This document shows, one piece after another, positions 1 to 56,957 of a DNA stretch of 56,957 bases. Below the pieces are notes generated by a model, which made no database searches, was not told the origin of the DNA, and saw only the letters and a list, made by a program, of their open reading frames with translations. Numbering within the stretch: position 1 is the stretch's first letter; the number at the start of each line of letters is the position of its first letter. Position numbers and translations under genes: made by a program. Origin of the DNA: Pseudomonadota bacterium (GTDB lineage: Bacteria > Pseudomonadota > Alphaproteobacteria > GCA-2731375); contig JAQBYC010000014.1 of assembly GCA_027623205.1 (NCBI GenBank), positions 1-56,957 on the forward strand. The letters are read 5' to 3'.

Positions 1-66
1 GCCTAGCAAATAAAAGCGGACATTTAATGTGCTACAAAAACCGGACATCTGTATGTGTCATTGACA
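1..66. mobile_element. Probable terminal end of an IS21-like insertion sequence (partial)
   Basis: Two imperfect copies of a short motif follow each other about 24 bp apart, CGGACATTTAATGTG near position 18 and CGGACATCTGTATGTG near position 42. They end in TGTCATTGACA at about 56-66. Spaced repeats of this kind inside a TGT/ACA tip are typical of IS21-family ends. No transposase gene is visible, because the element would lie outside the window to the left. The family assignment comes from remembered terminal sequences and is tentative. Confidence 0.42.
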
Positions 67-162
67 GCCTTGCCATGATCGATTAATAACACATTGAGGC
101 CAAAAGATGACGGTCAAGGCCCCATGGTCCGGCCCCATGGTCCAGCATCTTCACCGCTATCG

Positions 163-663
163 TCAGGCATCCTCGGACGGCGTGTCCCGGCGCGCCAGGA
201 CATGGCTGCCCAGGCGCGCCAGCGCCTGGCGCAAGGCGGTGTTCCTGGTCCCGGCGGTACGCGCCGTCACCGCGGCCGATTCGGCCGCCGTCAGCGCCCG
301 CTGTTGCAGGGGGCGGGGTTCTTCCCGCACCGGCAGCGGCCCCTGCTGCAGCTTCAGACGATCCACCGCCCGATAGCCGTAAAAGCCGTTGATCCGTTCA
401 ATCACCGTCGGCGCCATATGCTGCAGTTCCACCGCCGCCGCGCCGGCGACCCGAATATGCAGCACCGCGCCGGCCAGATCGCCGCGCCGTTGTTGCAGTT
501 TTTCCGGCGCCGTCAGCGCCGCCAGCCTGGGTCCCACGATTTCCGGCCAGCGGGCGATCACCTCGCCTTCGCCAAAGCCCCGCTTGCGCAGGGCGGTGGC
601 GGTGGCCCGGCGCAAGATGCTGCCGGCGGCCACGGGGTGGGTCTTGAAGCGGCGTTCAGTCAT
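163..663 (-). CDS. DUF721 (DciA-like) domain protein
   Basis: A protein of about 166 residues with the DUF721 core: a basic helical start (ILRRATATALRKRGF), then a WPEIVGPRLAALTAP segment and a hydrophobic strand region (GAVLHIRVAGAAAVELQH) leading to an INGFYGYRAVDRL stretch. DUF721 includes DciA, which helps load the replicative helicase in bacteria that lack DnaC. Whether this copy does so is inference. The ATG at 663 is preferred over a TTG at 714 that would overlap the divergent mutY start. The C-terminal third is basic and Ala/Arg-rich and is not recognisable. Pairing with mutY is often seen in alphaproteobacteria. Confidence 0.8.
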   Translation of the reverse strand: MTERRFKTHPVAAGSILRRATATALRKRGFGEGEVIARWPEIVGPRLAALTAPEKLQQRRGDLAGAVLHIRVAGAAAVELQHMAPTVIERINGFYGYRAVDRLKLQQGPLPVREEPRPLQQRALTAAESAAVTARTAGTRNTALRQALARLGSHVLARRDTPSEDA

Positions 664-707
664 GCCGCCATCTTGCGGCAGATCGCGGGCCGCGTCATCC
701 TGCTTCG

Positions 708-1796
708 GTGTCAAAAAACGATAAATTTTCGGTGAAGCGGGTGTCCACCACGATCAAGCTCGGCAACAGACTGCTGGCCTGGTATGACGGGCAGCACCGC
801 AAGCTGCCCTGGCGGGCGCCGCCGGGCGAGCTGGCCGCGCCCTATCGGGTCTGGCTGTCCGAGATCATGCTGCAACAGACCGTGGTCAAAACGGTCATTC
901 CCTATTATCAGCACTTTCTACGGCGCTGGCCCGACGTCGAAGCCCTGGCGGCGGCGGAACTGGACCAGGTGCTGCACGCCTGGCAGGGCCTGGGCTATTA
1001 CGCCAGGGCCCGCAACCTGCACAAATGCGCCCAGGCGGTGGCTGCCGAGCATGGCGGCGTGTTCCCCGGGACAGAGGCCGGGCTGCTGGCCCTGCCCGGC
1101 ATCGGCCCCTATACCGCCGCCGCCATCGCGGCGATTGCCTACGGGCTGGCGGCCAGCCCGGTGGACGGCAATATTGAACGGGTGGTCGCGCGCCTGTATG
1201 GGGTGACGGCGGCGCTGCCCGGCGCCAAGGGGGAACTGCGCCGCCTGGCGGCGGGCCTGACGCCGGCCCGCCGGCCCGGCGATCACGCCCAGGCCCTGAT
1301 GGACCTGGGCGCCACCATCTGTCTGCCCCGCCAGCCGCAATGCGGCCGCTGCCCCCTGCACCGGCTCTGCCAGGGCCGCCAACAGGGCATCGCGGCCAGC
1401 CTGCCCCGGCGCCAGGCCAGGGCCCAGCGGCCCACCCGTTACGGCGTGGCCTTTTGCCTGTTCGACGGGACCGGCCGCCTGCTGTTGCGCCGGCGGCCGG
1501 AGACTGGCCTGCTGGGCGGCATGATGGAGGTACCCTCGACCCCCTGGCGCGAGGCGGTCTGGGAAGGGGAGGAAGCCGCCGCCTTTGCCCCCCTGGCCAC
1601 CCGCTGGCGCCGCCTGCCCGGCACGGTCAGCCATACCTTCACCCATTTTCAGCTTGCATTGACCGTGCAGACCGCAAGCGGCGGCCGGCCCGCGGAGGCT
1701 GGCGAAATCTGGCGGGCGCCCGCCGATCTGGCCGACCTGGCCCTGCCCACGGTGATCAAAAAAGTGCTGCGCCACGGCTTGGACGCCCCGACATAG
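708..1796 (+). CDS. mutY: A/G-specific adenine glycosylase MutY
   Basis: Removes adenine mispaired with 8-oxoguanine in base excision repair. Numbered from the GTG at 708, the 362-residue protein has the catalytic Glu52 in SEIMLQQT, the helix-hairpin-helix LPGIGPYTAAAIAAIAYG at 129-146 and the catalytic Asp153 in VDGNIERVVAR. The four [4Fe-4S] cysteines are C205, C212, C215 and C221 with C-x6-C-x2-C-x5-C spacing. The C-terminal part (from about 240) has the NUDIX-like fold that reads 8-oxoG, with SHTFTHFQL near its end. Length is normal for MutY. The start is uncertain: GTG codons at 708, 732 and 741 are all possible and none has a strong ribosome binding site. Confidence 0.95.
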   Translation: MSKNDKFSVKRVSTTIKLGNRLLAWYDGQHRKLPWRAPPGELAAPYRVWLSEIMLQQTVVKTVIPYYQHFLRRWPDVEALAAAELDQVLHAWQGLGYYARARNLHKCAQAVAAEHGGVFPGTEAGLLALPGIGPYTAAAIAAIAYGLAASPVDGNIERVVARLYGVTAALPGAKGELRRLAAGLTPARRPGDHAQALMDLGATICLPRQPQCGRCPLHRLCQGRQQGIAASLPRRQARAQRPTRYGVAFCLFDGTGRLLLRRRPETGLLGGMMEVPSTPWREAVWEGEEAAAFAPLATRWRRLPGTVSHTFTHFQLALTVQTASGGRPAEAGEIWRAPADLADLALPTVIKKVLRHGLDAPT

Positions 1797-1857
1797 CCCC
1801 TTTTGTGATGGAACGACTGCCTCACCATATAAAGGGCAGACAAGCACGACCGAGCGC

Positions 1858-2661
1858 CTAAACGCCGTAGCCGTTGATCCGCGCCTGGGAGGCTGTCTTG
1901 CCGGCCTGGTTCTCGATCCGCATGGCGGTCAGGCGGCCGCCATGGGTTTTGTCCTGCAGGGTCAGCCGTTCGTCCCAGAACATCGGCCGTTTGAACCAGA
2001 TCTCCAGATCCATAGTGTCCGCCGCGCCGCGCCGGGCCATGGCCTCGAGATAATAATGCACCGCCATCAAACCGGCGGCGATGGGGGCGCGAAAGCCGAA
2101 TTGGCGGGCGATTTCGGTGTCGGAATGGATGCGGTTGCGCCCGTCGCTGCTGTATCGGGCCACCTCTGCGGGCTGCAAGGTGCGTTGCCAGACCTCTTCA
2201 AACCCCGTGGCATCTTCGTCCGGCGGGGCCAAAAAATCAGTGGCGCCGCTGCCGCCGGCGCCACCCGCGCCGCTGGCCTGGGGGCGCAGGCCCGCGCGGT
2301 CCACGATGACCAGGTCGCGCCCCCGATGGTCGGAGAACAGAAAGCGCCACCGCACCACTTCGCCCTTGGCGACCGGTTCGATGGCGGTGATCTCGCCGCG
2401 CATATGCAGATCAGTATCCCTGGCGATTGGCGCCTGCTGCATAAAGCGCTGATAGACATGCACCTGGCCCTGCAGGGGTACGCCCGGTTCCATCAGGGCA
2501 TCCAGGATCGGCAGGCCCAGGAAGGTCAGATCCAGGCGATCGCCATGCACTTCGGGATCTACGCCGCTGGCGCTCAATTTCGCCAGTTGCCGCGCCCGGT
2601 CAATGGCGACGGGTCGCGTTTCATAAACATAGCCGACCGGCAGCGGATAGGGCGCAAGCAT
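1858..2661 (-). CDS. MaoC/hotdog-fold acyl-CoA dehydratase (FAS1-type dehydratase domain)
   Basis: A 267-residue double-hotdog protein. The N-terminal half (about 1-130) resembles the FAS1-like dehydratase domain: GVPLQGQVHVYQRF, then alternating strands ending in VRWRFLFSDHRGRDLVIVDRAG. The C-terminal half carries the hydratase-like YSSDGRNRIHSDTEIARQFGFRAPIAAGLMAVHYYLEAM. Such proteins hydrate or dehydrate acyl-CoA thioesters; mesaconyl-CoA hydratases and HTD2-type 3-hydroxyacyl dehydratases are relatives. A Gly/Ala linker (GAGGAGGSGA) separates the halves. It lies 6 bp downstream of ccrM on the same strand and may be co-transcribed. The exact substrate cannot be told. Confidence 0.8.
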   Translation of the reverse strand: MLAPYPLPVGYVYETRPVAIDRARQLAKLSASGVDPEVHGDRLDLTFLGLPILDALMEPGVPLQGQVHVYQRFMQQAPIARDTDLHMRGEITAIEPVAKGEVVRWRFLFSDHRGRDLVIVDRAGLRPQASGAGGAGGSGATDFLAPPDEDATGFEEVWQRTLQPAEVARYSSDGRNRIHSDTEIARQFGFRAPIAAGLMAVHYYLEAMARRGAADTMDLEIWFKRPMFWDERLTLQDKTHGGRLTAMRIENQAGKTASQARINGYGV

Positions 2662-2667
2662 GCGGCG

Positions 2668-3833
<1,166 letters not shown>

Positions 3834-3866
3834 AATAGGTATCAAATCAAGCCTGGTTGTTTTCGT

Positions 3867-4529
3867 TCACGCCAGTGCGCCAGAAGCCGCCAGAAGTTTC
3901 CGGATCGGGGCAAAGGAGCGCCGGTGCATTTCGGTCGGTCCCAGCCTGGCCAAAGCCGCCCGGTGTTCGGCGGTGCCATAGCCGGCATTGCGCTCCCAGC
4001 CGTAGCCCGGAAAGCATTCGGCCAGGGCCGTCATTTCACGGTCCCGGGTGACCTTGGCCACGATCGAGGCGGCGGCAATGGAAAGGCAGCGGGCATCGCC
4101 CTTGACCAGACATTCAACGCCGCAGGCGAGATTGCCGGTCGCGCGGCGGGGCAAATCCGGGGCGCGGTTGCCGTCCACCAGGGCGTGCCGGGGCGGCGTG
4201 GCCAGGTCCGCCACCGCACGGGCCATGGCCAGCATGGTGGCGGCCAGGATGTTGAGGCGGTCAATTTCCTCTACCCCGGCCCGGCCAACGCCGATCACCG
4301 CAACCTGGCCCAGGCTGTCAAACAGCTGCTCCCGGCGCGCCCTGGACAGGGTTTTGGAATCCGCCAGACCGGGCGGAATATGATCCGGGCGCAGGATCAC
4401 CGCCGCCGCCACCACCGGTCCGGCCCAGGGGCCCCGGCCTGCCTCGTCGATGCCGCAAACCGGGACCAGGCCGCGGGCCGCGGCGGCCGCCTCGTGGCCG
4501 TAGCCGGCCTTAATCCTTGGTTTTGTCAT
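3867..4529 (-). CDS. rnhB: Ribonuclease HII
   Basis: Cleaves the RNA strand of RNA-DNA hybrids and single ribonucleotides in DNA. From the ATG at 4529 the protein is 220 residues, the usual size. The acidic active site is visible as D28 and E29 in [15 protein letters not shown]119 in ALVDGNRAP and D145 in [24 protein letters not shown]. The C-terminal [19 protein letters not shown] and HRRSFAP motifs are also standard. The gene overlaps the end of the upstream antiporter gene by 20 bp, implying translational coupling; an ATG at 4538 is a second possible start. Confidence 0.94.
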
Positions 4530-5940
4530 CACCGTCATTGGCGGTGCCGTCGGGGCCGCCCGCTGGCGAACCGGCGTCTTCAAAGCGGGCGTCGCCGTCA
4601 GCCCCCGCATCTGCATCCGCGCTATCGGCCGCGGTGTTGTCGGCCATTATATCCTTGGCGGCGCGGTAACCCTTCTCTCCCATCCGCATGGAAAAGCGCA
4701 CGGAATATCTGCTCATGATCGCCACCGCCCGGGCTTCGGGCGCGAATATTCTTTGCAGATATTCCCGCAGGGTCTGAACATTGCTGCCGACCAGGCGTTC
4801 CAGCCGCCGGCTCAATATCAACCATAGGGGCGAGAGCATCAGACTCAAGGCAATGACGGACACCACGATGCGGCCGCCGGTGTCAAGGATCAGGCCGGCC
4901 CCAACCGCCGCCGCCACCAGGACAAACGAGAATTCACCGATCTGGCCGATGGAGACCCCGACAATCCAGGCGCTGGGCCATGGTTCCCGCAGCGCGCGCA
5001 GGATGGCGACGTTCATCATGGTCTTCAGCACCGTGACGACCAGTAGAATACTCATGACTTCCGCCAGATGTTCCCAGATGAAGCCAAGATCCAGCAACAG
5101 GCCGATGGAAACGAAAAAAATCATCAACAACACGCCCTGGATCGGCCGGGCCGCCGCCAACAACGGCACCCGCGCGGTTGAGTTGCCGATCCACAGGCCC
5201 GCCAAAAAGGCACCGTAGGCCGGCGACAACCCCACCAGGGCGGAAACCAGCGCCGCGCCAAAACAATACGCCAGGGCGGTGACCGCCGAGATTTCCACAT
5301 CGCCGTGCATGCTCCCCGTGAACGGCAAGCCCACCCGCGAGCGCCGGGTCAATACGATGATCATGGCGGCGAGCAGGCCCAACGCCAGGAACAGCTTCAG
5401 ATAGCCGCCCATGTCCATGCCGGTGCCCCCGGCCAGGCCGTCGACGATCAGCAGCATGGGCACGATGGCCAGATCCTGGGCGATCAACACGCCGATCGCC
5501 GTGCGCCCGATGGCGGTGCGCAACTCGCCGATATCTTCCAGCAGCTTGATCGCCACGGCGGTGCTGGACAGGGCAATGACAAAGCCCATCACGATGGCGG
5601 TCTCGACACCGCGGCCAAAGAAATGCATCACCACCAGCATGGCGCCGATGGACAGGGCGATCTGCGCGCCGGCCGCCAGCAGCGCCACACGCAGCACCCG
5701 GCGGAAAGCCCGCAGGGACAATTCCATGCCGATCACGAACAACAGCAGCAGCACGCCCAGTTCGGCCAGGGTTTCGATGGGCGCCCGGTTGGGAAACAGA
5801 TCAAACCCGGATGGGCCAAGGATCACACCGGCGACGATATAGCCGACAATTGCCGGCTGCCGCAGGCGCTGCAGCACCAGACCCAGGATCAGGGCGCTGG
5901 CCGCCAGCAGGGCGATTTCAAATAGGCCGTTGGTGTGCAT
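4510..5940 (-). CDS. CPA2-family monovalent cation:proton antiporter (KefB/YbaL-like)
   Basis: A 476-residue inner-membrane protein with about 12 hydrophobic segments across residues 5-385. The family signatures are visible: [17 protein letters not shown] near the start, [18 protein letters not shown], and [39 protein letters not shown] contains the Asp expected at the ion site. CPA2 proteins exchange K+ or Na+ for H+. The C-terminal RCK/TrkA-N domain of KefB/KefC is missing; instead the tail after about 430 is strongly acidic and Ala/Gly/Asp-rich, probably a disordered cytosolic end. The gene lies 7 bp downstream of a methyltransferase and overlaps rnhB. Ion specificity is unknown. Confidence 0.85.
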
Positions 5941-5947
5941 CTGGCAG

Positions 5948-7195
5948 CTAGTCTAACACGGCGCCGGCAAACAGCAGCAGATTAAGGGGGTGCAGAACGG
6001 CATACAGCGCGGCAAACCGTGCCGCAAACCCGGCCCAGTTGGTCTTGGCGCCGCCGGCGCGCAGACGGCCGTGGATTTGCCGCAGGCTGCGCCGGCCATC
6101 GATCAGGGCGACGATGGCGGCGGCCCCGTCAGGTACTTCAAATTGCTTTGCAACGCCACCCAGTTCGGCGCTCAACCGGGGCGATTTCGCCAGGCTGGCG
6201 GCCAGGCGGTCCGGCGCCATCTCGCGCAGCACGGGCACCATTCCAGGCGCGAAACCCGATGCCGCGCCGCCTTTGTCATTGCCCCGGCGCACCGTATAAA
6301 AGACATGGGTTTTCAGGCCGCCGGACAATTCCTCGGCCAGGGCCCAGCGCGCCTGCGGCGGCAGCGCCGCGGCCCGCGCCGCCAGCTCCGGGTCGTCCAG
6401 ATAAAGGCCCGGATCGTAGGCGCCGGCGGGCAGAAAACCGGTGATGGACAAACCGGCGGCGGCGGTCATCGCGGCAAGCTGGCCGACCAGATAGGCGCGG
6501 TCACGGCTGTGCAGCAGCAGATCGTAAAAGCCCGCGTCGTCACCCGCCAGATGGTCCGACAGATAGTCGTTGCGTTTCAGCCAATTGCCTTCCGGCAGGG
6601 CATCGACCAGACGCCGGGCCAGGGCCAGGCGCGCATCCGCGGGGCCGTCGCCGGCCAGCCGGGCGATGGCGCGCTGCGCCGGATAGACCCCGGTCCGGCC
6701 CAGTTCCCCATACAGCATCAGGCCCAGGCCGCCCTGTTCCGTCAGGACCGAAACCAGGGCCTGCAGGCCGGCCTCGGGCGCGTCGAGATGGTGCAGCACG
6801 CCGCAGCAATCGATATAGTCGAACGGCGCCCAGCCAAGCCCGGGCAAATCCAGCAACGAGCCCTGATGGAACGAGATATTGTCCAGGCCGCGCGCCTGGG
6901 CCCGCCCCCTGGCCACGGCCAGGGATGCTTCGGAGGCGTCCAGGTAGGTAACGCTGCCAGCCCCACGGTCCGCCAATTGCTGGGCCAGCATGATGGCGCC
7001 ATCTCCCGTGCCGCCGCCCGCCACCAGCGCCCGCAAAGCACCGGCGCGGCCGCCGGCAAAGACAAAATGCTCAATCTCGTGAATATGGCTGGGCGAGCCG
7101 GTGATCAGGCGATGCGCCTCGTCCGCCGGATCCCGGGCCGGGTAGGGATAGCTTTCATACTGGGCGCGGACAGCGTCATCGCCAATCCCGGTCAT
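5948..7195 (-). CDS. Class I SAM-dependent methyltransferase, substrate unknown
   Basis: About 415 residues. The N-terminal YESYPYPARDP motif is followed by a Rossmann methyltransferase domain with glycine-rich motif I (ALVAGGGTGDGAIMLAQQL), an acidic ribose-binding position in VTYLDASEASL, and motif IV/V in FDYIDCCGVLHHLDAPEAGLQAL. The C-terminal 150 residues have no clear match, though a winged-helix-like stretch (AAAIVALIDGRRSLRQIHGRL) is present. Many orthologues are called only class I SAM methyltransferase. The ATG at 7195 begins MTGIGDDAVRAQYESYPYP; a second ATG at 7216 gives seven more residues. It lies between an oxidoreductase and an antiporter gene in a minus-strand run. Confidence 0.78.
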   Translation of the reverse strand: MTGIGDDAVRAQYESYPYPARDPADEAHRLITGSPSHIHEIEHFVFAGGRAGALRALVAGGGTGDGAIMLAQQLADRGAGSVTYLDASEASLAVARGRAQARGLDNISFHQGSLLDLPGLGWAPFDYIDCCGVLHHLDAPEAGLQALVSVLTEQGGLGLMLYGELGRTGVYPAQRAIARLAGDGPADARLALARRLVDALPEGNWLKRNDYLSDHLAGDDAGFYDLLLHSRDRAYLVGQLAAMTAAAGLSITGFLPAGAYDPGLYLDDPELAARAAALPPQARWALAEELSGGLKTHVFYTVRRGNDKGGAASGFAPGMVPVLREMAPDRLAASLAKSPRLSAELGGVAKQFEVPDGAAAIVALIDGRRSLRQIHGRLRAGGAKTNWAGFAARFAALYAVLHPLNLLLFAGAVLD

Positions 7196-7222
7196 GGCCG
7201 CATCGCCCCCGCCCATTCGCCG

Positions 7223-8200
7223 CTAGTCCATGATCACCACGGCCTTGCCGACAACCTTGCGCTCGACCAGAACGTTCAGGGCCGCGGGCACTTCCGCCAG
7301 GGAAAAACGGTGCGAAATATTGGGACGCAATTTTCCTTCCCGCAGCCACTGGAACATAATCTCCATGTTCTGGCGGTGGCGTTCCGGGTAGCGCTCCGTC
7401 CAGGCGCCCCAAAAGACCCCGACGATGGAGCAGTTCTTCAACAGGGCCAGATTGGCCGGCGCCGCCGGTATCCGTCCGGAGGTGAAACCGATCACCAGCA
7501 GCCGGCCGTCCCAGTTGATGCAGCGCAGGGATTCATCGAAGACATCGCCGCCCACGGGATCGTAGATCACATCGGCGCCGGCGCTGCCGCAGATCTCCTT
7601 CACCTTGTCCTTGAACGGACCATCGGTGTAATTGATGACATGATCAGCGCCATGGGCAGTGACAGTTTTCAGCTTTTCGTCGTTGCCGCCGGTACCGATG
7701 ACCTTGGCCCCCATGGCCTTGCCAATTTCCACCGCCGACAGGCCAACCCCGCCCGAGGCGCCGTGCACCAGCAGCCATTCATCCTTTTGCAATCTACCCA
7801 TCTGCATCAGGGCGTAGGCGGAGGTGCCATAGGTCAAAACAAAGGCCGAGCCCAGTTCGTAGTCGATATCGTCGGGCAGATGCAGGCATTTGACCGCCTT
7901 GGCGTTGACCTCTTCGGCAAATGCGCCATGGCCGGTCAAGGCGATGACCCGGTCGCCGGGCTTGAAATCGCTGACGCCGGGGCCCACCGAAAGCACATCG
8001 CCGGCGCATTCCGAGCCGGGAGAAAAGGGAAACGCCGGCTTGAACTGATACTTGCCCTCGATGATCAGGATATCCGGGAAATTGACCCCGGCGCAGCGCA
8101 CGCGAACGCGAATTTCACCGTCGCCGGGCGGGGGCAATTCATGCTCTTCCAGCACCAGGCTTTCGGGCGGGCCGTATTTCTTGCACAACATCGCTTTCAT
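7223..8200 (-). CDS. NADPH:quinone oxidoreductase-like MDR-family dehydrogenase
   Basis: A 325-residue medium-chain dehydrogenase/reductase of the zinc-free quinone oxidoreductase type. The N-terminal GroES-like domain has CAGVNFPDILIIEGKYQFKP and the family FSPGSECAGDVLSVG. The Rossmann domain has the nucleotide-binding GASGGVGLSAVEIGKAMGAKVIG, and its C-terminal half includes DVIYDPVGGDVFDESLRCI. Such enzymes reduce quinones or enones with NADPH. The start at 8200 gives MKAMLCKKYGPPESL, matching the family; an upstream in-frame extension is unsupported. It is the first gene of a minus-strand run and faces the SPOUT methyltransferase gene across about 180 bp. Confidence 0.87.
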   Translation of the reverse strand: MKAMLCKKYGPPESLVLEEHELPPPGDGEIRVRVRCAGVNFPDILIIEGKYQFKPAFPFSPGSECAGDVLSVGPGVSDFKPGDRVIALTGHGAFAEEVNAKAVKCLHLPDDIDYELGSAFVLTYGTSAYALMQMGRLQKDEWLLVHGASGGVGLSAVEIGKAMGAKVIGTGGNDEKLKTVTAHGADHVINYTDGPFKDKVKEICGSAGADVIYDPVGGDVFDESLRCINWDGRLLVIGFTSGRIPAAPANLALLKNCSIVGVFWGAWTERYPERHRQNMEIMFQWLREGKLRPNISHRFSLAEVPAALNVLVERKVVGKAVVIMD

Positions 8201-8380
8201 CAATGTCTTCCCTAAATATACACGGCTACATGTTCCGGGCAGGGAGTTAACACAAAGCATGGGCCTTTGTCGCCCATAGGCGTTAATCTCTACCCTGGAT
8301 AATTTTCAACTTACGTTGCAGCAACGCCGGGCCGGTCCAGATCTCATTGAAAATGCCCCGGTCGAATGGAAAAGGTCAAC

Positions 8381-8911
8381 ATGCGCGGTTATTTCGGCAT
8401 CGGTGTCGAGCGCTTGAGCAAGCCCATGAACGCGGGCAATCTGTTTCGCTCGGCCCAGGCATTTGGCGCCGGCTTTCTGTTCACGGTCGCCGGCACCTAT
8501 CAGCAGCGCCAGGCCCCTTCCGATACCTCGCAGTCTACCGATCAGCTACCGTTTTATGAATTCGCCGACGTGGCCGGCATGCTGTTGCCCGACCGCTGTC
8601 AGCTTGTGGGCATCGAACTGCTTGATGGCGCGGTTGATTTGCCGACCTTCAAGCATCCGTTGCGCGCGGCCTATGTGCTGGGGCCGGAACGGGGCAGCCT
8701 GTCACCTGAAATGATCGCGCGCTGCGACCATCTGATCAAAATTCCAACGGCCTTCTGCATCAACGTGGCCACGGCGGGCGCCATTGTCATGTATGACCGT
8801 GCGGTCAGTCTGGGACGTTTTGGCCAACGGGCCACCTTCAGCCGCAATGCCGGCGAACCGCCCCGCCCCCACGTCCAGGGCACGCAGATTTTCCGCACCA
8901 AGAAACAATAG
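8381..8911 (+). CDS. TrmH/SpoU-family (SPOUT) RNA methyltransferase
   Basis: A 176-residue protein consisting of the SPOUT knot domain alone. Motif 1 is NAGNLFRSAQAFGA, motif 2 is AYVLGPERGSLSPEM, and motif 3 is IPTAFCINVATAGAIVMYD, which together bind SAM and hold the catalytic Arg and Asn. Family members 2'-O-methylate ribose in tRNA or rRNA; the target nucleotide here is not evident. The ATG at 8381 has GGAAAAGG six bases upstream and is preferred over an ATG at 8366. The protein is shorter than TrmH and rRNA-type SpoU enzymes because it lacks an N-terminal RNA-binding domain. Confidence 0.85.
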   Translation: MRGYFGIGVERLSKPMNAGNLFRSAQAFGAGFLFTVAGTYQQRQAPSDTSQSTDQLPFYEFADVAGMLLPDRCQLVGIELLDGAVDLPTFKHPLRAAYVLGPERGSLSPEMIARCDHLIKIPTAFCINVATAGAIVMYDRAVSLGRFGQRATFSRNAGEPPRPHVQGTQIFRTKKQ

Positions 8912-8959
8912 ACGCAGCTTGGCCTGGAATATTCCGTGATCGGGCCCTATGTTGTCGCC

Positions 8960-9517
8960 ATGAGATTCACCAGCCCTTTAAAACCCACAAGACGATGCAT
9001 GATCGTGCTGGCCGCAAATGCGGTTTTGTTCGCCGCCGCGTTCATCCCGCCTGCCGCGGCACAGACCACGGCGCCCAAGTCCCTGTTGAAAAATCCAGGC
9101 ACCTGGGGCGCCTTTTTACTCAAGGAAGGCGAGGGCCAGGCCTGCTATATGGCCGGTCAGCCACAGTCCAGCACGCCGGCCGGGGTCAAACGCGGCCCGA
9201 TCTGGCTGCTGATCACCCACCGTCCCTATAAGGAGATCATCGGCGAAGTGGGGTTCTATGCGGGCTATCCCTTCGAGGTTGGCGGCACGGCGATCATTGA
9301 TGTTGATGGCACGACCTTCAAACTCTATACCGTCGAGGACACCGCCTGGGCCGAAGACCCCGCGCTCGAGAAGAAGCTTGTGGCGGCCATGCGGGCCGGC
9401 AGGACGATGGTCGTTCGCGGCACATCGAAACGCGGCACCAAGACCACCGACCGCTATTCCCTGGAGGGTTTTACCCGCGCCCACAAGGCGATCAATCGGG
9501 CCTGCAAAGTAAAATGA
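8960..9517 (+). CDS. Invasion-associated locus B (IalB) family periplasmic protein
   Basis: About 185 residues with a signal peptide: a basic start ([11 protein letters not shown]), a hydrophobic core ([16 protein letters not shown]) and a probable cut after PPAAA before QTT. The mature part has the IalB fold signs: [10 protein letters not shown], then [11 protein letters not shown] and [11 protein letters not shown]. IalB of Bartonella affects red-cell invasion, but the family is widespread in free-living alphaproteobacteria, where its role is unknown. The stop overlaps the rlmN start as ATGA, so translation is probably coupled. The start could also be the GTG at 8936. Confidence 0.8.
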
Positions 9518-10674
9518 CCGCCAATATCACCGCGAATTCCCCTGGCGCAGCGGATCTTGCCGCAGCCGATTTAGCCATGCCGGACTCCCGGCGAAATCTG
9601 ATCGGCCTGACGCGCCCGGAACTAGCGGACTCCGTGGCCGTCCTTGGCGTCCCCGAAAGGCAGCGTAAAATGCGGGTCAGCCAGCTTTGGCGCTGGATGT
9701 ATAACCGGGGCGTGGACAGCTTTGATGCGATGAGCGACCTGGGCAAGGACCTGCGCCAGGGTCTGCACGATAACCATAGTGTCGCCCGCCCGGGCATTGC
9801 CACCACCCTGCAGTCGACGGACGGCACGATAAAATGGCTGTTGCGCCTGGCCGACGGCAATGAGATCGAAATGGTCTACATTCCGGAGCTGGATCATGGC
9901 GCGCTGTGCGTCTCCAGCCAGGTCGGCTGTACCCTGAATTGCCGTTTTTGCCATACCGGAACCATGCCGCTGGTGCGCAACCTGACCGCCGGCGAGATCC
10001 TCGGCCAGTTCATGCTGGCCCGCGATTGTCTGGATGACTGGCCCGATGCCGACGGCCTGCGAAAGATTTCCACCATTGTCATGATGGGCATGGGCGAGCC
10101 GCTGTTGAACTACGACAATGTCGCTAAGGCTCTGACCATCATAATGGATATGGAGGGGATCGCCCTGTCGCGGCGGAGCATTACCTTGTCCACCGCCGGC
10201 CTGGTACCGGCCATGGAACGCTGCGGGCGAGAATTAAGGGTCAACCTGGCGGTTTCCCTGCACGCCGTGACCGACAAGGTGCGCGACAAGCTGGTGCCGC
10301 TGAACCGGCGTTACCCCATCGCGGAACTGATCCAGGCGTGCCGCGATTATCCGTCCGCCAACAATGCCCGGCGCATCACCTTTGAGTACGTCATGCTGCA
10401 GGAGGTCAATGACAGCCTGGAGGACGCCCATGAACTGGTGCGCCTGCTGCGGGGCATCCCGGCCAAGATCAACCTGATCCCATTCAATCCCTGGCCCGGC
10501 GCGCCCTATGAGTGCAGTTCCAACAACCGCATTCACCGCTTCGCCGCCGTGCTCAACGATGCCGGCTATGCCGCCCCGGTGCGCACGCCGCGAGGCCGGG
10601 ATATCATGGCCGCCTGTGGCCAGTTGAAATCCGCCAGCGAAAAGCAACCAGCCGCACGGCGCCAGACCGGCTAG
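9514..10674 (+). CDS. rlmN: Dual-specificity 23S rRNA/tRNA adenine-C2 methyltransferase RlmN
   Basis: Radical SAM enzyme that methylates C2 of A2503 in 23S rRNA and A37 in some tRNAs. The 386-residue protein carries C139, C143 and C146 (C-x3-C-x2-C) for the [4Fe-4S] cluster in [15 protein letters not shown]. The Cys that forms the covalent RNA intermediate appears to be C368 in [21 protein letters not shown] and [14 protein letters not shown] are further family motifs. The first 30 residues are an unconserved Ala-rich extension. It overlaps the IalB-family gene by 4 bp. Its stop codon merges with the first bases of a 101-bp palindromic repeat. Confidence 0.95.
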
Positions 10675-10773
10675 AGCATGTTTCTTCGAAACATGCCCGG
10701 ACTCTTAAGAATAGAGCAATTGAACCAATTACTTGGATCGCCAAAGCGAAGCCAATTGGTGGAAAATTGCTCT
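10673..10773 (-). repeat. 101-bp palindromic repeat, copy 1 (reverse orientation)
   Basis: A 40-bp module (AGAGCATGTTTC onward) is joined to a 61-bp module bounded by AGAGCAATT at 10713 and AATTGCTCT ending at 10773. Read on the minus strand it lines up over its full length with the copies at 15166 and 46137. The 40-bp module folds as GCATGTTTC/GAAACATGC and the 61-bp module as AGAGCAATT/AATTGCTCT. The first two bases of the repeat form part of the rlmN TAG stop codon. It may act as a terminator or mRNA 3' hairpin for rlmN. Confidence 0.8.
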
Positions 10774-10969
10774 CGCTGTTCAGCCCCGTTTCGGGGATCA
10801 CCGGAACGGGCCCAATCGGTCTCGCTCATGCCAGGGGGGTACGACACCGTCGGCCACTTTGCGGCAACGGCATCGAAATGCTTTCGACCGGTCCCCATAA
10901 CCTTGGCGGTACCGTGCGCGCGGAGAACAGAAAAGACGCTGGCATCTCTCCATTTGGTGGGGAAAGACG

Positions 10970-11539
10970 TCAGCGGCTAATGCCAGCTTTGCGGAAGATT
11001 GCCATGACGCGGCTGCGGCGGTTTTCTACCGCCCGGTCGAACGCCGATCGGCCGGTGAAATCGGTCAATGATGGATCGGCGCCGGCCGCCAACAGGCTGG
11101 CAACGGCGTTATCGCTGCCCTCTCCCGCCGCGCGCATCAGGGCGGTTTCACCTTGTTTGTTGCTTCGATCAATCGCCGCCCCCGCCGCCAACAACAACGC
11201 CATGACATCGACATGATCGTTCACGGCCGCATAAATCAGAGCACTATTGCCTTTATCCTCGACCAGATCGACCCTGGCACCGTTCTTCAACAACAGTTCG
11301 ACGATATCCACCGCACCGTGACCAGCCGCCACTATCAGGGCGGTAGAGCGATATCCGCCACGTATATTGGGCGAGGCGCCATCCAAAATCGCCTTCTGCA
11401 CGTCGGCGATGTTGCCGCGTTCCGCCGCATCAATCAGCGGCGGCATGTCCAGCAACTGCGCACCGACCATGCCGGGCGACAGCCAAAACGCCACTAGCAG
11501 CCAATACAGCAGCGCACGATAGCGTCGAGGGGCCTTCAT
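10970..11539 (-). CDS. Exported ankyrin-repeat protein
   Basis: About 189 residues from the ATG at 11539. A signal peptide is plain: a basic MKAPRRYRALL start, a hydrophobic core and a likely cut after MVGA before QLL. Four ankyrin units follow with the usual G-x-TALxxAAxxGHxxxVxLLLxxGA pattern, e.g. STALIVAAGHGAVDIVELLLKNGA, NSALIYAAVNDHVDVMALLL and ETALMRAAGEGSDNAVASLL. Ankyrin repeats bind protein partners, so a periplasmic adaptor role is likely, but no partner is identifiable. It is divergent from the secreted small protein at 11729. Confidence 0.82.
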   Translation of the reverse strand: MKAPRRYRALLYWLLVAFWLSPGMVGAQLLDMPPLIDAAERGNIADVQKAILDGASPNIRGGYRSTALIVAAGHGAVDIVELLLKNGARVDLVEDKGNSALIYAAVNDHVDVMALLLAAGAAIDRSNKQGETALMRAAGEGSDNAVASLLAAGADPSLTDFTGRSAFDRAVENRRSRVMAIFRKAGISR

Positions 11540-11728
11540 GTTCAGCAAAAGCACGGGGTCCTTTTGTGCCGCATTACAGCAATACGGGCGATACGGGATA
11601 CGGCGAGTATAACCCATAGCTTTCGCCGGTGCACCATTGTGCTAGAGTCTTTCCGAATGGCCTCGGATCGCCAAACCGCCGCCGGCATGGCGTTTTCGTT
11701 GCAACCGGAAAGACACTGAATTGCGCCT

Positions 11729-12127
11729 ATGATAGGTAGAAAATTCATCTTCGCCGCGCTATTGGCACCTTGGTTGTTGTCGTTGATGCCAAGCATCGGC
11801 CGTGCCGATGGCGGTGTCCTGCCTGTGGCGGATGGCAGCTTCCTGGCCGGAGTCGAGGATCTGCCCCTGATGCCGGGCCTGCGGGAGATTCCCGAAGCGA
11901 CGATGATATTTGACAAACCCGCCGGCCGGCTTGTCCAGGCCATGGCGCAAGGCGAAGGCAATCAGGCAGCGCTTTGGCAGTTTTATGACGAGACCTTGCC
12001 GCAATTGGGTTGGCGTCGCGCGGCCAGCGGTTATTTTGTCAGGGACGGTGAAGGATTGCGCATCAGTGTGGAAAAACATGGCGCCACGTTGACGGTTCGC
12101 TTTGCCATTGCGCCCATAAGCGAGTAG
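11729..12127 (+). CDS. Small exported protein, function unknown
   Basis: A 132-residue protein with an N-terminal signal peptide (KFIFAALLAPWLLSLMPSIGRA, likely cut after GRA). The mature part contains EDLPLMPGLREIPEATMIFDKPAGRLVQA and a pattern of FYDETLPQLGWRRA followed by Phe/Val-rich strands ending in TVRFAIAP. The segment is reminiscent of small periplasmic proteins in which a parameter such as YDETLPQLGW precedes a short strand pair, but I cannot name a family. It lies 84 bp upstream of an enoyl-CoA hydratase gene on the same strand. Confidence 0.7.
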   Translation: MIGRKFIFAALLAPWLLSLMPSIGRADGGVLPVADGSFLAGVEDLPLMPGLREIPEATMIFDKPAGRLVQAMAQGEGNQAALWQFYDETLPQLGWRRAASGYFVRDGEGLRISVEKHGATLTVRFAIAPISE

Positions 12128-12211
12128 GACGGCAGAGGAATAACGGACCGGGGACGGGTGCCGGCAAGCAGGCCCCATTGTTTTTGGATGAATGGCGAGG
12201 AGATCAGGTTC

Positions 12212-12988
12212 ATGGCATACGAAAATATTCTGGTGGAAACCAAGGGCGGCGTCGGTATTATCACACTGGATCGGCCGGAAGCCCTGAATGCCCTGAATTC
12301 GGCCCTGATCGACGATCTGGGCCGGGCGTTGGACAATTTCGAAAGCGACGACGACATCGGCTGCATCATTTTGACCGGCAGCGCCAAGGCCTTTGCCGCC
12401 GGGGCGGATATCTCGGAAATGGCACCAAAAACTTACATGGATGTCTATCGGGAAGATTTCATTACCGCCGGTTGGGAGCGGGTCAGCCAGAGCCGTAAAC
12501 CAATCATCGCCGCCGTGGCGGGCTTCGCCCTGGGCGGCGGCTGTGAATTGGCCATGATGTGCGACTTCATCATCGCCGCCGACAATGCCAAATTCGGCCA
12601 GCCGGAAATAAACCTGGGCATTATCCCGGGTGCCGGCGGAACCCAGCGCCTGACGCGGTTTCTGGGCAAATCGAAAGCAATGGAGATGGTTTTGACCGGC
12701 CGCATGATGAGCGCCGAAGAAGCGGAGCGCGCCGGCCTGGTCAGTCGGGTGGTGCCGCTGGATGATTTACTGGATGCGGCCGAGACGGTGGCCCAAAAGA
12801 TTTGCAAATTATCCCAACCCATTGTGATGATCGCCAAGGAATGCGTCAATCGGGCCTATGAAACGACCCTGGCCGAAGGCGTCCGATTCGAACGCCGGAT
12901 GTTCCATTCCGCCTTTTCTACCGAAGATAAGATGGAAGGCATGGCCGCCTTCCTGGAGAAGCGAACCGCACAATTCAAACATCGTTGA
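12212..12988 (+). CDS. Enoyl-CoA hydratase (crotonase)
   Basis: Hydrates trans-2-enoyl-CoA to 3-hydroxyacyl-CoA in beta-oxidation. The 258-residue length matches the short-chain enzyme. The oxyanion-hole segments are [11 protein letters not shown] and [42 protein letters not shown], and the second holds both catalytic Glu positions (the E of GCELAMMCD and of QPEINLG). The ATG at 12212 gives [29 protein letters not shown]; an upstream in-frame ATG at 12158 is disfavoured. An AGGAGATCAGGTTC stretch lies just upstream of the chosen start. It is most like the short-chain EchA/FadB1-type hydratase. Confidence 0.92.
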
Positions 12989-13145
12989 GGGCGAGAACGG
13001 CACGGATGTCGAACTGACCGATTGCAAGCGGCAAAACGATTTATTATGACTCCAATCCGAAACAGGGGCGCAGCCCCAAGATGTTGGCCATTGTAGTGCG
13101 GGGTACCGCTGTGAAGAGTTCTTTCGGGAAAGGTCGCCACGCGCC

Positions 13146-14078
13146 ATGAAACTGCTTTCGGGAAATAGTAACCGGCCCTTGTCGGAAGCCATCGCTGCCT
13201 ATCTGAAAATGCCACTGACCAGTGCGGATGTGCGGCGGTTTTCCGATATGGAAGTGTTCGTCGAAATTCACGAAAATGTCCGTGGAGAGGATGTGTTTAT
13301 CATCCAGTCCACCTCGTCGCCGGCGAATGACAACCTGATGGAATTGCTGGTCTGCATCGATGCCTTGCGCCGCGCCTCGGCCCGCCGCATTACAGCCGTG
13401 CTGCCCTATTTCGGCTATGCCCGGCAGGATCGAAAATCGGGATCCCGCACGCCAATTTCGGCCAAACTAGTAGCCAACCTGATCGCCACCGCAGGGGCCA
13501 ACCGGGTGCTGACCATGGATTTGCACGCCGGTCAGATTCAAGGCTTTTTTGACATTCCCACGGACAATCTGTTTTCCGGCCCGGTATTCACCCGTGAAAT
13601 CGCCGCGCAATACGGCGATGAAAACCTGGTCATGGTGTCGCCTGACGTGGGCGGCGTGGTCCGCACCAGGGCGCTTGCCAAACGTCTGAATGCTAATTTG
13701 GCGATCATTGACAAGCGGCGGGAGAAGGCCGGCGTGTCCGAAGTAATGAATATTATTGGCGATGTAAAAGGGCGCAACTGCGTGCTGGTCGATGATATTG
13801 TCGATTCCGCCGGCACGTTGTGCAACGCCGCCGAAGCCTTGAAGAACGCCGGCGCGGAACGGGTTTTTGCTTATGTCACCCATGGTGTCCTATCGGGCGG
13901 CGCGGTGGCGCGGGTCACGGCATCCGCGCTGGAACACCTTTCGGTGACCGATTCCATTGCCGCTACCGACGCCATGCGCCACGCCCGCAACATTCGAACG
14001 ATCCCCATAGCCCCCCTGTTGGGGGAAGCGATCCGACGCATCAGCGAGGAAACCTCGGTCTCGTCTCTGTTCGAATAG
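13146..14078 (+). CDS. prs: Ribose-phosphate pyrophosphokinase (PRPP synthetase)
   Basis: Makes PRPP from ribose 5-phosphate and ATP for nucleotide, His, Trp and NAD synthesis. The 310-residue length fits class I enzymes. Visible motifs are [28 protein letters not shown] (the ATP flap and ribose-phosphate region), [19 protein letters not shown], and the PRPP-binding [21 protein letters not shown]. The ATG at 13146 begins [17 protein letters not shown], as in other alphaproteobacteria. prs followed by rplY, pth and ychF is a conserved order. No clear ribosome binding site is seen beyond a weak AAAGGTCG about 14 bp upstream. Confidence 0.95.
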
Positions 14079-14397
14079 CGCATTTTCAGCGAACCCTGTA
14101 TCGGGCCACGACCCCCGCCGGGGCGCCGGATGATTATGATTCCATTGCTGTCTGAGCTGGGGGGGCGACCCGTTGCCGGGGCAAGGTTAAGTTGAAAACG
14201 CCGCGGCCATTCAATGGCGATGCCAAAGGGTTTGAATTTTCCTGGCAATCCGCGTATATGGGCGGCTTCCTACGGCCCGCACAGGCTTGGCGCCGGAATG
14301 TTGACGGCTTGACAGCGGTACCCCTGGAGGCCGTGAAGCCGTTTCCGCACCGCCGAAGCCGTTAGGCGGATGCCGCAATTTATCGGAGCGAACGAAA
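14079..14397. other. Intergenic region between prs and rplY (319 bp)
   Basis: No open reading frame with convincing features and no RNA gene was seen. The last bases (TCGGAGCGAACGAAA) contain the rplY ribosome binding site. TTGACGGCTTGACAG near 14300-14315 offers possible -35 elements but no well-placed -10 follows, so no promoter is called. Confidence 0.4.
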
Positions 14398-15063
14398 ATG
14401 TCTGAAGACATCATCACAGTTGAATTACGCGACCGGGTCGGCAAGGGGGCCGCCCGGGCGGCAAGGCGCGCGGGACTGGTGCCCGGCGTGATCTATGGTG
14501 CCAAGCTGCCGCCCCAGCCGATTACGGTCAACCGCAAGCAAATGGATAAACTGGTGCAGAAGCCTGGGCTTTTTAACACCCTGTTCGTGTTGCAGGCCGG
14601 CGACAAGAAGCAACAGGTCCTGCCCCGCGACGTGCAACTGGATGTGGTCACGGACATCCCCCTGCATGTAGATTTCCTGCGGCTATCGGACACGGCCGAG
14701 ATCACCATCAACGTGCCCGTGGTCTTTGTGAATGAAGAAGAATCGCCAGCCCTGCGCCAGGGCGCCGTGCTGAATATTGTCCGCCATCAGATCGAAGTGC
14801 GTTGTTTGGCAGGTGCTATTCCCGCGTCGATTGAGGTCGATTTGACCGGCACGGAGATCGGTGATTCCATCCACATCGGCGCCGTGCCATTACCCGACGG
14901 CGTCGTGCCAACCATTACCGACCGTGACTTCACCATCGTCACCCTGGCCGCGCCAACCATTCAGACCGTCGAGGCCGACTTGGACGAAGATGAAGAGGGC
15001 CTGGAAAGCGCCGAGGACGGGGAAGGCACGGACGAAGCCGACGAGGACGGCGAAGCGGGCTAG
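14398..15063 (+). CDS. rplY: 50S ribosomal protein L25/general stress protein Ctc
   Basis: Binds 5S rRNA in the large subunit. The 221-residue protein is the long TL5/CTC form: an N-terminal L25 domain (residues 1-about 95, with RVGKGAARAARRAGLVPGVIYG) and a C-terminal beta domain (about 96-185, with DLTGTEIGDSIHIGAVPLPDGV). The last 25 residues are extremely acidic (ADLDEDEEGLESAEDGEG). GGAG lies 12 bp upstream of the ATG. It is followed by a 367-bp gap holding two copies of the palindromic repeat before pth. Confidence 0.94.
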   Translation: MSEDIITVELRDRVGKGAARAARRAGLVPGVIYGAKLPPQPITVNRKQMDKLVQKPGLFNTLFVLQAGDKKQQVLPRDVQLDVVTDIPLHVDFLRLSDTAEITINVPVVFVNEEESPALRQGAVLNIVRHQIEVRCLAGAIPASIEVDLTGTEIGDSIHIGAVPLPDGVVPTITDRDFTIVTLAAPTIQTVEADLDEDEEGLESAEDGEGTDEADEDGEAG

Positions 15064-15165
15064 ACTGCCCGCATTGGTGCCTGAAGCCTGGCGTGATGAC
15101 CCTGCATCCCGGTGCATGACATGCATCTGTTTTCAGGATCTAAAGTACGCTGGATTGAACGAGTT

Positions 15166-15266
15166 AGAGCAGATTTCAATTGATCGGAGTCGCGAGCGTG
15201 ACTTAACTAATTGGTTCAACTGCTCTATTCTGAAAATTCCGGGCACATTTGGATCAAATGCGCTCT
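15166..15266 (+). repeat. 101-bp palindromic repeat, copy 2
   Basis: A 61-bp module from AGAGCAGATTTCAATTGATC to ACTGCTCT at 15226 plus a 40-bp module ending GCGCTCT at 15266. It is flanked by TTAGAGC and GCTCTAG, so its ends are inverted copies of TAGAGC. The inner hairpin AGTCGC/GTGACT and the tail hairpin CATTTG/CAAATG differ from copies 1 and 3 yet remain paired. It lies 102 bp past the rplY stop. Confidence 0.8.
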
Positions 15267-15311
15267 AGCGGCCGGCTGCGGGATCGGGCCGGTCCAGAGG
15301 TCATTGACAGT

Positions 15312-15414
15312 GGAGCAGGGCAACTTTCCATTGGCCGGCGACGCCGATGCGTCTTGAGTGATTGGTTCAATTGCCAGAGTTTAGAGAATTCGAGCGCATT
15401 TCCAGTTAATGTGC
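15312..15414 (+). repeat. Degenerate copy of the 101-bp palindromic repeat
   Basis: The stretch GGAGCAGGGCAACTTTCC, then GATGCGTCTTGAGTGATTGGTTCAATTG and AGAGAATTCGAGCGCATTTCC lines up with the neighbouring copy, including the shared GATTGGTTCAATTG core. The terminal hexamers have decayed and the tail no longer pairs well. It is 45 bp from copy 2 and ends 16 bp before the pth start codon. Confidence 0.6.
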
Positions 15415-15430
15415 CCGAGGAGCGAACACC

Positions 15431-16063
15431 ATGCTGTTGTTGGTGGGATTGGGTAATCCCGGAAACAAGTATGCCGACAACCGGCACAATTTCGGCTTCA
15501 TGGCGATGGATGAGGTCATCCGCCGTCATGGCTTTGGCCCCCTGCGGCGGCGTTTTCAAGGACTAACCAGCGAAGGCAGTTTGGCGGGGCAAAAGGTCGT
15601 GATACTGAAACCCCAAACATTCATGAACGAGTCGGGCCGCAGCGTGGGGGAAGCTGCCCGTTTTTTCAAAGTCGATCCAGACCATATCGTCGTATTTCAC
15701 GACGAACTGGACCTGGCGCCGGGCAAGCTTCGCGTCAAAAAGGGTGGCGGGCTGGCCGGGCATAATGGCTTGAAAAGCCTGGCCGCACATATCGGCAAGG
15801 ATTTCCGCCGTGTACGTCTGGGTGTCGGCCATCCGGGCCACAAGGACAAGGTGTTGCGGTACGTGCTGCAGGACTTTGCCAAGGCCGACGATGCCTGGCT
15901 TGATCCGCTGCTGGACGCCATGGCCGAGGCCGCCCCGATACTGACCAGCGGCGATGATGCGGCTTTCGCCTCCAAGGTGGCTTTGATCCTAAAGCCGCCC
16001 GCGCCTAAGCCACGGCCCCTAGCCGCAGCGTCAAAGCGGGACGAGATTCAATCGTCTGACTGA
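15431..16063 (+). CDS. pth: Peptidyl-tRNA hydrolase
   Basis: Releases tRNA from prematurely ended peptidyl-tRNA. The 210-residue protein has the family active site: N9 in GLGNPG, the catalytic H19 in NRHNFGF, N66 in [11 protein letters not shown]91 in FHDELDL and N112 in [10 protein letters not shown]. The last 20 residues are a Pro/Lys-rich unconserved tail. GAGG with good spacing precedes the ATG. It follows rplY in the usual alphaproteobacterial order; ychF normally comes next but here a 660-bp interval with a decayed gene intervenes. Confidence 0.96.
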
Positions 16064-16585
16064 CCGGCCTGAAGGCTGCGCCACCGGTGCAAGATAGCAA
16101 CAAGATTGCCGTAATCATCTGTCCAAACCCTCCGGCCCGGCCGCAGGTCGAGATAGCGGTTGGAAATATGAAACATCAGCAGCCCGCCCGGGGCAGCGCG
16201 CTTAATCCGATGATGGCGCCCTTATCAAGGCGCGGCCGCAAAAAAACAGGCTGCAACCAGGGCCAGCGGGTATTCCATCACGGTGTCGAACAGGATCGGC
16301 GCCGCGGCGGCATCGATACTGATATGCTGGCTGACCCCCAACAACAGGCCGGACGGAACGAAGGCTAACAGCAGCCAATGCAGCCGCAGGCGCCAGCCAA
16401 TCTGGATCGGCAGGCCGATTTCGACTATTGCGCGGTGATCGGTGCCCTGGGCTTGATTACGCCCCAACAGCCGCCAGAAGCAGGCGCCGATCAACACCGC
16501 TGGCAAAGCAATGCCAAGCAAAGCCAAAGGCCCGGGCCAGCAACAACGCGCCCAGGCCCAGCGTTACGGCGCAAAGTGCCAACAT
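16048..16585 (-). pseudogene. Decayed fused MFS/spermidine-synthase-like gene
   Basis: Minus-strand reading shows pieces of one family in order. From 16585, MLALCAVTLGLGALLLARAFG is followed by a +1 shift to ALLGIALPAVLIGACFW and then WLLLAFVPSGLLLGVSQHIS with AAAP, all typical of the membrane part of these fused proteins. After in-frame stops at about 16225, RAAPGGLLMFHISNRYLDL and VWTDDYGNLVAIL correspond to the spermidine-synthase-like catalytic C-terminus, ending in TGA at 16048. Most of the protein is missing, so it is a deeply deleted remnant. Its 3' end reaches 16 bp into pth from the opposite strand. Confidence 0.68.
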
Positions 16586-16724
16586 GTGGTATTATAGCGT
16601 TGATCCGTGGCAATGACTTGACAACATAGCTTGATCGCCGGGGCTGGACAAACCACGCCGGTGGCGTTATGCCCCGCCGTCCCCCAAACAATTTCCGCCC
16701 GAATGGGCGCAAGCGGAGCAGCGA

Positions 16725-17825
16725 ATGGGTTTCAAATGCGGCATCGTTGGGTTACCCAATGTAGGTAAATCGACCCTGTTCAATGCCTTGACCAGGACTG
16801 CGGCGGCAGTGGCGGAAAATTATCCTTTTTGCACCATCGAACCCAACGTGGGCCAGGTGCCGGTACCCGACCCGCGGATGCAACGCATCGCCGCTATCGC
16901 CAAACCCAAGAAAATCGTGCCGACGCTATTGGCTTTTGTCGATATAGCGGGACTGGTGCGCGGCGCCTCGAAAGGGGAAGGTTTGGGCAATCAGTTCTTG
17001 GGCAACATACGGGAGGTGGACGCCATCTTGCACGTACTACGTTGCTTTCAGGACGACGACGTCACGCATGTGGACGGCCGCATCGATCCCGTCGGCGATG
17101 CGGAAACGGTGGACACCGAATTGATGCTGTCCGATCTGGAAAGCCTGGAGCGGCGCATCCACACGGCCACCAAGCGCCAACGCGGCGGCGACAAGGAGGC
17201 CACGGCGCAATTGGATCTCATGGGCCGAATTGTCGAGGCCCTACAGGATGGGCGGCCAGCGCGGGATGTGGAGATCACGGCGAACGAGGCAAAGGACTTT
17301 CAACAACTGCAATTATTGACCGGTAAACCAGTGCTCTACGTTTGTAACGTGGACGAGGCCTCGGCCGGTACTGGTAATGAATACAGCCGGCGGGTCGAGG
17401 AAATGGCGGCCAAACAAAATGCCGCCATGGTGGTGATTTCCGCCGATATCGAGGCGGAGCTGGCGCAATTGGATGATGGTGAAGAGAAAGACGCCTTTCT
17501 GGAAGACCTTGGGCTCTCCGAAGCCGGTCTGGACCGGGTCATTCGGGCCGGCTACGAGTTGCTGGGTCTGCTGACCTATTTCACCGCCGGACCACAGGAA
17601 GTCCGCGCCTGGACCATTCCGGACGGCACCCTGGCGCCAGCTGCGGCTGGCGTGATCCATGGCGATTTCGAACGCGGTTTCATTCGGGCCGAAACCATCG
17701 CATACGAAGATTTTCTGTCATGCAACGGCGAACAAGGCGCCCGCGATGCCGGACGCATGCGCTCGGAAGGCCGCGATTACCGGGTCAAGGACGGCGACTT
17801 GATGCTGTTTCGCTTCAACGTCTAA
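16725..17825 (+). CDS. ychF: Redox-regulated ATPase YchF (OLA1 family)
   Basis: An Obg-family P-loop protein that binds ribosomes and prefers ATP in many bacteria. The 366-residue protein has G1 [18 protein letters not shown] at its start, the G2 region [11 protein letters not shown]3 in [29 protein letters not shown] and the atypical G4 CNVDE. An alpha-helical insert (about 130-200) and the C-terminal TGS domain (about 280-366, with [29 protein letters not shown]) follow. GCGGAGCAGCG lies just upstream of the ATG. The length and motifs are entirely normal. Confidence 0.96.
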
Positions 17826-17846
17826 CGCGGTAACGCACCACGAAAT

Positions 17847-18305
17847 CTAAGCGTAGGCGATACTGATGGTTTCGGCGACCATTACGGGCCGGTCTTCCCC
17901 TTCGCGCTCCATAGCGACTTCCGATATGACCCGCACGCCGTTGCCCTTCACATCCTCAACCGCCTTCAATGTAGAGCGCAGGCGAACCCGGCTACCGGCC
18001 GGCACCATGCCTGTAAAACGAACTTTGTTGGAGCCGTAGTTGAGGCCCCGGCTTTTTTTCTTGATCTGCAAGTTTTGCGTGGACAGGTTCGCCACCAGAG
18101 ACAGGGTCAAATAGCCGTGCGCGATGGTCGAGCCAATGGGCAATTCCCGCTTGGCCCGTTCTACATCAACGTGAATCCATTGATGATCACCGGTCGCATC
18201 GGCGAACTTATCGATCATCTCCTGGTCCACGGTGACCCATTCACTGACGCCCATTTCCTGGCCAACGTGTTGCTTCAGATCGTTTGGCGTTTCAACGGTA
18301 AGCAT
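17847..18305 (-). CDS. MaoC-family (R)-hydratase
   Basis: A 152-residue single-hotdog protein with the hydratase signature DKFADATGDHQWIHVDVERAKRELPIGSTIAHGYLTLSLVA. The Asp and His of the DATGDHxWIH motif are the catalytic pair of R-specific enoyl-CoA hydratases. Relatives annotated as MaoC or NodN-like dehydratases act on short to medium enoyl-CoA. The C-terminal half keeps the strand pattern NYGSNKVRFTGMVPAGSRVRLRSTL. It converges on ychF with 21 bp between the stop codons, so no terminator of size can fit there. Confidence 0.87.
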   Translation of the reverse strand: MLTVETPNDLKQHVGQEMGVSEWVTVDQEMIDKFADATGDHQWIHVDVERAKRELPIGSTIAHGYLTLSLVANLSTQNLQIKKKSRGLNYGSNKVRFTGMVPAGSRVRLRSTLKAVEDVKGNGVRVISEVAMEREGEDRPVMVAETISIAYA

Positions 18306-18392
18306 GGTTTTCCTCGCTGTATGGCGGTTACTTTCCTCTGTTTAACCATATCCTGCACCGCACGGCGAGTCCCCATGAAGTTGTTTCAACCA

Positions 18393-19502
18393 TCATAACA
18401 GCAGCAACTGGCCATCGCCTGCCGAAGCCGGTTTGGGCGGCGCGCGGAACTGCCCGCAATCCAATTGGTGCTCCTCGCGACCCAAGCCCAGGCCCAGGCG
18501 CCGACAGGCCAGTTCGAAGCGCCGGGTGATCAACTCCGCGTACGGTCCCGCACCAACCATGCGTTGGTGGAACTGGCTGTCATAGTCCTTGCCGCCACGG
18601 GCCTCGCGGATATGGCGCATGATACGTTCGGCCCGATCGGGATAATGCACGGCCAGCCATTCCCGCCACAGCGCCTTGATTTCCAACGGCAGACGCAACA
18701 GGATACAGCCGGCGGCCCGGGCCCCGCTGGCGGCGGCCCGGGCCAGAATCGCTTCCATCTCCATATCCGTCAGAGCCGGGATTACCGGCGCCACCATGAC
18801 CGCCGTGGGAATCCCAGCCTTGGCTAAACAAGCCAGGGCATCCAGCCGGCGCTCGGGTGTCGCCGCACGGGGCTCCATACGCCGGGCCAGACGGCGATCC
18901 AGCGTGGTGATGGACACCGCCGCCTTAACCAGGCCACGCGCCGCCATTGCCGCCAGAATATCAATATCACGGCAGATCAGGTTGGATTTCGTTACGATGG
19001 AAACGGGGTGGTTGAAACTATCCAGCACTTTCAGAAGTTCCCGGGTCACCGCCAGGCGCCGCTCAACCGGCTGATAAGGGTCCGTATTGGTACCCAGGGC
19101 GATGGGGCGGCATTTATAGCCACGCCGCCGCAACTCCTGCGCCAGGACCGCCGGGGCATCGGGCTTGAAAGACAACCGGCTTTCGAAATCCAGTCCGGGG
19201 GATAGGCCCAGCCAGGCATGCGTCGGCCGGGCGAAGCAATAGATGCAGCCATGTTCACAGCCCCGATAGGGATTGACGGCGCGGTCAAAGCCGAGGTCTG
19301 GTGATTTGTTGTAGCTGAGAACCTTACGGCTGCTATCCTTGGTCAGGGTGGTGCTTACGGCTGGCGGGACGGCATCCAGGTTGCCCCAGCCATCATCGCA
19401 CCATTCCCGGTACTGGGCCTCGTAACGGCCAGATTGATTGCTGGCGGCGCCGCGGCCACGGCGGCCACCCGGGTGCATGCGGTTTGTGGTGCTTTCATCC
19501 AT
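18393..19502 (-). CDS. PA0069-family radical SAM protein
   Basis: A 369-residue protein of the SplB-like/PA0069 subgroup. C82, C86 and C89 form the [4Fe-4S] motif C-x3-C-x2-C in NPYRGCEHGCIYCFARPTHAWLGLSPGLDFESRL. The barrel shows TNTDPYQPVERRLAVTRELL and SIVTKSNLICRDIDILAAM. The final HQRMVGAGPYAELITRRF is a family mark. The reaction is unknown; relatives are annotated only as radical SAM proteins, and spore photoproduct lyase is the nearest named homologue. The N-terminal 25 residues are Gly/Arg-rich and unconserved. It starts divergently from the glycosyltransferase gene at 19578. Confidence 0.85.
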   Translation of the reverse strand: MDESTTNRMHPGGRRGRGAASNQSGRYEAQYREWCDDGWGNLDAVPPAVSTTLTKDSSRKVLSYNKSPDLGFDRAVNPYRGCEHGCIYCFARPTHAWLGLSPGLDFESRLSFKPDAPAVLAQELRRRGYKCRPIALGTNTDPYQPVERRLAVTRELLKVLDSFNHPVSIVTKSNLICRDIDILAAMAARGLVKAAVSITTLDRRLARRMEPRAATPERRLDALACLAKAGIPTAVMVAPVIPALTDMEMEAILARAAASGARAAGCILLRLPLEIKALWREWLAVHYPDRAERIMRHIREARGGKDYDSQFHQRMVGAGPYAELITRRFELACRRLGLGLGREEHQLDCGQFRAPPKPASAGDGQLLLL

Positions 19503-19577
19503 GGCAAATGGACTCTATGGTAAATTTAGAACAAATCAAGAACATTTTGCTGTGCGATTTTGCGCTATGATGGCAAC

Positions 19578-20258
19578 ATGATTTCAGTCGTCATACCAAC
19601 CCTGAATGCCGCCGCCGGCCTGCCCGCCACCTTGGCCGCCCTAAAGCCAGGCCAGGATGCCGGCTTGATCCAAGAAGTACTGATCAGCGACGGCGGCTCC
19701 ACCGACGGCACGCAGACCGTTGCCCAGGCCGCCGGCGCCCGCGTAGTGAGCGGACCGGCAGGGCGGGGCGGACAATTGCAGCGCGGCGCCATGGCGTCTG
19801 GCGGAGAGTGGCTGTTGTTTCTGCACGGCGATACCGTTTTAGATTTCGAATGGCTGTTCGCGGCGGAGGATTTTTTGGCCGATGCGAACAATAGCGCGCG
19901 GGCAGCGGCATTTCGCTTCGCCCTGGACGATGGCCGGCCAGCGGCACGCCGTTTGGAGCGGCTCGTGGCTTGGCGCTGCGCCAAGTTCGGGCTGCCTTAT
20001 GGTGACCAGGGCTTGTTGCTGTCCCGGCGCTTTTATGGCCAGGTCGGCGGTTTCCGCGACCTACCCTTGATGGAGGATGTGGATCTCGTCCGCCGCATTG
20101 GACGGCGGCGGTTGAGCCTGCTGGCGGTGACGGCCAGGACCTCGAGTCGTCGGTATCGGCGCGGTGGCTATTGGCGCCGCCCAGCCCGCAATCTGCTCTG
20201 CTTGGCCCTGTATTTTATGGGAGTACCGCCCCGGTTCTTAACCCGATTGTATGGATGA
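19578..20258 (+). CDS. TIGR04283-type glycosyltransferase (arsenosugar-associated family)
   Basis: A 226-residue GT-A glycosyltransferase (family 2 type). The start MISVVIPTLNAAAGL, the ISDGGSTDGTQTVAQAAGARVV nucleotide site, and the LFLHGDTVLDFEWL acidic motif are all present, followed by KFGLPYGDQGLLLSRRFYGQVGGF. The family TIGR04283 is named for its clustering with arsenosugar genes; its true acceptor is not proven. The ATG at 19578 is chosen over an upstream TTG. It overlaps the next gene by 8 bp, so the two are probably translated as a unit. There is no ArsS or ArsM gene nearby. Confidence 0.85.
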   Translation: MISVVIPTLNAAAGLPATLAALKPGQDAGLIQEVLISDGGSTDGTQTVAQAAGARVVSGPAGRGGQLQRGAMASGGEWLLFLHGDTVLDFEWLFAAEDFLADANNSARAAAFRFALDDGRPAARRLERLVAWRCAKFGLPYGDQGLLLSRRFYGQVGGFRDLPLMEDVDLVRRIGRRRLSLLAVTARTSSRRYRRGGYWRRPARNLLCLALYFMGVPPRFLTRLYG

Positions 20259-20916
20259 GGCCCAAGTGAAAAGGGGTCAATTGATTCTATTCGTCAAGGC
20301 GCCGCGGCTGGGCGCCGTTAAGACCCGGCTGGGCGCGGCCATTGGCGCGCTGGCGGCCTGGCGTTTCTACAACGGCATGTTGACCGGACTATGGCGTCGA
20401 CTGGGCCACGACGGCCGGTGGCAGACCGTGCTGGCCGTCAGTCCGGATCGAGGCGCTACCCGCTGGCCCATGAACCTGCATCGCCAACCTCAAGGCGGCG
20501 GCGATCTGGGCCGGCGCATGGCCAGGGCCATGCGGGCCCATAAAGGCCCCGTGATTCTGGTAGGTGGTGATATTCCAGATCTGGACAAGCGCCATATAGT
20601 ACAGGCGATGCAAGCGCTGAAACGGGCTGATGTCGTCTTCGGACCGGCCAGGGACGGCGGTTTCTGGCTGGTCGGCCTGCGTCGTAGTCAGTGGGCCGGA
20701 CGGCTGTTCCGCCAGGTGCGCTGGTCGGGGCCCCACGCCCTGGCCGATACCATGGCCAATCTGTCGACGGCAGCGCGGGTGGTGATGCTGGAAACCTTGT
20801 CGGATGTGGATACGCCGGCCGATTATCAGGCCTATCAAAACGCAGCCGCATTTTCGATAAACTCGAGGGTGGTCCGTTCAACGAAGATTGAAAACGCCGG
20901 CGCGGATCAATACTGA
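20251..20916 (+). CDS. TIGR04282/DUF2064 family nucleotidyltransferase-like glycosyltransferase
   Basis: A 221-residue protein of the DUF2064 fold, related to nucleotide-sugar transferases. FVKAPRLGAVKTRLGAAIG is the N-terminal signature, ILVGGDIPDLDKRHIVQAMQALKRADVVFGPARDGGFWLVGLR is the core motif, and VRWSGPHALADTMAN follows. It is nearly always paired with the TIGR04283 protein, as here, with an 8-bp overlap. The family name links it to arsenosugar synthesis, but the biochemical evidence for that is genomic association. The last 20 residues are unconserved. Confidence 0.83.
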   Translation: MDEAQVKRGQLILFVKAPRLGAVKTRLGAAIGALAAWRFYNGMLTGLWRRLGHDGRWQTVLAVSPDRGATRWPMNLHRQPQGGGDLGRRMARAMRAHKGPVILVGGDIPDLDKRHIVQAMQALKRADVVFGPARDGGFWLVGLRRSQWAGRLFRQVRWSGPHALADTMANLSTAARVVMLETLSDVDTPADYQAYQNAAAFSINSRVVRSTKIENAGADQY

Positions 20917-20922
20917 TCCGGT

Positions 20923-21468
20923 CTAGGCGTCCGTATGCACATGTTCCTGCAAACGGGGCAGCAGTTCAGCAAAATTACAGGGTCGGTAACGGATATCCAA
21001 TTGATCCTTGAGGATATGATCCCAACCATCCCGGCAAGCCCCCGGCGAGCCCGGCAAGGCAAACAAATAAGTGCCGCCCGCCACCCCAGCCGTGGCGCGG
21101 GACTGGATCGTCGAAGTGCCGATGAACTTGAAACTGATCTGGCGAAAAACCTCGCCGAACCCGGCGATCTCCTTTTCGTAGACCTGGGCGAAGGCCTCCG
21201 GCGTGACATCCCGGCCCGTGACGCCGGTCCCGCCTGTGGAAATGACCGCCTCTATCGCCGCATCCGCGATCCAGGACTTCAACTGCCCGACAATGGCGGG
21301 CACGTCGTCCTTGACGATGGCCCTGTCGGCCAGTTTGTGACCGGCCTTGGTAAGCCGCTCCACCAATATGTCCCCCGACCTGTCCTCGGCCAGGGAACGG
21401 CTGTCAGAGACCGTCAGAACAGCTATATTGATGGGGTGAAATGTAATATTTTCGTCAATTCCTGGCAT
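20923..21468 (-). CDS. moaB: Molybdenum cofactor biosynthesis protein B (MoaB/MogA family)
   Basis: Family members adenylylate molybdopterin before metal insertion. The 181-residue protein has the MoaB hallmarks: NIAVLTVSDSRSLAEDRSGDILVERL, the substrate motif STGGTGVTGRDVTPEAF, then FRQISFKFIGTSTIQSRATAGVAGGTYLFALPGSPGACRDGWDHIL. The ATG at 21468 gives MPGIDENITFHPIN and overlaps the lytic transglycosylase gene by 14 bp. It converges on the DUF2064 gene with 6 bp between stops. Confidence 0.92.
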   Translation of the reverse strand: MPGIDENITFHPINIAVLTVSDSRSLAEDRSGDILVERLTKAGHKLADRAIVKDDVPAIVGQLKSWIADAAIEAVISTGGTGVTGRDVTPEAFAQVYEKEIAGFGEVFRQISFKFIGTSTIQSRATAGVAGGTYLFALPGSPGACRDGWDHILKDQLDIRYRPCNFAELLPRLQEHVHTDA

Positions 21469-23329
21469 TGCGCACCACCGCCTCGGTTGTATTGTCCAAG
21501 TTGAAATAGATTGGCCAATGGCCGGTCGCCGCCGCATCCAGGGATGGGCTGTCCTCGCCAAAGCGTTCACGGTAAATCCAGAAATTGGTCAGCACCCGTT
21601 CGACGAACAAGCGGCTTTCACGCCAGGGGATACTTTCCACAAATAGCAGGGGGTCGCCATCGAACTTGGCAGTACGCAGCCATTTACGCAGGTTGCCGGG
21701 ACCTGCATTGTAGGCCACGGCCAAGCGGAACAGGTCGCCTTTTATCAAGTCATCCTGCAGTAAGTGTGCAATGTATTTCTGGCCCAGTTCCAGATTGAAC
21801 TCCGGGTCGTAAAGTTTCGACTTATTGCCCCGGCGCAAACTGCGGTCGCCAGCCACGAAAGACGCGGTGCGGGGCATCAGTTGCATCAGGCCGCGGGCGC
21901 CCATCGGACTTATGGCGCGGCTATCGAAGCCTGACTCCTGCCGCATAAAGGCAAACAAAAGGGCTCGGTCCATGGCGAAACCCTCCGCCGGCTGCCACGG
22001 TGGCAGGGGGAACAGCGCCTGATCATAAGGTCGGTCATCGCTGCCGCGCACCCCTTGGGCCATGCGCAACTGCGTCGCAGGCAGATCCAGTTTATGGGCC
22101 AGGGCCAGCAGGGCCGGACCGCTCAGGTGATCGCCGCCAAGGTAACAGCGGCGCAGTTCCCGTTCCGCCAGATCCACCTTGCCCACCTGGGCCAGGGCAA
22201 TGGCGCGGCGGGCGCCAGGGATGCCGTCAACCAGCATCAGGCCGTCGTGGGTCAAGGGCGGCGGTGTCCAGTGCAGATCCAGATCGACACCCAATTGCCG
22301 CGCCGCGATCAGACCATAAAATGTACGCGGATGCTCCGCCGCCAAACGCAACAAGGGGTTTACCCGATCGGGCCGCCGGTCGACCAGATAAGCCCGTGCT
22401 GCCCAGAACGCGCCAGCGGTGCGATTCCAAGTATCGGCCGTCGTGGAATAAGCCAGTGCCTCGAAATGCCGGGCGGCCAGATCGTTTTTTTGCAGGCGCC
22501 AGGCGGACAGGCCGGCAATCCAGTCGGCATTGGAGATATGGGCGCGGGAGCGGTCGCCGGCCGGGCCGGCCAGAGCCAGCGCCCGTTCGGCGTTGCCGAG
22601 ATAGAACCATCCAGCCGCGACCTGGCTCAACAAAGCATCCCGCTCCGCCACATCCAACAACCGGATGACGTCTTTGCCGGCCAAAAATGCCTCCGACTGG
22701 GTCAGAATTCCGCGCCGCACATTGTGATGAATTTTCCTGGCGATCTGGCGTGCGCGGTGGCGTTGCGCCGCGCTTCGCTTGCGGGGCGAACGATAATCCA
22801 GTGTCGGCGTCAAATCGGCATAGCCGCTCGCGGACTGGGGACCTACCGGCACCCGAGGGGCCCGGTAGTTTTTCGGCCTTCGCCGCTGGGCCAGCGCATA
22901 TACCCTGGCCGCCCCCGGATGATCGGCGTATTCGGCCAGCCAGTCCTTCAACTCCCGATAACGGGCGCGGTATTTCGTGGGATGCATCAAGCGCTGGTAC
23001 AACACGTGGCCCAACAACAGATCATCATCAAGAGTCCTGATCTGACGATCCGCCTCCGCCCACGCGCCCGCCTCCTGCAGGGCGAAAATTCGCCGGTAGA
23101 CCATGATGTCCGCCGGACTTAGAATTTTCAACGGGTTCACATCCCGGATTGGGTTTTCCGGCGTGATGGTGTGAGGTGGGACGACGGGCGTCTTCACGGT
23201 GCCGGTCTGCATAGACTTGGCCGCGGAAATCCCCGCTAGGCAAAACACCACGGCCAAACCAATGGCCCGCCTCAGCACGCGAAAACTCCAGGCAGAGCGT
23301 CGGTCATTATGATATTGGACCTCCGGCAT
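21455..23329 (-). CDS. Soluble lytic murein transglycosylase (Slt family)
   Basis: Cleaves the MurNAc-GlcNAc bond with anhydro-ring formation in the periplasm. The 624-residue protein starts with a basic stretch and a hydrophobic signal (LRRAIGLAVVFCLAGISAAKS). The middle is alpha-helical and resembles the superhelical doughnut domain (about 80-430). The SLT catalytic domain occupies about 455-600: E465 in RQESGFDSRAISPMGARGLMQLMP is the expected acid, then NLELGQKYIAHLL and AVAYNAGPGNLRKWL. The ATG at 23329 is preferred because the 22 extra upstream residues (Cys/Trp-rich) look like noise. The gene is followed by moaB. Confidence 0.92.
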   Translation of the reverse strand: MPEVQYHNDRRSAWSFRVLRRAIGLAVVFCLAGISAAKSMQTGTVKTPVVPPHTITPENPIRDVNPLKILSPADIMVYRRIFALQEAGAWAEADRQIRTLDDDLLLGHVLYQRLMHPTKYRARYRELKDWLAEYADHPGAARVYALAQRRRPKNYRAPRVPVGPQSASGYADLTPTLDYRSPRKRSAAQRHRARQIARKIHHNVRRGILTQSEAFLAGKDVIRLLDVAERDALLSQVAAGWFYLGNAERALALAGPAGDRSRAHISNADWIAGLSAWRLQKNDLAARHFEALAYSTTADTWNRTAGAFWAARAYLVDRRPDRVNPLLRLAAEHPRTFYGLIAARQLGVDLDLHWTPPPLTHDGLMLVDGIPGARRAIALAQVGKVDLAERELRRCYLGGDHLSGPALLALAHKLDLPATQLRMAQGVRGSDDRPYDQALFPLPPWQPAEGFAMDRALLFAFMRQESGFDSRAISPMGARGLMQLMPRTASFVAGDRSLRRGNKSKLYDPEFNLELGQKYIAHLLQDDLIKGDLFRLAVAYNAGPGNLRKWLRTAKFDGDPLLFVESIPWRESRLFVERVLTNFWIYRERFGEDSPSLDAAATGHWPIYFNLDNTTEAVVRNARN

Positions 23330-23433
23330 AGGGACCGAAAATAGCCCATCGGGCCAAACCCGGCAAGCCAGGCAATCCAGGCAGAGGCACCACATTCAAT
23401 GGTCGCAGGAAATTCAACCACCAAATATAGACG

Positions 23434-24291
23434 TCAAGTTATATCTTTTAGCCGCGCCTTGATGGCAAGAAGATCGATCCAGGCCAACCTTTTCAGCGCC
23501 GGTTGGCGCAAAAGGTAGGCGGGATGAAAGATCGGCATGGCGGGGCGAGCAGCTTCACCGGCGATGTTACTCACGCCTTCGGGTGGATACTCGAACCAGC
23601 GTCCGCGTATGCGCGTAATGCCGTCACTACGTTGCAATAGGATCGAGGCCGAAGTGCCGCCGACGAAGACCAGTATACGGGGGGCCACCAACTCTATATG
23701 CCGGCGAATGAAAGGCAGACACATGGTGGTCTCTTCGACCGTTGGCTTGCGGTTGCCCGGCGGTCGCCAAGCGAGCATATTGGTAATATAGACGCTGCCG
23801 CGATCCAGCCCGATCGAGGCCAACATACGGTCAAGCAGTTGCCCCGAAACCCCGACAAAGGGTAGCCCTTGGCGATCCTCGTCGGCACCGGGGGCTTCCC
23901 CGATCAGCATGATCCTGGCGGCTGGATTGCCAGTGCCGAAGACAGTATTGGCGGCGGTCTTTTTCAGTGGGCATAGATCAAAATTTTCCATGACCTGCCG
24001 CAAGGCAGGCAAATCAGCGGCCCCCGCTGCCAGGGCGCGGGCCGTTGCCTCGGCCTCGGTCCGCGGCGGCATAGGTATTGCGGCGGGCGTGGCGCCGGGG
24101 CCAACAGCTGGTCGGCCAGGCGCCAGCGATAGTGCTGACGATGGCGCCGCCGCACGAACCCCCGCCGCCAGTGCGGCCGGTGCCGTTTGACTTTCAGCGA
24201 AGCGATCGACGGGCGTCGTGCCGATGACCTCGTCCACGCCAGAATCAATATAGAAGTTCAGCGCGGCCAAATGATTCGCTATATGCTCCAT
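23434..24291 (-). CDS. Uracil-DNA glycosylase, type 4-like, with incomplete Fe-S cysteines
   Basis: Removes uracil from DNA. The 285-residue protein has an Ala/Pro-rich N-terminal extension to about 95, then the type-4 core: [17 protein letters not shown] at 131-147 (uracil-binding and water-activating region), RPPGNR at 176-181 and HPAYLL at 256-261. Classical type-4 enzymes hold a [4Fe-4S] cluster with four Cys; here only C107 (in LCPLKK) and C191 (in MCLPFI) are in place. Trp175 stands where the KCRPPGNR Cys should be, and the first Cys of the N-terminal pair is also absent. Such variants are common in alphaproteobacteria by my recollection. Divergent from ETF-QO. Confidence 0.87.
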
Positions 24292-24438
24292 GGCTAGAAT
24301 TTAGCACGGCTTGGCAATATGAAACAGCACCCTCGGCCCGCACGCTTCAAGCGGTCCATAGCGGGACCATTGACCCGCCGGTTGGTTCGGCGGCATAACG
24401 GGCCATATTGACATGCTGGTTCGGTAAGGATGGGTGCG

Positions 24439-26103
24439 ATGGAACGCGAATCGATGGAAGTGGATGTGCTGATCGTCGGCGCCGGACCGGCGGGGCTGTC
24501 TGCAGCGATCCGGCTGATGCAAATGGCCGACGAGGCTGGCGTCGAGCTCTCGGTTTGCGTACTTGAAAAAGGTTCCGAAGTCGGTGCACATATCTTGTCG
24601 GGCGCGGTGATGGAGCCGCGGGCGCTGAGCGAGTTGATCCCTGATTGGGCTGAACGCGGCGCGCCTCTGAACGTTCCAGTGACAGACGAAAAGTTCATGT
24701 TTCTAACGGCCGCTAATTCGATTCCCCTGCCAAACCTCGTGTTGCCCAAGGCAACTCATAACAAGGGTAACTACATCATCTCGCTGGGCAACGTCTGCCG
24801 CTGGCTGGCAGAGCAGGCGGAGGCGATGGGAGTTGAGATTTTTCCGGGCTTTGCCGCCTCGGAGCTATTGTTTCATGACGACGGCCGGGTCAAGGGTGCG
24901 ATCACCGGGATCATGGGCATCAATGCACAGGGAGCGCAAAAGCCGACCTTTGAGGCGGGCATGGAACTACACGCGAAATACACTCTATTCGGCGAAGGTT
25001 GCCGGGGCTCGTTGTCGCAACAATTGCTGAAACGCTTTGAACTGGACAAGGATTGTCAGCCTCAGACATATGGTATCGGGCTGAAGGAACTTTGGGAAGT
25101 TCCCGACGAAGTGCACCGTGAAGGCTTGGTGATGCATACGGCCGGTTGGCCAATGGACAACGCCACCTATGGCGGATCATTCCTGTATCATCTGGATAAC
25201 AACCAAGTGGCCATCGGCTTCGTCATCGCCCTGGATTACCAGAATCCCTATTTGTCGCCGTTCGACGAGTTCCAACGCTACAAAACCCATCCCGACATCA
25301 GCAGCCACCTGAAAGGGGGCAAGCGTATCGCCTATGGCGCCAGGGCCTTGAACGAAGGCGGCTTGCAATCCATACCCGGCCTCGTGTTTCCCGGCGGCGC
25401 CCTGATCGGCTGTGGCGCCGGTTTTTTGAACGTGCCGAAAATCAAGGGCAGCCACAACGCCATCAAGACCGGCATGTTGGCGGCCGAAGCAGCCTTCGAG
25501 GCGATTCAAACAGCGAACGCCGCCGGTGAAGCGCTGCCCCGACCGGTGTTGGAAAGCTATCCGGCCGCGCTACGCGAATCCTGGGTCTGGCGGGAATTGA
25601 CTGCCGCCCGCAACTTCCGTCCGGCATTTGCCAAGTGGGGCCTGATTGGCGGCACGCTTTACAACGGTGTCGATCAGTTCCTTGGCGGCCATGTCGGCTG
25701 GACCTTGAACAATCCGCATCGAGATCACGAAAGCCTTAAATTAAAGGAACAATGCCAGACCATCGATTATCCCAAACCCGATGGAGTCTACAGTTTCGAC
25801 AAATTATCCTCGGTTTTTATTTCCAACACCAACCATGAAGAAGATCAGCCGGTGCATCTGCGTCTGGCCGATACAAACGTGCCGGTGGACCATAATCTGG
25901 CTCTTTATGATGCACCGGAACAGCGCTATTGTCCCGCCGGCGTTTACGAAATCCTGACTGATGACGATGGCGGAAATGCACGGCTGCAAATTAGCGCGCA
26001 GAATTGCCTGCATTGCAAAACCTGTGACATCAAGGATCCAACACAGAATATTACCTGGACAGTACCGGAGGGAACGGGTGGCCCGAATTATCCAAATATG
26101 TAG
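24439..26103 (+). CDS. Electron transfer flavoprotein-ubiquinone oxidoreductase
   Basis: Passes electrons from reduced ETF, loaded by acyl-CoA dehydrogenases, to ubiquinone at the inner membrane. The 554-residue protein begins MERESMEVDVLIVGAGPAGLSAAIRL, the FAD-binding fold. The middle has GLKELWEVPDEVHREGLVMHTAGWPMDNATYGGSFLYH and GCGAGFLNVPKIKGSHNAIKTGMLAAEAAFE. The C-terminus carries the single [4Fe-4S] cluster, with Cys in RYCPAGVYE and CLHCKTCDIKDPTQNITW. The ATG at 24439 matches the family; one at 24430 adds three residues. A TPR lipoprotein gene begins inside its last codons, implying co-translation. It fits the acyl-CoA genes elsewhere in the window. Confidence 0.95.
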   Translation: MERESMEVDVLIVGAGPAGLSAAIRLMQMADEAGVELSVCVLEKGSEVGAHILSGAVMEPRALSELIPDWAERGAPLNVPVTDEKFMFLTAANSIPLPNLVLPKATHNKGNYIISLGNVCRWLAEQAEAMGVEIFPGFAASELLFHDDGRVKGAITGIMGINAQGAQKPTFEAGMELHAKYTLFGEGCRGSLSQQLLKRFELDKDCQPQTYGIGLKELWEVPDEVHREGLVMHTAGWPMDNATYGGSFLYHLDNNQVAIGFVIALDYQNPYLSPFDEFQRYKTHPDISSHLKGGKRIAYGARALNEGGLQSIPGLVFPGGALIGCGAGFLNVPKIKGSHNAIKTGMLAAEAAFEAIQTANAAGEALPRPVLESYPAALRESWVWRELTAARNFRPAFAKWGLIGGTLYNGVDQFLGGHVGWTLNNPHRDHESLKLKEQCQTIDYPKPDGVYSFDKLSSVFISNTNHEEDQPVHLRLADTNVPVDHNLALYDAPEQRYCPAGVYEILTDDDGGNARLQISAQNCLHCKTCDIKDPTQNITWTVPEGTGGPNYPNM

Positions 26104-27865
26104 CCCGTTACCTCCCATTGCGGCATTGTTGGCGGCGGCCGCGCTAGTATTGCCGCTGTTGTCGGGTTGCGCCAATTCCAGGTCCGAGGAAAATGCTTCG
26201 GCGACGGCAGCAACTGCCCGGACACCGGCGCACAACTCACCGTTGGGGCATTATCTGTCGGCGCGGCTGGCCCGCAACGAACAGGATACGGCCCGTGCAG
26301 CGGACTTTTACAAAGTCGCACTTGCCGCCGATCCCGACAATCAGGTTCTGTTGCAAAAAACCATGGTTACGATGCTGGCCGAAGGGCGCGTACGGCCAGC
26401 CATCGAATTGGCGAAACGCCGGATCGTCCACCAGGATGATGCCGCAATGGCGCGATTGATATTGGCTACGGATGCCATTCGCACCGGCGATCCATCGACG
26501 GCACGCCGGCACCTGCTACGTGCATCGCGGGCGGATTACATGTCGTTGTTAGGGCCGATGCTGTTGGCCTGGGTAGAGGCCGGGGACGATCAATACAACA
26601 CGGCCATAAAGACGATTGATCAACTCAGCGGCCGGGCCGTCTTCACACCGTTTCGCGCCTATCATACCGCCCTCATCAGTGATTTTGCCGGTCATGACGA
26701 GGCCGCCGCGGCGGCCTTCGCGGAAACCCTGCAAAGCAACGCCCAGCGGGTCACCAGGGTAACCCAGCACTATGGCGGATTTTTGAGCCGTAGCGGCCGA
26801 CAGGATCAGGCCCTGGCGCTATTCGATGCCTTCCTGGCACAAAATCCCGGTAATCCGCTGATTGGCCATGCCCGCGACCAATTGCGCTTGGGCATGGCCA
26901 TACCACCGCCCATCAATTCAGTGGCCGAAGGCCTGGCAGAGGCCTTTTTATCGGCCGGCTTCGCCATTACCGGCGCGCGCGGGCGTGAAACAGCAAGGAT
27001 TTATTCCCATCTTGCCCTGCTTCTACGACCTGACCTCGACGCGGCACGCATGCTCCTGGCCGAAGTTCTAGAAGGCCAAGAACGGTTTGCAGACGCCATC
27101 GCGGTCTATGGGCAAATTGCGGAGAATTCTTCCTTTCATTGGAACGCCCGCATTCGCACAGCCGCCAACATGAATAGTCTGGACCGGATTGATGATACGA
27201 TCGCTTTGCTGCGCAGCATGGCAAAGGAACGTCCAGACGATACTTCGGCGCTCATTACGGTGGCTAGAATCTTACGGTCCCAAGACCGATTTGACGACGC
27301 GATCACTGCTTTTGCAGAGATTTTTGCGCGAATAGGCACCCTGGAACCGCAGCATTGGAGCCTCCTGTATGAACGGGGTATCGCCTTCGAGCGATCAAAA
27401 CGATGGGCCGCCGCTGAAGCGGACTTCCTGAAAGCGTTGGAATTCAGACCTGACGAGCCCAGGGTACTGAACTATTTAGGCTACTCCTGGATTGATCAGG
27501 GCCTCAATCTGAACCGTGCCCGCGGCATGATAGAAAAGGCTGTTTCGAAGCGGCCAAACGACGGCTACGTGGTGGATAGTCTGGGCTGGGCATATTATCG
27601 TCTGGGTCAATATGACGAAGCCGTCAAACATCTGGAGCGGGCGGTGGAGTTGCGGCCCCAGGACCCAATTATAAATGATCATCTGGGCGATGCCTATTGG
27701 CGCGCCGGACGTCGGCTTGAAGCGCGTTTCCAATGGAACCATGCGATTGCCCTTGGCGCCGAGGAAGAATTAGTTCCTGGTATCCGGGCCAAGCAAAGCA
27801 AAGGCCTGGGCCAACCCGAAGCGCTGGACTCGGACAAGAGAAAAAAAAGCGGAAACGGTGGCTGA
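26078..27865 (+). CDS. TPR-repeat lipoprotein
   Basis: About 595 residues starting at a GTG whose upstream GGAGGGAAC (26068-26076) is a good ribosome binding site. The N-terminus is a lipoprotein signal peptide: hydrophobic PPIAALLAAAALVLPLL then the lipobox LLSGC. At least ten tetratricopeptide units run through the rest, e.g. LGHYLSARLARNEQDTARAADFYKVALAADP and ERGIAFERSKRWAAAEADFLKALEFRPDEP. TPR proteins of this kind often act in outer-membrane or cell-envelope assembly; the partner is unknown. It overlaps ETF-QO by 26 bp and ispE by 8 bp. ETF-QO, TPR lipoprotein and ispE together form a conserved alphaproteobacterial run. Confidence 0.85.
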   Translation: MARIIQICSPLPPIAALLAAAALVLPLLSGCANSRSEENASATAATARTPAHNSPLGHYLSARLARNEQDTARAADFYKVALAADPDNQVLLQKTMVTMLAEGRVRPAIELAKRRIVHQDDAAMARLILATDAIRTGDPSTARRHLLRASRADYMSLLGPMLLAWVEAGDDQYNTAIKTIDQLSGRAVFTPFRAYHTALISDFAGHDEAAAAAFAETLQSNAQRVTRVTQHYGGFLSRSGRQDQALALFDAFLAQNPGNPLIGHARDQLRLGMAIPPPINSVAEGLAEAFLSAGFAITGARGRETARIYSHLALLLRPDLDAARMLLAEVLEGQERFADAIAVYGQIAENSSFHWNARIRTAANMNSLDRIDDTIALLRSMAKERPDDTSALITVARILRSQDRFDDAITAFAEIFARIGTLEPQHWSLLYERGIAFERSKRWAAAEADFLKALEFRPDEPRVLNYLGYSWIDQGLNLNRARGMIEKAVSKRPNDGYVVDSLGWAYYRLGQYDEAVKHLERAVELRPQDPIINDHLGDAYWRAGRRLEARFQWNHAIALGAEEELVPGIRAKQSKGLGQPEALDSDKRKKSGNGG

Positions 27866-28757
27866 ACCGCCTACATTGCTGGCGATGTCAGGCGATCGCA
27901 GGCACTGGTTGGCGCGCGCAAAAATTAATCTTTATCTGCATGTCAGCGGGAAGCGGGCGGACGGCTATCATTGCCTGGACAGCCTGATTGTTTTCGCCAG
28001 CCTGGGTGACACCATCGACGTCGAGGCAAGCGACGATTTGGCGCTGACCATAGAGGGACCCTTCGCCGCCGGACTGCCCGTGGATCAGAACAACCTGATA
28101 TTGCAGGCAGCGATGTCACTGGCACAGGCCGCGGGTATCCGGCCACGGGCCCGGATCAAATTGCGCAAGACTTTGCCGGTCGCAGCGGGCCTGGGTGGCG
28201 GCTCGGCTGACGCGGCGGCGACCCTGCTGGCATTGCGGGCGCTGTGGCGGTTGTCCATCGACGATGTCGTGCTGCATAGGCTGGCTGCCGGCCTGGGTGC
28301 CGATGTTCCGGTCTGCCTAACGGACCGGCCCAGCCTGGTTGGTGGTATCGGCCATGAAGTGCGGCCGGCGCCGCCGCTGCCGCCATTCGCATTGCTTTTG
28401 GTCAACCCTGGACAAGCCGTGTCGACGGCCGCGGCATTCGAAGGACTGCCGGATACCTTTAGGTCCAGCCGGCCTTGGCGGGAACACACCGATCGGACCG
28501 CGGCACTGGCGCAGGCATTGGCTGAACGGCGCAATGACCTGGAGCCCGCGGCCCGTCGACTGGCCCCCGTAATCGGCGAAGTCATCGAAGCCGTGGCGGC
28601 CCTGCCCCACTGCCGGCTGGCACGGATGTCCGGTTCCGGAGCGACCTGTTTTGGCCTTTTCGATAATTTGGCCCAGGCCCAATCGGCCGCCGGCACATTG
28701 GCCGCCGCTCGGACCAGTTGGTGGGTGCAAGCCAGCGGGATCGAGAGGCTGGGATAG
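27858..28757 (+). CDS. ispE: 4-diphosphocytidyl-2-C-methyl-D-erythritol kinase
   Basis: Phosphorylates CDP-ME in the MEP isoprenoid pathway. The 299-residue protein has the GHMP kinase signs: RAKINLYLHVSGKRADGYHCLDSLIVF, the ATP loop VAAGLGGGSADAAATLLALRAL, and the C-terminal ARMSGSGATCFGLF. A GTG at 27858 overlaps the TPR gene stop; the ATG at 27885 (MSGDRRHW) is a shorter alternative. Length is usual. The following hydrolase gene starts 14 bp after its stop. Confidence 0.93.
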   Translation: MAEPPTLLAMSGDRRHWLARAKINLYLHVSGKRADGYHCLDSLIVFASLGDTIDVEASDDLALTIEGPFAAGLPVDQNNLILQAAMSLAQAAGIRPRARIKLRKTLPVAAGLGGGSADAAATLLALRALWRLSIDDVVLHRLAAGLGADVPVCLTDRPSLVGGIGHEVRPAPPLPPFALLLVNPGQAVSTAAAFEGLPDTFRSSRPWREHTDRTAALAQALAERRNDLEPAARRLAPVIGEVIEAVAALPHCRLARMSGSGATCFGLFDNLAQAQSAAGTLAAARTSWWVQASGIERLG

Positions 28758-28771
28758 TGCGGCTGTGGGAG

Positions 28772-29611
28772 ATGGATTTCGGCGGGTTCCGAGTGCCGGG
28801 TATTTTTGTGCTGATCCTGCTGTTGCCAACTGCCTGTGAAAGCGAATCGTGGAACCGCAGCGAGCTGTTGAACCCCTCCATTCTGACCGAGGGCGACAGT
28901 GATATCGCCCGGACCTTTGACCAAGCAACGGTCCTTCTGCCCCGGCAGAAAGGCCTGGAGCCGCTGGCTGGAAAGTTATCCGACGAGGCCCTGCGCGATC
29001 ATCTTGTCAATTTACCCTCATCCGAGCATTATCCGACGATACTTTATATGCATGGCTGCAATGGCCAAGGGCGTCTGGGACCGTTGCAGGCCTTCGCCAA
29101 GGCCGGTTTCGCTGTTATCGCGCCTAACAGTTTCGCCAGGCGCTTTCGCCCTCTGCAATGCAGCCCATCGGAACGCACGGGCGGGCGCAATATCTTCGTC
29201 TTCGATTTCCGCCTGGTCGAAATCAGTTATGCGCTGCAACGCATGGCCGCGCTGCCCTGGGTCGACAACGACCGCCTGTATCTGATCGGCACCAGCGAAG
29301 GTGGCGTCGCAGCGGCCCTTTATCGGGGCGAAGAATTCAGAGCCCGCATCATTGCCCAATGGACCTGCCACGGGGCGCCCTTCATTCGCGGACTGGCGGC
29401 ACCGAAAGGGGAACCGGTATTGGCAATCGTGCGAAGCAACGACCCCTGGTACCAACCCGAGAGTACGGCCGGGCAGCTAGGTGATTGCGGCGCATTCTTC
29501 AAATCGCCAGAGCGCTCCCGCTCGCTGGTCATTGATAGCGGCGTGGCACATGATGTCTGGGGCCATTCCGGCGCGATGCAGGCCGCGCTGGATTTTCTGC
29601 GCCAGAAATGA
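28772..29611 (+). CDS. Exported dienelactone-hydrolase-like alpha/beta hydrolase
   Basis: About 279 residues with an N-terminal hydrophobic segment (VPGIFVLILLLPTACES) that is probably a signal peptide, perhaps lipoprotein, since TAC could be the lipobox with Cys at +1. The hydrolase core shows ILYMHGCNGQGRLGPLQAFAKAGFAVIAP for the oxyanion side and LIGTSEGGVAAALYRG, whose Ser in GTSEGG is the nucleophile. VLAIVRSNDPWYQ and DSGVAHDVWGHSGAMQAALDFL supply the other triad residues. The substrate is unknown. The ATG at 28772 is preferred; it lies 14 bp after ispE, and the two are probably one transcript. Confidence 0.75.
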   Translation: MDFGGFRVPGIFVLILLLPTACESESWNRSELLNPSILTEGDSDIARTFDQATVLLPRQKGLEPLAGKLSDEALRDHLVNLPSSEHYPTILYMHGCNGQGRLGPLQAFAKAGFAVIAPNSFARRFRPLQCSPSERTGGRNIFVFDFRLVEISYALQRMAALPWVDNDRLYLIGTSEGGVAAALYRGEEFRARIIAQWTCHGAPFIRGLAAPKGEPVLAIVRSNDPWYQPESTAGQLGDCGAFFKSPERSRSLVIDSGVAHDVWGHSGAMQAALDFLRQK

Positions 29612-29643
29612 GATCAGCCCGCCGGCATACCGACGGCCGCAGC

Positions 29644-30531
29644 TCAGTGCAGCGCATTGGCCTTGGACACGGCATCCGCCAAATCATTTTCCGACGGCCC
29701 CGCGCCCGGCGGATGTTTTCGGCCACCAATCGCCACCAAATGCGCGACCATGGCCCCGAGACCAGCATCGGCCTCGAGGCGCGCCGGCAAAACCGGTAAG
29801 TCATCCCGCACCTTGGCCATCCAAATGTCCGTCCACTCCGGCCGCATGAGCCGCGGCAACCAGGTGCGCTGCGAAAATCCGGCGATAGGAATTTGCCGCA
29901 AACGGCAAATTTGTGCCGTACCGGAATAGAGCGGCCCTGCCACCGGTCCGCCGGCGATGGCTTCAAACAAAATGTCATAGCGCCGCCGCCCATCGAACAC
30001 CTTGCTGCTGCCGTCGCATTCATTCCCATCGTGATAGCGCAATATCGCCTGGTACAACGCACTGAAGGGATCCTTGGTGCCGGGCAGAAGATGGGAGGGT
30101 ACCGGCTCACGCTTATCCTCGAACGCACTCGGCCGTGCCGTAAACCGCAATCCACTTGCGGCGGTGTAATTTATTAGAACCGAACGGGCCTCCCCGCCCC
30201 AGACACCAGACGCCGCATACTTCGTAGGCTTGACCGTACGATCGGCTATTTCACCCAGAACATCATTCTGGCGTTTGAAGCCAATCAGAAAATCCAGCAC
30301 TCCATGGCTGCGGAAGGCGCTATTGATTCTGTAGTGCTTGCCATCCGCTTCAACCGTCAGGTCAACAGTGCCCGCGAGAAACCCGCCCAGGTAAATATTA
30401 TAAGCCAACTCAATGCGTGGCCGCGGTTCAGAATCATTCTCCGCGCGGCCTGGTGATGCCATGCCGGCGGCGAACAATGCGCATATGATCAGATATACCG
30501 GCGCAATTTTTGCTTGTGAGATAAGGGTCAT
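29644..30531 (-). CDS. Exported DUF3108 domain protein
   Basis: A 295-residue protein with an N-terminal hydrophobic signal (KIAPVYLIICALFAAGMASPGRAEN). The DUF3108 fold is seen as IELAYNIYLGGFLAGTVDLTVEADGKHYRINSAFRSHGVLDFLIGFKRQNDVLGE, followed by PTKYAASGVWGG and VPSHLLPGTKDPFSALYQAILR. DUF3108 proteins are beta-rich periplasmic proteins of unknown role. The C-terminal 60 residues (ARLEADAGLGAMVAHLVAIGGRKHPPGAGP) are less conserved. The gene faces an AT-rich interval of 430 bp on its 5' side. Confidence 0.83.
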   Translation of the reverse strand: MTLISQAKIAPVYLIICALFAAGMASPGRAENDSEPRPRIELAYNIYLGGFLAGTVDLTVEADGKHYRINSAFRSHGVLDFLIGFKRQNDVLGEIADRTVKPTKYAASGVWGGEARSVLINYTAASGLRFTARPSAFEDKREPVPSHLLPGTKDPFSALYQAILRYHDGNECDGSSKVFDGRRRYDILFEAIAGGPVAGPLYSGTAQICRLRQIPIAGFSQRTWLPRLMRPEWTDIWMAKVRDDLPVLPARLEADAGLGAMVAHLVAIGGRKHPPGAGPSENDLADAVSKANALH

Positions 30532-30961
30532 CGTCTGGAATTGGGGTAAGAAAATTGGCGTTCTTGGTCAGTGCGAATTGAACACGGCAGGTGACTTAAT
30601 TAACCTTTATCATACTACAACATGATCAGTCTGATATTACCGTCCTGCCTGGGACTTATATCTTTGTTGCATTGTTGCCACAATATGTGATTTTCTTGCG
30701 GCATATATGGATTTGCACTTGCGAAGTTCCTGGAATATCCGTAACTTACTAGTGTTTTTTGAAAGTAGGATTTATTGGTTTCTGCCGAAGTTTGACATCT
30801 CACCAAACGAGCGGAATTGGGGAGTGAGTTAATGGTCTGAGGGTATGCGGCAGAATTTTTTTGTGTTATCAAATTTTTTATACCTTGTAGCCAATAGCTG
30901 TTGCTTGGTGTTGCCAAAATCGCTAAGTTTCGTACGTGCTTTTAATTGGAGGTCATCGGCA
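30532..30961. other. AT-rich intergenic region (430 bp)
   Basis: Base composition here is clearly more AT-rich than the flanks by eye, with several homopolymer runs (TTTTTTT near 30860). No reading frame with recognisable features was found, and one 100-codon minus-strand frame looks accidental. GGAGG at 30948-30952 is the ribosome binding site of the next gene. The region probably holds promoters for both divergent neighbours. No specific operator could be identified. Confidence 0.5.
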
Positions 30962-31267
30962 ATGGTCGTTAACAAGTTTCTAACCGCATTTGCATTGGCA
31001 ATCGCCCTAGCGGCAGCGCCGACATTCGCCTATGCGCAATCGCAAGCTGCTAAAACAGGCAGTGGCACGACGACGGGGGTAACGGCAGGTCAAGGCAAAG
31101 AGTCAGATAGTGGCGTCGGAGGCTTGAGTACTGGCGCGATTGTGGCTGGTATTGCTGTTGCTGCTGCGATTGCAATCGCTGTTGCCGCGTCGTCAGATAG
31201 CAACAACACAACTTCGACCAGCACCTCCACCTCCACCTCCACCTCCACCTCCACCGCTACAAACTAG
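30962..31267 (+). CDS. Small exported protein with hydrophobic helix and Ser/Thr repeat tail (YjbE-like architecture)
   Basis: 101 residues from an ATG with GGAGG nine bases upstream. A signal peptide (KFLTAFALAIALAAAPTFAYA, cut before QSQ) is followed by a Gly/Thr-rich spacer, a hydrophobic helix (GAIVAGIAVAAAIAIAVAASS), then SDSNN and a (Thr-Ser)n tail made of ACCTCC repeats. The order signal peptide, Ala/Gly helix, SDSNN and Thr tail recalls small exported proteins such as E. coli YjbE, but I cannot show homology. The gene stands alone between an AT-rich leader and a strong hairpin. Its GC content and codon use are lower than those of the neighbours. Confidence 0.65.
   Translation: MVVNKFLTAFALAIALAAAPTFAYAQSQAAKTGSGTTTGVTAGQGKESDSGVGGLSTGAIVAGIAVAAAIAIAVAASSDSNNTTSTSTSTSTSTSTSTATN
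31223..31252 (+). repeat. Five tandem ACCTCC repeats in the tail of the small exported protein
   Basis: ACCTCC is repeated five times without change and encodes Thr-Ser each time. The 6-bp unit means that gain or loss by slippage would lengthen or shorten the tail without shifting the frame. Confidence 0.85.
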
Positions 31268-31302
31268 CGGCGAGGTTTATTCGGCACCGAATTTGTACTA
31301 AT

Positions 31303-31336
31303 GGCAGGCGATCCGCTGCTCGGCGGATCGCCTGCC
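31303..31336 (+). terminator. Perfect 14-bp hairpin, possible terminator
   Basis: GGCAGGCGATCCGC at 31303-31316 pairs perfectly with GCGGATCGCCTGCC at 31323-31336 around a 6-base loop. It lies 35 bp after the stop of the small exported protein. Only a short T run (GCTGTTT) follows, so it is a weak intrinsic terminator but a strong 3'-end hairpin. Confidence 0.55.
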
Positions 31337-31665
31337 GCTGTTTGGGCTGCCGATTTATCTCAGCGTAAGTCCAGCGCGTTTTTGTACGATTCTGGATCGC
31401 TTGTGCCTGTCTTGAGTATCGCGCGGATTCTTCGATCCATTAGCTACGGACCTGATACTCGGGTTATGAGGCGCCCCGTTTGCGAAACAGCCAAACCATT
31501 TAGCGAATCGCCGAGATTGACGAATGGCCTTCGGCATCTGTCCGATCAGACCGCCGAGACCCCTGCCTTTTCGCGGGAGTGGGGCAAAACCATGCCGTAA
31601 TGATAATGATGGGGAGGCGTCGCGACGGCTTCCTATCATCGCAGCATGGTATAAGATGCCGGCTC
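31337..31665. other. Intergenic region before the thioesterase gene (329 bp)
   Basis: I see no supported gene, RNA or promoter in this stretch. A CCCACTCCCGCGAAAAGGCAGGGG-like segment (minus strand, near 31560) looks like the low-complexity spacer DNA common between alphaproteobacterial genes. Confidence 0.35.
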
Positions 31666-32247
31666 ATGACACAGAACGACACTCGAAGCCCGGCACAGAA
31701 CCCTGGCAGCGCCACGCATCCCATGCATCGTTTGCATATTCCCCTGCGTCTCGACCTGGACATTGTGCCGCCGGCACCACTGCACATTCACCGGGCGACG
31801 GTATTGCCGGAATGGATCGACTATAATGGGCATCTGAACATGGCCTATTATGTCCTGATGTTCGACAATGCCACGGATCGATTCTTCGACCTCATCGATC
31901 TTGGCGTTGACTATGTGGAACGGTGCAAGCATTCCGCCTTCGTTCTGGAAACCCATGTCACCTATCAAAAAGAAGTGGGGTTGGGCGATCACTTGCGATT
32001 TACCTTGCAGTTGATCGACGCGGACGAAAAGCGCCTGCACTATTATTTCGAGATGTATCACGAGGAACAGGGATTTCGGGCCGCCACTTCCGAACAGGTC
32101 GCGCTGCATGTGGACCTTGACGCACGGCAGTCAGCACCCTTTCCAGAACCTATGAAGCACCGAATTAGTTCCATCCTGATGGCGCATGCGGACTTGCCCC
32201 AGCCTGACGGCATCGGCCGCTCCATCTCCCTTCGCGCCAGGAGTTGA
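31666..32247 (+). CDS. 4HBT-family acyl-CoA thioesterase
   Basis: About 193 residues with an acyl-CoA thioester hydrolase hotdog domain: VLPEWIDYNGHLNMAYYVLMFDNATDRFFDLIDLG, with the DYNGHxN motif that holds the catalytic Asp. It is followed by ETHVTYQKEVGLGDHLRFTLQLIDADEKRLHYYFEMYH. These enzymes release free acids from CoA esters; the family also includes carnitine-pathway thioesterases. The ATG at 31666 is the likely start, although an ATG at 31723 (MHRLHIPLR) would also keep the whole domain. The ClC gene starts 8 bp after its stop, so the two are probably co-transcribed. Confidence 0.8.
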   Translation: MTQNDTRSPAQNPGSATHPMHRLHIPLRLDLDIVPPAPLHIHRATVLPEWIDYNGHLNMAYYVLMFDNATDRFFDLIDLGVDYVERCKHSAFVLETHVTYQKEVGLGDHLRFTLQLIDADEKRLHYYFEMYHEEQGFRAATSEQVALHVDLDARQSAPFPEPMKHRISSILMAHADLPQPDGIGRSISLRARS

Positions 32248-32254
32248 AGCCTTC

Positions 32255-34024
32255 ATGGGTTTAGCTGCTCAATTCGCGCACGCCAGACGCCTGCTGCGCA
32301 ACGATCAAGCGCTGATGGCCGTGGTCGCCGCCGTGGTTGGCGTACTGGTCGCCTATGCCGCCATCGCCTTTCGTCTGAGCATCGGCGGCGTGCAATGGCT
32401 GTCCTACGGCGTATTCTCGGAGCGGTTGATCGAAAGAGTTGCGGAATTACCTATATGGCAGATTTTGCTGGCGCCCACGGCGGGCGGCCTGCTGGTGGGT
32501 CTGTTTCTGCATTTCGTCATGCCTGGCGGCCGCGCCTTGGGGGTCGCATCCGTGATTGAGGCCATGGCTTTGCGCAACGGTTACATGCGCTTGCGCGACG
32601 GTTTGGCCGCTGCCTTTGTCAGCGTCATCTCCATAGGTGTCGGCGCCTCGACCGGGCGCGAAGGCCCCATGGTGCATTTGGGTGCATCCATCGCCGGTGG
32701 CATCACCCGGCGTCTGGGCCTGTCGCCCCATCTGGCCAGGACCTTGTTGGGCTGCGGCGTGGCCGCATCCGTCGCGGCGTCCTTCAATGCCCCGATCGCC
32801 GGTGTGTTCTTTGCCCTGGAAGTGATCATCGGCCACTACGCCCTGTCCGCATTCGCCCCCGTTGTCATCGCCTCGGTCGCGGGCACGGTTATCTGCCGGG
32901 CGCACCTGGGCGAGCAACCAGCCTTTTTGCTGCCTCAGTTCGGCATCAACTCGCTATGGGAATTTCCCGCCTTTATGGTGTTGGGTGCGATCTGCGCCGT
33001 CATCGCCATAATTTTCATGTGGTCCATATTCTATGCGGAGCGGGTCGTTGATAGCCTACCCGTCCCTGAATGGCTGAAGCCCGCGGCCGGTGGACTGGCC
33101 GTGGGTGCGATTGCGGTTGAATTCCCGCATGTACTGGGCGTCGGCTATGAGGCGACGGACGCTGCTCTGGGCGACCTATTTCCCCTCTGGCTGCTATTAC
33201 TTTTGATCCCATTGAAGACAGCGGCCACCGCAATCAGTCTTGGCTGCCGTTTTGGCGGCGGTGTTTTTTCACCATCTCTGTGTCTCGGCGCCATGACCGG
33301 TGGCGCCTTTGGCATTATTGCCGCCAGCGTTTTCCCTGAACTTGCAACCTCAAATGGCGCCTACGCAATCGTTGGAATGAGCGCCCTGGCCGCCGCTACC
33401 CTGGGCGCCCCGATCTCGACTATATTGATTGTCTTTGAGCTTACCGGCGATTATCAAATTACCGTCGCGGTGATGCTGGCCACGTCAATCGCCACGGTGA
33501 TCGTGCAGCAGGTTCAGGGCCGTAGCTTCTTCCATTGGCAACTGGAAAACCGTGGCCTGAATCTGCGCGGCGGCCGCGCCCGCCATTTGCTGCAAACCCT
33601 TACGGTACGTGATGTTCTGGCCAAGGACTTCGACAAGATCCCCGAGCGTACTTCGATCGCGGAAATCAAGGCCATGTTCAGCCGCCGGCCCCACGGCACC
33701 TTTGTCGTCGTCGACAGCGACGACAAATTGGTCGGCACAATTTCCTTCGCAGATATGAAGCACATCGCCTTTGACAGCAGCCTGGATAGCCTGATCAACG
33801 CCCGCGATGTGGCCCATACCCATGCCCCGGCGCCCTGGCCCGACGACACCTTGGAGGAAGTCCTGGCTGTTATGGATGTTTCAGGCGAGGAGCATCTGGC
33901 GATCGTTGCCTCGGCCAGCGACCGCAGCGTTTTGGGTATCGTCCATCATGGTGATGTTTTGCGCGCCTATAACCGTGTCCTTTTACAAGCCCAGGCCGAG
34001 GAGCATGACGACGCCCGGCCATGA
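32255..34024 (+). CDS. ClC-family chloride channel/transporter with C-terminal CBS domains
   Basis: 589 residues. The membrane part (about 1-430) carries the ion-gate motif GREGP at 134-138 with the external gating Glu136. FNAPIAGVFFALEV at 178-190 has V190 where proton-coupled ClCs have the inner Glu; the Val form occurs in ClC channels. The anion motif usually read GSGIP is replaced by ALGVAS around 94-99. Two CBS domains follow (about 455-575), e.g. VRDVLAKDFDKIPERTSIAEIKAMF and GTISFADMKHIAF, which usually sense nucleotides. AGGAG lies about 11 bp upstream of the ATG at 32255. It follows the thioesterase closely. Confidence 0.88.
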   Translation: MGLAAQFAHARRLLRNDQALMAVVAAVVGVLVAYAAIAFRLSIGGVQWLSYGVFSERLIERVAELPIWQILLAPTAGGLLVGLFLHFVMPGGRALGVASVIEAMALRNGYMRLRDGLAAAFVSVISIGVGASTGREGPMVHLGASIAGGITRRLGLSPHLARTLLGCGVAASVAASFNAPIAGVFFALEVIIGHYALSAFAPVVIASVAGTVICRAHLGEQPAFLLPQFGINSLWEFPAFMVLGAICAVIAIIFMWSIFYAERVVDSLPVPEWLKPAAGGLAVGAIAVEFPHVLGVGYEATDAALGDLFPLWLLLLLIPLKTAATAISLGCRFGGGVFSPSLCLGAMTGGAFGIIAASVFPELATSNGAYAIVGMSALAAATLGAPISTILIVFELTGDYQITVAVMLATSIATVIVQQVQGRSFFHWQLENRGLNLRGGRARHLLQTLTVRDVLAKDFDKIPERTSIAEIKAMFSRRPHGTFVVVDSDDKLVGTISFADMKHIAFDSSLDSLINARDVAHTHAPAPWPDDTLEEVLAVMDVSGEEHLAIVASASDRSVLGIVHHGDVLRAYNRVLLQAQAEEHDDARP

Positions 34025-34095
34025 GGAACGGCGGACGGGCAAGTAACACCAATCCGCGTTGATAGGGAGCGATAGAGACGCGGGTTGGCATGAGC

Positions 34096-34299
34096 TCAGG
34101 CAGGTTCGTCCCCACCAGGGCCGTCGTCGCCTAAATGGCGGCCATCAAGATCCCGCCGCCGGCGCTCTTCTTCCCTGTCCTGGCGCTGACGATCATCATT
34201 GCGGCGGCCATGATGCGCCCGATTTCGTGCGGCCTGGGTAACCTTGTCTGCCTTTTGTCTCGCCTTGCGAACGTGGTTGAGGTTGACGATCTCGGCCAT
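34096..34299 (-). CDS. DUF4169 family protein
   Basis: A 67-residue basic protein: MAEIVNLNHVRKARQKADKVTQAARNRAHHGR then an Arg/Asp/Glu-rich helix and LDGRHLGDD. The MAEIVNLN start, the long charged helix and the LDGxxL end are the family marks. AAAGGAG stands 7 bp upstream of the ATG, a strong ribosome binding site that supports expression. The function is unknown. In many alphaproteobacteria this gene sits next to fumC and an RHH_4 gene; here those two are about 4.5 kb away, with the AsmA gene and a NIPSNAP gene in between. Confidence 0.75.
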   Translation of the reverse strand: MAEIVNLNHVRKARQKADKVTQAARNRAHHGRRNDDRQRQDREEERRRRDLDGRHLGDDGPGGDEPA

Positions 34300-34626
34300 G
34301 CTTTCGCTCCTTTCATCAATTCCGACATTGCTTCAACCGCAGGCGGTTTTGCCACGCCACGGCTTGAACAATCTTCCACCCCCTGGCTATTTTCAATATT
34401 CATCGAGTCGCCCGAGCCACCCGCTCCCCCTACCGGCCACCCACAGGATTATGATCAATGGGTGCTCGGGTGGGAGCGCGGGTGGGTAAGTCAACCACGA
34501 AAATGGTCTAACCTTGCGCAATAGATTAGGCTATATGGTCGCTCATGCAACCTATGTGATCCCTCACTCGCCAGGGCAGTCCGGCGCAAATCCTTGTCGT
34601 CACCCAGCACTCTCCAGGAGTTTGTC
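34300..34626. other. Intergenic region upstream of the AsmA-family gene (327 bp)
   Basis: It contains the ribosome binding site of DUF4169 at its left end and AGGAG at 34616-34620 for the AsmA gene at its right end. No gene was recognised. Promoters for both divergent genes must lie here, but none could be picked out with confidence. Confidence 0.4.
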
Positions 34627-37600
34627 GTGAAAAAATTGCTCATCAGCGTCATCACAGTGCTGGTGGTGTTGATTGCCGTCGCGGTGATCGGGCCTAGCTT
34701 CATTAATTGGAATGACCACAAGGCCAAAATTATCGCCGCCGTCCGCGACGCCACCGGGCGGGAGTTGGCAATAGACGGCGATATAAGCTTGAGCATCTTG
34801 CCCGCGCCGGCCCTCTCGGCAAGGGATGTCCGTCTGGCAGGTTTGCCTGATGCCGGGTCGGCGGATATGTTGACCCTGAAGGCGCTGGAAATACGGCTCG
34901 CCCTGGCGCCACTGATATCCGGTGAATTTCAGGTGACTTCCGTACGCCTGATCCAACCACGCCTGGTTCTGGAAGTTCTGCAAGATGGGCGAGCCAATTG
35001 GCAATTTCAATCGGCAAGCAGCAGCACTCAATCTGTAGACAGCAACACGGCCATGGCCGATATCGGCGCCAATGATCCGGGCTTGGCCCTGTCGTTTGAT
35101 AAACTCGCCGTCGAAGACGCCCACTTAATCTACCGCGACCGCCGCACGGGCGTCGAAGAGCGATTGGAGCAGATTGACTTGGATGGTTCCGCCGCCTCGC
35201 TGCAGGGACCATTTCGATTCAAGGGCAAAGCGACGGTGCGCAACCTTCCCTTGAACTTCGATCTATCCGTCGACGGCATTGCCGTTGGCCAGCCAATTGG
35301 CGTGCGCCTGGATCTGAAACTTGCCGGTGACAAGGCCGCGATAGGATTTTCAGGGCGCATCAAGGGGCTAGAGACTGCGCCGCGCCTGAGCGGGCACCTC
35401 AATGTATCCGCGCCGAACGTTGCGGCCTTACAGAATGCCATGCGGCAGGCGCCAGCCGCAGGGGCCATTTTCAAGCAATCCCTGCAATTGAAGGCTTCCG
35501 TGGAGGCCTCGGCCAACGCGGTGACCCTCAATGCTATCGACCTTGCCTTCGGCCCGTTACAGGCCAGCGGCGCCATCACCGCCAGTCTTGGCGAGGAGCC
35601 TAGTTATGACCTGGCGCTCGCTATCGGCCACCTGGATCTGGATCGACTGTTAGGGGGAATGACCAACACCGACCCGTCGCCGGCCAAAAAAAGCAGCCGT
35701 GAAACCGCGGTCGTTGGCTCTACTATACTGCCCGCCATTCCAAAAAACCTGCGAGCCGGCGTCGTCGTAACGATCGAGGGTTTAAGATACCGAGGCGGTG
35801 TCGTCAGCCAAGTGCAACTGGATGCCATGGCTGAAAATGGCATCCTGCGCCTGGAGAGGCTCTCGGCCCTTCTGCCTGGCGGTTCTGATCTACGTCTCTC
35901 GGGCGAAGCGCAGACGGTCGATGGCGGGCCGCGCTTTGACGGCAAGGTCGAATTGGCGTCAAACAATTTACGCGGCTTGTTGGGTTGGCTTAACATCAAC
36001 CCGACCGCTGTCCCGGCGAGCCGTCTGGCGACCATGGTTCTGACCAGCGATTTCAACGTCACCCCGCAACAGGCCCAGATTGGCAACATGAACCTGCGCA
36101 TGGACGGTACCGTCATCGACGGCGCCGCTACAATTTTGCTACAAGCCCGACCGTCATTTGGCTTGGCGCTGAATATCGACCGTGTCAATCTGGACGGTTA
36201 TCTGCCAAGCGCCGGTGCCGGCGGCGGACCTGCGCAGAGAAGCGGGGATGATGCCAAGTCCCGCCATGAATCTGCCGACGAAAAACCAATTAACCCATTG
36301 GCAATATTGAATAAATTCGATAGTAATTTTATCTTGAATATCGGCGAGTTGGCATATAACGCGGCACCAATTCGGGGACTGTCGGTGGAATTGAGTTTGG
36401 CGGCAGGCAAATTGACCGTGCAGCGGGCGGCCGTACTGGATTTGGCCGGGGCCAACGTTTTCTTCAGCGGCAGCGGCCAGGACTTTGCCGGCAAACCAGC
36501 AGGCAAGATGAAATTACGGGTGCGGGCTAAATCCGTCGACGGCCTGGCGCAGCTGGCCGGCATCGAATTGCCGGTGCCGCCTAAACGGCTGCAAGGCTTG
36601 ACCCTGGATGGCCAGATCGAAGGCAATGCTGATCGCCTGAACTTTGAAATCAAGGCAACCCTGGCTGGCCTGCTTGGCGCCGCCAGCGGCAACGCGTCGG
36701 ACTTGATGGGGCCGCCGAAAGCTGACTTGAACCTGGAGCTGAGCCACAAAAGTTTAGCGGCCCTTGCCCGGACCTTCGACTTGGGCATCAAACCATTGGC
36801 CCGCTCCGACACGCCGGTATCCCTGCGCGGCAGCGCCAAGGGCAACCTCCAGGCCCTGGCCCTGGACCTGGTGTTGCAACTTGCCGGGGGTCAGGTCACG
36901 GCCAAGGGCGCCATTGATGCCCTGAATAAAGCAGCACGGTTCGATCTGACGGCCAAGGCCGCCCACCAGGACCTGGTGCTCTTGCTGGCGGCCTTGGGCC
37001 GCGAATTCGACGCCGGCCGGAAATCGCCGGGCGCCGTGACACTCGCAACCAGAATTCGGGGTGGCGGCGATGCATTCGAACTGCAGGAGGTGCAGGGCAA
37101 GATTGGCGGCATCACCCTAACGGGCAATGGCGGCGTAGGACTGGCTGGGTCCCGCCCCATGTTGACCGCCAATTTGCAGGCCGGCGAAATCCTGGTCGAT
37201 CATTTCCTGGCCGCGGGGCAGACGAGTGGCGGGAACGCCGACGGCCCAAACAGCCGCCGGATTTCGTCAAAACGCGGGCAAGGCGATGACCGCTGGTCGC
37301 GGGAAGCCATAGATCTGAGCGCCCTGCAGGGCCTGGACGCCAATATCAACCTGACAGCCGAACGCCTGGTGTTTCGACGCTATCCCTTTGAAGAACCGCG
37401 CCTGCATCTTACGGTTACCGACGGGGTCTTGCGGATCGAGGATTTGACGGGACGTCTCTTCGAAGGGAACGTGGGGCTGCGGGCAACCTTGAATTCCCGG
37501 CCCCTGCCAAGCCTTGGCCTGTCCATACAATTGCAGGGCGCAGATATTAACCAGGCCATGCGCACGGCATTGGAAATGGATCAGCTGACGGGCAAGTTGG

Positions 37601-38268
37601 ATTTCACCGGCCAGTTCCAAACCGCCGGCTCCAGCCAATGGGATTTAGTCAACGCCCTTTCCGGCCAGGCCACGGTCAAAGCGGCGAACGGACTGATTCG
37701 GGGGTTCGACATGAAAGGCTTTTCCGAACGTCTGGGCCAACTGAACAATACACCGGACTTCTTGAATTTGGTGCAGCGGGCGTTTGCCGGCGGCGAGACC
37801 CATTACCAGAGCCTCGACGGCAACTGGACCATAGCGAACGGCGTGGCCGAAACCAAAGACACGAAGGCCATGATGGATGCCAGTGAGGCAACGGTGAAGG
37901 GCACGGTTCACCTGCCTGCCTGGAAATTGGATTTGCGCACGGTGATGCGCCTGACAGAGCATCGCAATGCCCCGGATATGGGCGTCCATCTCTACGGCCC
38001 GTTGGATCAGCCCCGGCACGATCTGAAGACGGCAGAATTGGAGCGCTGGTTATTGGCCCGCCTGGGCCAGGAACTGCTGGGCAAAAAGATCAAGACCAAC
38101 GATCTGGGAAAACTGCTGGATGCGGTCACCGGCACTGGCAGGTCCCAATCCGGGACCTCCCAGCCGACGACGGCCCAGCCAGCGCAACCCGCCGAAAGCC
38201 CGCCGAAAGCCACAGATCCCAAACAGCGGCTGCTTAAAGACCTGTTCAAGGCTTTACGGAAGGAATGA
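34627..38268 (+). CDS. AsmA-family envelope protein
   Basis: About 1213 residues from a GTG that has AGGAG six bases upstream. A signal anchor (KKLLISVITVLVVLIAVAVIGPSFI) is followed by the AsmA N-terminal domain: WNDHKAKIIAAVRDATGRELAIDGDISLSILPAPALSARDVRLAGLP. The long middle is beta-rich with repeats of the bridge-like fold. The C-terminal AsmA domain includes LTGKLDFTGQFQTAGSSQWDLVNALSGQATVKAANGLIRGFDM. AsmA/TamB proteins are thought to move phospholipids between membranes. The last 60 residues are Pro/Gln/Lys-rich. The stop is followed by a partial copy of the palindromic repeat. Confidence 0.87.
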   Translation: MKKLLISVITVLVVLIAVAVIGPSFINWNDHKAKIIAAVRDATGRELAIDGDISLSILPAPALSARDVRLAGLPDAGSADMLTLKALEIRLALAPLISGEFQVTSVRLIQPRLVLEVLQDGRANWQFQSASSSTQSVDSNTAMADIGANDPGLALSFDKLAVEDAHLIYRDRRTGVEERLEQIDLDGSAASLQGPFRFKGKATVRNLPLNFDLSVDGIAVGQPIGVRLDLKLAGDKAAIGFSGRIKGLETAPRLSGHLNVSAPNVAALQNAMRQAPAAGAIFKQSLQLKASVEASANAVTLNAIDLAFGPLQASGAITASLGEEPSYDLALAIGHLDLDRLLGGMTNTDPSPAKKSSRETAVVGSTILPAIPKNLRAGVVVTIEGLRYRGGVVSQVQLDAMAENGILRLERLSALLPGGSDLRLSGEAQTVDGGPRFDGKVELASNNLRGLLGWLNINPTAVPASRLATMVLTSDFNVTPQQAQIGNMNLRMDGTVIDGAATILLQARPSFGLALNIDRVNLDGYLPSAGAGGGPAQRSGDDAKSRHESADEKPINPLAILNKFDSNFILNIGELAYNAAPIRGLSVELSLAAGKLTVQRAAVLDLAGANVFFSGSGQDFAGKPAGKMKLRVRAKSVDGLAQLAGIELPVPPKRLQGLTLDGQIEGNADRLNFEIKATLAGLLGAASGNASDLMGPPKADLNLELSHKSLAALARTFDLGIKPLARSDTPVSLRGSAKGNLQALALDLVLQLAGGQVTAKGAIDALNKAARFDLTAKAAHQDLVLLLAALGREFDAGRKSPGAVTLATRIRGGGDAFELQEVQGKIGGITLTGNGGVGLAGSRPMLTANLQAGEILVDHFLAAGQTSGGNADGPNSRRISSKRGQGDDRWSREAIDLSALQGLDANINLTAERLVFRRYPFEEPRLHLTVTDGVLRIEDLTGRLFEGNVGLRATLNSRPLPSLGLSIQLQGADINQAMRTALEMDQLTGKLDFTGQFQTAGSSQWDLVNALSGQATVKAANGLIRGFDMKGFSERLGQLNNTPDFLNLVQRAFAGGETHYQSLDGNWTIANGVAETKDTKAMMDASEATVKGTVHLPAWKLDLRTVMRLTEHRNAPDMGVHLYGPLDQPRHDLKTAELERWLLARLGQELLGKKIKTNDLGKLLDAVTGTGRSQSGTSQPTTAQPAQPAESPPKATDPKQRLLKDLFKALRKE

Positions 38269-38287
38269 CCGATCCGGCCGCCCCGCC

Positions 38288-38360
38288 CAATTCATTGAAG
38301 TCGTGGATCCGACTTAAGTAATTGGTTCAATTGCTCTATTCTAAGAATTCCGAGCACACC
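38288..38360 (+). repeat. 101-bp palindromic repeat, truncated copy
   Basis: CAATTCATTGAAGTCG, GACTTAAGTAATTGGTTCAATTGCTCT and the first 20 bases of the tail (ATTCTAAGAATTCCGAGCAC) match the other copies. The first few bases (AGAGCAATTTT) and the last 17 of the tail are lost or too changed to identify. The inner pairing AGTCG/CGACT is kept. It lies in the 107-bp gap between the AsmA and NIPSNAP genes, which converge. Confidence 0.65.
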
Positions 38361-38375
38361 AAACGTGGCGCCGGA

Positions 38376-38696
38376 TTATTGAATGGGCGAAAAATCGGTC
38401 GGCGCGAGAATTTTGTTGGTTTGCTGTTTCAGCGCCGCCAAGGGGCCGGCTTTTTCGCGGAATGTGGCCCAGGCCGGATCTTTATCCATGGCGGCGCGCC
38501 GTTGTTCGCGGTCACCCATGTTCTCATAGGCCCACATAAAGACGATTTGATTGATGGGCCCGACCTCGGTGGTGAAGAAACCGATCAACTTGCCCAGGTG
38601 CTTTTGCTGCACGGGCAGGCCGTATTCCCGATAGACGTCTATCCAGCCCTTGATCTTGCCAGGATGGAAATCGTAGGTGCGGTGATCAATGATCAT
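38376..38696 (-). CDS. NIPSNAP-family protein
   Basis: A 106-residue ferredoxin-like alpha/beta barrel protein. MIIDHRTYDFHPGKIKGWIDVYREYGLPVQQKHLGKLIGFFTTEVGPINQIVFMWAYENM is the family signature, and AWATFREKAGPLAALKQQTNKIL follows. Bacterial NIPSNAP proteins have no assigned reaction. The gene overlaps the RHH gene by 4 bp (ATGA), so translation is coupled. It is the last gene of the fumC-RHH-NIPSNAP run. Confidence 0.85.
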   Translation of the reverse strand: MIIDHRTYDFHPGKIKGWIDVYREYGLPVQQKHLGKLIGFFTTEVGPINQIVFMWAYENMGDREQRRAAMDKDPAWATFREKAGPLAALKQQTNKILAPTDFSPIQ

Positions 38697-38938
38697 GTGG
38701 TCTCTCCCCTTGAAAGTGCTGCCAATCGCAGCCGGTTTAGTATGTAAACACGCACGGCGCGGCTCAAACCCGCCGTGCGTTGGACGTCTATTTCAGCAAT
38801 CAAATCGGTCATGCTGCGGCGATCAGCCTGTGCCATACGGCGAAATTCATCCCAAAATGCCCGTTCCATGGATAAACTGGTTTGATGCCCGGCGATACGA
38901 AACGACCGGCGCTGCAATTCTTCATCATCGCCCGCCAT
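38693..38938 (-). CDS. Ribbon-helix-helix (RHH_4) DNA-binding protein
   Basis: An 81-residue RHH protein. QRRSFRIAGHQTSLSMERAFWDEFRRMAQADRRSMTDLIAEIDVQRTAGLSRAVRVYILNRLR holds the beta-strand (FRIAGHQTSLSM) and two helices, the second ending in the conserved SRAVRVYIL. Such proteins bind DNA as dimers, and the N-terminal strand reads the operator. Its targets are unknown. It is often found next to fumC and a DUF4169 gene in alphaproteobacteria; here only fumC is adjacent (12 bp upstream). Confidence 0.85.
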   Translation of the reverse strand: MAGDDEELQRRSFRIAGHQTSLSMERAFWDEFRRMAQADRRSMTDLIAEIDVQRTAGLSRAVRVYILNRLRLAALSRGETT

Positions 38939-38950
38939 AACAATCCCGGT

Positions 38951-40354
38951 CTATTTGGGCCCCAACATCTTCTTCGGCTGTACGAAGCGGTCAAAATCCG
39001 CTTCCGCCACCAACTTCAGTTCGATCGCCGCCGCTTTCAGGGTTAAGCCTTTGACATGGGCATGCTTGGCAATCTTGGCCGCGTTGTCATAGCCGATATG
39101 AGGGGCAAGGGCGGTGACCAGCATCAACGACTGGGCCATCAGATCGGCGATCCGTGCCTCGTTCGCCGTTATCCCGGCAACGCAATTGTCAGTGAAGCTG
39201 TTCGCCGCGTCGCCCAGCAACTGGATCGACTGCAACAGGGAATAGATCATCACCGGCTTAAAAACATTCAGTTCCAGATGACCGGAGGCGCCGGCCACGG
39301 TAACCGTCATATGGTTGCCGATAACCTGGGCGCAAACCATGGTCATGGCCTCGCACTGCGTTGGGTTGACCTTGCCCGGCATGATGGAGGAACCGGGTTC
39401 GTTTTCCGGCAGGCTCAATTCACCCAGGCCCGAGCGCGGGCCCGAGCCCAGCAGCCGGATATCCGAGGCAATTTTCATCAAGCTGGCGGCCAGGGTATTC
39501 AGGGCGCCGGATGCCTCCACCAGGGCGTCATGGGCGGCCAGGGCCTCGAACTTGTTCTCTGCTGTCTTGAACGGCAGGCCGGTAATCTTGGCGATATTCG
39601 CTGCCACCAGCTTATCGAAACCAATTGGCGCATTCAGTCCGGTGCCCACCGCCGTGCCGCCCTGGGCCAACCGGTACAACCGGGGCAGGCTGCCTTTCAC
39701 CCTGGCGATGCCATACTTGACCTGCGCCGCGTAGCCCGAAAATTCCTGGCCCAGGGTCAGGGGTGTGGCGTCCTGCAGATGGGTGCGGCCGATTTTGATC
39801 AGACGATTGAAGTCCTTCGCCTTGGCGTCGAGGGCCCGATGAAAATGTTCCAGGGCCGGGATCAACAGAGCATCGATGTGCCGCACCGCCGCCACGTGCA
39901 TGACCGTGGGGAAGGTGTCATTGGAAGACTGGCTCATATTGCAATGATCGTTGGGGTGCACCGGCGTCTTGCTGCCCATCTCGCCGCCCAGCAATTCAAT
40001 TGCGCGGTTCGAGATCACTTCGTTGGCGTTCATATTGCTCTGGGTGCCGGAGCCGGTTTGCCAGACGACCAGGGGAAAATGGTCGTCCAGCTTGCCGGCA
40101 GCCACTTCCCTGGCGGCGCGCACGATGGCCCGGCCGCGCTTTTTGTCCAGAATGCCCAGCGCCATATTGGTTTCCGCGGCGGCCTGTTTGACGACGCCAA
40201 AGGCATGCACCGCGGGTAGCGGCATTCTCTCCCAGCCAATTTTGAAGTTCTGCCGCGAACGCTGCGTCTGCGCCCCCCAATAGCGATCGCTGGGCACCTG
40301 GATCGGGCCGAAACTATCGCTTTCGGTGCGGGATTTTATCTTATCTTTGCTCAT
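38951..40354 (-). CDS. fumC: Class II fumarate hydratase FumC
   Basis: Interconverts fumarate and malate in the TCA cycle without an Fe-S cluster. The 467-residue protein has the aspartase/fumarase family features: [20 protein letters not shown], the signature loop [17 protein letters not shown], and [21 protein letters not shown]. The ATG at 40354 gives [27 protein letters not shown], the conserved start. The following RHH and NIPSNAP genes are tightly packed. A decayed 2-hydroxyacid dehydrogenase gene lies divergently upstream. Confidence 0.95.
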
Positions 40355-40411
40355 TGGCCGGCAAGCCTCCATCATTGGCAGTGTACGCGTTGTAAGACAG
40401 GGATAGCACGC

Positions 40412-41072
40412 ATGAAGGTATTATTGAACGGCGGCATCGCGCGCCGCGGCATGGGCATTCCATCGAAACGCTTTTGCGACCGCATCAGCTTGCGGCAAAT
40501 CGACGACGGTAGCAACGGCGCGGCCATGGCGGAGAACATGATCTGGGCCGAGGTTTCAATCAGCATAAATTATGGCCCTGAATTGCCCCCCGCGCCCAGC
40601 CTGAAACCGTTGCAGATCCCCGCCTCGGGCCTGGATGCCATTGACCGGAATGCGGTGCCCGGCGGGCCCTGGCGTTTGAAATGAATGTCCTGGCCCTGAC
40701 CCGGAACCCAGGACCGCTGGCTCCTGAACCGGCCTTCATGGGCGCCTATGAGGATCTGCCAAAAATCGTCCCTGCCGTCGATTTCCCGGTCGTCTGCTGC
40801 CCCTTGACCGATCGTACCCGCGGCATGATCAGGGCGGCGTCATCGGCGGCGCCATACTGGATATCTGGTATCAATATCCCAGTACCGGCGTTCCCAACAT
40901 CCTGCCCTCGCGCCAGCCCGACCACGAACTGGACAACGTCCTGATGACGCCGCATATTTCAGGTTGGACAAAAGGCCAACAGCAACGCCGCTGGGCCAGG
41001 ACCGGCGACCATATTGAAGCTTTGACGACGGGCGGCGAATCGATCAATTTTATTCGCCCCGCCCGGACCTAG
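40412..41072 (+). pseudogene. Broken D-2-hydroxyacid dehydrogenase gene
   Basis: Three reading frames together spell one family. The first (from 40412) is [17 protein letters not shown] through SINYGPELPPAPSLKPLQIPASGLDAIDRNAVP. The second (from 40681) is NVLALTRNPGPLAPEPAF and DLPKIVPAVDFPVVCCPLTDRTRGMI. The third, ending in TAG at 41070-41072, is GVIGGAILDIWYQYPSTG, NILPSRQPDHELDNVLMTPHISGWT and GQQQRRWARTGDHIEAL. The GxGxxG nucleotide site and about 100 residues are missing between and within the pieces, so the gene has frameshifts and deletions and cannot be functional. Confidence 0.78.
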
Positions 41073-41087
41073 AACAGGAAACCGACA

Positions 41088-41882
41088 ATGCAAGATAGCT
41101 ATGAAACCCTTTTGCTGGATCGCCCGCAGGCGCATGTGCTCCAGGTCACATTTAACCGGCCCGAACGGCGCAATGCCATGAATACCCAGGTGGGCCGCGA
41201 TATGCTGGATCTGTTTACCAGCCTGTTGCTGGATCCGGGCGACGCCCGCACCGTGATCCTGACCGGTGCCGGAGACAAGGCTTTTTGCGCCGGCGGCGAT
41301 CTGAAAGAACGCGACGGCATGACGGACGAAACCTGGCGCCTGCAACATGCCATTTTTGAACAGGCCATCTACAACGTCATGGATTGCCCGGTGCCCGTCA
41401 TCGCCGCCGTGAACGGTTCGGCTTTTGGCGGCGGCTGCGAGATGGCCCTGGCCGCCGATTTTATCTACGCCGCGGACGACGCCCGCTTTGCCCTGACCGA
41501 GATAACCCTGGGCATCATACCGGGCTGTGGCGGCACCCAGAACCTGCCCCGCGCCGCCGGTTCGCGCCGGGCCAAGGAGATCCTTTATACAGGCAGCCCC
41601 TTCACGGCCCAGGAGGGCCTGGACTGGGGCATTGTCAACAAGGTGGTGCCGTTGGCAGGGTTATTGCCCGCCGCCCTGGAAACTGCCGCGCGCATCGCAG
41701 GAAACGGCCCCCTGGCCCTGCGTCAGGCCAAACGTTCGGTCAATCTCGGCATGGGTACGGATCTCAACACCGCCCTGGGTATCGAAGTCGAGGCATACAA
41801 CCGCCTGGTTCCCACCGAAGATCGGCGGGAAGGCGTTTTGGCCTTCAACGAAAAGCGCAAGCCGCGCTATGTTGGCCGTTAG
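41088..41882 (+). CDS. Enoyl-CoA hydratase/isomerase
   Basis: A 264-residue crotonase. The oxyanion and CoA sites are AFCAGGDLKERDGMTDETW and AAVNGSAFGGGCEMALAADFIYAADDARFALTEITLGIIPGCGGTQNLPRAAGSRRAKEI. The catalytic Glu pair is at GCEMALAAD and LTEITLG. The GSPFTAQEGLDWGIVNKVVPLAGLL segment matches standard hydratases. It lies 84 bp upstream of the acyl-CoA dehydrogenase gene and is probably in the same oxidation unit. Confidence 0.9.
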   Translation: MQDSYETLLLDRPQAHVLQVTFNRPERRNAMNTQVGRDMLDLFTSLLLDPGDARTVILTGAGDKAFCAGGDLKERDGMTDETWRLQHAIFEQAIYNVMDCPVPVIAAVNGSAFGGGCEMALAADFIYAADDARFALTEITLGIIPGCGGTQNLPRAAGSRRAKEILYTGSPFTAQEGLDWGIVNKVVPLAGLLPAALETAARIAGNGPLALRQAKRSVNLGMGTDLNTALGIEVEAYNRLVPTEDRREGVLAFNEKRKPRYVGR

Positions 41883-41965
41883 AGCCTTTTGAGTTGCCTG
41901 GACCAGCCGCGCCCCGACGGATCGAAAAACGCTCACCATGACTTGGATTTTTGTGAGGGAGTAAA

Positions 41966-43153
41966 ATGATGACAGACGATGCCAGCCTGACTCAAATGGC
42001 CCTGGGCGAGGATTACGCGGATATCCGGGACGGGGTGCGCAAGGTTTGCGCCGGCTATCCAATGGTGTATTGGCGCGAGAAAGACGAAATATCGGAATAT
42101 CCCCACGAATTCGTCGATGCCATGACCGAGGCCGGTTATCTGGGCGCCCTGATACCGGAGGAATATGGCGGCGCCGGCCTGCCCGTGCGCGCCGGTTCGG
42201 TCATTCTGGAGGAAATCCATGCCTCTGGCTGTTCGGCAGCCGCCTGCCATGCCCAGATGTACATCATGGGCACCTTGTTGCGGCATGGCAGTGACGAGCA
42301 AAAACGGGCCTACCTGCCCGGCATTGCCAGCGGCGAATTGCGCCTGCAGGCCTTTGGCGTGACCGAGCCGACCACGGGTACGGATACCACGCAACTGAAA
42401 ACCCGCGCCGTGCGCCAGGGCGACCACTATGTGGTCAACGGCCAGAAAATCTGGACCTCCCGTGCGAAGCAATCGGACCTGATGCTGTTGCTGGCCCGCA
42501 CGACCCCGGTGGATGAAGTCGCCAAGCGCACGGACGGCCTGTCCACCATCATCGTCGATCTGCGGGATGCGGTTGGCAATGGCCTGGAAATCCAGGGCAT
42601 ACCGGCAATGGTCAATCACAATACCAACCAGGTGTTCTTCGACGATCTAAAGGTGCCGGTGGCAAATCTGATCGGTGAAGAGGGCAAGGGCTTTCGCTAT
42701 ATCCTGGATGGCATGAATGCGGAGCGGGTTCTGGTCGCCTCGGAGGCCATCGGCGATGGGCGCTGGTTCACCGAAAAGGCCGTGGCCTATGCCAACGAGC
42801 GGGAAGTTTTCGGCGGCCCGATCGGCGCCAACCAGGGTATCCAGTTCCCCATCGCCAAGGCCTATGCGCAAATCCGGGCGGCCGAATTGATGGTGCGCCA
42901 TGCCGCCGCCCTGTTCGATGCCGGGCAACCCTGCGGGGCCGAGGCCAACATGGCCAAGATGCTGGCCTCGGAAGCGGTCTGGGAAGCAGCGGAGGCCTGC
43001 ATGCAGACCTATGGCGGTTTCGCCTTTGCCAAGGAATACGATATCGAACGCAAATGGCGCGAATGCCGCCTGTTCAGAACGGCGCCCATTTCAACCAACC
43101 TGATCCTGGCCTTCGTCGCCCAGCACGTCCTGGGCATGCCGCGGTCATATTAG
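41966..43153 (+). CDS. Acyl-CoA dehydrogenase
   Basis: FAD enzyme that oxidises acyl-CoA to enoyl-CoA and gives its electrons to ETF. The 395-residue protein has the three expected parts: an N-terminal helix domain (PEEYGGAGLPVRAGSVILEEIHASGCSAAACHAQMYIMGTLL), the middle beta domain with AFGVTEPTTGTDTTQLKTRAVRQGDHYVVNGQKIWTS, and the C-terminal helices with AYANEREVFGGPIGANQGIQFPIAKAYAQI and GFAFAKEYDIERKWRECRLFRTAPISTNLIL. GGGAG stands shortly before the ATG at 41966. Chain-length specificity is not readable. ETF-QO for the same electron route lies at 24.4 kb. Confidence 0.92.
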   Translation: MMTDDASLTQMALGEDYADIRDGVRKVCAGYPMVYWREKDEISEYPHEFVDAMTEAGYLGALIPEEYGGAGLPVRAGSVILEEIHASGCSAAACHAQMYIMGTLLRHGSDEQKRAYLPGIASGELRLQAFGVTEPTTGTDTTQLKTRAVRQGDHYVVNGQKIWTSRAKQSDLMLLLARTTPVDEVAKRTDGLSTIIVDLRDAVGNGLEIQGIPAMVNHNTNQVFFDDLKVPVANLIGEEGKGFRYILDGMNAERVLVASEAIGDGRWFTEKAVAYANEREVFGGPIGANQGIQFPIAKAYAQIRAAELMVRHAAALFDAGQPCGAEANMAKMLASEAVWEAAEACMQTYGGFAFAKEYDIERKWRECRLFRTAPISTNLILAFVAQHVLGMPRSY

Positions 43154-43203
43154 CGCGTTTCCGGACAATTCTGAATGCCTCGCTTAAAGGGGCATAAACC
43201 TAC

Positions 43204-44157
43204 CTAGCCAATCACCGGCAGGACCTGTTTCAGGGTCTTGACGGTGAGCGGCAGACGGCCAATGGTTTCCCCGTCGGCGTCCACCAGAGCCTCCGGCGAA
43301 CCCGTGACGGCGAAGTCGCGGCCGCGGGAAAAGTCGACTTTTGGATGTTCGATATGGTGCCCTTCGAACAACCAGCTTGGCTTCTGCAAGATGATCTCCC
43401 GGCGCGCGATATCCTTGAAAAACAGGAAATCCGCGAGGCCGTCGGCATGGTCCGCACCGGGCGCCAGGCGCATGCCGCCGCCCAGCATTTCAGTGTTGCA
43501 GATCATGCCGGAGTAATGCATCACGTTTTTTGTCTGTTCGCCGTCGATGGTCAGGTCACAAGCACGGTTGGGATAGCTCAGGGTCACCAATAGGGTGTTG
43601 GCGTAATAGCTGAAGCGTCCACCAAGTTTTTTCAGGAACCGGGAATTGTTGGTGCGATAGACGATTTCCGCCGCGCCGCCCCAGGATACGGCCAGGACGC
43701 CGTAGTGGCGGTGAGCCGCGCCCATCAGGCCAAAGCAGTCCGCCTGCAAAAGATCAAAGCGCTGTTCCCGCCCCGCCGCGATCCCGCTGACGGCACCGTC
43801 CAGATCGCCATGCACGCCAATGGCGCGGGCCAGTTCGTTCGCGGTTCCCGCCGGGATCACCGACAGGCGCACATCATTATTGGCCGGTGCGCCGGTGGCT
43901 GGCGCACCGGGACCCATGATCGCGTTCAGCACGCCGTTCATGGTGCCATCGCCGCCCACGGCGATGAAATGCGTACAGCCGTCCGCCAGGGCTTGTCTCG
44001 CCAGGGCGGTCTCCTCCCCCGGGCCGGCCGTGAACACGACATCTATTTCGCCCATCGCCGCGCGCAGTCGGCTTTCGATCCCGGGCCAGATGCGCCCGCA
44101 ATTGCCCTGGCCGGCCGTCGGGTTGACAATAACCTTCGACACCCTGCCGGCCACCAT
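43204..44157 (-). CDS. Diacylglycerol/lipid kinase family protein
   Basis: A 317-residue protein with the DAGK catalytic domain: VIVNPTAGQGNCGRIWPGIESRL at the start and the nucleotide site FIAVGGDGTMNGVLNAIMG. SVIPAGTANELARAIGV follows, then VSWGGAAEIVYRTNNSRFLKKLGGRFSYYANTLLVTL. YegS and sphingosine-kinase-like relatives phosphorylate lipid acceptors; the acceptor here is unknown. The next gene upstream on the same strand ends 6 bp away, so the two are likely one transcript. It converges on the acyl-CoA dehydrogenase gene with 50 bp between stops. Confidence 0.88.
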   Translation of the reverse strand: MVAGRVSKVIVNPTAGQGNCGRIWPGIESRLRAAMGEIDVVFTAGPGEETALARQALADGCTHFIAVGGDGTMNGVLNAIMGPGAPATGAPANNDVRLSVIPAGTANELARAIGVHGDLDGAVSGIAAGREQRFDLLQADCFGLMGAAHRHYGVLAVSWGGAAEIVYRTNNSRFLKKLGGRFSYYANTLLVTLSYPNRACDLTIDGEQTKNVMHYSGMICNTEMLGGGMRLAPGADHADGLADFLFFKDIARREIILQKPSWLFEGHHIEHPKVDFSRGRDFAVTGSPEALVDADGETIGRLPLTVKTLKQVLPVIG

Positions 44158-44163
44158 TGCCCC

Positions 44164-44760
44164 CTAGTCGGTCAAGGCGCGGGACAGAAAGCGAATGCGG
44201 TCCTGGCCCCAATAAGGCACCCCGTCATGAATGAACCAGGGCATGCCAAAGACCTGATTGGCGATGGCCTCATCCGTATTGGCCTGATATTCCGCCGCGA
44301 CGGCGTCGTCGCCGATCTTCGCCGCCAGGTCATCACCGTTAAACCCCGCCTGATTGGCCGCGGCCACCAAGGTGGCCGGATCCGAAATATCCTGCTCCTT
44401 CTCCCACACACAGGCCAGGAAGATATTGGACAGGCCAATGGCGTCTTGGCCGCCCTGCCGGGCCGCGATGACCATCCGCGCCGCCTGGCCGTCGTCCACG
44501 GGGAAGAATTTCGGCTGGATGTTCATGGGAATTGACCAATGGGTCTTCCAGCGCTCCAACTCCACCAGTCGATAGGCCAGGCGCGCTGGATGGCGCTTGG
44601 CGACCGGTACGCCGCCGGTGGCCGCCATGACCTGGGCGCCCTTGATCGGTTTGATATGAAAGTTCGCACCCGTCCGTTCAATAATCTCCGGCACCCGACG
44701 GCCGCCCATGTAGGTATAGGGTGAAGCCAGGGATACGTAATAGTCAACAGTCTTGCTCAT
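44164..44760 (-). CDS. 2-hydroxychromene-2-carboxylate isomerase (DsbA-like GST kappa fold)
   Basis: A 198-residue DsbA-like oxidoreductase-fold protein. VDYYVSLASPYTYMGGRRVPEIIERTGANFHIKPI is the HCCA-isomerase start, where the Ser replaces the DsbA Cys and binds glutathione. The later NQVFGMPWFIHDGVPYWGQDRIRFL holds the cis-Pro loop. In naphthalene breakdown this enzyme isomerises hydroxychromene carboxylate, but many alphaproteobacterial copies are not in aromatic pathways; no ring-cleavage gene is nearby. The ATG at 44760 is chosen. It is followed 6 bp later by the lipid kinase gene. Confidence 0.86.
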   Translation of the reverse strand: MSKTVDYYVSLASPYTYMGGRRVPEIIERTGANFHIKPIKGAQVMAATGGVPVAKRHPARLAYRLVELERWKTHWSIPMNIQPKFFPVDDGQAARMVIAARQGGQDAIGLSNIFLACVWEKEQDISDPATLVAAANQAGFNGDDLAAKIGDDAVAAEYQANTDEAIANQVFGMPWFIHDGVPYWGQDRIRFLSRALTD

Positions 44761-44950
44761 GGCGCTCTCCACGCAAAATTCAGTTCATCTGCTTGCCGTG
44801 CCTGCCTCTGACCCCGTGGGGCATGACGGCATTTTACATCGTAGCGTGTTTTGCAACGGCTGTCTGACCTGATCTATTGCAGCCCCCGCGTCGCTGGTCG
44901 GGAGAGGGAGCGGGCGGGCGGCCCGGTGGTTCGATGAAATTCGAAAACGT

Positions 44951-45631
44951 CTAGACGGCGAACTGGCGCAAAAACCCGGCTTCACCCGCAGGCGAGAATT
45001 CGACGACGCGCGAGCCGCGCCGCCGTTTCGCCCACCCCAGGTCATAGAAACGGTCGAGAAACGCCGTGCCCAACCCACCGGCCAGATGGCTGCGCCGGGC
45101 GCTCCAGTCAAGGCAGGCCTTGCACAGCGGGCGGCGGGATGTCGCCAGTGGTTCGAGAGCAATGCCAAAGCTGGAAACAAAGCTGCGTCCCGCACCGGTA
45201 AGTTCCGGGTTTTCGGCCGCCCACGCGAGATAGTTCCGCGCCACGAGGCTATCGAACATGCGCACCCCGAAAGCCCCGGCCAGATGATTGTAGCAAACCC
45301 GCGCGTTGCGCAGGGCAGGATCGTTCGGGCCGGTACGGATCTGTCTGTGTCCGCGCTTGGCGGCCAGCCCCATCACCGCCTCGAGGACGCCGCCGACATC
45401 ATCGTCCGCAAGCGAAAAATAGCGGTGCCGTCCCTGTTTTCGCTGCCGCAATAATCCCGCTGCCGCCAGCTTGCCAAGATGGAAGCTTGCGGTCTGCGCT
45501 GTGACCCCAGCTGTCGCTGCAAGTTCGCTGGGCGTCAGCGCCTTGCCGCCCATAAGCGCGGTCAGCATGGTGGCGCGCACCGGATCGCCCATCAGCGATC
45601 CCAGCACGGCGATGTCTGTTCCTGCAACCAT
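44951..45631 (-). CDS. ArsR-family transcriptional regulator with extended C-terminal domain
   Basis: A 226-residue regulator. The N-terminal winged helix is plain: LGSLMGDPVRATMLTALMGGKALTPSELAATAGVTAQTASFHLGKLAAAGLLRQRKQGRHRYFSLADDDVGGVLEAVMGLA. Residues after about 95 form a second domain with CYNHLAGAFGVRMFDSLVARNYL and RRPLCKACLDWSARRSHLAGGLGTAFLDRFYDLGWAK, a pattern seen in ArsR/YcaN-like proteins with an effector half. Several Cys occur, but no ArsR metal motif is certain. It is divergent from a monooxygenase-fold gene, with a TTCGAT/ATCGAA palindrome just before its start. Confidence 0.87.
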   Translation of the reverse strand: MVAGTDIAVLGSLMGDPVRATMLTALMGGKALTPSELAATAGVTAQTASFHLGKLAAAGLLRQRKQGRHRYFSLADDDVGGVLEAVMGLAAKRGHRQIRTGPNDPALRNARVCYNHLAGAFGVRMFDSLVARNYLAWAAENPELTGAGRSFVSSFGIALEPLATSRRPLCKACLDWSARRSHLAGGLGTAFLDRFYDLGWAKRRRGSRVVEFSPAGEAGFLRQFAV

Positions 45632-45633
45632 GG

Positions 45634-45666
45634 TTCGATCATAATCGAAGTATCCGCGTCGGGCAA
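45634..45666 (-). promoter_or_regulatory. Predicted ArsR autoregulatory operator over a leaderless promoter
   Basis: TTCGAT-CATA-ATCGAA at 45634-45649 is a perfect inverted repeat beginning 3 bases upstream of the ArsR start codon. On the minus strand TTGCCC (45666-45661) and TATGAT (45643-45638) are separated by 17 bp, which fits a sigma-70 promoter. Its start would fall at about 45631, the A of the ATG, so the mRNA would lack a leader. The palindrome covers the -10. The overlap with the -10 suggests repression when the protein binds. The reading as an operator is inference. Confidence 0.5.
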
Positions 45667-45808
45667 TATGGAATTATACTGCCGAGATGCACGAGACGAT
45701 CAGCGATGGCATGCCTTATCCACCATTACCTTGCCCCATCAGGAAGGAGAGACAATTGTTTCATCCGGTAAAATTATCACCGTCGCCGCAGGGGCGCATG
45801 GCGCAACC

Positions 45809-46138
45809 ATGATTGCGGTGATCTTCGAGGTTGAGCCCCATCCCGAACATCGGCAACGCTATCTGGACATCGCCGCGCGCTTGCGCCCGCAATTGGAACA
45901 GATCGACGGCTTCATCTCGATCGAACGGTTCCAAAGCCTGGCCGATGCAAACAGGATACTGTCCATATCGTTTTTTCGCGACGAGGCGGCCGTTGCCGCG
46001 TGGCGCAACCTCGCGGCCCACCGCGATGCGCAGGCGGAAGGGCGGTCCACTCTATTCAGGGACTACCGCATTCGCATTGCTGGCGTCATACGCGACTACG
46101 GCCTGTCCGACCGCAACCAGGCGCCCGCCGACAGCTAG
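45809..46138 (+). CDS. Antibiotic biosynthesis monooxygenase (ABM) fold protein
   Basis: A 109-residue ferredoxin-like dimeric barrel. MIAVIFEVEPHPEHRQRYLDIAARLRPQLEQIDGFISIERFQSLADANRILSISFFRDEAAVAAWRNLAAHRDAQAEGR matches the ABM pattern: a strand, a helix, then FISIERFQ, SISFFRDEAAVAAW and the HRDAQ end. Members act as small monooxygenases or heme-degrading enzymes, or have no activity; the role here is unclear. It is divergent from the ArsR gene and may be its target. Its TAG stop runs into the 5' end of a 101-bp repeat. An upstream in-frame ATG at 45670 is not favoured. Confidence 0.82.
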   Translation: MIAVIFEVEPHPEHRQRYLDIAARLRPQLEQIDGFISIERFQSLADANRILSISFFRDEAAVAAWRNLAAHRDAQAEGRSTLFRDYRIRIAGVIRDYGLSDRNQAPADS

Positions 46139-46237
46139 AGCAATTTTCAATTCATCGGAGTCGCTTTCGCGACTTAAGTAATTGGTTCAAGTGCTCTCAT
46201 CTTAAAGAGTCCGAACATGCTTTCAAGCGGAAGCTCT
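46137..46237 (+). repeat. 101-bp palindromic repeat, copy 3
   Basis: A 61-bp module runs from AGAGCAATTTTCAATTC to GTGCTCT at 46197, and a 40-bp tail from CATCTTAAAGAG to AAGCTCT at 46237. The inner hairpin is AGTCGC/GCGACT around TTTC. The tail pairs GCTTTC with GGAAGC. The left edge gives the stop codon of the ABM-fold gene and the right edge gives the stop codon of the 30-residue membrane protein on the other strand. It is the best-preserved copy. Confidence 0.85.
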
Positions 46238-46328
46238 ATTCCGTCATCGAGACATAGGCAAGCGTGCCCATGAATCCCGCGAAAACCACCGCCACGACTA
46301 TCAAGAACAAGATCTCACTGTTTTCCAT
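46236..46328 (-). CDS. 30-residue single-span membrane protein
   Basis: A short reading frame: a Met-Glu-Asn-Ser-Glu start, then ILFLIVVAVVFAGFMGTLAY, long enough for one transmembrane helix, and VSMTE before TAG. Positions -8 to -11 hold GGGG, a weak ribosome binding site. A FNR-type box and a -10 element sit upstream at the distance expected for an activated promoter. Its TAG uses the terminal bases of the 101-bp repeat. Small one-span proteins often tune respiratory or transport complexes (CydX is an example), but no homology is claimed. It is far too short for normal gene callers. Confidence 0.55.
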   Translation of the reverse strand: MENSEILFLIVVAVVFAGFMGTLAYVSMTE

Positions 46329-46356
46329 TCGATAACCCCGCGATTAAGCAAAAGTA

Positions 46357-46397
46357 ATTATGGAAAATTGGCGGCCGCATGCTTTGACCTGGGTCAA
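46357..46397 (-). promoter_or_regulatory. Predicted FNR/FixK-type promoter of the 30-residue membrane protein
   Basis: TTGA-CCCAGG-TCAA (minus strand, 46397-46384) fits the FNR/Anr/FixK consensus TTGA-N6-TCAA exactly on both half-sites. CATAAT (46362-46357) differs from the -10 consensus by one base. The centres are 31 bp apart, close to the spacing of class II FNR promoters where the box is centred near -41.5. The start would then be near 46350, leaving a leader of about 20 bases. Low-oxygen induction is a prediction. Confidence 0.55.
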
Positions 46398-46474
46398 TGT
46401 TATTCACGGGCGCCCCGGACCACGTTTAATCCACATGGGCGCGCGTTCTTCAGAATAGCGTAATTGAAAAGGCT

Positions 46475-47092
46475 CTAATATGGTGACAGCTTGAATGATC
46501 GTAGCGTCTCCGCCAAACCTTTGATGCCCGAAAATTGGTGGGTCTGCAGGCCGGCGCGACGGGCCGCGGCGATATAGGTGGCGGAATCGTCGATGAACAA
46601 GGTGCTGGCAGCTTGTCCGTCCAGTTTCTTCAGCACGGCATGGAATATGGCCGGCTCTTCCTTGGAGCTGGCGAGTTGGCAGGAGAAAAAGACCCGTTCG
46701 CCGAACAGCTGGGCGGCCTGGGGAAAAACCTCGCCCAGACCTTCGTACAAGACCGGGCCGTTATTGCTCAACAACGCCACCGGCACCTGGCCGCCCACCT
46801 GTTCAGCCAGGGCCAACATGGCGGGATCCGGCGTGATGGACTGCCGCCGGGCCCACAGCCAATCTTCCCGTGACACTGACACCCCCAGGCGGGCGCCGAA
46901 TTGCTGCAAATATTCCTCGGCCGTAAAGCACCCGCGATCGCCCAAATCGTCAAAACCGGAGCCGAATATCGCCGCCTCGATAAAGGCCGCCTCGAGCCCC
47001 GTGATGTCCGACAAACAGGCCAGACGGCGGGGGAAATCATAGCGGCACAGGACATCATCCATATCGAAGATGACCAGTTCGATTGCCGCCAT
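46475..47092 (-). CDS. HAD-family hydrolase
   Basis: A 205-residue phosphatase-like protein. IELVIFDMDDVLCRYDFPRRL holds the HAD motif I (DMDD, nucleophile Asp first). The motif II region is VALLSNNGPVLYEGLGEVF, and the motif III/IV region is FIDDSATYIAAARRAGLQTHQF, with the DDS acid pair. The cap domain is helical (about 15-95). It starts 2 bp after the SDR stop, so it belongs to the uxaA-like/SDR operon and may act on a phosphorylated sugar intermediate, or may be a general phosphatase. The substrate cannot be told from the sequence. Confidence 0.86.
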   Translation of the reverse strand: MAAIELVIFDMDDVLCRYDFPRRLACLSDITGLEAAFIEAAIFGSGFDDLGDRGCFTAEEYLQQFGARLGVSVSREDWLWARRQSITPDPAMLALAEQVGGQVPVALLSNNGPVLYEGLGEVFPQAAQLFGERVFFSCQLASSKEEPAIFHAVLKKLDGQAASTLFIDDSATYIAAARRAGLQTHQFSGIKGLAETLRSFKLSPY

Positions 47093-47094
47093 TG

Positions 47095-47853
47095 CTAGAG
47101 AGCCGCCGTCATGCCGCCATCGACGGTCAGCGCGGCGCCGTTGACATAGCCGCCTGCATCCGAGGCCAGGAACACCGCCGCGCCGGCCAATTCAACCGGG
47201 TCGCCCCAACGGCCCAGTGGCGTGCGGCCCTTCACCATGGCGTCGAATTCCGGATCGGCAATCAGGGGCGCATTGAATTCGGTCGCAAAATAGCCCGGGT
47301 TAATGGCGTTGACCGTGACCCCGTGCGGCCCCAATTCAACCGCCAGGGTCCGGGTCAGACCGATCAGGCCATGTTTGGACGAGACATAGGCGGGAACCGT
47401 GGCCCGGCCGATTTGCCCCAGAATGGACGAGATATTGATGATCCGGCCCCAGCCGCGCCGCACCATGCCCGGCGCCACCATTTGCGCCAACAGAAACGGC
47501 GCGGTCAGATTGACGTCGAGCACCTGGCGCCATTTCTCTTCCGGGAAGTCCGCCAGGGGGGCGCGGTGAATGATGCCCGCGTTATTGACCAGAATATCGA
47601 TACTGTCCGCACCGTCATCCAGCCCCGCCAGGGCCCCGGCCCGCCCCGGCCCGTCGGCGGCATCGAAGGGCAGCGCGGCGGCCGCGTGACCGTCGGCGGA
47701 CAACCTTTCAACCACCGCCGCGCACTCGGCTACGGTACGGGAATTGATCAGCACGCGGGCGCCCTGTTCCGCCATGGCCCGGGCGATGGCCAGACCAAGG
47801 CCCCGGGTGGAGCCGGTAATCAGCGCCAGACGGCCATCCAGCCGAAAATCCAT
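47095..47853 (-). CDS. SDR-family oxidoreductase (gluconate 5-dehydrogenase-like)
   Basis: A 252-residue NAD(P)-dependent short-chain dehydrogenase: ALITGSTRGLGLAIARAMAEQGARVLINSR holds the TGxxxGxG site, NNAGI appears in DILVNNAGIIHRAPLADFPEEKWRQVLDVNL, and YVSSKHGLIGLTRTLAVEL has the Tyr and Lys of the catalytic triad, preceded by INISSILGQIG with the Ser. The NNAGI-IHRA pattern and the last part (GRWGDPVELAGAAVFLASDAGGYVNGAALTVDGGMTAAL) resemble gluconate 5-dehydrogenases and related sugar-acid SDRs. Adjacency to a UxaA-family dehydratase supports a role in sugar-acid breakdown. Confidence 0.9.
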   Translation of the reverse strand: MDFRLDGRLALITGSTRGLGLAIARAMAEQGARVLINSRTVAECAAVVERLSADGHAAAALPFDAADGPGRAGALAGLDDGADSIDILVNNAGIIHRAPLADFPEEKWRQVLDVNLTAPFLLAQMVAPGMVRRGWGRIINISSILGQIGRATVPAYVSSKHGLIGLTRTLAVELGPHGVTVNAINPGYFATEFNAPLIADPEFDAMVKGRTPLGRWGDPVELAGAAVFLASDAGGYVNGAALTVDGGMTAAL

Positions 47854-47898
47854 GCCCTGCTCCTGAATTATTTTTGCGGTTGGCCGCGCCAGACGCAG

Positions 47899-49425
47899 TT
47901 ACATGATCGCGCCAACGGTCCAGGGCACGAATTCATCGGAGCCAATACCCAGGGCCTCGGACTTTGCCTGCTCGCCGGATGCCGTGGCCAGGATCAGTTC
48001 AAAAATTTCCTGGCCCATGTCCTGGATCGTCACCTCGCCATCGACAATGCGGCCGCAATTGATGTCCATATCGCCGACCATGCGGTCAAACATGTGGGTA
48101 TTGGTGGCCAGCTTCAGACATGGCACCGGCTTGCCGCCAAAGACGGAGCCGCGGCCCGTGGTAAAGCAGGTGATATTGGCGCCGCCCGCCACCATGCCGG
48201 TGATCGAAGCAGGGTCGTAACCGGGCGAATCCATGAACACAAAACCCTTTTTGGTAATCGCCTCGGCATAGGGGTAGACATCGACCAGATTGGTGGTGCC
48301 GCCCTTGGCCGCCGCGCCCAGGGATTTTTCCAGGATCGTGGTCAGACCGCCGGCCTTGTTGCCTGGCGATGGATTATTGTTCATCTCCGCCCCCAGGGCC
48401 TTGGTATACCGGCCCCACCAATGGATATGTTCGATCAGCTTCTCGCCCACTTCCCGGCTAACGGCGCGGCGGGTCAGCAGATGCTCGGCGCCAAAGATCT
48501 CCGGCGTTTCCGCCAGACAGGCGGTGCCGCCATGGCGCACCAGTAGATCCGCCGCCGCACCCAGGGCCGGATTGGCCGAGATGCCCGAATAGGCGTCCGA
48601 ACCGCCGCATTCCATGCCCAGGATCAATTCGCTGGCCGGCAGGGTTACCCGCGTTACCCGGTTGGCCTCGGGCAGCATGTCGCGGATCAGGCCGATACCC
48701 CGTTCCACGGTCGCCGCGGTCCCGCCGGTATCCTGAATGGTGAAGGCATGCAGCTTGTCCGACGGGTTCAACTTTTCCGCCTGCATCATGGCGCCGATCT
48801 GGTTCGCCTCGCAGCCCAGTCCCACCAACAGGTTGGCGGCGAAGTTCGGGTGCTTGGCATAACCGGCGATGCTGCGTTGAATATAGTTCAGGCCAATCCC
48901 GGTGCACCCGCCACAGCCATAATCATGGGTCAACGACACCACGCCATCCACATTCGGGAAATCGGCCAGGGCATCGCCGCGAAAGGCATCGGCGATCATC
49001 CGGGCCACCGTCGCGGAGCAATTCACCGATGTCAGGACCCCGATATAATTACGGGTCGCGATGCGGCCATCGGACCGGCGGATACCCTGAAAGGTGGCCC
49101 GCTCATGCTCGGGTACGAATGCCACCGGCGTCACATCGGCGCTGTACATGTAGTCCCGGTCGAAATCCCTGACCATGACATTGTGGGTATGGACATGATC
49201 GCCGGGCATGATATCGCGACTGGCGAAACCGATGATCTGATCATACTTGCGGACCGGTTCGTCCTTGGCGATGGCCCGGGTGGCGATCTTGTGTCCCGCC
49301 GGGACCATGGCCTGGGCGGCCACCGCTTCGCCGGCGACGGCGCTGCCCTGCGCGATGTCGTCCCGGGCCACGACCACATTGTCGTTGAGGTGCAGGCGGA
49401 TTGTGGTCGGCTGTGTCTTGGTCAT
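47899..49425 (-). CDS. UxaA-family altronate/galactarate dehydratase
   Basis: A 508-residue metal-dependent sugar-acid dehydratase. The N-terminal SAF domain (about 1-95, TIRLHLNDNVVVARDDIAQGS to DHVHTHNV) is fused to the catalytic domain, which shows TRNYIGVLTSVNCSATVARMI, VSLTHDYGCGGCTGIGLNYIQRSI, GMECGGSDAYSGISANPALG and the EFVPWTVGAIM end. The family dehydrates D-altronate or galactarate to a 2-keto-3-deoxy acid. The short-chain dehydrogenase and HAD genes follow on the same strand. The ATG at 49425 gives MTKTQPTTIRLHL; upstream residues look non-coding. Which sugar acid is used is not decided. Confidence 0.9.
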   Translation of the reverse strand: MTKTQPTTIRLHLNDNVVVARDDIAQGSAVAGEAVAAQAMVPAGHKIATRAIAKDEPVRKYDQIIGFASRDIMPGDHVHTHNVMVRDFDRDYMYSADVTPVAFVPEHERATFQGIRRSDGRIATRNYIGVLTSVNCSATVARMIADAFRGDALADFPNVDGVVSLTHDYGCGGCTGIGLNYIQRSIAGYAKHPNFAANLLVGLGCEANQIGAMMQAEKLNPSDKLHAFTIQDTGGTAATVERGIGLIRDMLPEANRVTRVTLPASELILGMECGGSDAYSGISANPALGAAADLLVRHGGTACLAETPEIFGAEHLLTRRAVSREVGEKLIEHIHWWGRYTKALGAEMNNNPSPGNKAGGLTTILEKSLGAAAKGGTTNLVDVYPYAEAITKKGFVFMDSPGYDPASITGMVAGGANITCFTTGRGSVFGGKPVPCLKLATNTHMFDRMVGDMDINCGRIVDGEVTIQDMGQEIFELILATASGEQAKSEALGIGSDEFVPWTVGAIM

Positions 49426-49533
49426 TGAAAATCTCCCCAGGTTGACGCCATATGATTGGCAACTTAACTCAAACGGCAAAGCCCGTCATCGCGGATTATC
49501 CCTCCGGGACAGAAACATGAGAAAGAGCAGACC

Positions 49534-50487
49534 ATGACGCTGGATCCACAAGTCGACTTCGTGCTGGACTTGGTTGCGCAATCCCCCTACCCCGAACTGC
49601 ATACGGTATCGGTGGCGGAAGCGCGGGAGATTTTCGAAATAACCGCGCCGGCCCTGAACATACGGCCCGAGGATGTGTTCCGCTCGGAGGACCGCTGGAT
49701 CGAAGGCGCCGAAGGGGATATTCCCATCCGCATTTACACCCCGCATGAACCGGCGCCGGGGGAATTGCTGCCCATAACGGTCTTTTATCACGGCGGCGGT
49801 TTCGTGATCGGCAGTCTGGACAGCTATGACAACCTGTGCCGGGCCCTGGCCAACCGGGCGGCTTGCATCGTGGTTTCGGTGGACTACCGTCTGGCGCCCG
49901 AACACAGATTTCCCGCCGCCGTTGACGATGCGCTGGAAGCCTATCAATGGGTCGGCGATCATGCGGCGGAACTGGACGGCGATGCCCGGCGCATGGCCAT
50001 CGCCGGCGATAGCGCGGGGGGCAATATCGCCGCCGTCACCGCCATTGGCATTCGCGGCGAAGGCGATATCGCGCCCCTGTTGCAGGTTCTGATCTACCCG
50101 GTCGCGGGCGGCGCGCCCGAGACCCCCTCGCACTACGAATTCGCCGAGGGGCTATTGCTGACCCGCGCCAACATCCTATGGTTCTACGATCAATATCTGG
50201 ACCAGCCCGAAGACGCCGCGGACCCGCGCTTTGCCCCCCTGCTGGCGGACGATCTGTCCGGCCTGCCTCCGGCCCTGGTGATCGTGGCCGGTTATGATCC
50301 CCTGCGTGATGAAGGGATCGCCTATGCTGAAGCGCTGAAGCAGGCAGGGGTGGCGGTGGAATTGAGCAACTATGCAGGCATGGTGCACGGCTTTCTCTCG
50401 CTTGCCGATGCGGTCGATCAGGGCAAGGCAGCCATTGATCAGGTCGCGACCGCCCTGCGCACGGCTTTTATTGGCAATTCCGGCTGA
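49534..50487 (+). CDS. Hormone-sensitive-lipase-type alpha/beta hydrolase (esterase)
   Basis: A 317-residue esterase of the HSL group. FYHGGGFVIGSLDSYDNLCRALANRAACIVVSVDYRLAPEHRFPAAVDDALEAYQW includes the oxyanion HGGGF. AIAGDSAGGNIAAVTA holds the nucleophile Ser in GDSAGG. VAGYDPLRDEGIAYAEAL supplies the Asp and YAGMVHGFLSL the His. These enzymes hydrolyse short acyl esters; the natural substrate is unknown. It reads divergently from the UxaA-family gene across 108 bp, and the PilZ gene follows. Confidence 0.9.
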   Translation: MTLDPQVDFVLDLVAQSPYPELHTVSVAEAREIFEITAPALNIRPEDVFRSEDRWIEGAEGDIPIRIYTPHEPAPGELLPITVFYHGGGFVIGSLDSYDNLCRALANRAACIVVSVDYRLAPEHRFPAAVDDALEAYQWVGDHAAELDGDARRMAIAGDSAGGNIAAVTAIGIRGEGDIAPLLQVLIYPVAGGAPETPSHYEFAEGLLLTRANILWFYDQYLDQPEDAADPRFAPLLADDLSGLPPALVIVAGYDPLRDEGIAYAEALKQAGVAVELSNYAGMVHGFLSLADAVDQGKAAIDQVATALRTAFIGNSG

Positions 50488-50552
50488 AAATGAGGCCGGA
50501 TTAACCTTTCGTGAACGGACGGCGCCTATCCTACAGACAAGGAAGGGATGCC

Positions 50553-50903
50553 ATGTCGACAACAAGCCAAAAATCAGCCGGCGCCTACGAGTATCGTCGT
50601 GACCGCCGGCTGTCGTTGTTACGTTTGACTTTGGAAACGGACGGCGTTGAATATAACAGCTTCGACTGGAGCCTGGGCGGCATACGGATCGAAGGCATCA
50701 TTCCCCAACGGCGGTTGGAGGACAACCTGACGGTCGTGGTTTCCGGCGAGCGCAAGGGTAAGCTACTGAGCCTCGAAACAACGGCAATGATCGTGCGCAT
50801 CAATCATGACGATGGCGAAACAGCCCTGCGCTTCGTTGATTTGAGCATGGAGAACCTGGATGTGCTGGAAGCCCTGATTACGGGCCGCCGCATCAGCAGC
50901 TAA
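50553..50903 (+). CDS. PilZ-domain protein (predicted c-di-GMP receptor)
   Basis: A 116-residue protein of one PilZ domain. The first c-di-GMP motif is the Arg cluster YRRDRRLSLLR at 14-24 (RxxxR type). The second is DWSLGG at 38-43 (D/NxSxxG). Both are required for binding, so this copy should bind the nucleotide. GGAAGGG lies about 7 bp upstream of the ATG at 50553. The hairpin after the stop is a likely terminator. Target processes could include motility or polymer export, but none is nearby. Confidence 0.88.
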   Translation: MSTTSQKSAGAYEYRRDRRLSLLRLTLETDGVEYNSFDWSLGGIRIEGIIPQRRLEDNLTVVVSGERKGKLLSLETTAMIVRINHDDGETALRFVDLSMENLDVLEALITGRRISS

Positions 50904-50931
50904 ACCAGTTTCGATATTCATCGAAATGGTT
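50903..50931 (+). terminator. Hairpin after the PilZ gene, possible terminator
   Basis: AACCAGTTTCGAT pairs with ATCGAAATGGTT around a 4-base loop with one bulged base. It begins at the last base of the stop codon. A short pyrimidine run (CTCTTT) follows, so terminator strength is moderate. Confidence 0.5.
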
Positions 50932-51033
50932 CAGCTCTTTATCGTTCCCGCCAGTGCGCCAAGGCGCACGGCGCCCCAGGGGCCGCGCAGGGGCGCCGTC
51001 GCGGCCGTTGACGATTTCAATCTCGAAGAGCGC

Positions 51034-51381
51034 TTAAAGGATTTCCAGGACCTTTTCCGGCGGCCGGCCCAGCGCGGCCTTGCCGTTGGCCAACACGATC
51101 GGCCGTTCGATCAGGATCGGATTGGCCACCACGGCCGCGATCAACCGCCCCTCGTCCAGCGCCTCATCAGCCAAGCCGTTGGCGGCGTAGGCGGCTTCCC
51201 CTTTGCGCATCAAGCCGCGCGGCCCCAGGCCCAGCAAGGCCAGAACCTCCTTTAACGTCGCCGCATCCGGCGGGGTTTGCAGATACGCGACAACGGTCGG
51301 TTCGACGCCGCGGTCCCGCAGCAGCTGCAGGGTCTGACGGGATTTGGAACAACCTGGATTGTGATAGATGGTAACGGTCAT
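51034..51381 (-). CDS. arsC: Arsenate reductase ArsC (glutaredoxin-dependent type)
   Basis: A 115-residue Spx/ArsC-fold protein. IYHNPGCSKSRQTLQLLRDRG has the catalytic Cys11 at the head of the helix, and GPRGLMRKGEAAYAANG with NPILIERPIVLANGKAALGRPPEKVLEIL carries the Arg residues that shape the arsenate site in R773-type enzymes. Such proteins are often annotated arsC and reduce arsenate with glutaredoxin. No arsB, acr3 or arsH gene is near, and the ArsR gene is 6 kb away. Some relatives (YffB) are not arsenate reductases, so the reaction is likely but not certain. Confidence 0.8.
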   Translation of the reverse strand: MTVTIYHNPGCSKSRQTLQLLRDRGVEPTVVAYLQTPPDAATLKEVLALLGLGPRGLMRKGEAAYAANGLADEALDEGRLIAAVVANPILIERPIVLANGKAALGRPPEKVLEIL

Positions 51382-51405
51382 GGCCGCGCCTTTCTGCTGC
51401 GCCTT

Positions 51406-51421
51406 AGAGCGTGTCGCTCTA
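51406..51421. repeat. Minimal palindrome related to the repeat ends
   Basis: AGAGCGTGTCGCTCTA carries AGAGC and GCTCT in inverted order around GTGTC, as at the ends of the 101-bp family. It is much shorter and may be a relic or an independent hairpin upstream of arsC. Confidence 0.4.
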
Positions 51422-51517
51422 AATGACGGGCGAAGGGAAATCTAGCAAAGCAGCCCTTCAATTGACACGGCAAACAGGTTACACCGGGCCGGCGTATCCG
51501 CCACCAGGGAGTTGCAC

Positions 51518-51928
51518 ATGAGCGCCGAAGTTCCGGCCGGGTTCGAAACCGCCGCCGCAAGCGAGACCTTTGAAAGCTTCGTCGGCCCGCTCTATGAAAA
51601 GTGGGACGGCGAACAATATGTCTGCGGCTTTCGCGCCGCCCCGCACCACGGCAACCGCCGCGGCGTGGTGCATGGCGGCATGCTGTTTACCTTCGCCGAT
51701 CACACCCTGGGCAACATGGTATGGGCCCGCTGCGAGAACCGGCCCTGCGCCACGGTCACGCTGAACGTGGATTATCTGGCCGGGGCCAGAACCGGCGACT
51801 GGATCGAATGCACCGGCGGCATCACCCGGGAAACCCGTTCCCTGATCTTCATCAAGGGCCAGTTGACCATCGACGGCCGGATCGTCATGACCGCCTCCGG
51901 CGTCTGGAAAAAACTGGGCGCGGATTAG
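51518..51928 (+). CDS. PaaI-family thioesterase (hotdog)
   Basis: A 136-residue hotdog thioesterase. The catalytic region is NRRGVVHGGMLFTFADHTLGNMVW, with the HGG of the PaaI type and the Asp of the DHxxG part. CATVTLNVDYLAGARTGDWIECTGGITRETRSLIFIKGQLTI follows. Related enzymes hydrolyse phenylacetyl-CoA or other acyl-CoA. AGGGAG at 51506-51511 supports the ATG at 51518 rather than an upstream TTG at 51512. It converges on the crotonase gene, with a long palindrome between the two stops. Confidence 0.86.
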   Translation: MSAEVPAGFETAAASETFESFVGPLYEKWDGEQYVCGFRAAPHHGNRRGVVHGGMLFTFADHTLGNMVWARCENRPCATVTLNVDYLAGARTGDWIECTGGITRETRSLIFIKGQLTIDGRIVMTASGVWKKLGAD

Positions 51929-51931
51929 GGC

Positions 51932-52086
51932 TAATGTCCTGGATCAGAAATACGTCATGTTTAGGATCGCTTGTCCTGTCCTCCGGGTAGGAGGCGCCAC
52001 GCCGGCGATGCGGGACATCGTCAAGGGGCGCCGACGCTATCCGGAGGCCAGGACAAGCGACCAATTTGGCGGCCATACAGGACACT
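51932..52086. repeat. Long imperfect palindrome between two convergent genes
   Basis: TAATGTCCTG at 51932 pairs with CAGGACACTA at 52077-52086, and the inner arm TCGCTTGTCCTGTCCTCCGG (51967-51986) pairs with its inverse at 52041-52060 with one mismatch. Further inner pairing is imperfect around GGCGCC. The right edge reaches into the stop codon of the crotonase gene. It is likely a bidirectional terminator or a small non-autonomous element. It differs in sequence from the AGAGC repeat family. Confidence 0.65.
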
Positions 52087-52918
52087 AGGCCAGGTGCCGG
52101 GTTGGGTTCAGGTCGTCATAGCTAGGGTCGCGTTTTTCCTGTTTGGCCGTGAAGGCCTCGCCCAGATCGGCGCGGGACAGCATGGCGGCGTTCCAGGTGG
52201 CGATATAATTCAAGCCGTCGGCGATGGAATGATCGCGGGCGTAGTTCAGCATCTCCTTGTTGCCGACCGTGGCAATGGGACTTTTCGAGGCGATCTCGGC
52301 CGCGATCGCCATGACGCCGGCCAGCAGCGCCGCATGGTCCGCGAAGACCTGGTTGACCAGGCCCCAGTCCCGCGCCTCCCCTGCCGGCAGGCGCCGGCCG
52401 GTATAGGCCAACTCGCGCACGATGCCCTGGGGCAGCATGTGGGGTAGGCGTTGTAAGGTTCCCACATCGGCGGTCATGCCGATATTGGTTTCCTGGATGG
52501 AGAAAAACGCGTCCTCGGTACAGTAGCGAATGTCGCAGGCGCTGATCAGGTCGATGCCGCCGCCGATGCAGGCGCCCTGCACCGCCGCCAGCACCGGCAG
52601 ACGGCAGCGGTCGACCACCGACATGGAGTTCTGCATGTGCAGGACCGTGCGCCGCAAGGCCTCGGCCCGGCGCGACGGCTCGCCCTCGGCGGCCATCAGG
52701 CCGACGGCGAAATCATTCAGATCCAGGCCGGAGGTGAAATGCCTGCCCTGGGCGGAAAAGACCACCACCCGGGCGCTTGGATCTTGATCGATTTCGCCAA
52801 AAACCGCCACCATTTCGGGCCAAAATGCCCGGTTCATGGTATTGAACTGCGCGCCCCGGATAAACTGCACATGGGCGATCCCGTTCGCGACATCCAGGCT
52901 CAAGGTTTCGTACGCCAT
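52085..52918 (-). CDS. Enoyl-CoA hydratase/isomerase (dienoyl-CoA isomerase-like)
   Basis: A 277-residue crotonase. ASLDVANG-type start MAYETLSLDVANGIAHVQFIRGAQFNTMNRAFWPEMV precedes FSAQGRHFTSGLDLNDFAVGL and AAVQGACIGGGIDLISACDIRYCTEDAFFSIQETNIGMTADVGTLQRLPHMLPQGIVRELAYTG. The Asp in IDLISACD and in MTADVGT in place of Glu residues recalls the dienoyl-CoA isomerase (ECH1) group. Isomerases move double bonds of polyunsaturated chains. The ATG at 52918 is preferred over longer in-frame starts. It is divergent from the hydratase-2-like gene. Confidence 0.85.
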   Translation of the reverse strand: MAYETLSLDVANGIAHVQFIRGAQFNTMNRAFWPEMVAVFGEIDQDPSARVVVFSAQGRHFTSGLDLNDFAVGLMAAEGEPSRRAEALRRTVLHMQNSMSVVDRCRLPVLAAVQGACIGGGIDLISACDIRYCTEDAFFSIQETNIGMTADVGTLQRLPHMLPQGIVRELAYTGRRLPAGEARDWGLVNQVFADHAALLAGVMAIAAEIASKSPIATVGNKEMLNYARDHSIADGLNYIATWNAAMLSRADLGEAFTAKQEKRDPSYDDLNPTRHLA

Positions 52919-53058
52919 TCGATCCTCCGTCGTTTCCGGCAGATATTCTGTTTTGCGCATGGGGATTTGCGCGGATAGCATTGCCCTGTGATATCATGGC
53001 GCGGTTGATCGCAACAGCGGGCTTTTCCAGCTCCCGCACCAGAATCAGGGAGAGACTA

Positions 53059-53913
53059 ATGACCGTCACCCAGGACAGCCTGATGGCGCTGCAATCGTTG
53101 GGCAAGGAATTCAGCTATACGGACAACGAGACCATGCTGTATGCCCTGGGCATCGGCATGGGCGCGGACCAGATGGACCGGGACGAGCTGGCCTTCTGTT
53201 ACGAGGCGGGTCTGAAAGTCATGCCGTCCCAGGCGACGGTGATCGCCTTTGATGACAGCCTGTTCCTGGAATGCGGCCTTGATCCGGTAAAGATCGTCCA
53301 TGGCGAGCAGCGCCTGACCCTGCACCGTCCCCTGCCCACCGCCGCGACCATTTCCTCGGACGCCCGGGTCACCGCGGCCTATGACAAGGGCGAGGGGCGC
53401 GGCGCCCTGGTGCTGCTGGAAACCGTGCTGACCGACAAGGCCAGCGGTGAGAGGCTCTGCACCATGGAATCGGTGGTGTTCGCCCGCGGCGACGGCGGCT
53501 ATGGCGGTCCCCCGGGCGCGCCTGAGCCGTTGCCGAAGCCGCCCATGGGACCGGCCGATCACGTGGTCGAATTTCAGACCCTGCCCCGCCAGGCGCTGAT
53601 CTACCGGTTATCCGGGGATCGCAATCCCCTGCACTGCGATCTTGATTTCGCCGCCGCCGCCGGCTTTGAAAAACCAATCCTGCACGGCCTCTGCACCTAT
53701 GGCCACGCCTGCCATGCGGTGGTGCGCGCCTGCTGTGATTATCAGCCGGAAAAATTGCTCAGCTTCGCGGCCCGGTTTTCCGCCCCGGTGTTCCCCGGCG
53801 ATCAGCTGCAAACCCACATCTGGGTCGATGAAGAGGAAATCCATTTCACCACCTCGGTGCCGGCGCGCCAGCAGATCGTGCTGTCCAATGGCTACGCCAC
53901 CCTGGCCGGATAG
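53059..53913 (+). CDS. Hydratase-2-like MaoC dehydratase
   Basis: A 284-residue double-hotdog protein like the hydratase-2 part of peroxisomal multifunctional enzyme type 2. The N-terminal half runs from FSYTDNETMLYALGIGMGADQMDRDELAFCYEAGLKVMPSQATVIAF. The C-terminal half has IYRLSGDRNPLHCDLDFAAAAGFEKPILHGLCTYGHACHAVVRACC, the R-hydratase motif with its catalytic Asp and His. AGGGAGAG lies just upstream of the ATG at 53059. Such enzymes make (R)-3-hydroxyacyl-CoA. It is divergent from the crotonase across about 140 bp. Confidence 0.9.
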   Translation: MTVTQDSLMALQSLGKEFSYTDNETMLYALGIGMGADQMDRDELAFCYEAGLKVMPSQATVIAFDDSLFLECGLDPVKIVHGEQRLTLHRPLPTAATISSDARVTAAYDKGEGRGALVLLETVLTDKASGERLCTMESVVFARGDGGYGGPPGAPEPLPKPPMGPADHVVEFQTLPRQALIYRLSGDRNPLHCDLDFAAAAGFEKPILHGLCTYGHACHAVVRACCDYQPEKLLSFAARFSAPVFPGDQLQTHIWVDEEEIHFTTSVPARQQIVLSNGYATLAG

Positions 53914-54024
53914 GGCCTGACCAGGGACGACGGGGCGGGGCGGCAACCGGTCCCGCAAAGCATCTGGAAACCGGATGTTTGAACCGTGTTATCCTGGCAA
54001 CAAGTGATTCTTGGAGACTGCAAC

Positions 54025-54417
54025 ATGAGCCGACAGAACATTTCCTCCGGCGGCCCCCTGGAAGCCACGGTCGGCTATTCCCGCGCCGTCCGCGTGGGCC
54101 GTTCGGTGCACGTTTCGGGCACCACCGCCTTTGGCCCGGACGGTAAAATCGTTTCCGACGACGCCTATGAACAGGCCCGGCGGATTTTCAAGACCATCAT
54201 CGCCGCCCTGGCCGAGGCCGGGGCCGGGCCGGAGGACGTGGTGCGCACGGTGATGTATGTGACCGACATCGCCGATGCCGGGGCCGTGGGCAAGGCCCAT
54301 GGCGAGGTCTTCGCGGATATTCGCCCGGCCGCCACCCTGGTGCAGGTGGTCGCCCTGGTGGCGCCGGAGATGAAGGTCGAAATCGAAGCCTATGCGGAAC
54401 TGTCCGGGGACGCCTGA
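54025..54417 (+). CDS. RidA-family protein
   Basis: A 130-residue YjgF/YER057c/UK114 protein. [37 protein letters not shown] and [55 protein letters not shown] are the family parts. R100 (in IRPAATLV) is the residue that binds the imine in RidA. RidA hydrolyses reactive 2-aminoacrylate or related enamines made by PLP dehydratases. The next gene is a Ser/Thr dehydratase-like protein 4 bp away, a fitting pair. Confidence 0.88.
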
Positions 54418-54421
54418 GTAT

Positions 54422-55369
54422 ATGCCAACCGTTACCATCGACGACGTCCGCGCCGCCGCCCGGCGGATCGAGGGCCGGGTCCGCCGGACGCCGCTGTTGC
54501 CGGCCACCCTGCCCCATGATCCGTTGCCGGGAAACCCGGTGCTGAACCTGAAGCTGGAAAGCCTGCAGGTCTCGGGCTCGTTCAAGGCGCGGGGCGCCAT
54601 GAGCAAGCTGATGACCCTGGACCCGGCGGCCCGGGCGCGCGGCCTGATCACCGCGTCGGGCGGCAATCATGGCCTGGGCGTGGCCTATGCGGGTCATGCG
54701 GCCGGCGTGGGGGTGACGATCTATCTGCCCGGCAACACGCCGCCCGCCAAGGCCGACAGCCTGCGCCGCTGGGGGGCGGCGGTGCATATCCATGGCGCGG
54801 TGTGGGACGACGCCAACCGCGAGGCCCTGGCGGCCGCGGCCCGGACCGGGCAAACCTATATCCACCCCTTCGCCGACCCGGACGTCATCGCGGGGCAGGG
54901 CACGGTCGGCCTGGAAGTGCTGGCGGATGCGCCGGAGACGGATGTTCTGCTGGTCTCCATCGGCGGCGGCGGCCTGATCGCCGGCGCCGCCCTGGCGGCC
55001 AAGGCCCTGAAACCCGGGATCACGGTGATCGGCGTCGAACCGGTGGGCGCGCCGACCCTGCACGCCAGCCTCGCCGCCGGCGAACTGGTGGAACTGGCCA
55101 GCATCGATACCCAGGCCAACACCCTGGCGCCGCGGCGCAGCGAGGCGCTCAATCTGGCCCTGATCCAGCAACATGTGGATGACATCGTTCTGGTCACCGA
55201 TGGGCAAATGCGCCAGGCCGCCCGCTGGCTGTGGCGGGAATTCGGCCTGGGCGTGGAACTGTCGGCGGCGGCCGCCATCGCCGCCCTGCAATCCGGCGCC
55301 TATGCGCCGGCGGAGGGCGCGGTCTGTACCGCCCTGATCTGCGGGGCGGGCAATGACGGCGCGAATTGA
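54422..55369 (+). CDS. Serine/threonine dehydratase-like PLP enzyme
   Basis: A 315-residue fold-type II PLP enzyme. K56 in SGSFKARGAMSKL is the PLP lysine, ASGGNHGLGVAYAGHAAG is the phosphate/substrate loop, and VSIGGGGLIAGAALAAKALKPGITVIGVEP binds the PLP phosphate. Threonine and serine dehydratases and their relatives (hydroxyaspartate dehydratase, serine racemase) share this. There is no C-terminal ACT-like regulatory domain, so a catabolic form is likely. It starts 4 bp after the RidA stop, and RidA would scavenge its enamine product. Confidence 0.86.
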   Translation: MPTVTIDDVRAAARRIEGRVRRTPLLPATLPHDPLPGNPVLNLKLESLQVSGSFKARGAMSKLMTLDPAARARGLITASGGNHGLGVAYAGHAAGVGVTIYLPGNTPPAKADSLRRWGAAVHIHGAVWDDANREALAAAARTGQTYIHPFADPDVIAGQGTVGLEVLADAPETDVLLVSIGGGGLIAGAALAAKALKPGITVIGVEPVGAPTLHASLAAGELVELASIDTQANTLAPRRSEALNLALIQQHVDDIVLVTDGQMRQAARWLWREFGLGVELSAAAAIAALQSGAYAPAEGAVCTALICGAGNDGAN

Positions 55370-55370
55370 G

Positions 55371-56957
55371 ATGGCGTTGGCTGCATCCGGGCCCCGTTTC
55401 GCCGACGAGAAGCACCGCATCCTGGCCCAGGTGTTTGGCTTTCCCGGCTTTCGCCCCGGCCAGGCGGAGGTGATCGACGCCCTGCTGGCGGGCGAGAGCG
55501 TGCTGGCCGTGATGCCCACCGGCGCCGGCAAATCCCTGTGCTTTCAGGTTCCGGCCCTGGTGCTGGGCGGTTTGACCATCGTCGTCTCGCCCCTGCTGGC
55601 GCTGATGCAGGACCAGGTGGTGGCCCTGCAACTGGCCGGCGTGCGGGCCGAAACCATCAATTCCGCCCGTGACCGCACGGAAAACGTCGAGGTCTGGCGC
55701 CGGGTCGCCGCCGGCGAGGTCTCGCTGTTGTACCTGTCGCCCGAACGTCTGATGACGGCGCGCATGCTGGACGCCCTGACCCGCCTGCCGGTCAGCCTGA
55801 TCGCGGTGGACGAGGCCCACTGCATCTCGCAATGGGGGCCGGCCTTTCGCCCGGAATACAGCGACCTGGTCCGCCTGCGCGGCCTGTTCCCGGACGCCGC
55901 GATGGTTGCCCTGACCGCCACGGCGGACGCCATCACCCGCAACGATATCGCGGCCAGGCTGTTTGGCGAAGACGCCCGGATTTTCGTGCAGGGCTTTGAC
56001 CGCCCAAACATCCACCTGGCCGTGGCCTTCAAGGCGGATTGGAAACGGCAGATGCTGGACTTCCTGGCCCGGCACCAGGGCGAAAGCGGCATCATCTATT
56101 GCCTGTCGCGGAAAAAGACCGAGGAGACGGCGGCCCTGCTGCTGGCCAACGGGGTGGCGGCCCTGCCCTATCACGCGGGCATGGAAAAATGGCAGCGCGA
56201 CAGCAACCAGGACCGCTTCATGCGCGAGGACGCGATCGTCATGGTGGCCACCATCGCCTTTGGCATGGGCATCGACAAACCCGATGTGGGTTTCGTGCTG
56301 CACACGGATCTGCCCGGCAGCATGGAGGCCTATTACCAGGAGTTTGGCCGCGCCGGCCGCGACGGCGCGCCGGCCCAGGCCCTGATGCTGTACGGCCTGG
56401 GCGATATCCGCATGCGCCGCCAGTTCATCGAGCAGGAGGGCGGCGGCGAGGACCGCCGCCGACAGGAGCACAAGCGCCTGGATGCCCTGCTGGCCTATTG
56501 CGAGGCGCCCCAGTGCCGCCGCCAGCCCCTGCTGGCCTATTTCGGCGAAGACACGGAACCCTGCGGCAATTGCGATCTGTGCCTGGACAGCACGGCCGCG
56601 GTGGACGGCACCGCGCCGGCCCTATTGGCCCTCGCCGCCATCCGCGATACCGGGCAGCGTTTTGGCGCGGCCCATATTGTCGACGTCCTGTGCGGCGCCA
56701 AAAACGAGAAGGTGCGCAAGTTCAACCACAGCCGCCTGGACAGCCATGGCGCCGGCAAGGCCCGGCGCAAGCCCGAATGGCAATCCATTCTGCGCCAGCT
56801 GCTGGCGGGCGGCTACCTGGCATTGGATATGGAAGGCTATGGCGGCCTGGCGTTGAGCCCCCGCGGCCAGGCCGTGTTGCGGGGCGAGGAAGATTTTTTC
56901 TATCGCCCCGAGGCCGCCCCGCAACCTCGTGACAGTGGCGCGGGCGGCGCGGGCGGC
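55371..56957 (+). CDS. recQ: ATP-dependent DNA helicase RecQ (3' end beyond the window)
   Basis: The frame is open to the last base (529 codons), so the end is missing. The motifs are MPTGAGKS (Walker A, 48-55), DEAH at 147-150, SRKKTEETAALLLANGVAALPYHAGM (motif IV/V region) and ATIAFGMGIDKPDVGFVLHTDLPGSMEAYYQEFGRAGRDG at 294-332. Zinc-binding Cys lie at C382, C398, C401 and C404. A winged-helix-like segment follows (about 405-505), and a Gly-rich linker starts near 520. In the aromatic-rich loop the usual HD after QWG reads PA (157-158). RecQ unwinds DNA 3' to 5' in recombination repair. The gene starts one base after the dehydratase stop. Confidence 0.93.
   Translation, partial: MALAASGPRFADEKHRILAQVFGFPGFRPGQAEVIDALLAGESVLAVMPTGAGKSLCFQVPALVLGGLTIVVSPLLALMQDQVVALQLAGVRAETINSARDRTENVEVWRRVAAGEVSLLYLSPERLMTARMLDALTRLPVSLIAVDEAHCISQWGPAFRPEYSDLVRLRGLFPDAAMVALTATADAITRNDIAARLFGEDARIFVQGFDRPNIHLAVAFKADWKRQMLDFLARHQGESGIIYCLSRKKTEETAALLLANGVAALPYHAGMEKWQRDSNQDRFMREDAIVMVATIAFGMGIDKPDVGFVLHTDLPGSMEAYYQEFGRAGRDGAPAQALMLYGLGDIRMRRQFIEQEGGGEDRRRQEHKRLDALLAYCEAPQCRRQPLLAYFGEDTEPCGNCDLCLDSTAAVDGTAPALLALAAIRDTGQRFGAAHIVDVLCGAKNEKVRKFNHSRLDSHGAGKARRKPEWQSILRQLLAGGYLALDMEGYGGLALSPRGQAVLRGEEDFFYRPEAAPQPRDSGAGGAGG

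Follow-up and report, generated by a model that had tools for sequence, protein, structure and literature searches.

A small gene in the 56,957-nucleotide stretch of alphaproteobacterial DNA analysed here (the window) is probably the alphaproteobacterial counterpart of gfcA/yjbE of E. coli, parted from its capsule-export partners, and its tail probably plays a role in the envelope. Because orthologues stand beside yjbF, an SLBB/GfcC gene and yjbH in other families and in one relative (G014), the gene is the positional counterpart of yjbE/gfcA. Among the components of the gfc/yjb capsule-export sets, GfcA/YjbE is the one about which least is known. PMC11494523 calls GfcA and GfcD entirely uncharacterized, whereas passages of PMC8592465 describe gfcA as 30% Thr and as possibly encoding a 101-residue inner-membrane or secreted protein, and suggest that GfcA might be O-antigen-modified and directed to GfcD. 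According to part of PMC9603273, yjbEFGH is paralogous to gfcABCD. PMC8117528 reports E. coli K-12 mutants that retain colanic acid on the cell through an unknown anchor, with some of the mutations located between yjbE and yjbF or within yjbF. In the open-licence full texts, we found no description of the small-protein family, or of the FecR tail presented below, in Alphaproteobacteria.

A small exported protein at a conserved junction

The locus comprises the following features, with positions given in the window.

25961-27865, plus strand: TPR gene at the left edge of the junction (TPR repeats recognized in the sequence itself; synteny)
27858-28757, plus strand: ispE-like gene of the junction (named by recognition; synteny)
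28718-29611, plus strand: alpha/beta hydrolase-like gene of the junction, start uncertain (sub-threshold Pfam matches only; synteny)
29644-30531, minus strand: DUF3108 gene, divergent conserved neighbour (PF11306, 1.9e-15; synteny)
30532-30961, no strand: AT-rich intergenic stretch separating the divergent DUF3108 and small genes (composition, ORFs)
30664-30699, plus strand: best-conserved block of the intergenic region, with the dyad ATTGT-TGCC-ACAAT at 30671-30684 (8-genome alignment)
30948-30952, plus strand: Shine-Dalgarno GGAGG (conserved in 8/8 aligned genomes)
30962-31267, plus strand: gene for the GfcA/YjbE-like exported protein, 101 residues (ORF, orthologues, counterpart beside yjbF elsewhere)
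30962-31036, plus strand: signal peptide, residues 1-25, likely cut between AYA and Q (by eye; conserved in alignment A1)
31034-31093, plus strand: conserved motif AQSQAAKTGSGTTTGVTAGQ directly after the signal peptide (alignments A1 and A2)
31133-31189, plus strand: hydrophobic helix rich in Ala (residues 58-76), forming the first half of a module also present on FecR-domain proteins (hydropathy)
31190-31264, plus strand: tail of Asp/Asn and then Ser/Thr (residues 77-101), forming the second half of that module
31222-31255, plus strand: CACCTC repeat, 5.7 copies, encoding Ser-Thr pairs (repeat search)
31303-31336, plus strand: transcription terminator hairpin, then GCTGTTT (fold, covariation)
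31579-32247, plus strand: 4HBT_2 thioesterase, right neighbour where other families have yjbF (Pfam, synteny)

The protein has the architecture of GfcA/YjbE-type proteins, namely a signal peptide, one hydrophobic helix and a Ser/Thr-rich C-terminus within about 80-120 residues. The Ala-rich segment has a mean hydropathy of 2.52, the last 25 residues are 80% Ser/Thr, and past the helix the only charged residue is one D. Its predicted structure is a low-confidence model (mean pLDDT of 50.6; helices at 3-17, 37-44 and 57-77), too poor for a fold search, and Pfam and NCBIfam gave no match apart from sub-threshold chance hits. A reading of the DNA made from sequence only had already described the 430-bp AT-rich region, the exported 101-residue protein with its Ala-rich helix, ACCTCC repeat and Ser/Thr tail, and the 14-bp hairpin, and all of these descriptions proved right. 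The copies of the repeat match each other at 100%, forming a pure hexamer repeat. As its unit is 6 bp, the frame cannot shift and only the length of the tail varies, which rules out phase variation through this repeat.

The gene is conserved among the relatives of the window's genome. The family of this genome (G000), which is its whole order in our collection, comprises 15 genomes, one per species; its named relatives are five metagenome-assembled Alphaproteobacteria/Rhodospirillaceae. A match to the small protein with E ≤ 0.01 was found in 13/15 of these genomes. The homologue search returned full-length orthologues from eight other family genomes (E ≤ 2e-26) and from G014 (9e-15), bringing the full small protein to 10/15 genomes (G000, G001, G002, G003, G005, G007, G008, G009, G012 and G014), with two copies in tandem in G014. 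G013 gave a weak match lacking the tail, and no match was found in G010 and G011, which are 81-84% complete.

The junction at which the gene resides is conserved as well. The order TPR-ispE-hydrolase-DUF3108-small gene is retained at 8/10 family loci; the remaining two are the locus of G009, a short contig with DUF3108 only, and that of G014, which has TPR-ispE-hydrolase without DUF3108. The right flank consists of the thioesterase and a ClC gene at 6/10 loci (the window, G001, G002, G005, G008 and G009), differs in G003 and G007, and is cut by the end of the contig in G012. The right flank in G014 is yjbF (PF11102, 3.9e-42), an SLBB/Poly_export gene and yjbH (PF06082, 7.7e-209). The divergent DUF3108 gene, at 29644-30531 in the window, stays at the junction in several families.

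The small gene and its capsule-export partners

We searched 385 sampled genomes of the class with profile A1, which was built from 11 family orthologues (11 rows), and obtained matches in 23 of them, 18 being non-family genomes that span 11 families. These 18 genomes supplied 20 loci. YjbF adjoins the small gene on the opposite strand at 11/20 (L112, L114-L118, L121, L122, L125, L129 and L131), with a gap of 6-252 nt between the two genes, and SLBB/GfcC and YjbH follow where the contig reaches. The ispE-hydrolase left flank of the window recurs at 8/11 linked loci (all except L122, L125 and L131), most of these eight also having TPR and/or DUF3108. At the other nine (L113, L119, L120, L123, L124, L126-L128 and L130), YjbF was not seen within the fetched stretch; two of these are extra copies from genomes whose other copy is linked, L123 encodes a FecR protein with the tail, and L126 and L127 lie at contig ends. 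YjbF is absent from four genomes with a small-gene match (G039, G043, G058 and G206). YjbF (PF11102) occurs in 32/385 genomes and in 28/380 non-family genomes, and the small gene in 18/380, of which 14 also have YjbF (Fisher p = 9e-15, uncorrected for kinship).

A scan for the architecture itself, i.e., an ORF with signal peptide, helix and Ser/Thr tail, was applied to 26 non-family YjbF loci from the 28 genomes. Such an ORF was present at 16/26, several without sequence likeness to the window protein, and the scan also recovered YjbE and GfcA at both E. coli loci. Over 723 kb of loci it made 35 hits, about 4 of them stray as judged by reading. Tandem pairs of small tailed genes precede yjbF in L029 (9140-9842), L116 (7933-8590) and L117 (8958-9653); within such a pair the helix of the second copy differs, and its end is often TSTR or TNTR.

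The resemblance to the E. coli proteins lies in architecture and position. GfcA (YmcD) is the product of the gene that opens the group 4 capsule operon gfcABCDE-etp-etk; it likewise has 101 residues, a signal peptide, a hydrophobic segment and a C-terminus of D/N followed by Ser/Thr, and gfcA lies beside gfcB. YjbE, from the first gene of yjbEFGH, has the same architecture and the same position before yjbF. However, GfcA has no significant sequence match to the alphaproteobacterial small protein and, unlike it, carries a long Thr-rich part before the helix. The alphaproteobacterial yjbF is also on the strand opposite the small gene, in contrast to the E. coli gfc operon, and the window gene is away from the operon. 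The alphaproteobacterial profile scored 19.1 bits against YjbE, above 1000/1000 local shuffles, and 6.1 bits against GfcA, a score that 135/1000 shuffles equalled or exceeded; hhalign gave only short weak matches. The YjbE model PF11106 matched E. coli YjbE alone among 26 proteins of alignment A2, with 0/24 of the alphaproteobacterial proteins, and the window protein gave nothing against it at E ≤ 1. Hence, the earlier description of the protein as YjbE-like holds for its architecture and for the position of its relatives, beside yjbF in G014 and at 11/20 non-family loci, but finds no match in any YjbE sequence model.

In the window's genome, the small gene is displaced from gfcB/yjbF, beside which it stands in G014 and at the linked non-family loci. 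The sequence-only reading had noted that no polysaccharide genes are near, and this is true of the window, which has no YjbF, SLBB or YjbH and in which none of 20 further large ORFs is a polysaccharide gene by Pfam. The reason is that this genome carries the partners yjbF, SLBB-GfcC and yjbH on contigs other than the window's. PF11102, PF06251 and PF06082, representing homologues of GfcB, GfcC and GfcD, are all present: contig C17 carries YjbF (4203-4766), SLBB-GfcC and the first part of YjbH, the rest of which is on C41, and the neighbours of this YjbF region include glycosyltransferase-like and Wzz-like genes. The architecture scan found no ORF beside the YjbF loci of G000, G002 and G003, as expected if the window gene was left behind. 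Most simply, the ancestral order was TPR-ispE-hydrolase-(DUF3108)-small gene-yjbF-SLBB/GfcC-yjbH, and its right part moved elsewhere in the window's genus. We considered whether the small-gene and yjbF contigs of G012 are neighbours split by assembly and rejected this, as the other side of yjbF holds different genes.

The bond between the small gene and the export set does not appear tight. The small gene occurs in G001 and G005 (completeness of 96 and 98%) in the absence of YjbF and YjbH, YjbH occurs in G004 and G006, which lack the small gene, and both patterns speak against such a bond. The alphaproteobacterial relatives form an alignable family that offers natural cases of a small gene parted from, or outliving, its operon. 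The SLBB ORFs (L062 982-3948 and others) encode a Wza-like protein with a C-terminal GfcC domain (PF06251), a fusion of gfcC and gfcE, which are separate genes in E. coli. Two similar flagellin-like ORFs, named from their sequence, lie one after the other near the end of yjbH on C41 of the window's genome (L063 6430-8669).

A helix and tail shared with FecR-domain proteins

The helix and tail of the small protein recur on a second exported protein. A FecR-domain protein ending in the same module was found in G000, G002, G003, G004, G005 and G006, and a tail-only profile added one in G012, resulting in 7/15 family genomes. Per genome, the tail is carried by one small protein and no more than one FecR-domain protein. 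The FecR protein of G013 has a tail less alike. Outside the family, G039 and G206 also carry tailed FecR proteins, and G139 has a less similar one; this search covered 37 genomes, of which 30 loci were read. In G003, an epimerase-family gene flanks the FecR gene on either side, and Polysacc_synt_2 and DegT-type genes are close by; its counterparts in G000 and G002 do not have polysaccharide genes as neighbours. Tailed FecR-domain proteins with a Pro-rich linker were noted in L031 (9363-10178, contig C51 of G003) and in the relatives L030, L032, L033 and L193.

The tails of the two proteins tend to match within a genome, a tendency supported by statistics on few genomes. Using tail ends set by hand in the five family genomes with both proteins (G000, G002, G003, G005 and G012), the true pairing ranked 1 of 120 by both global and local scoring; with four genomes, before the FecR protein of G012 was found, it had ranked 1 of 24. 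The own-genome scores of G002 (0.92), G003 (1.00), G005 (0.86) and G012 (0.83) are each the best of their row, whereas that of the window's genome (0.49) is tied lowest of its row, the two tails there being unmatched.

Two explanations of this likeness can be compared at the codon level. The tails could be alike owing to slippage in low-complexity Ser/Thr sequence with occasional gene conversion, the tail being a passive spacer that nothing recognizes. The pure hexamer repeat of the window tail and the mismatch between the two tails of the window's genome fit this explanation, and in G003 identical residues use the same codon at 15/23 positions against 7.7 expected, an excess indicating that DNA was copied there. 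Codon identity is, however, near expectation in G002 (7/18 vs 6.0), G005 (9/19 vs 5.9) and G012 (5/20 vs 6.3). Furthermore, the small protein of G298 (L114 7781-8134, minus strand) and the FecR protein of G206 (L199 173-1060), from two species of one genus, share helix and tail with 66% identity over 74 residues, including the common end TVDPCPSSTCG. This end is non-repetitive and has two Cys, and the 25 gap-free identical residues of the pair have only 5 identical codons. We take the likeness of this pair to be kept at the protein level, which would point to one partner reading both tails. We thus regard the passive-spacer explanation as doubtful.

Alternatively, helix and tail might be an assembly module, with the small protein as a membrane partner of the FecR-domain protein, their small-residue helices packing against each other and the link to capsule being merely historical. 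The presence of one small and at most one FecR-domain tail carrier per genome and the matching of tails within genomes would suit such pairing. The small gene also persists without YjbF and YjbH in G001 and G005, the latter having a FecR partner. On the other hand, only 7/15 genomes have the tailed FecR protein, G004 and G006 have it alone, and, among the 10 genomes that have the small gene, about 5-6 lack a partner, either truly or by assembly gaps (G001, G007, G008, G009 and G014). The likeness moreover runs past the helix into the tail. We consider this explanation, too, rather unlikely.

In the reading we prefer, that of a displaced GfcA/YjbE counterpart, the small protein would be exported by Sec, the Ala-rich helix would hold it in the envelope, and the exposed Ser/Thr tail would serve the export or attachment of surface polysaccharide. 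The tail would most likely be a joining site for a glycan or a common envelope partner, and the helix-and-tail module of the FecR-domain protein might be read by that same partner, in which case the two tails would tend to match within a lineage. On this reading, the tail would be a lineage-specific tag and may act as a glycan acceptor. If the single helix acts as a stop-transfer segment, the tail would lie in the cytoplasm, which counts against its being an acceptor. The broader idea that helix and tail constitute a portable, lineage-specific C-terminal tag of Alphaproteobacteria, borne by the GfcA-like protein and the FecR-domain protein, matched within each lineage by selection at the protein level and recognized by one shared envelope reader, is possible, and we put it forward tentatively.

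PEP-CTERM/exosortase systems provide a parallel: a short C-terminal domain with a hydrophobic stretch is found on otherwise unrelated exported proteins and is tied to polysaccharide genes. Similarly, the small protein and the FecR-domain protein are unrelated exported proteins with a shared C-terminal module. The module described here differs in having neither a PEP motif nor a basic end in alignment A5, in its Ser/Thr-rich tail, and in occurring on only two kinds of protein per genome. If the tag reading is true, group 4-type polysaccharide might be linked to protein through this tag, and a shared envelope reader, if it exists, would be a so far undescribed machine that transfers glycans or provides an anchor. 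Together with the alignable family and the natural cases of separation, a further tail-bearing protein makes the function of GfcA, and the question of a Ser/Thr glycan acceptor, directly testable.

The AT-rich upstream region and the terminator

The region at 30532-30961 has 40.7% G+C over 430 bp, compared with 61.2% for the window. It is the AT-richest stretch of that length in the window, the next lowest elsewhere having 48.8% G+C. The DUF3108 gene, on the minus strand, has its start at 30531, and the 430 bp therefore sit between two divergent genes. The sequence-only reading had seen here a hint of transfer or of an unusually long regulatory leader. Although the base composition would suit either, both are very improbable, because in every family genome that has the gene on a contig covering the flanks, the gene lies with its left neighbours at the TPR-ispE-hydrolase-DUF3108 junction, the 450 bp upstream have 38-42% G+C in 8/8 genus members, the RNA folds no better than shuffles (z = +1.6), the covariation in the consensus fold is -0.01 kcal/mol, i.e., none, and all five matches of an Rfam scan are under the gathering score. 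On the last three results we reject an RNA leader or riboswitch; the microRNA and snoRNA names from Rfam are chance hits to the hairpin and to AT-rich DNA.

Instead, the region is a divergent intergenic one that carries a conserved DNA block and probably holds promoters for both genes. A scan of 30300-31700 for sigma-70-like promoters gave 0 sites, so the putative promoters are placed from conservation only. The core of the block at 30664-30699 occurs once in the genome in a scan allowing up to three mismatches, and a role as a regulon site is disfavoured by this single match. Upstream of the block in several genus members is TTAATTAACC, at 30615-30640 in the window, which we take to recall a CtrA half site.

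Downstream of the gene, the arms at 31303-31316 and 31323-31336 form 14 perfect pairs around a 6-nt loop, and the segment 31268-31360 folds with z = -5.0. A terminator scan requiring 5 T in 8 did not call the hairpin, its GCTGTTT tail being weak. The hairpin was found, with differing letters, in nine relatives of the G000 to G012 type, with 0 shuffles as stable; that of G014 is weak (15/100 shuffles). Among eight genus members, 14/19 hairpin pairs show double changes and 97.3% of cells pair, a level reached by 0/500 shuffles. As the hairpin is followed by GCTGTTT or a similar stretch, we call it a covarying intrinsic terminator, at which the transcript of the small gene would end.
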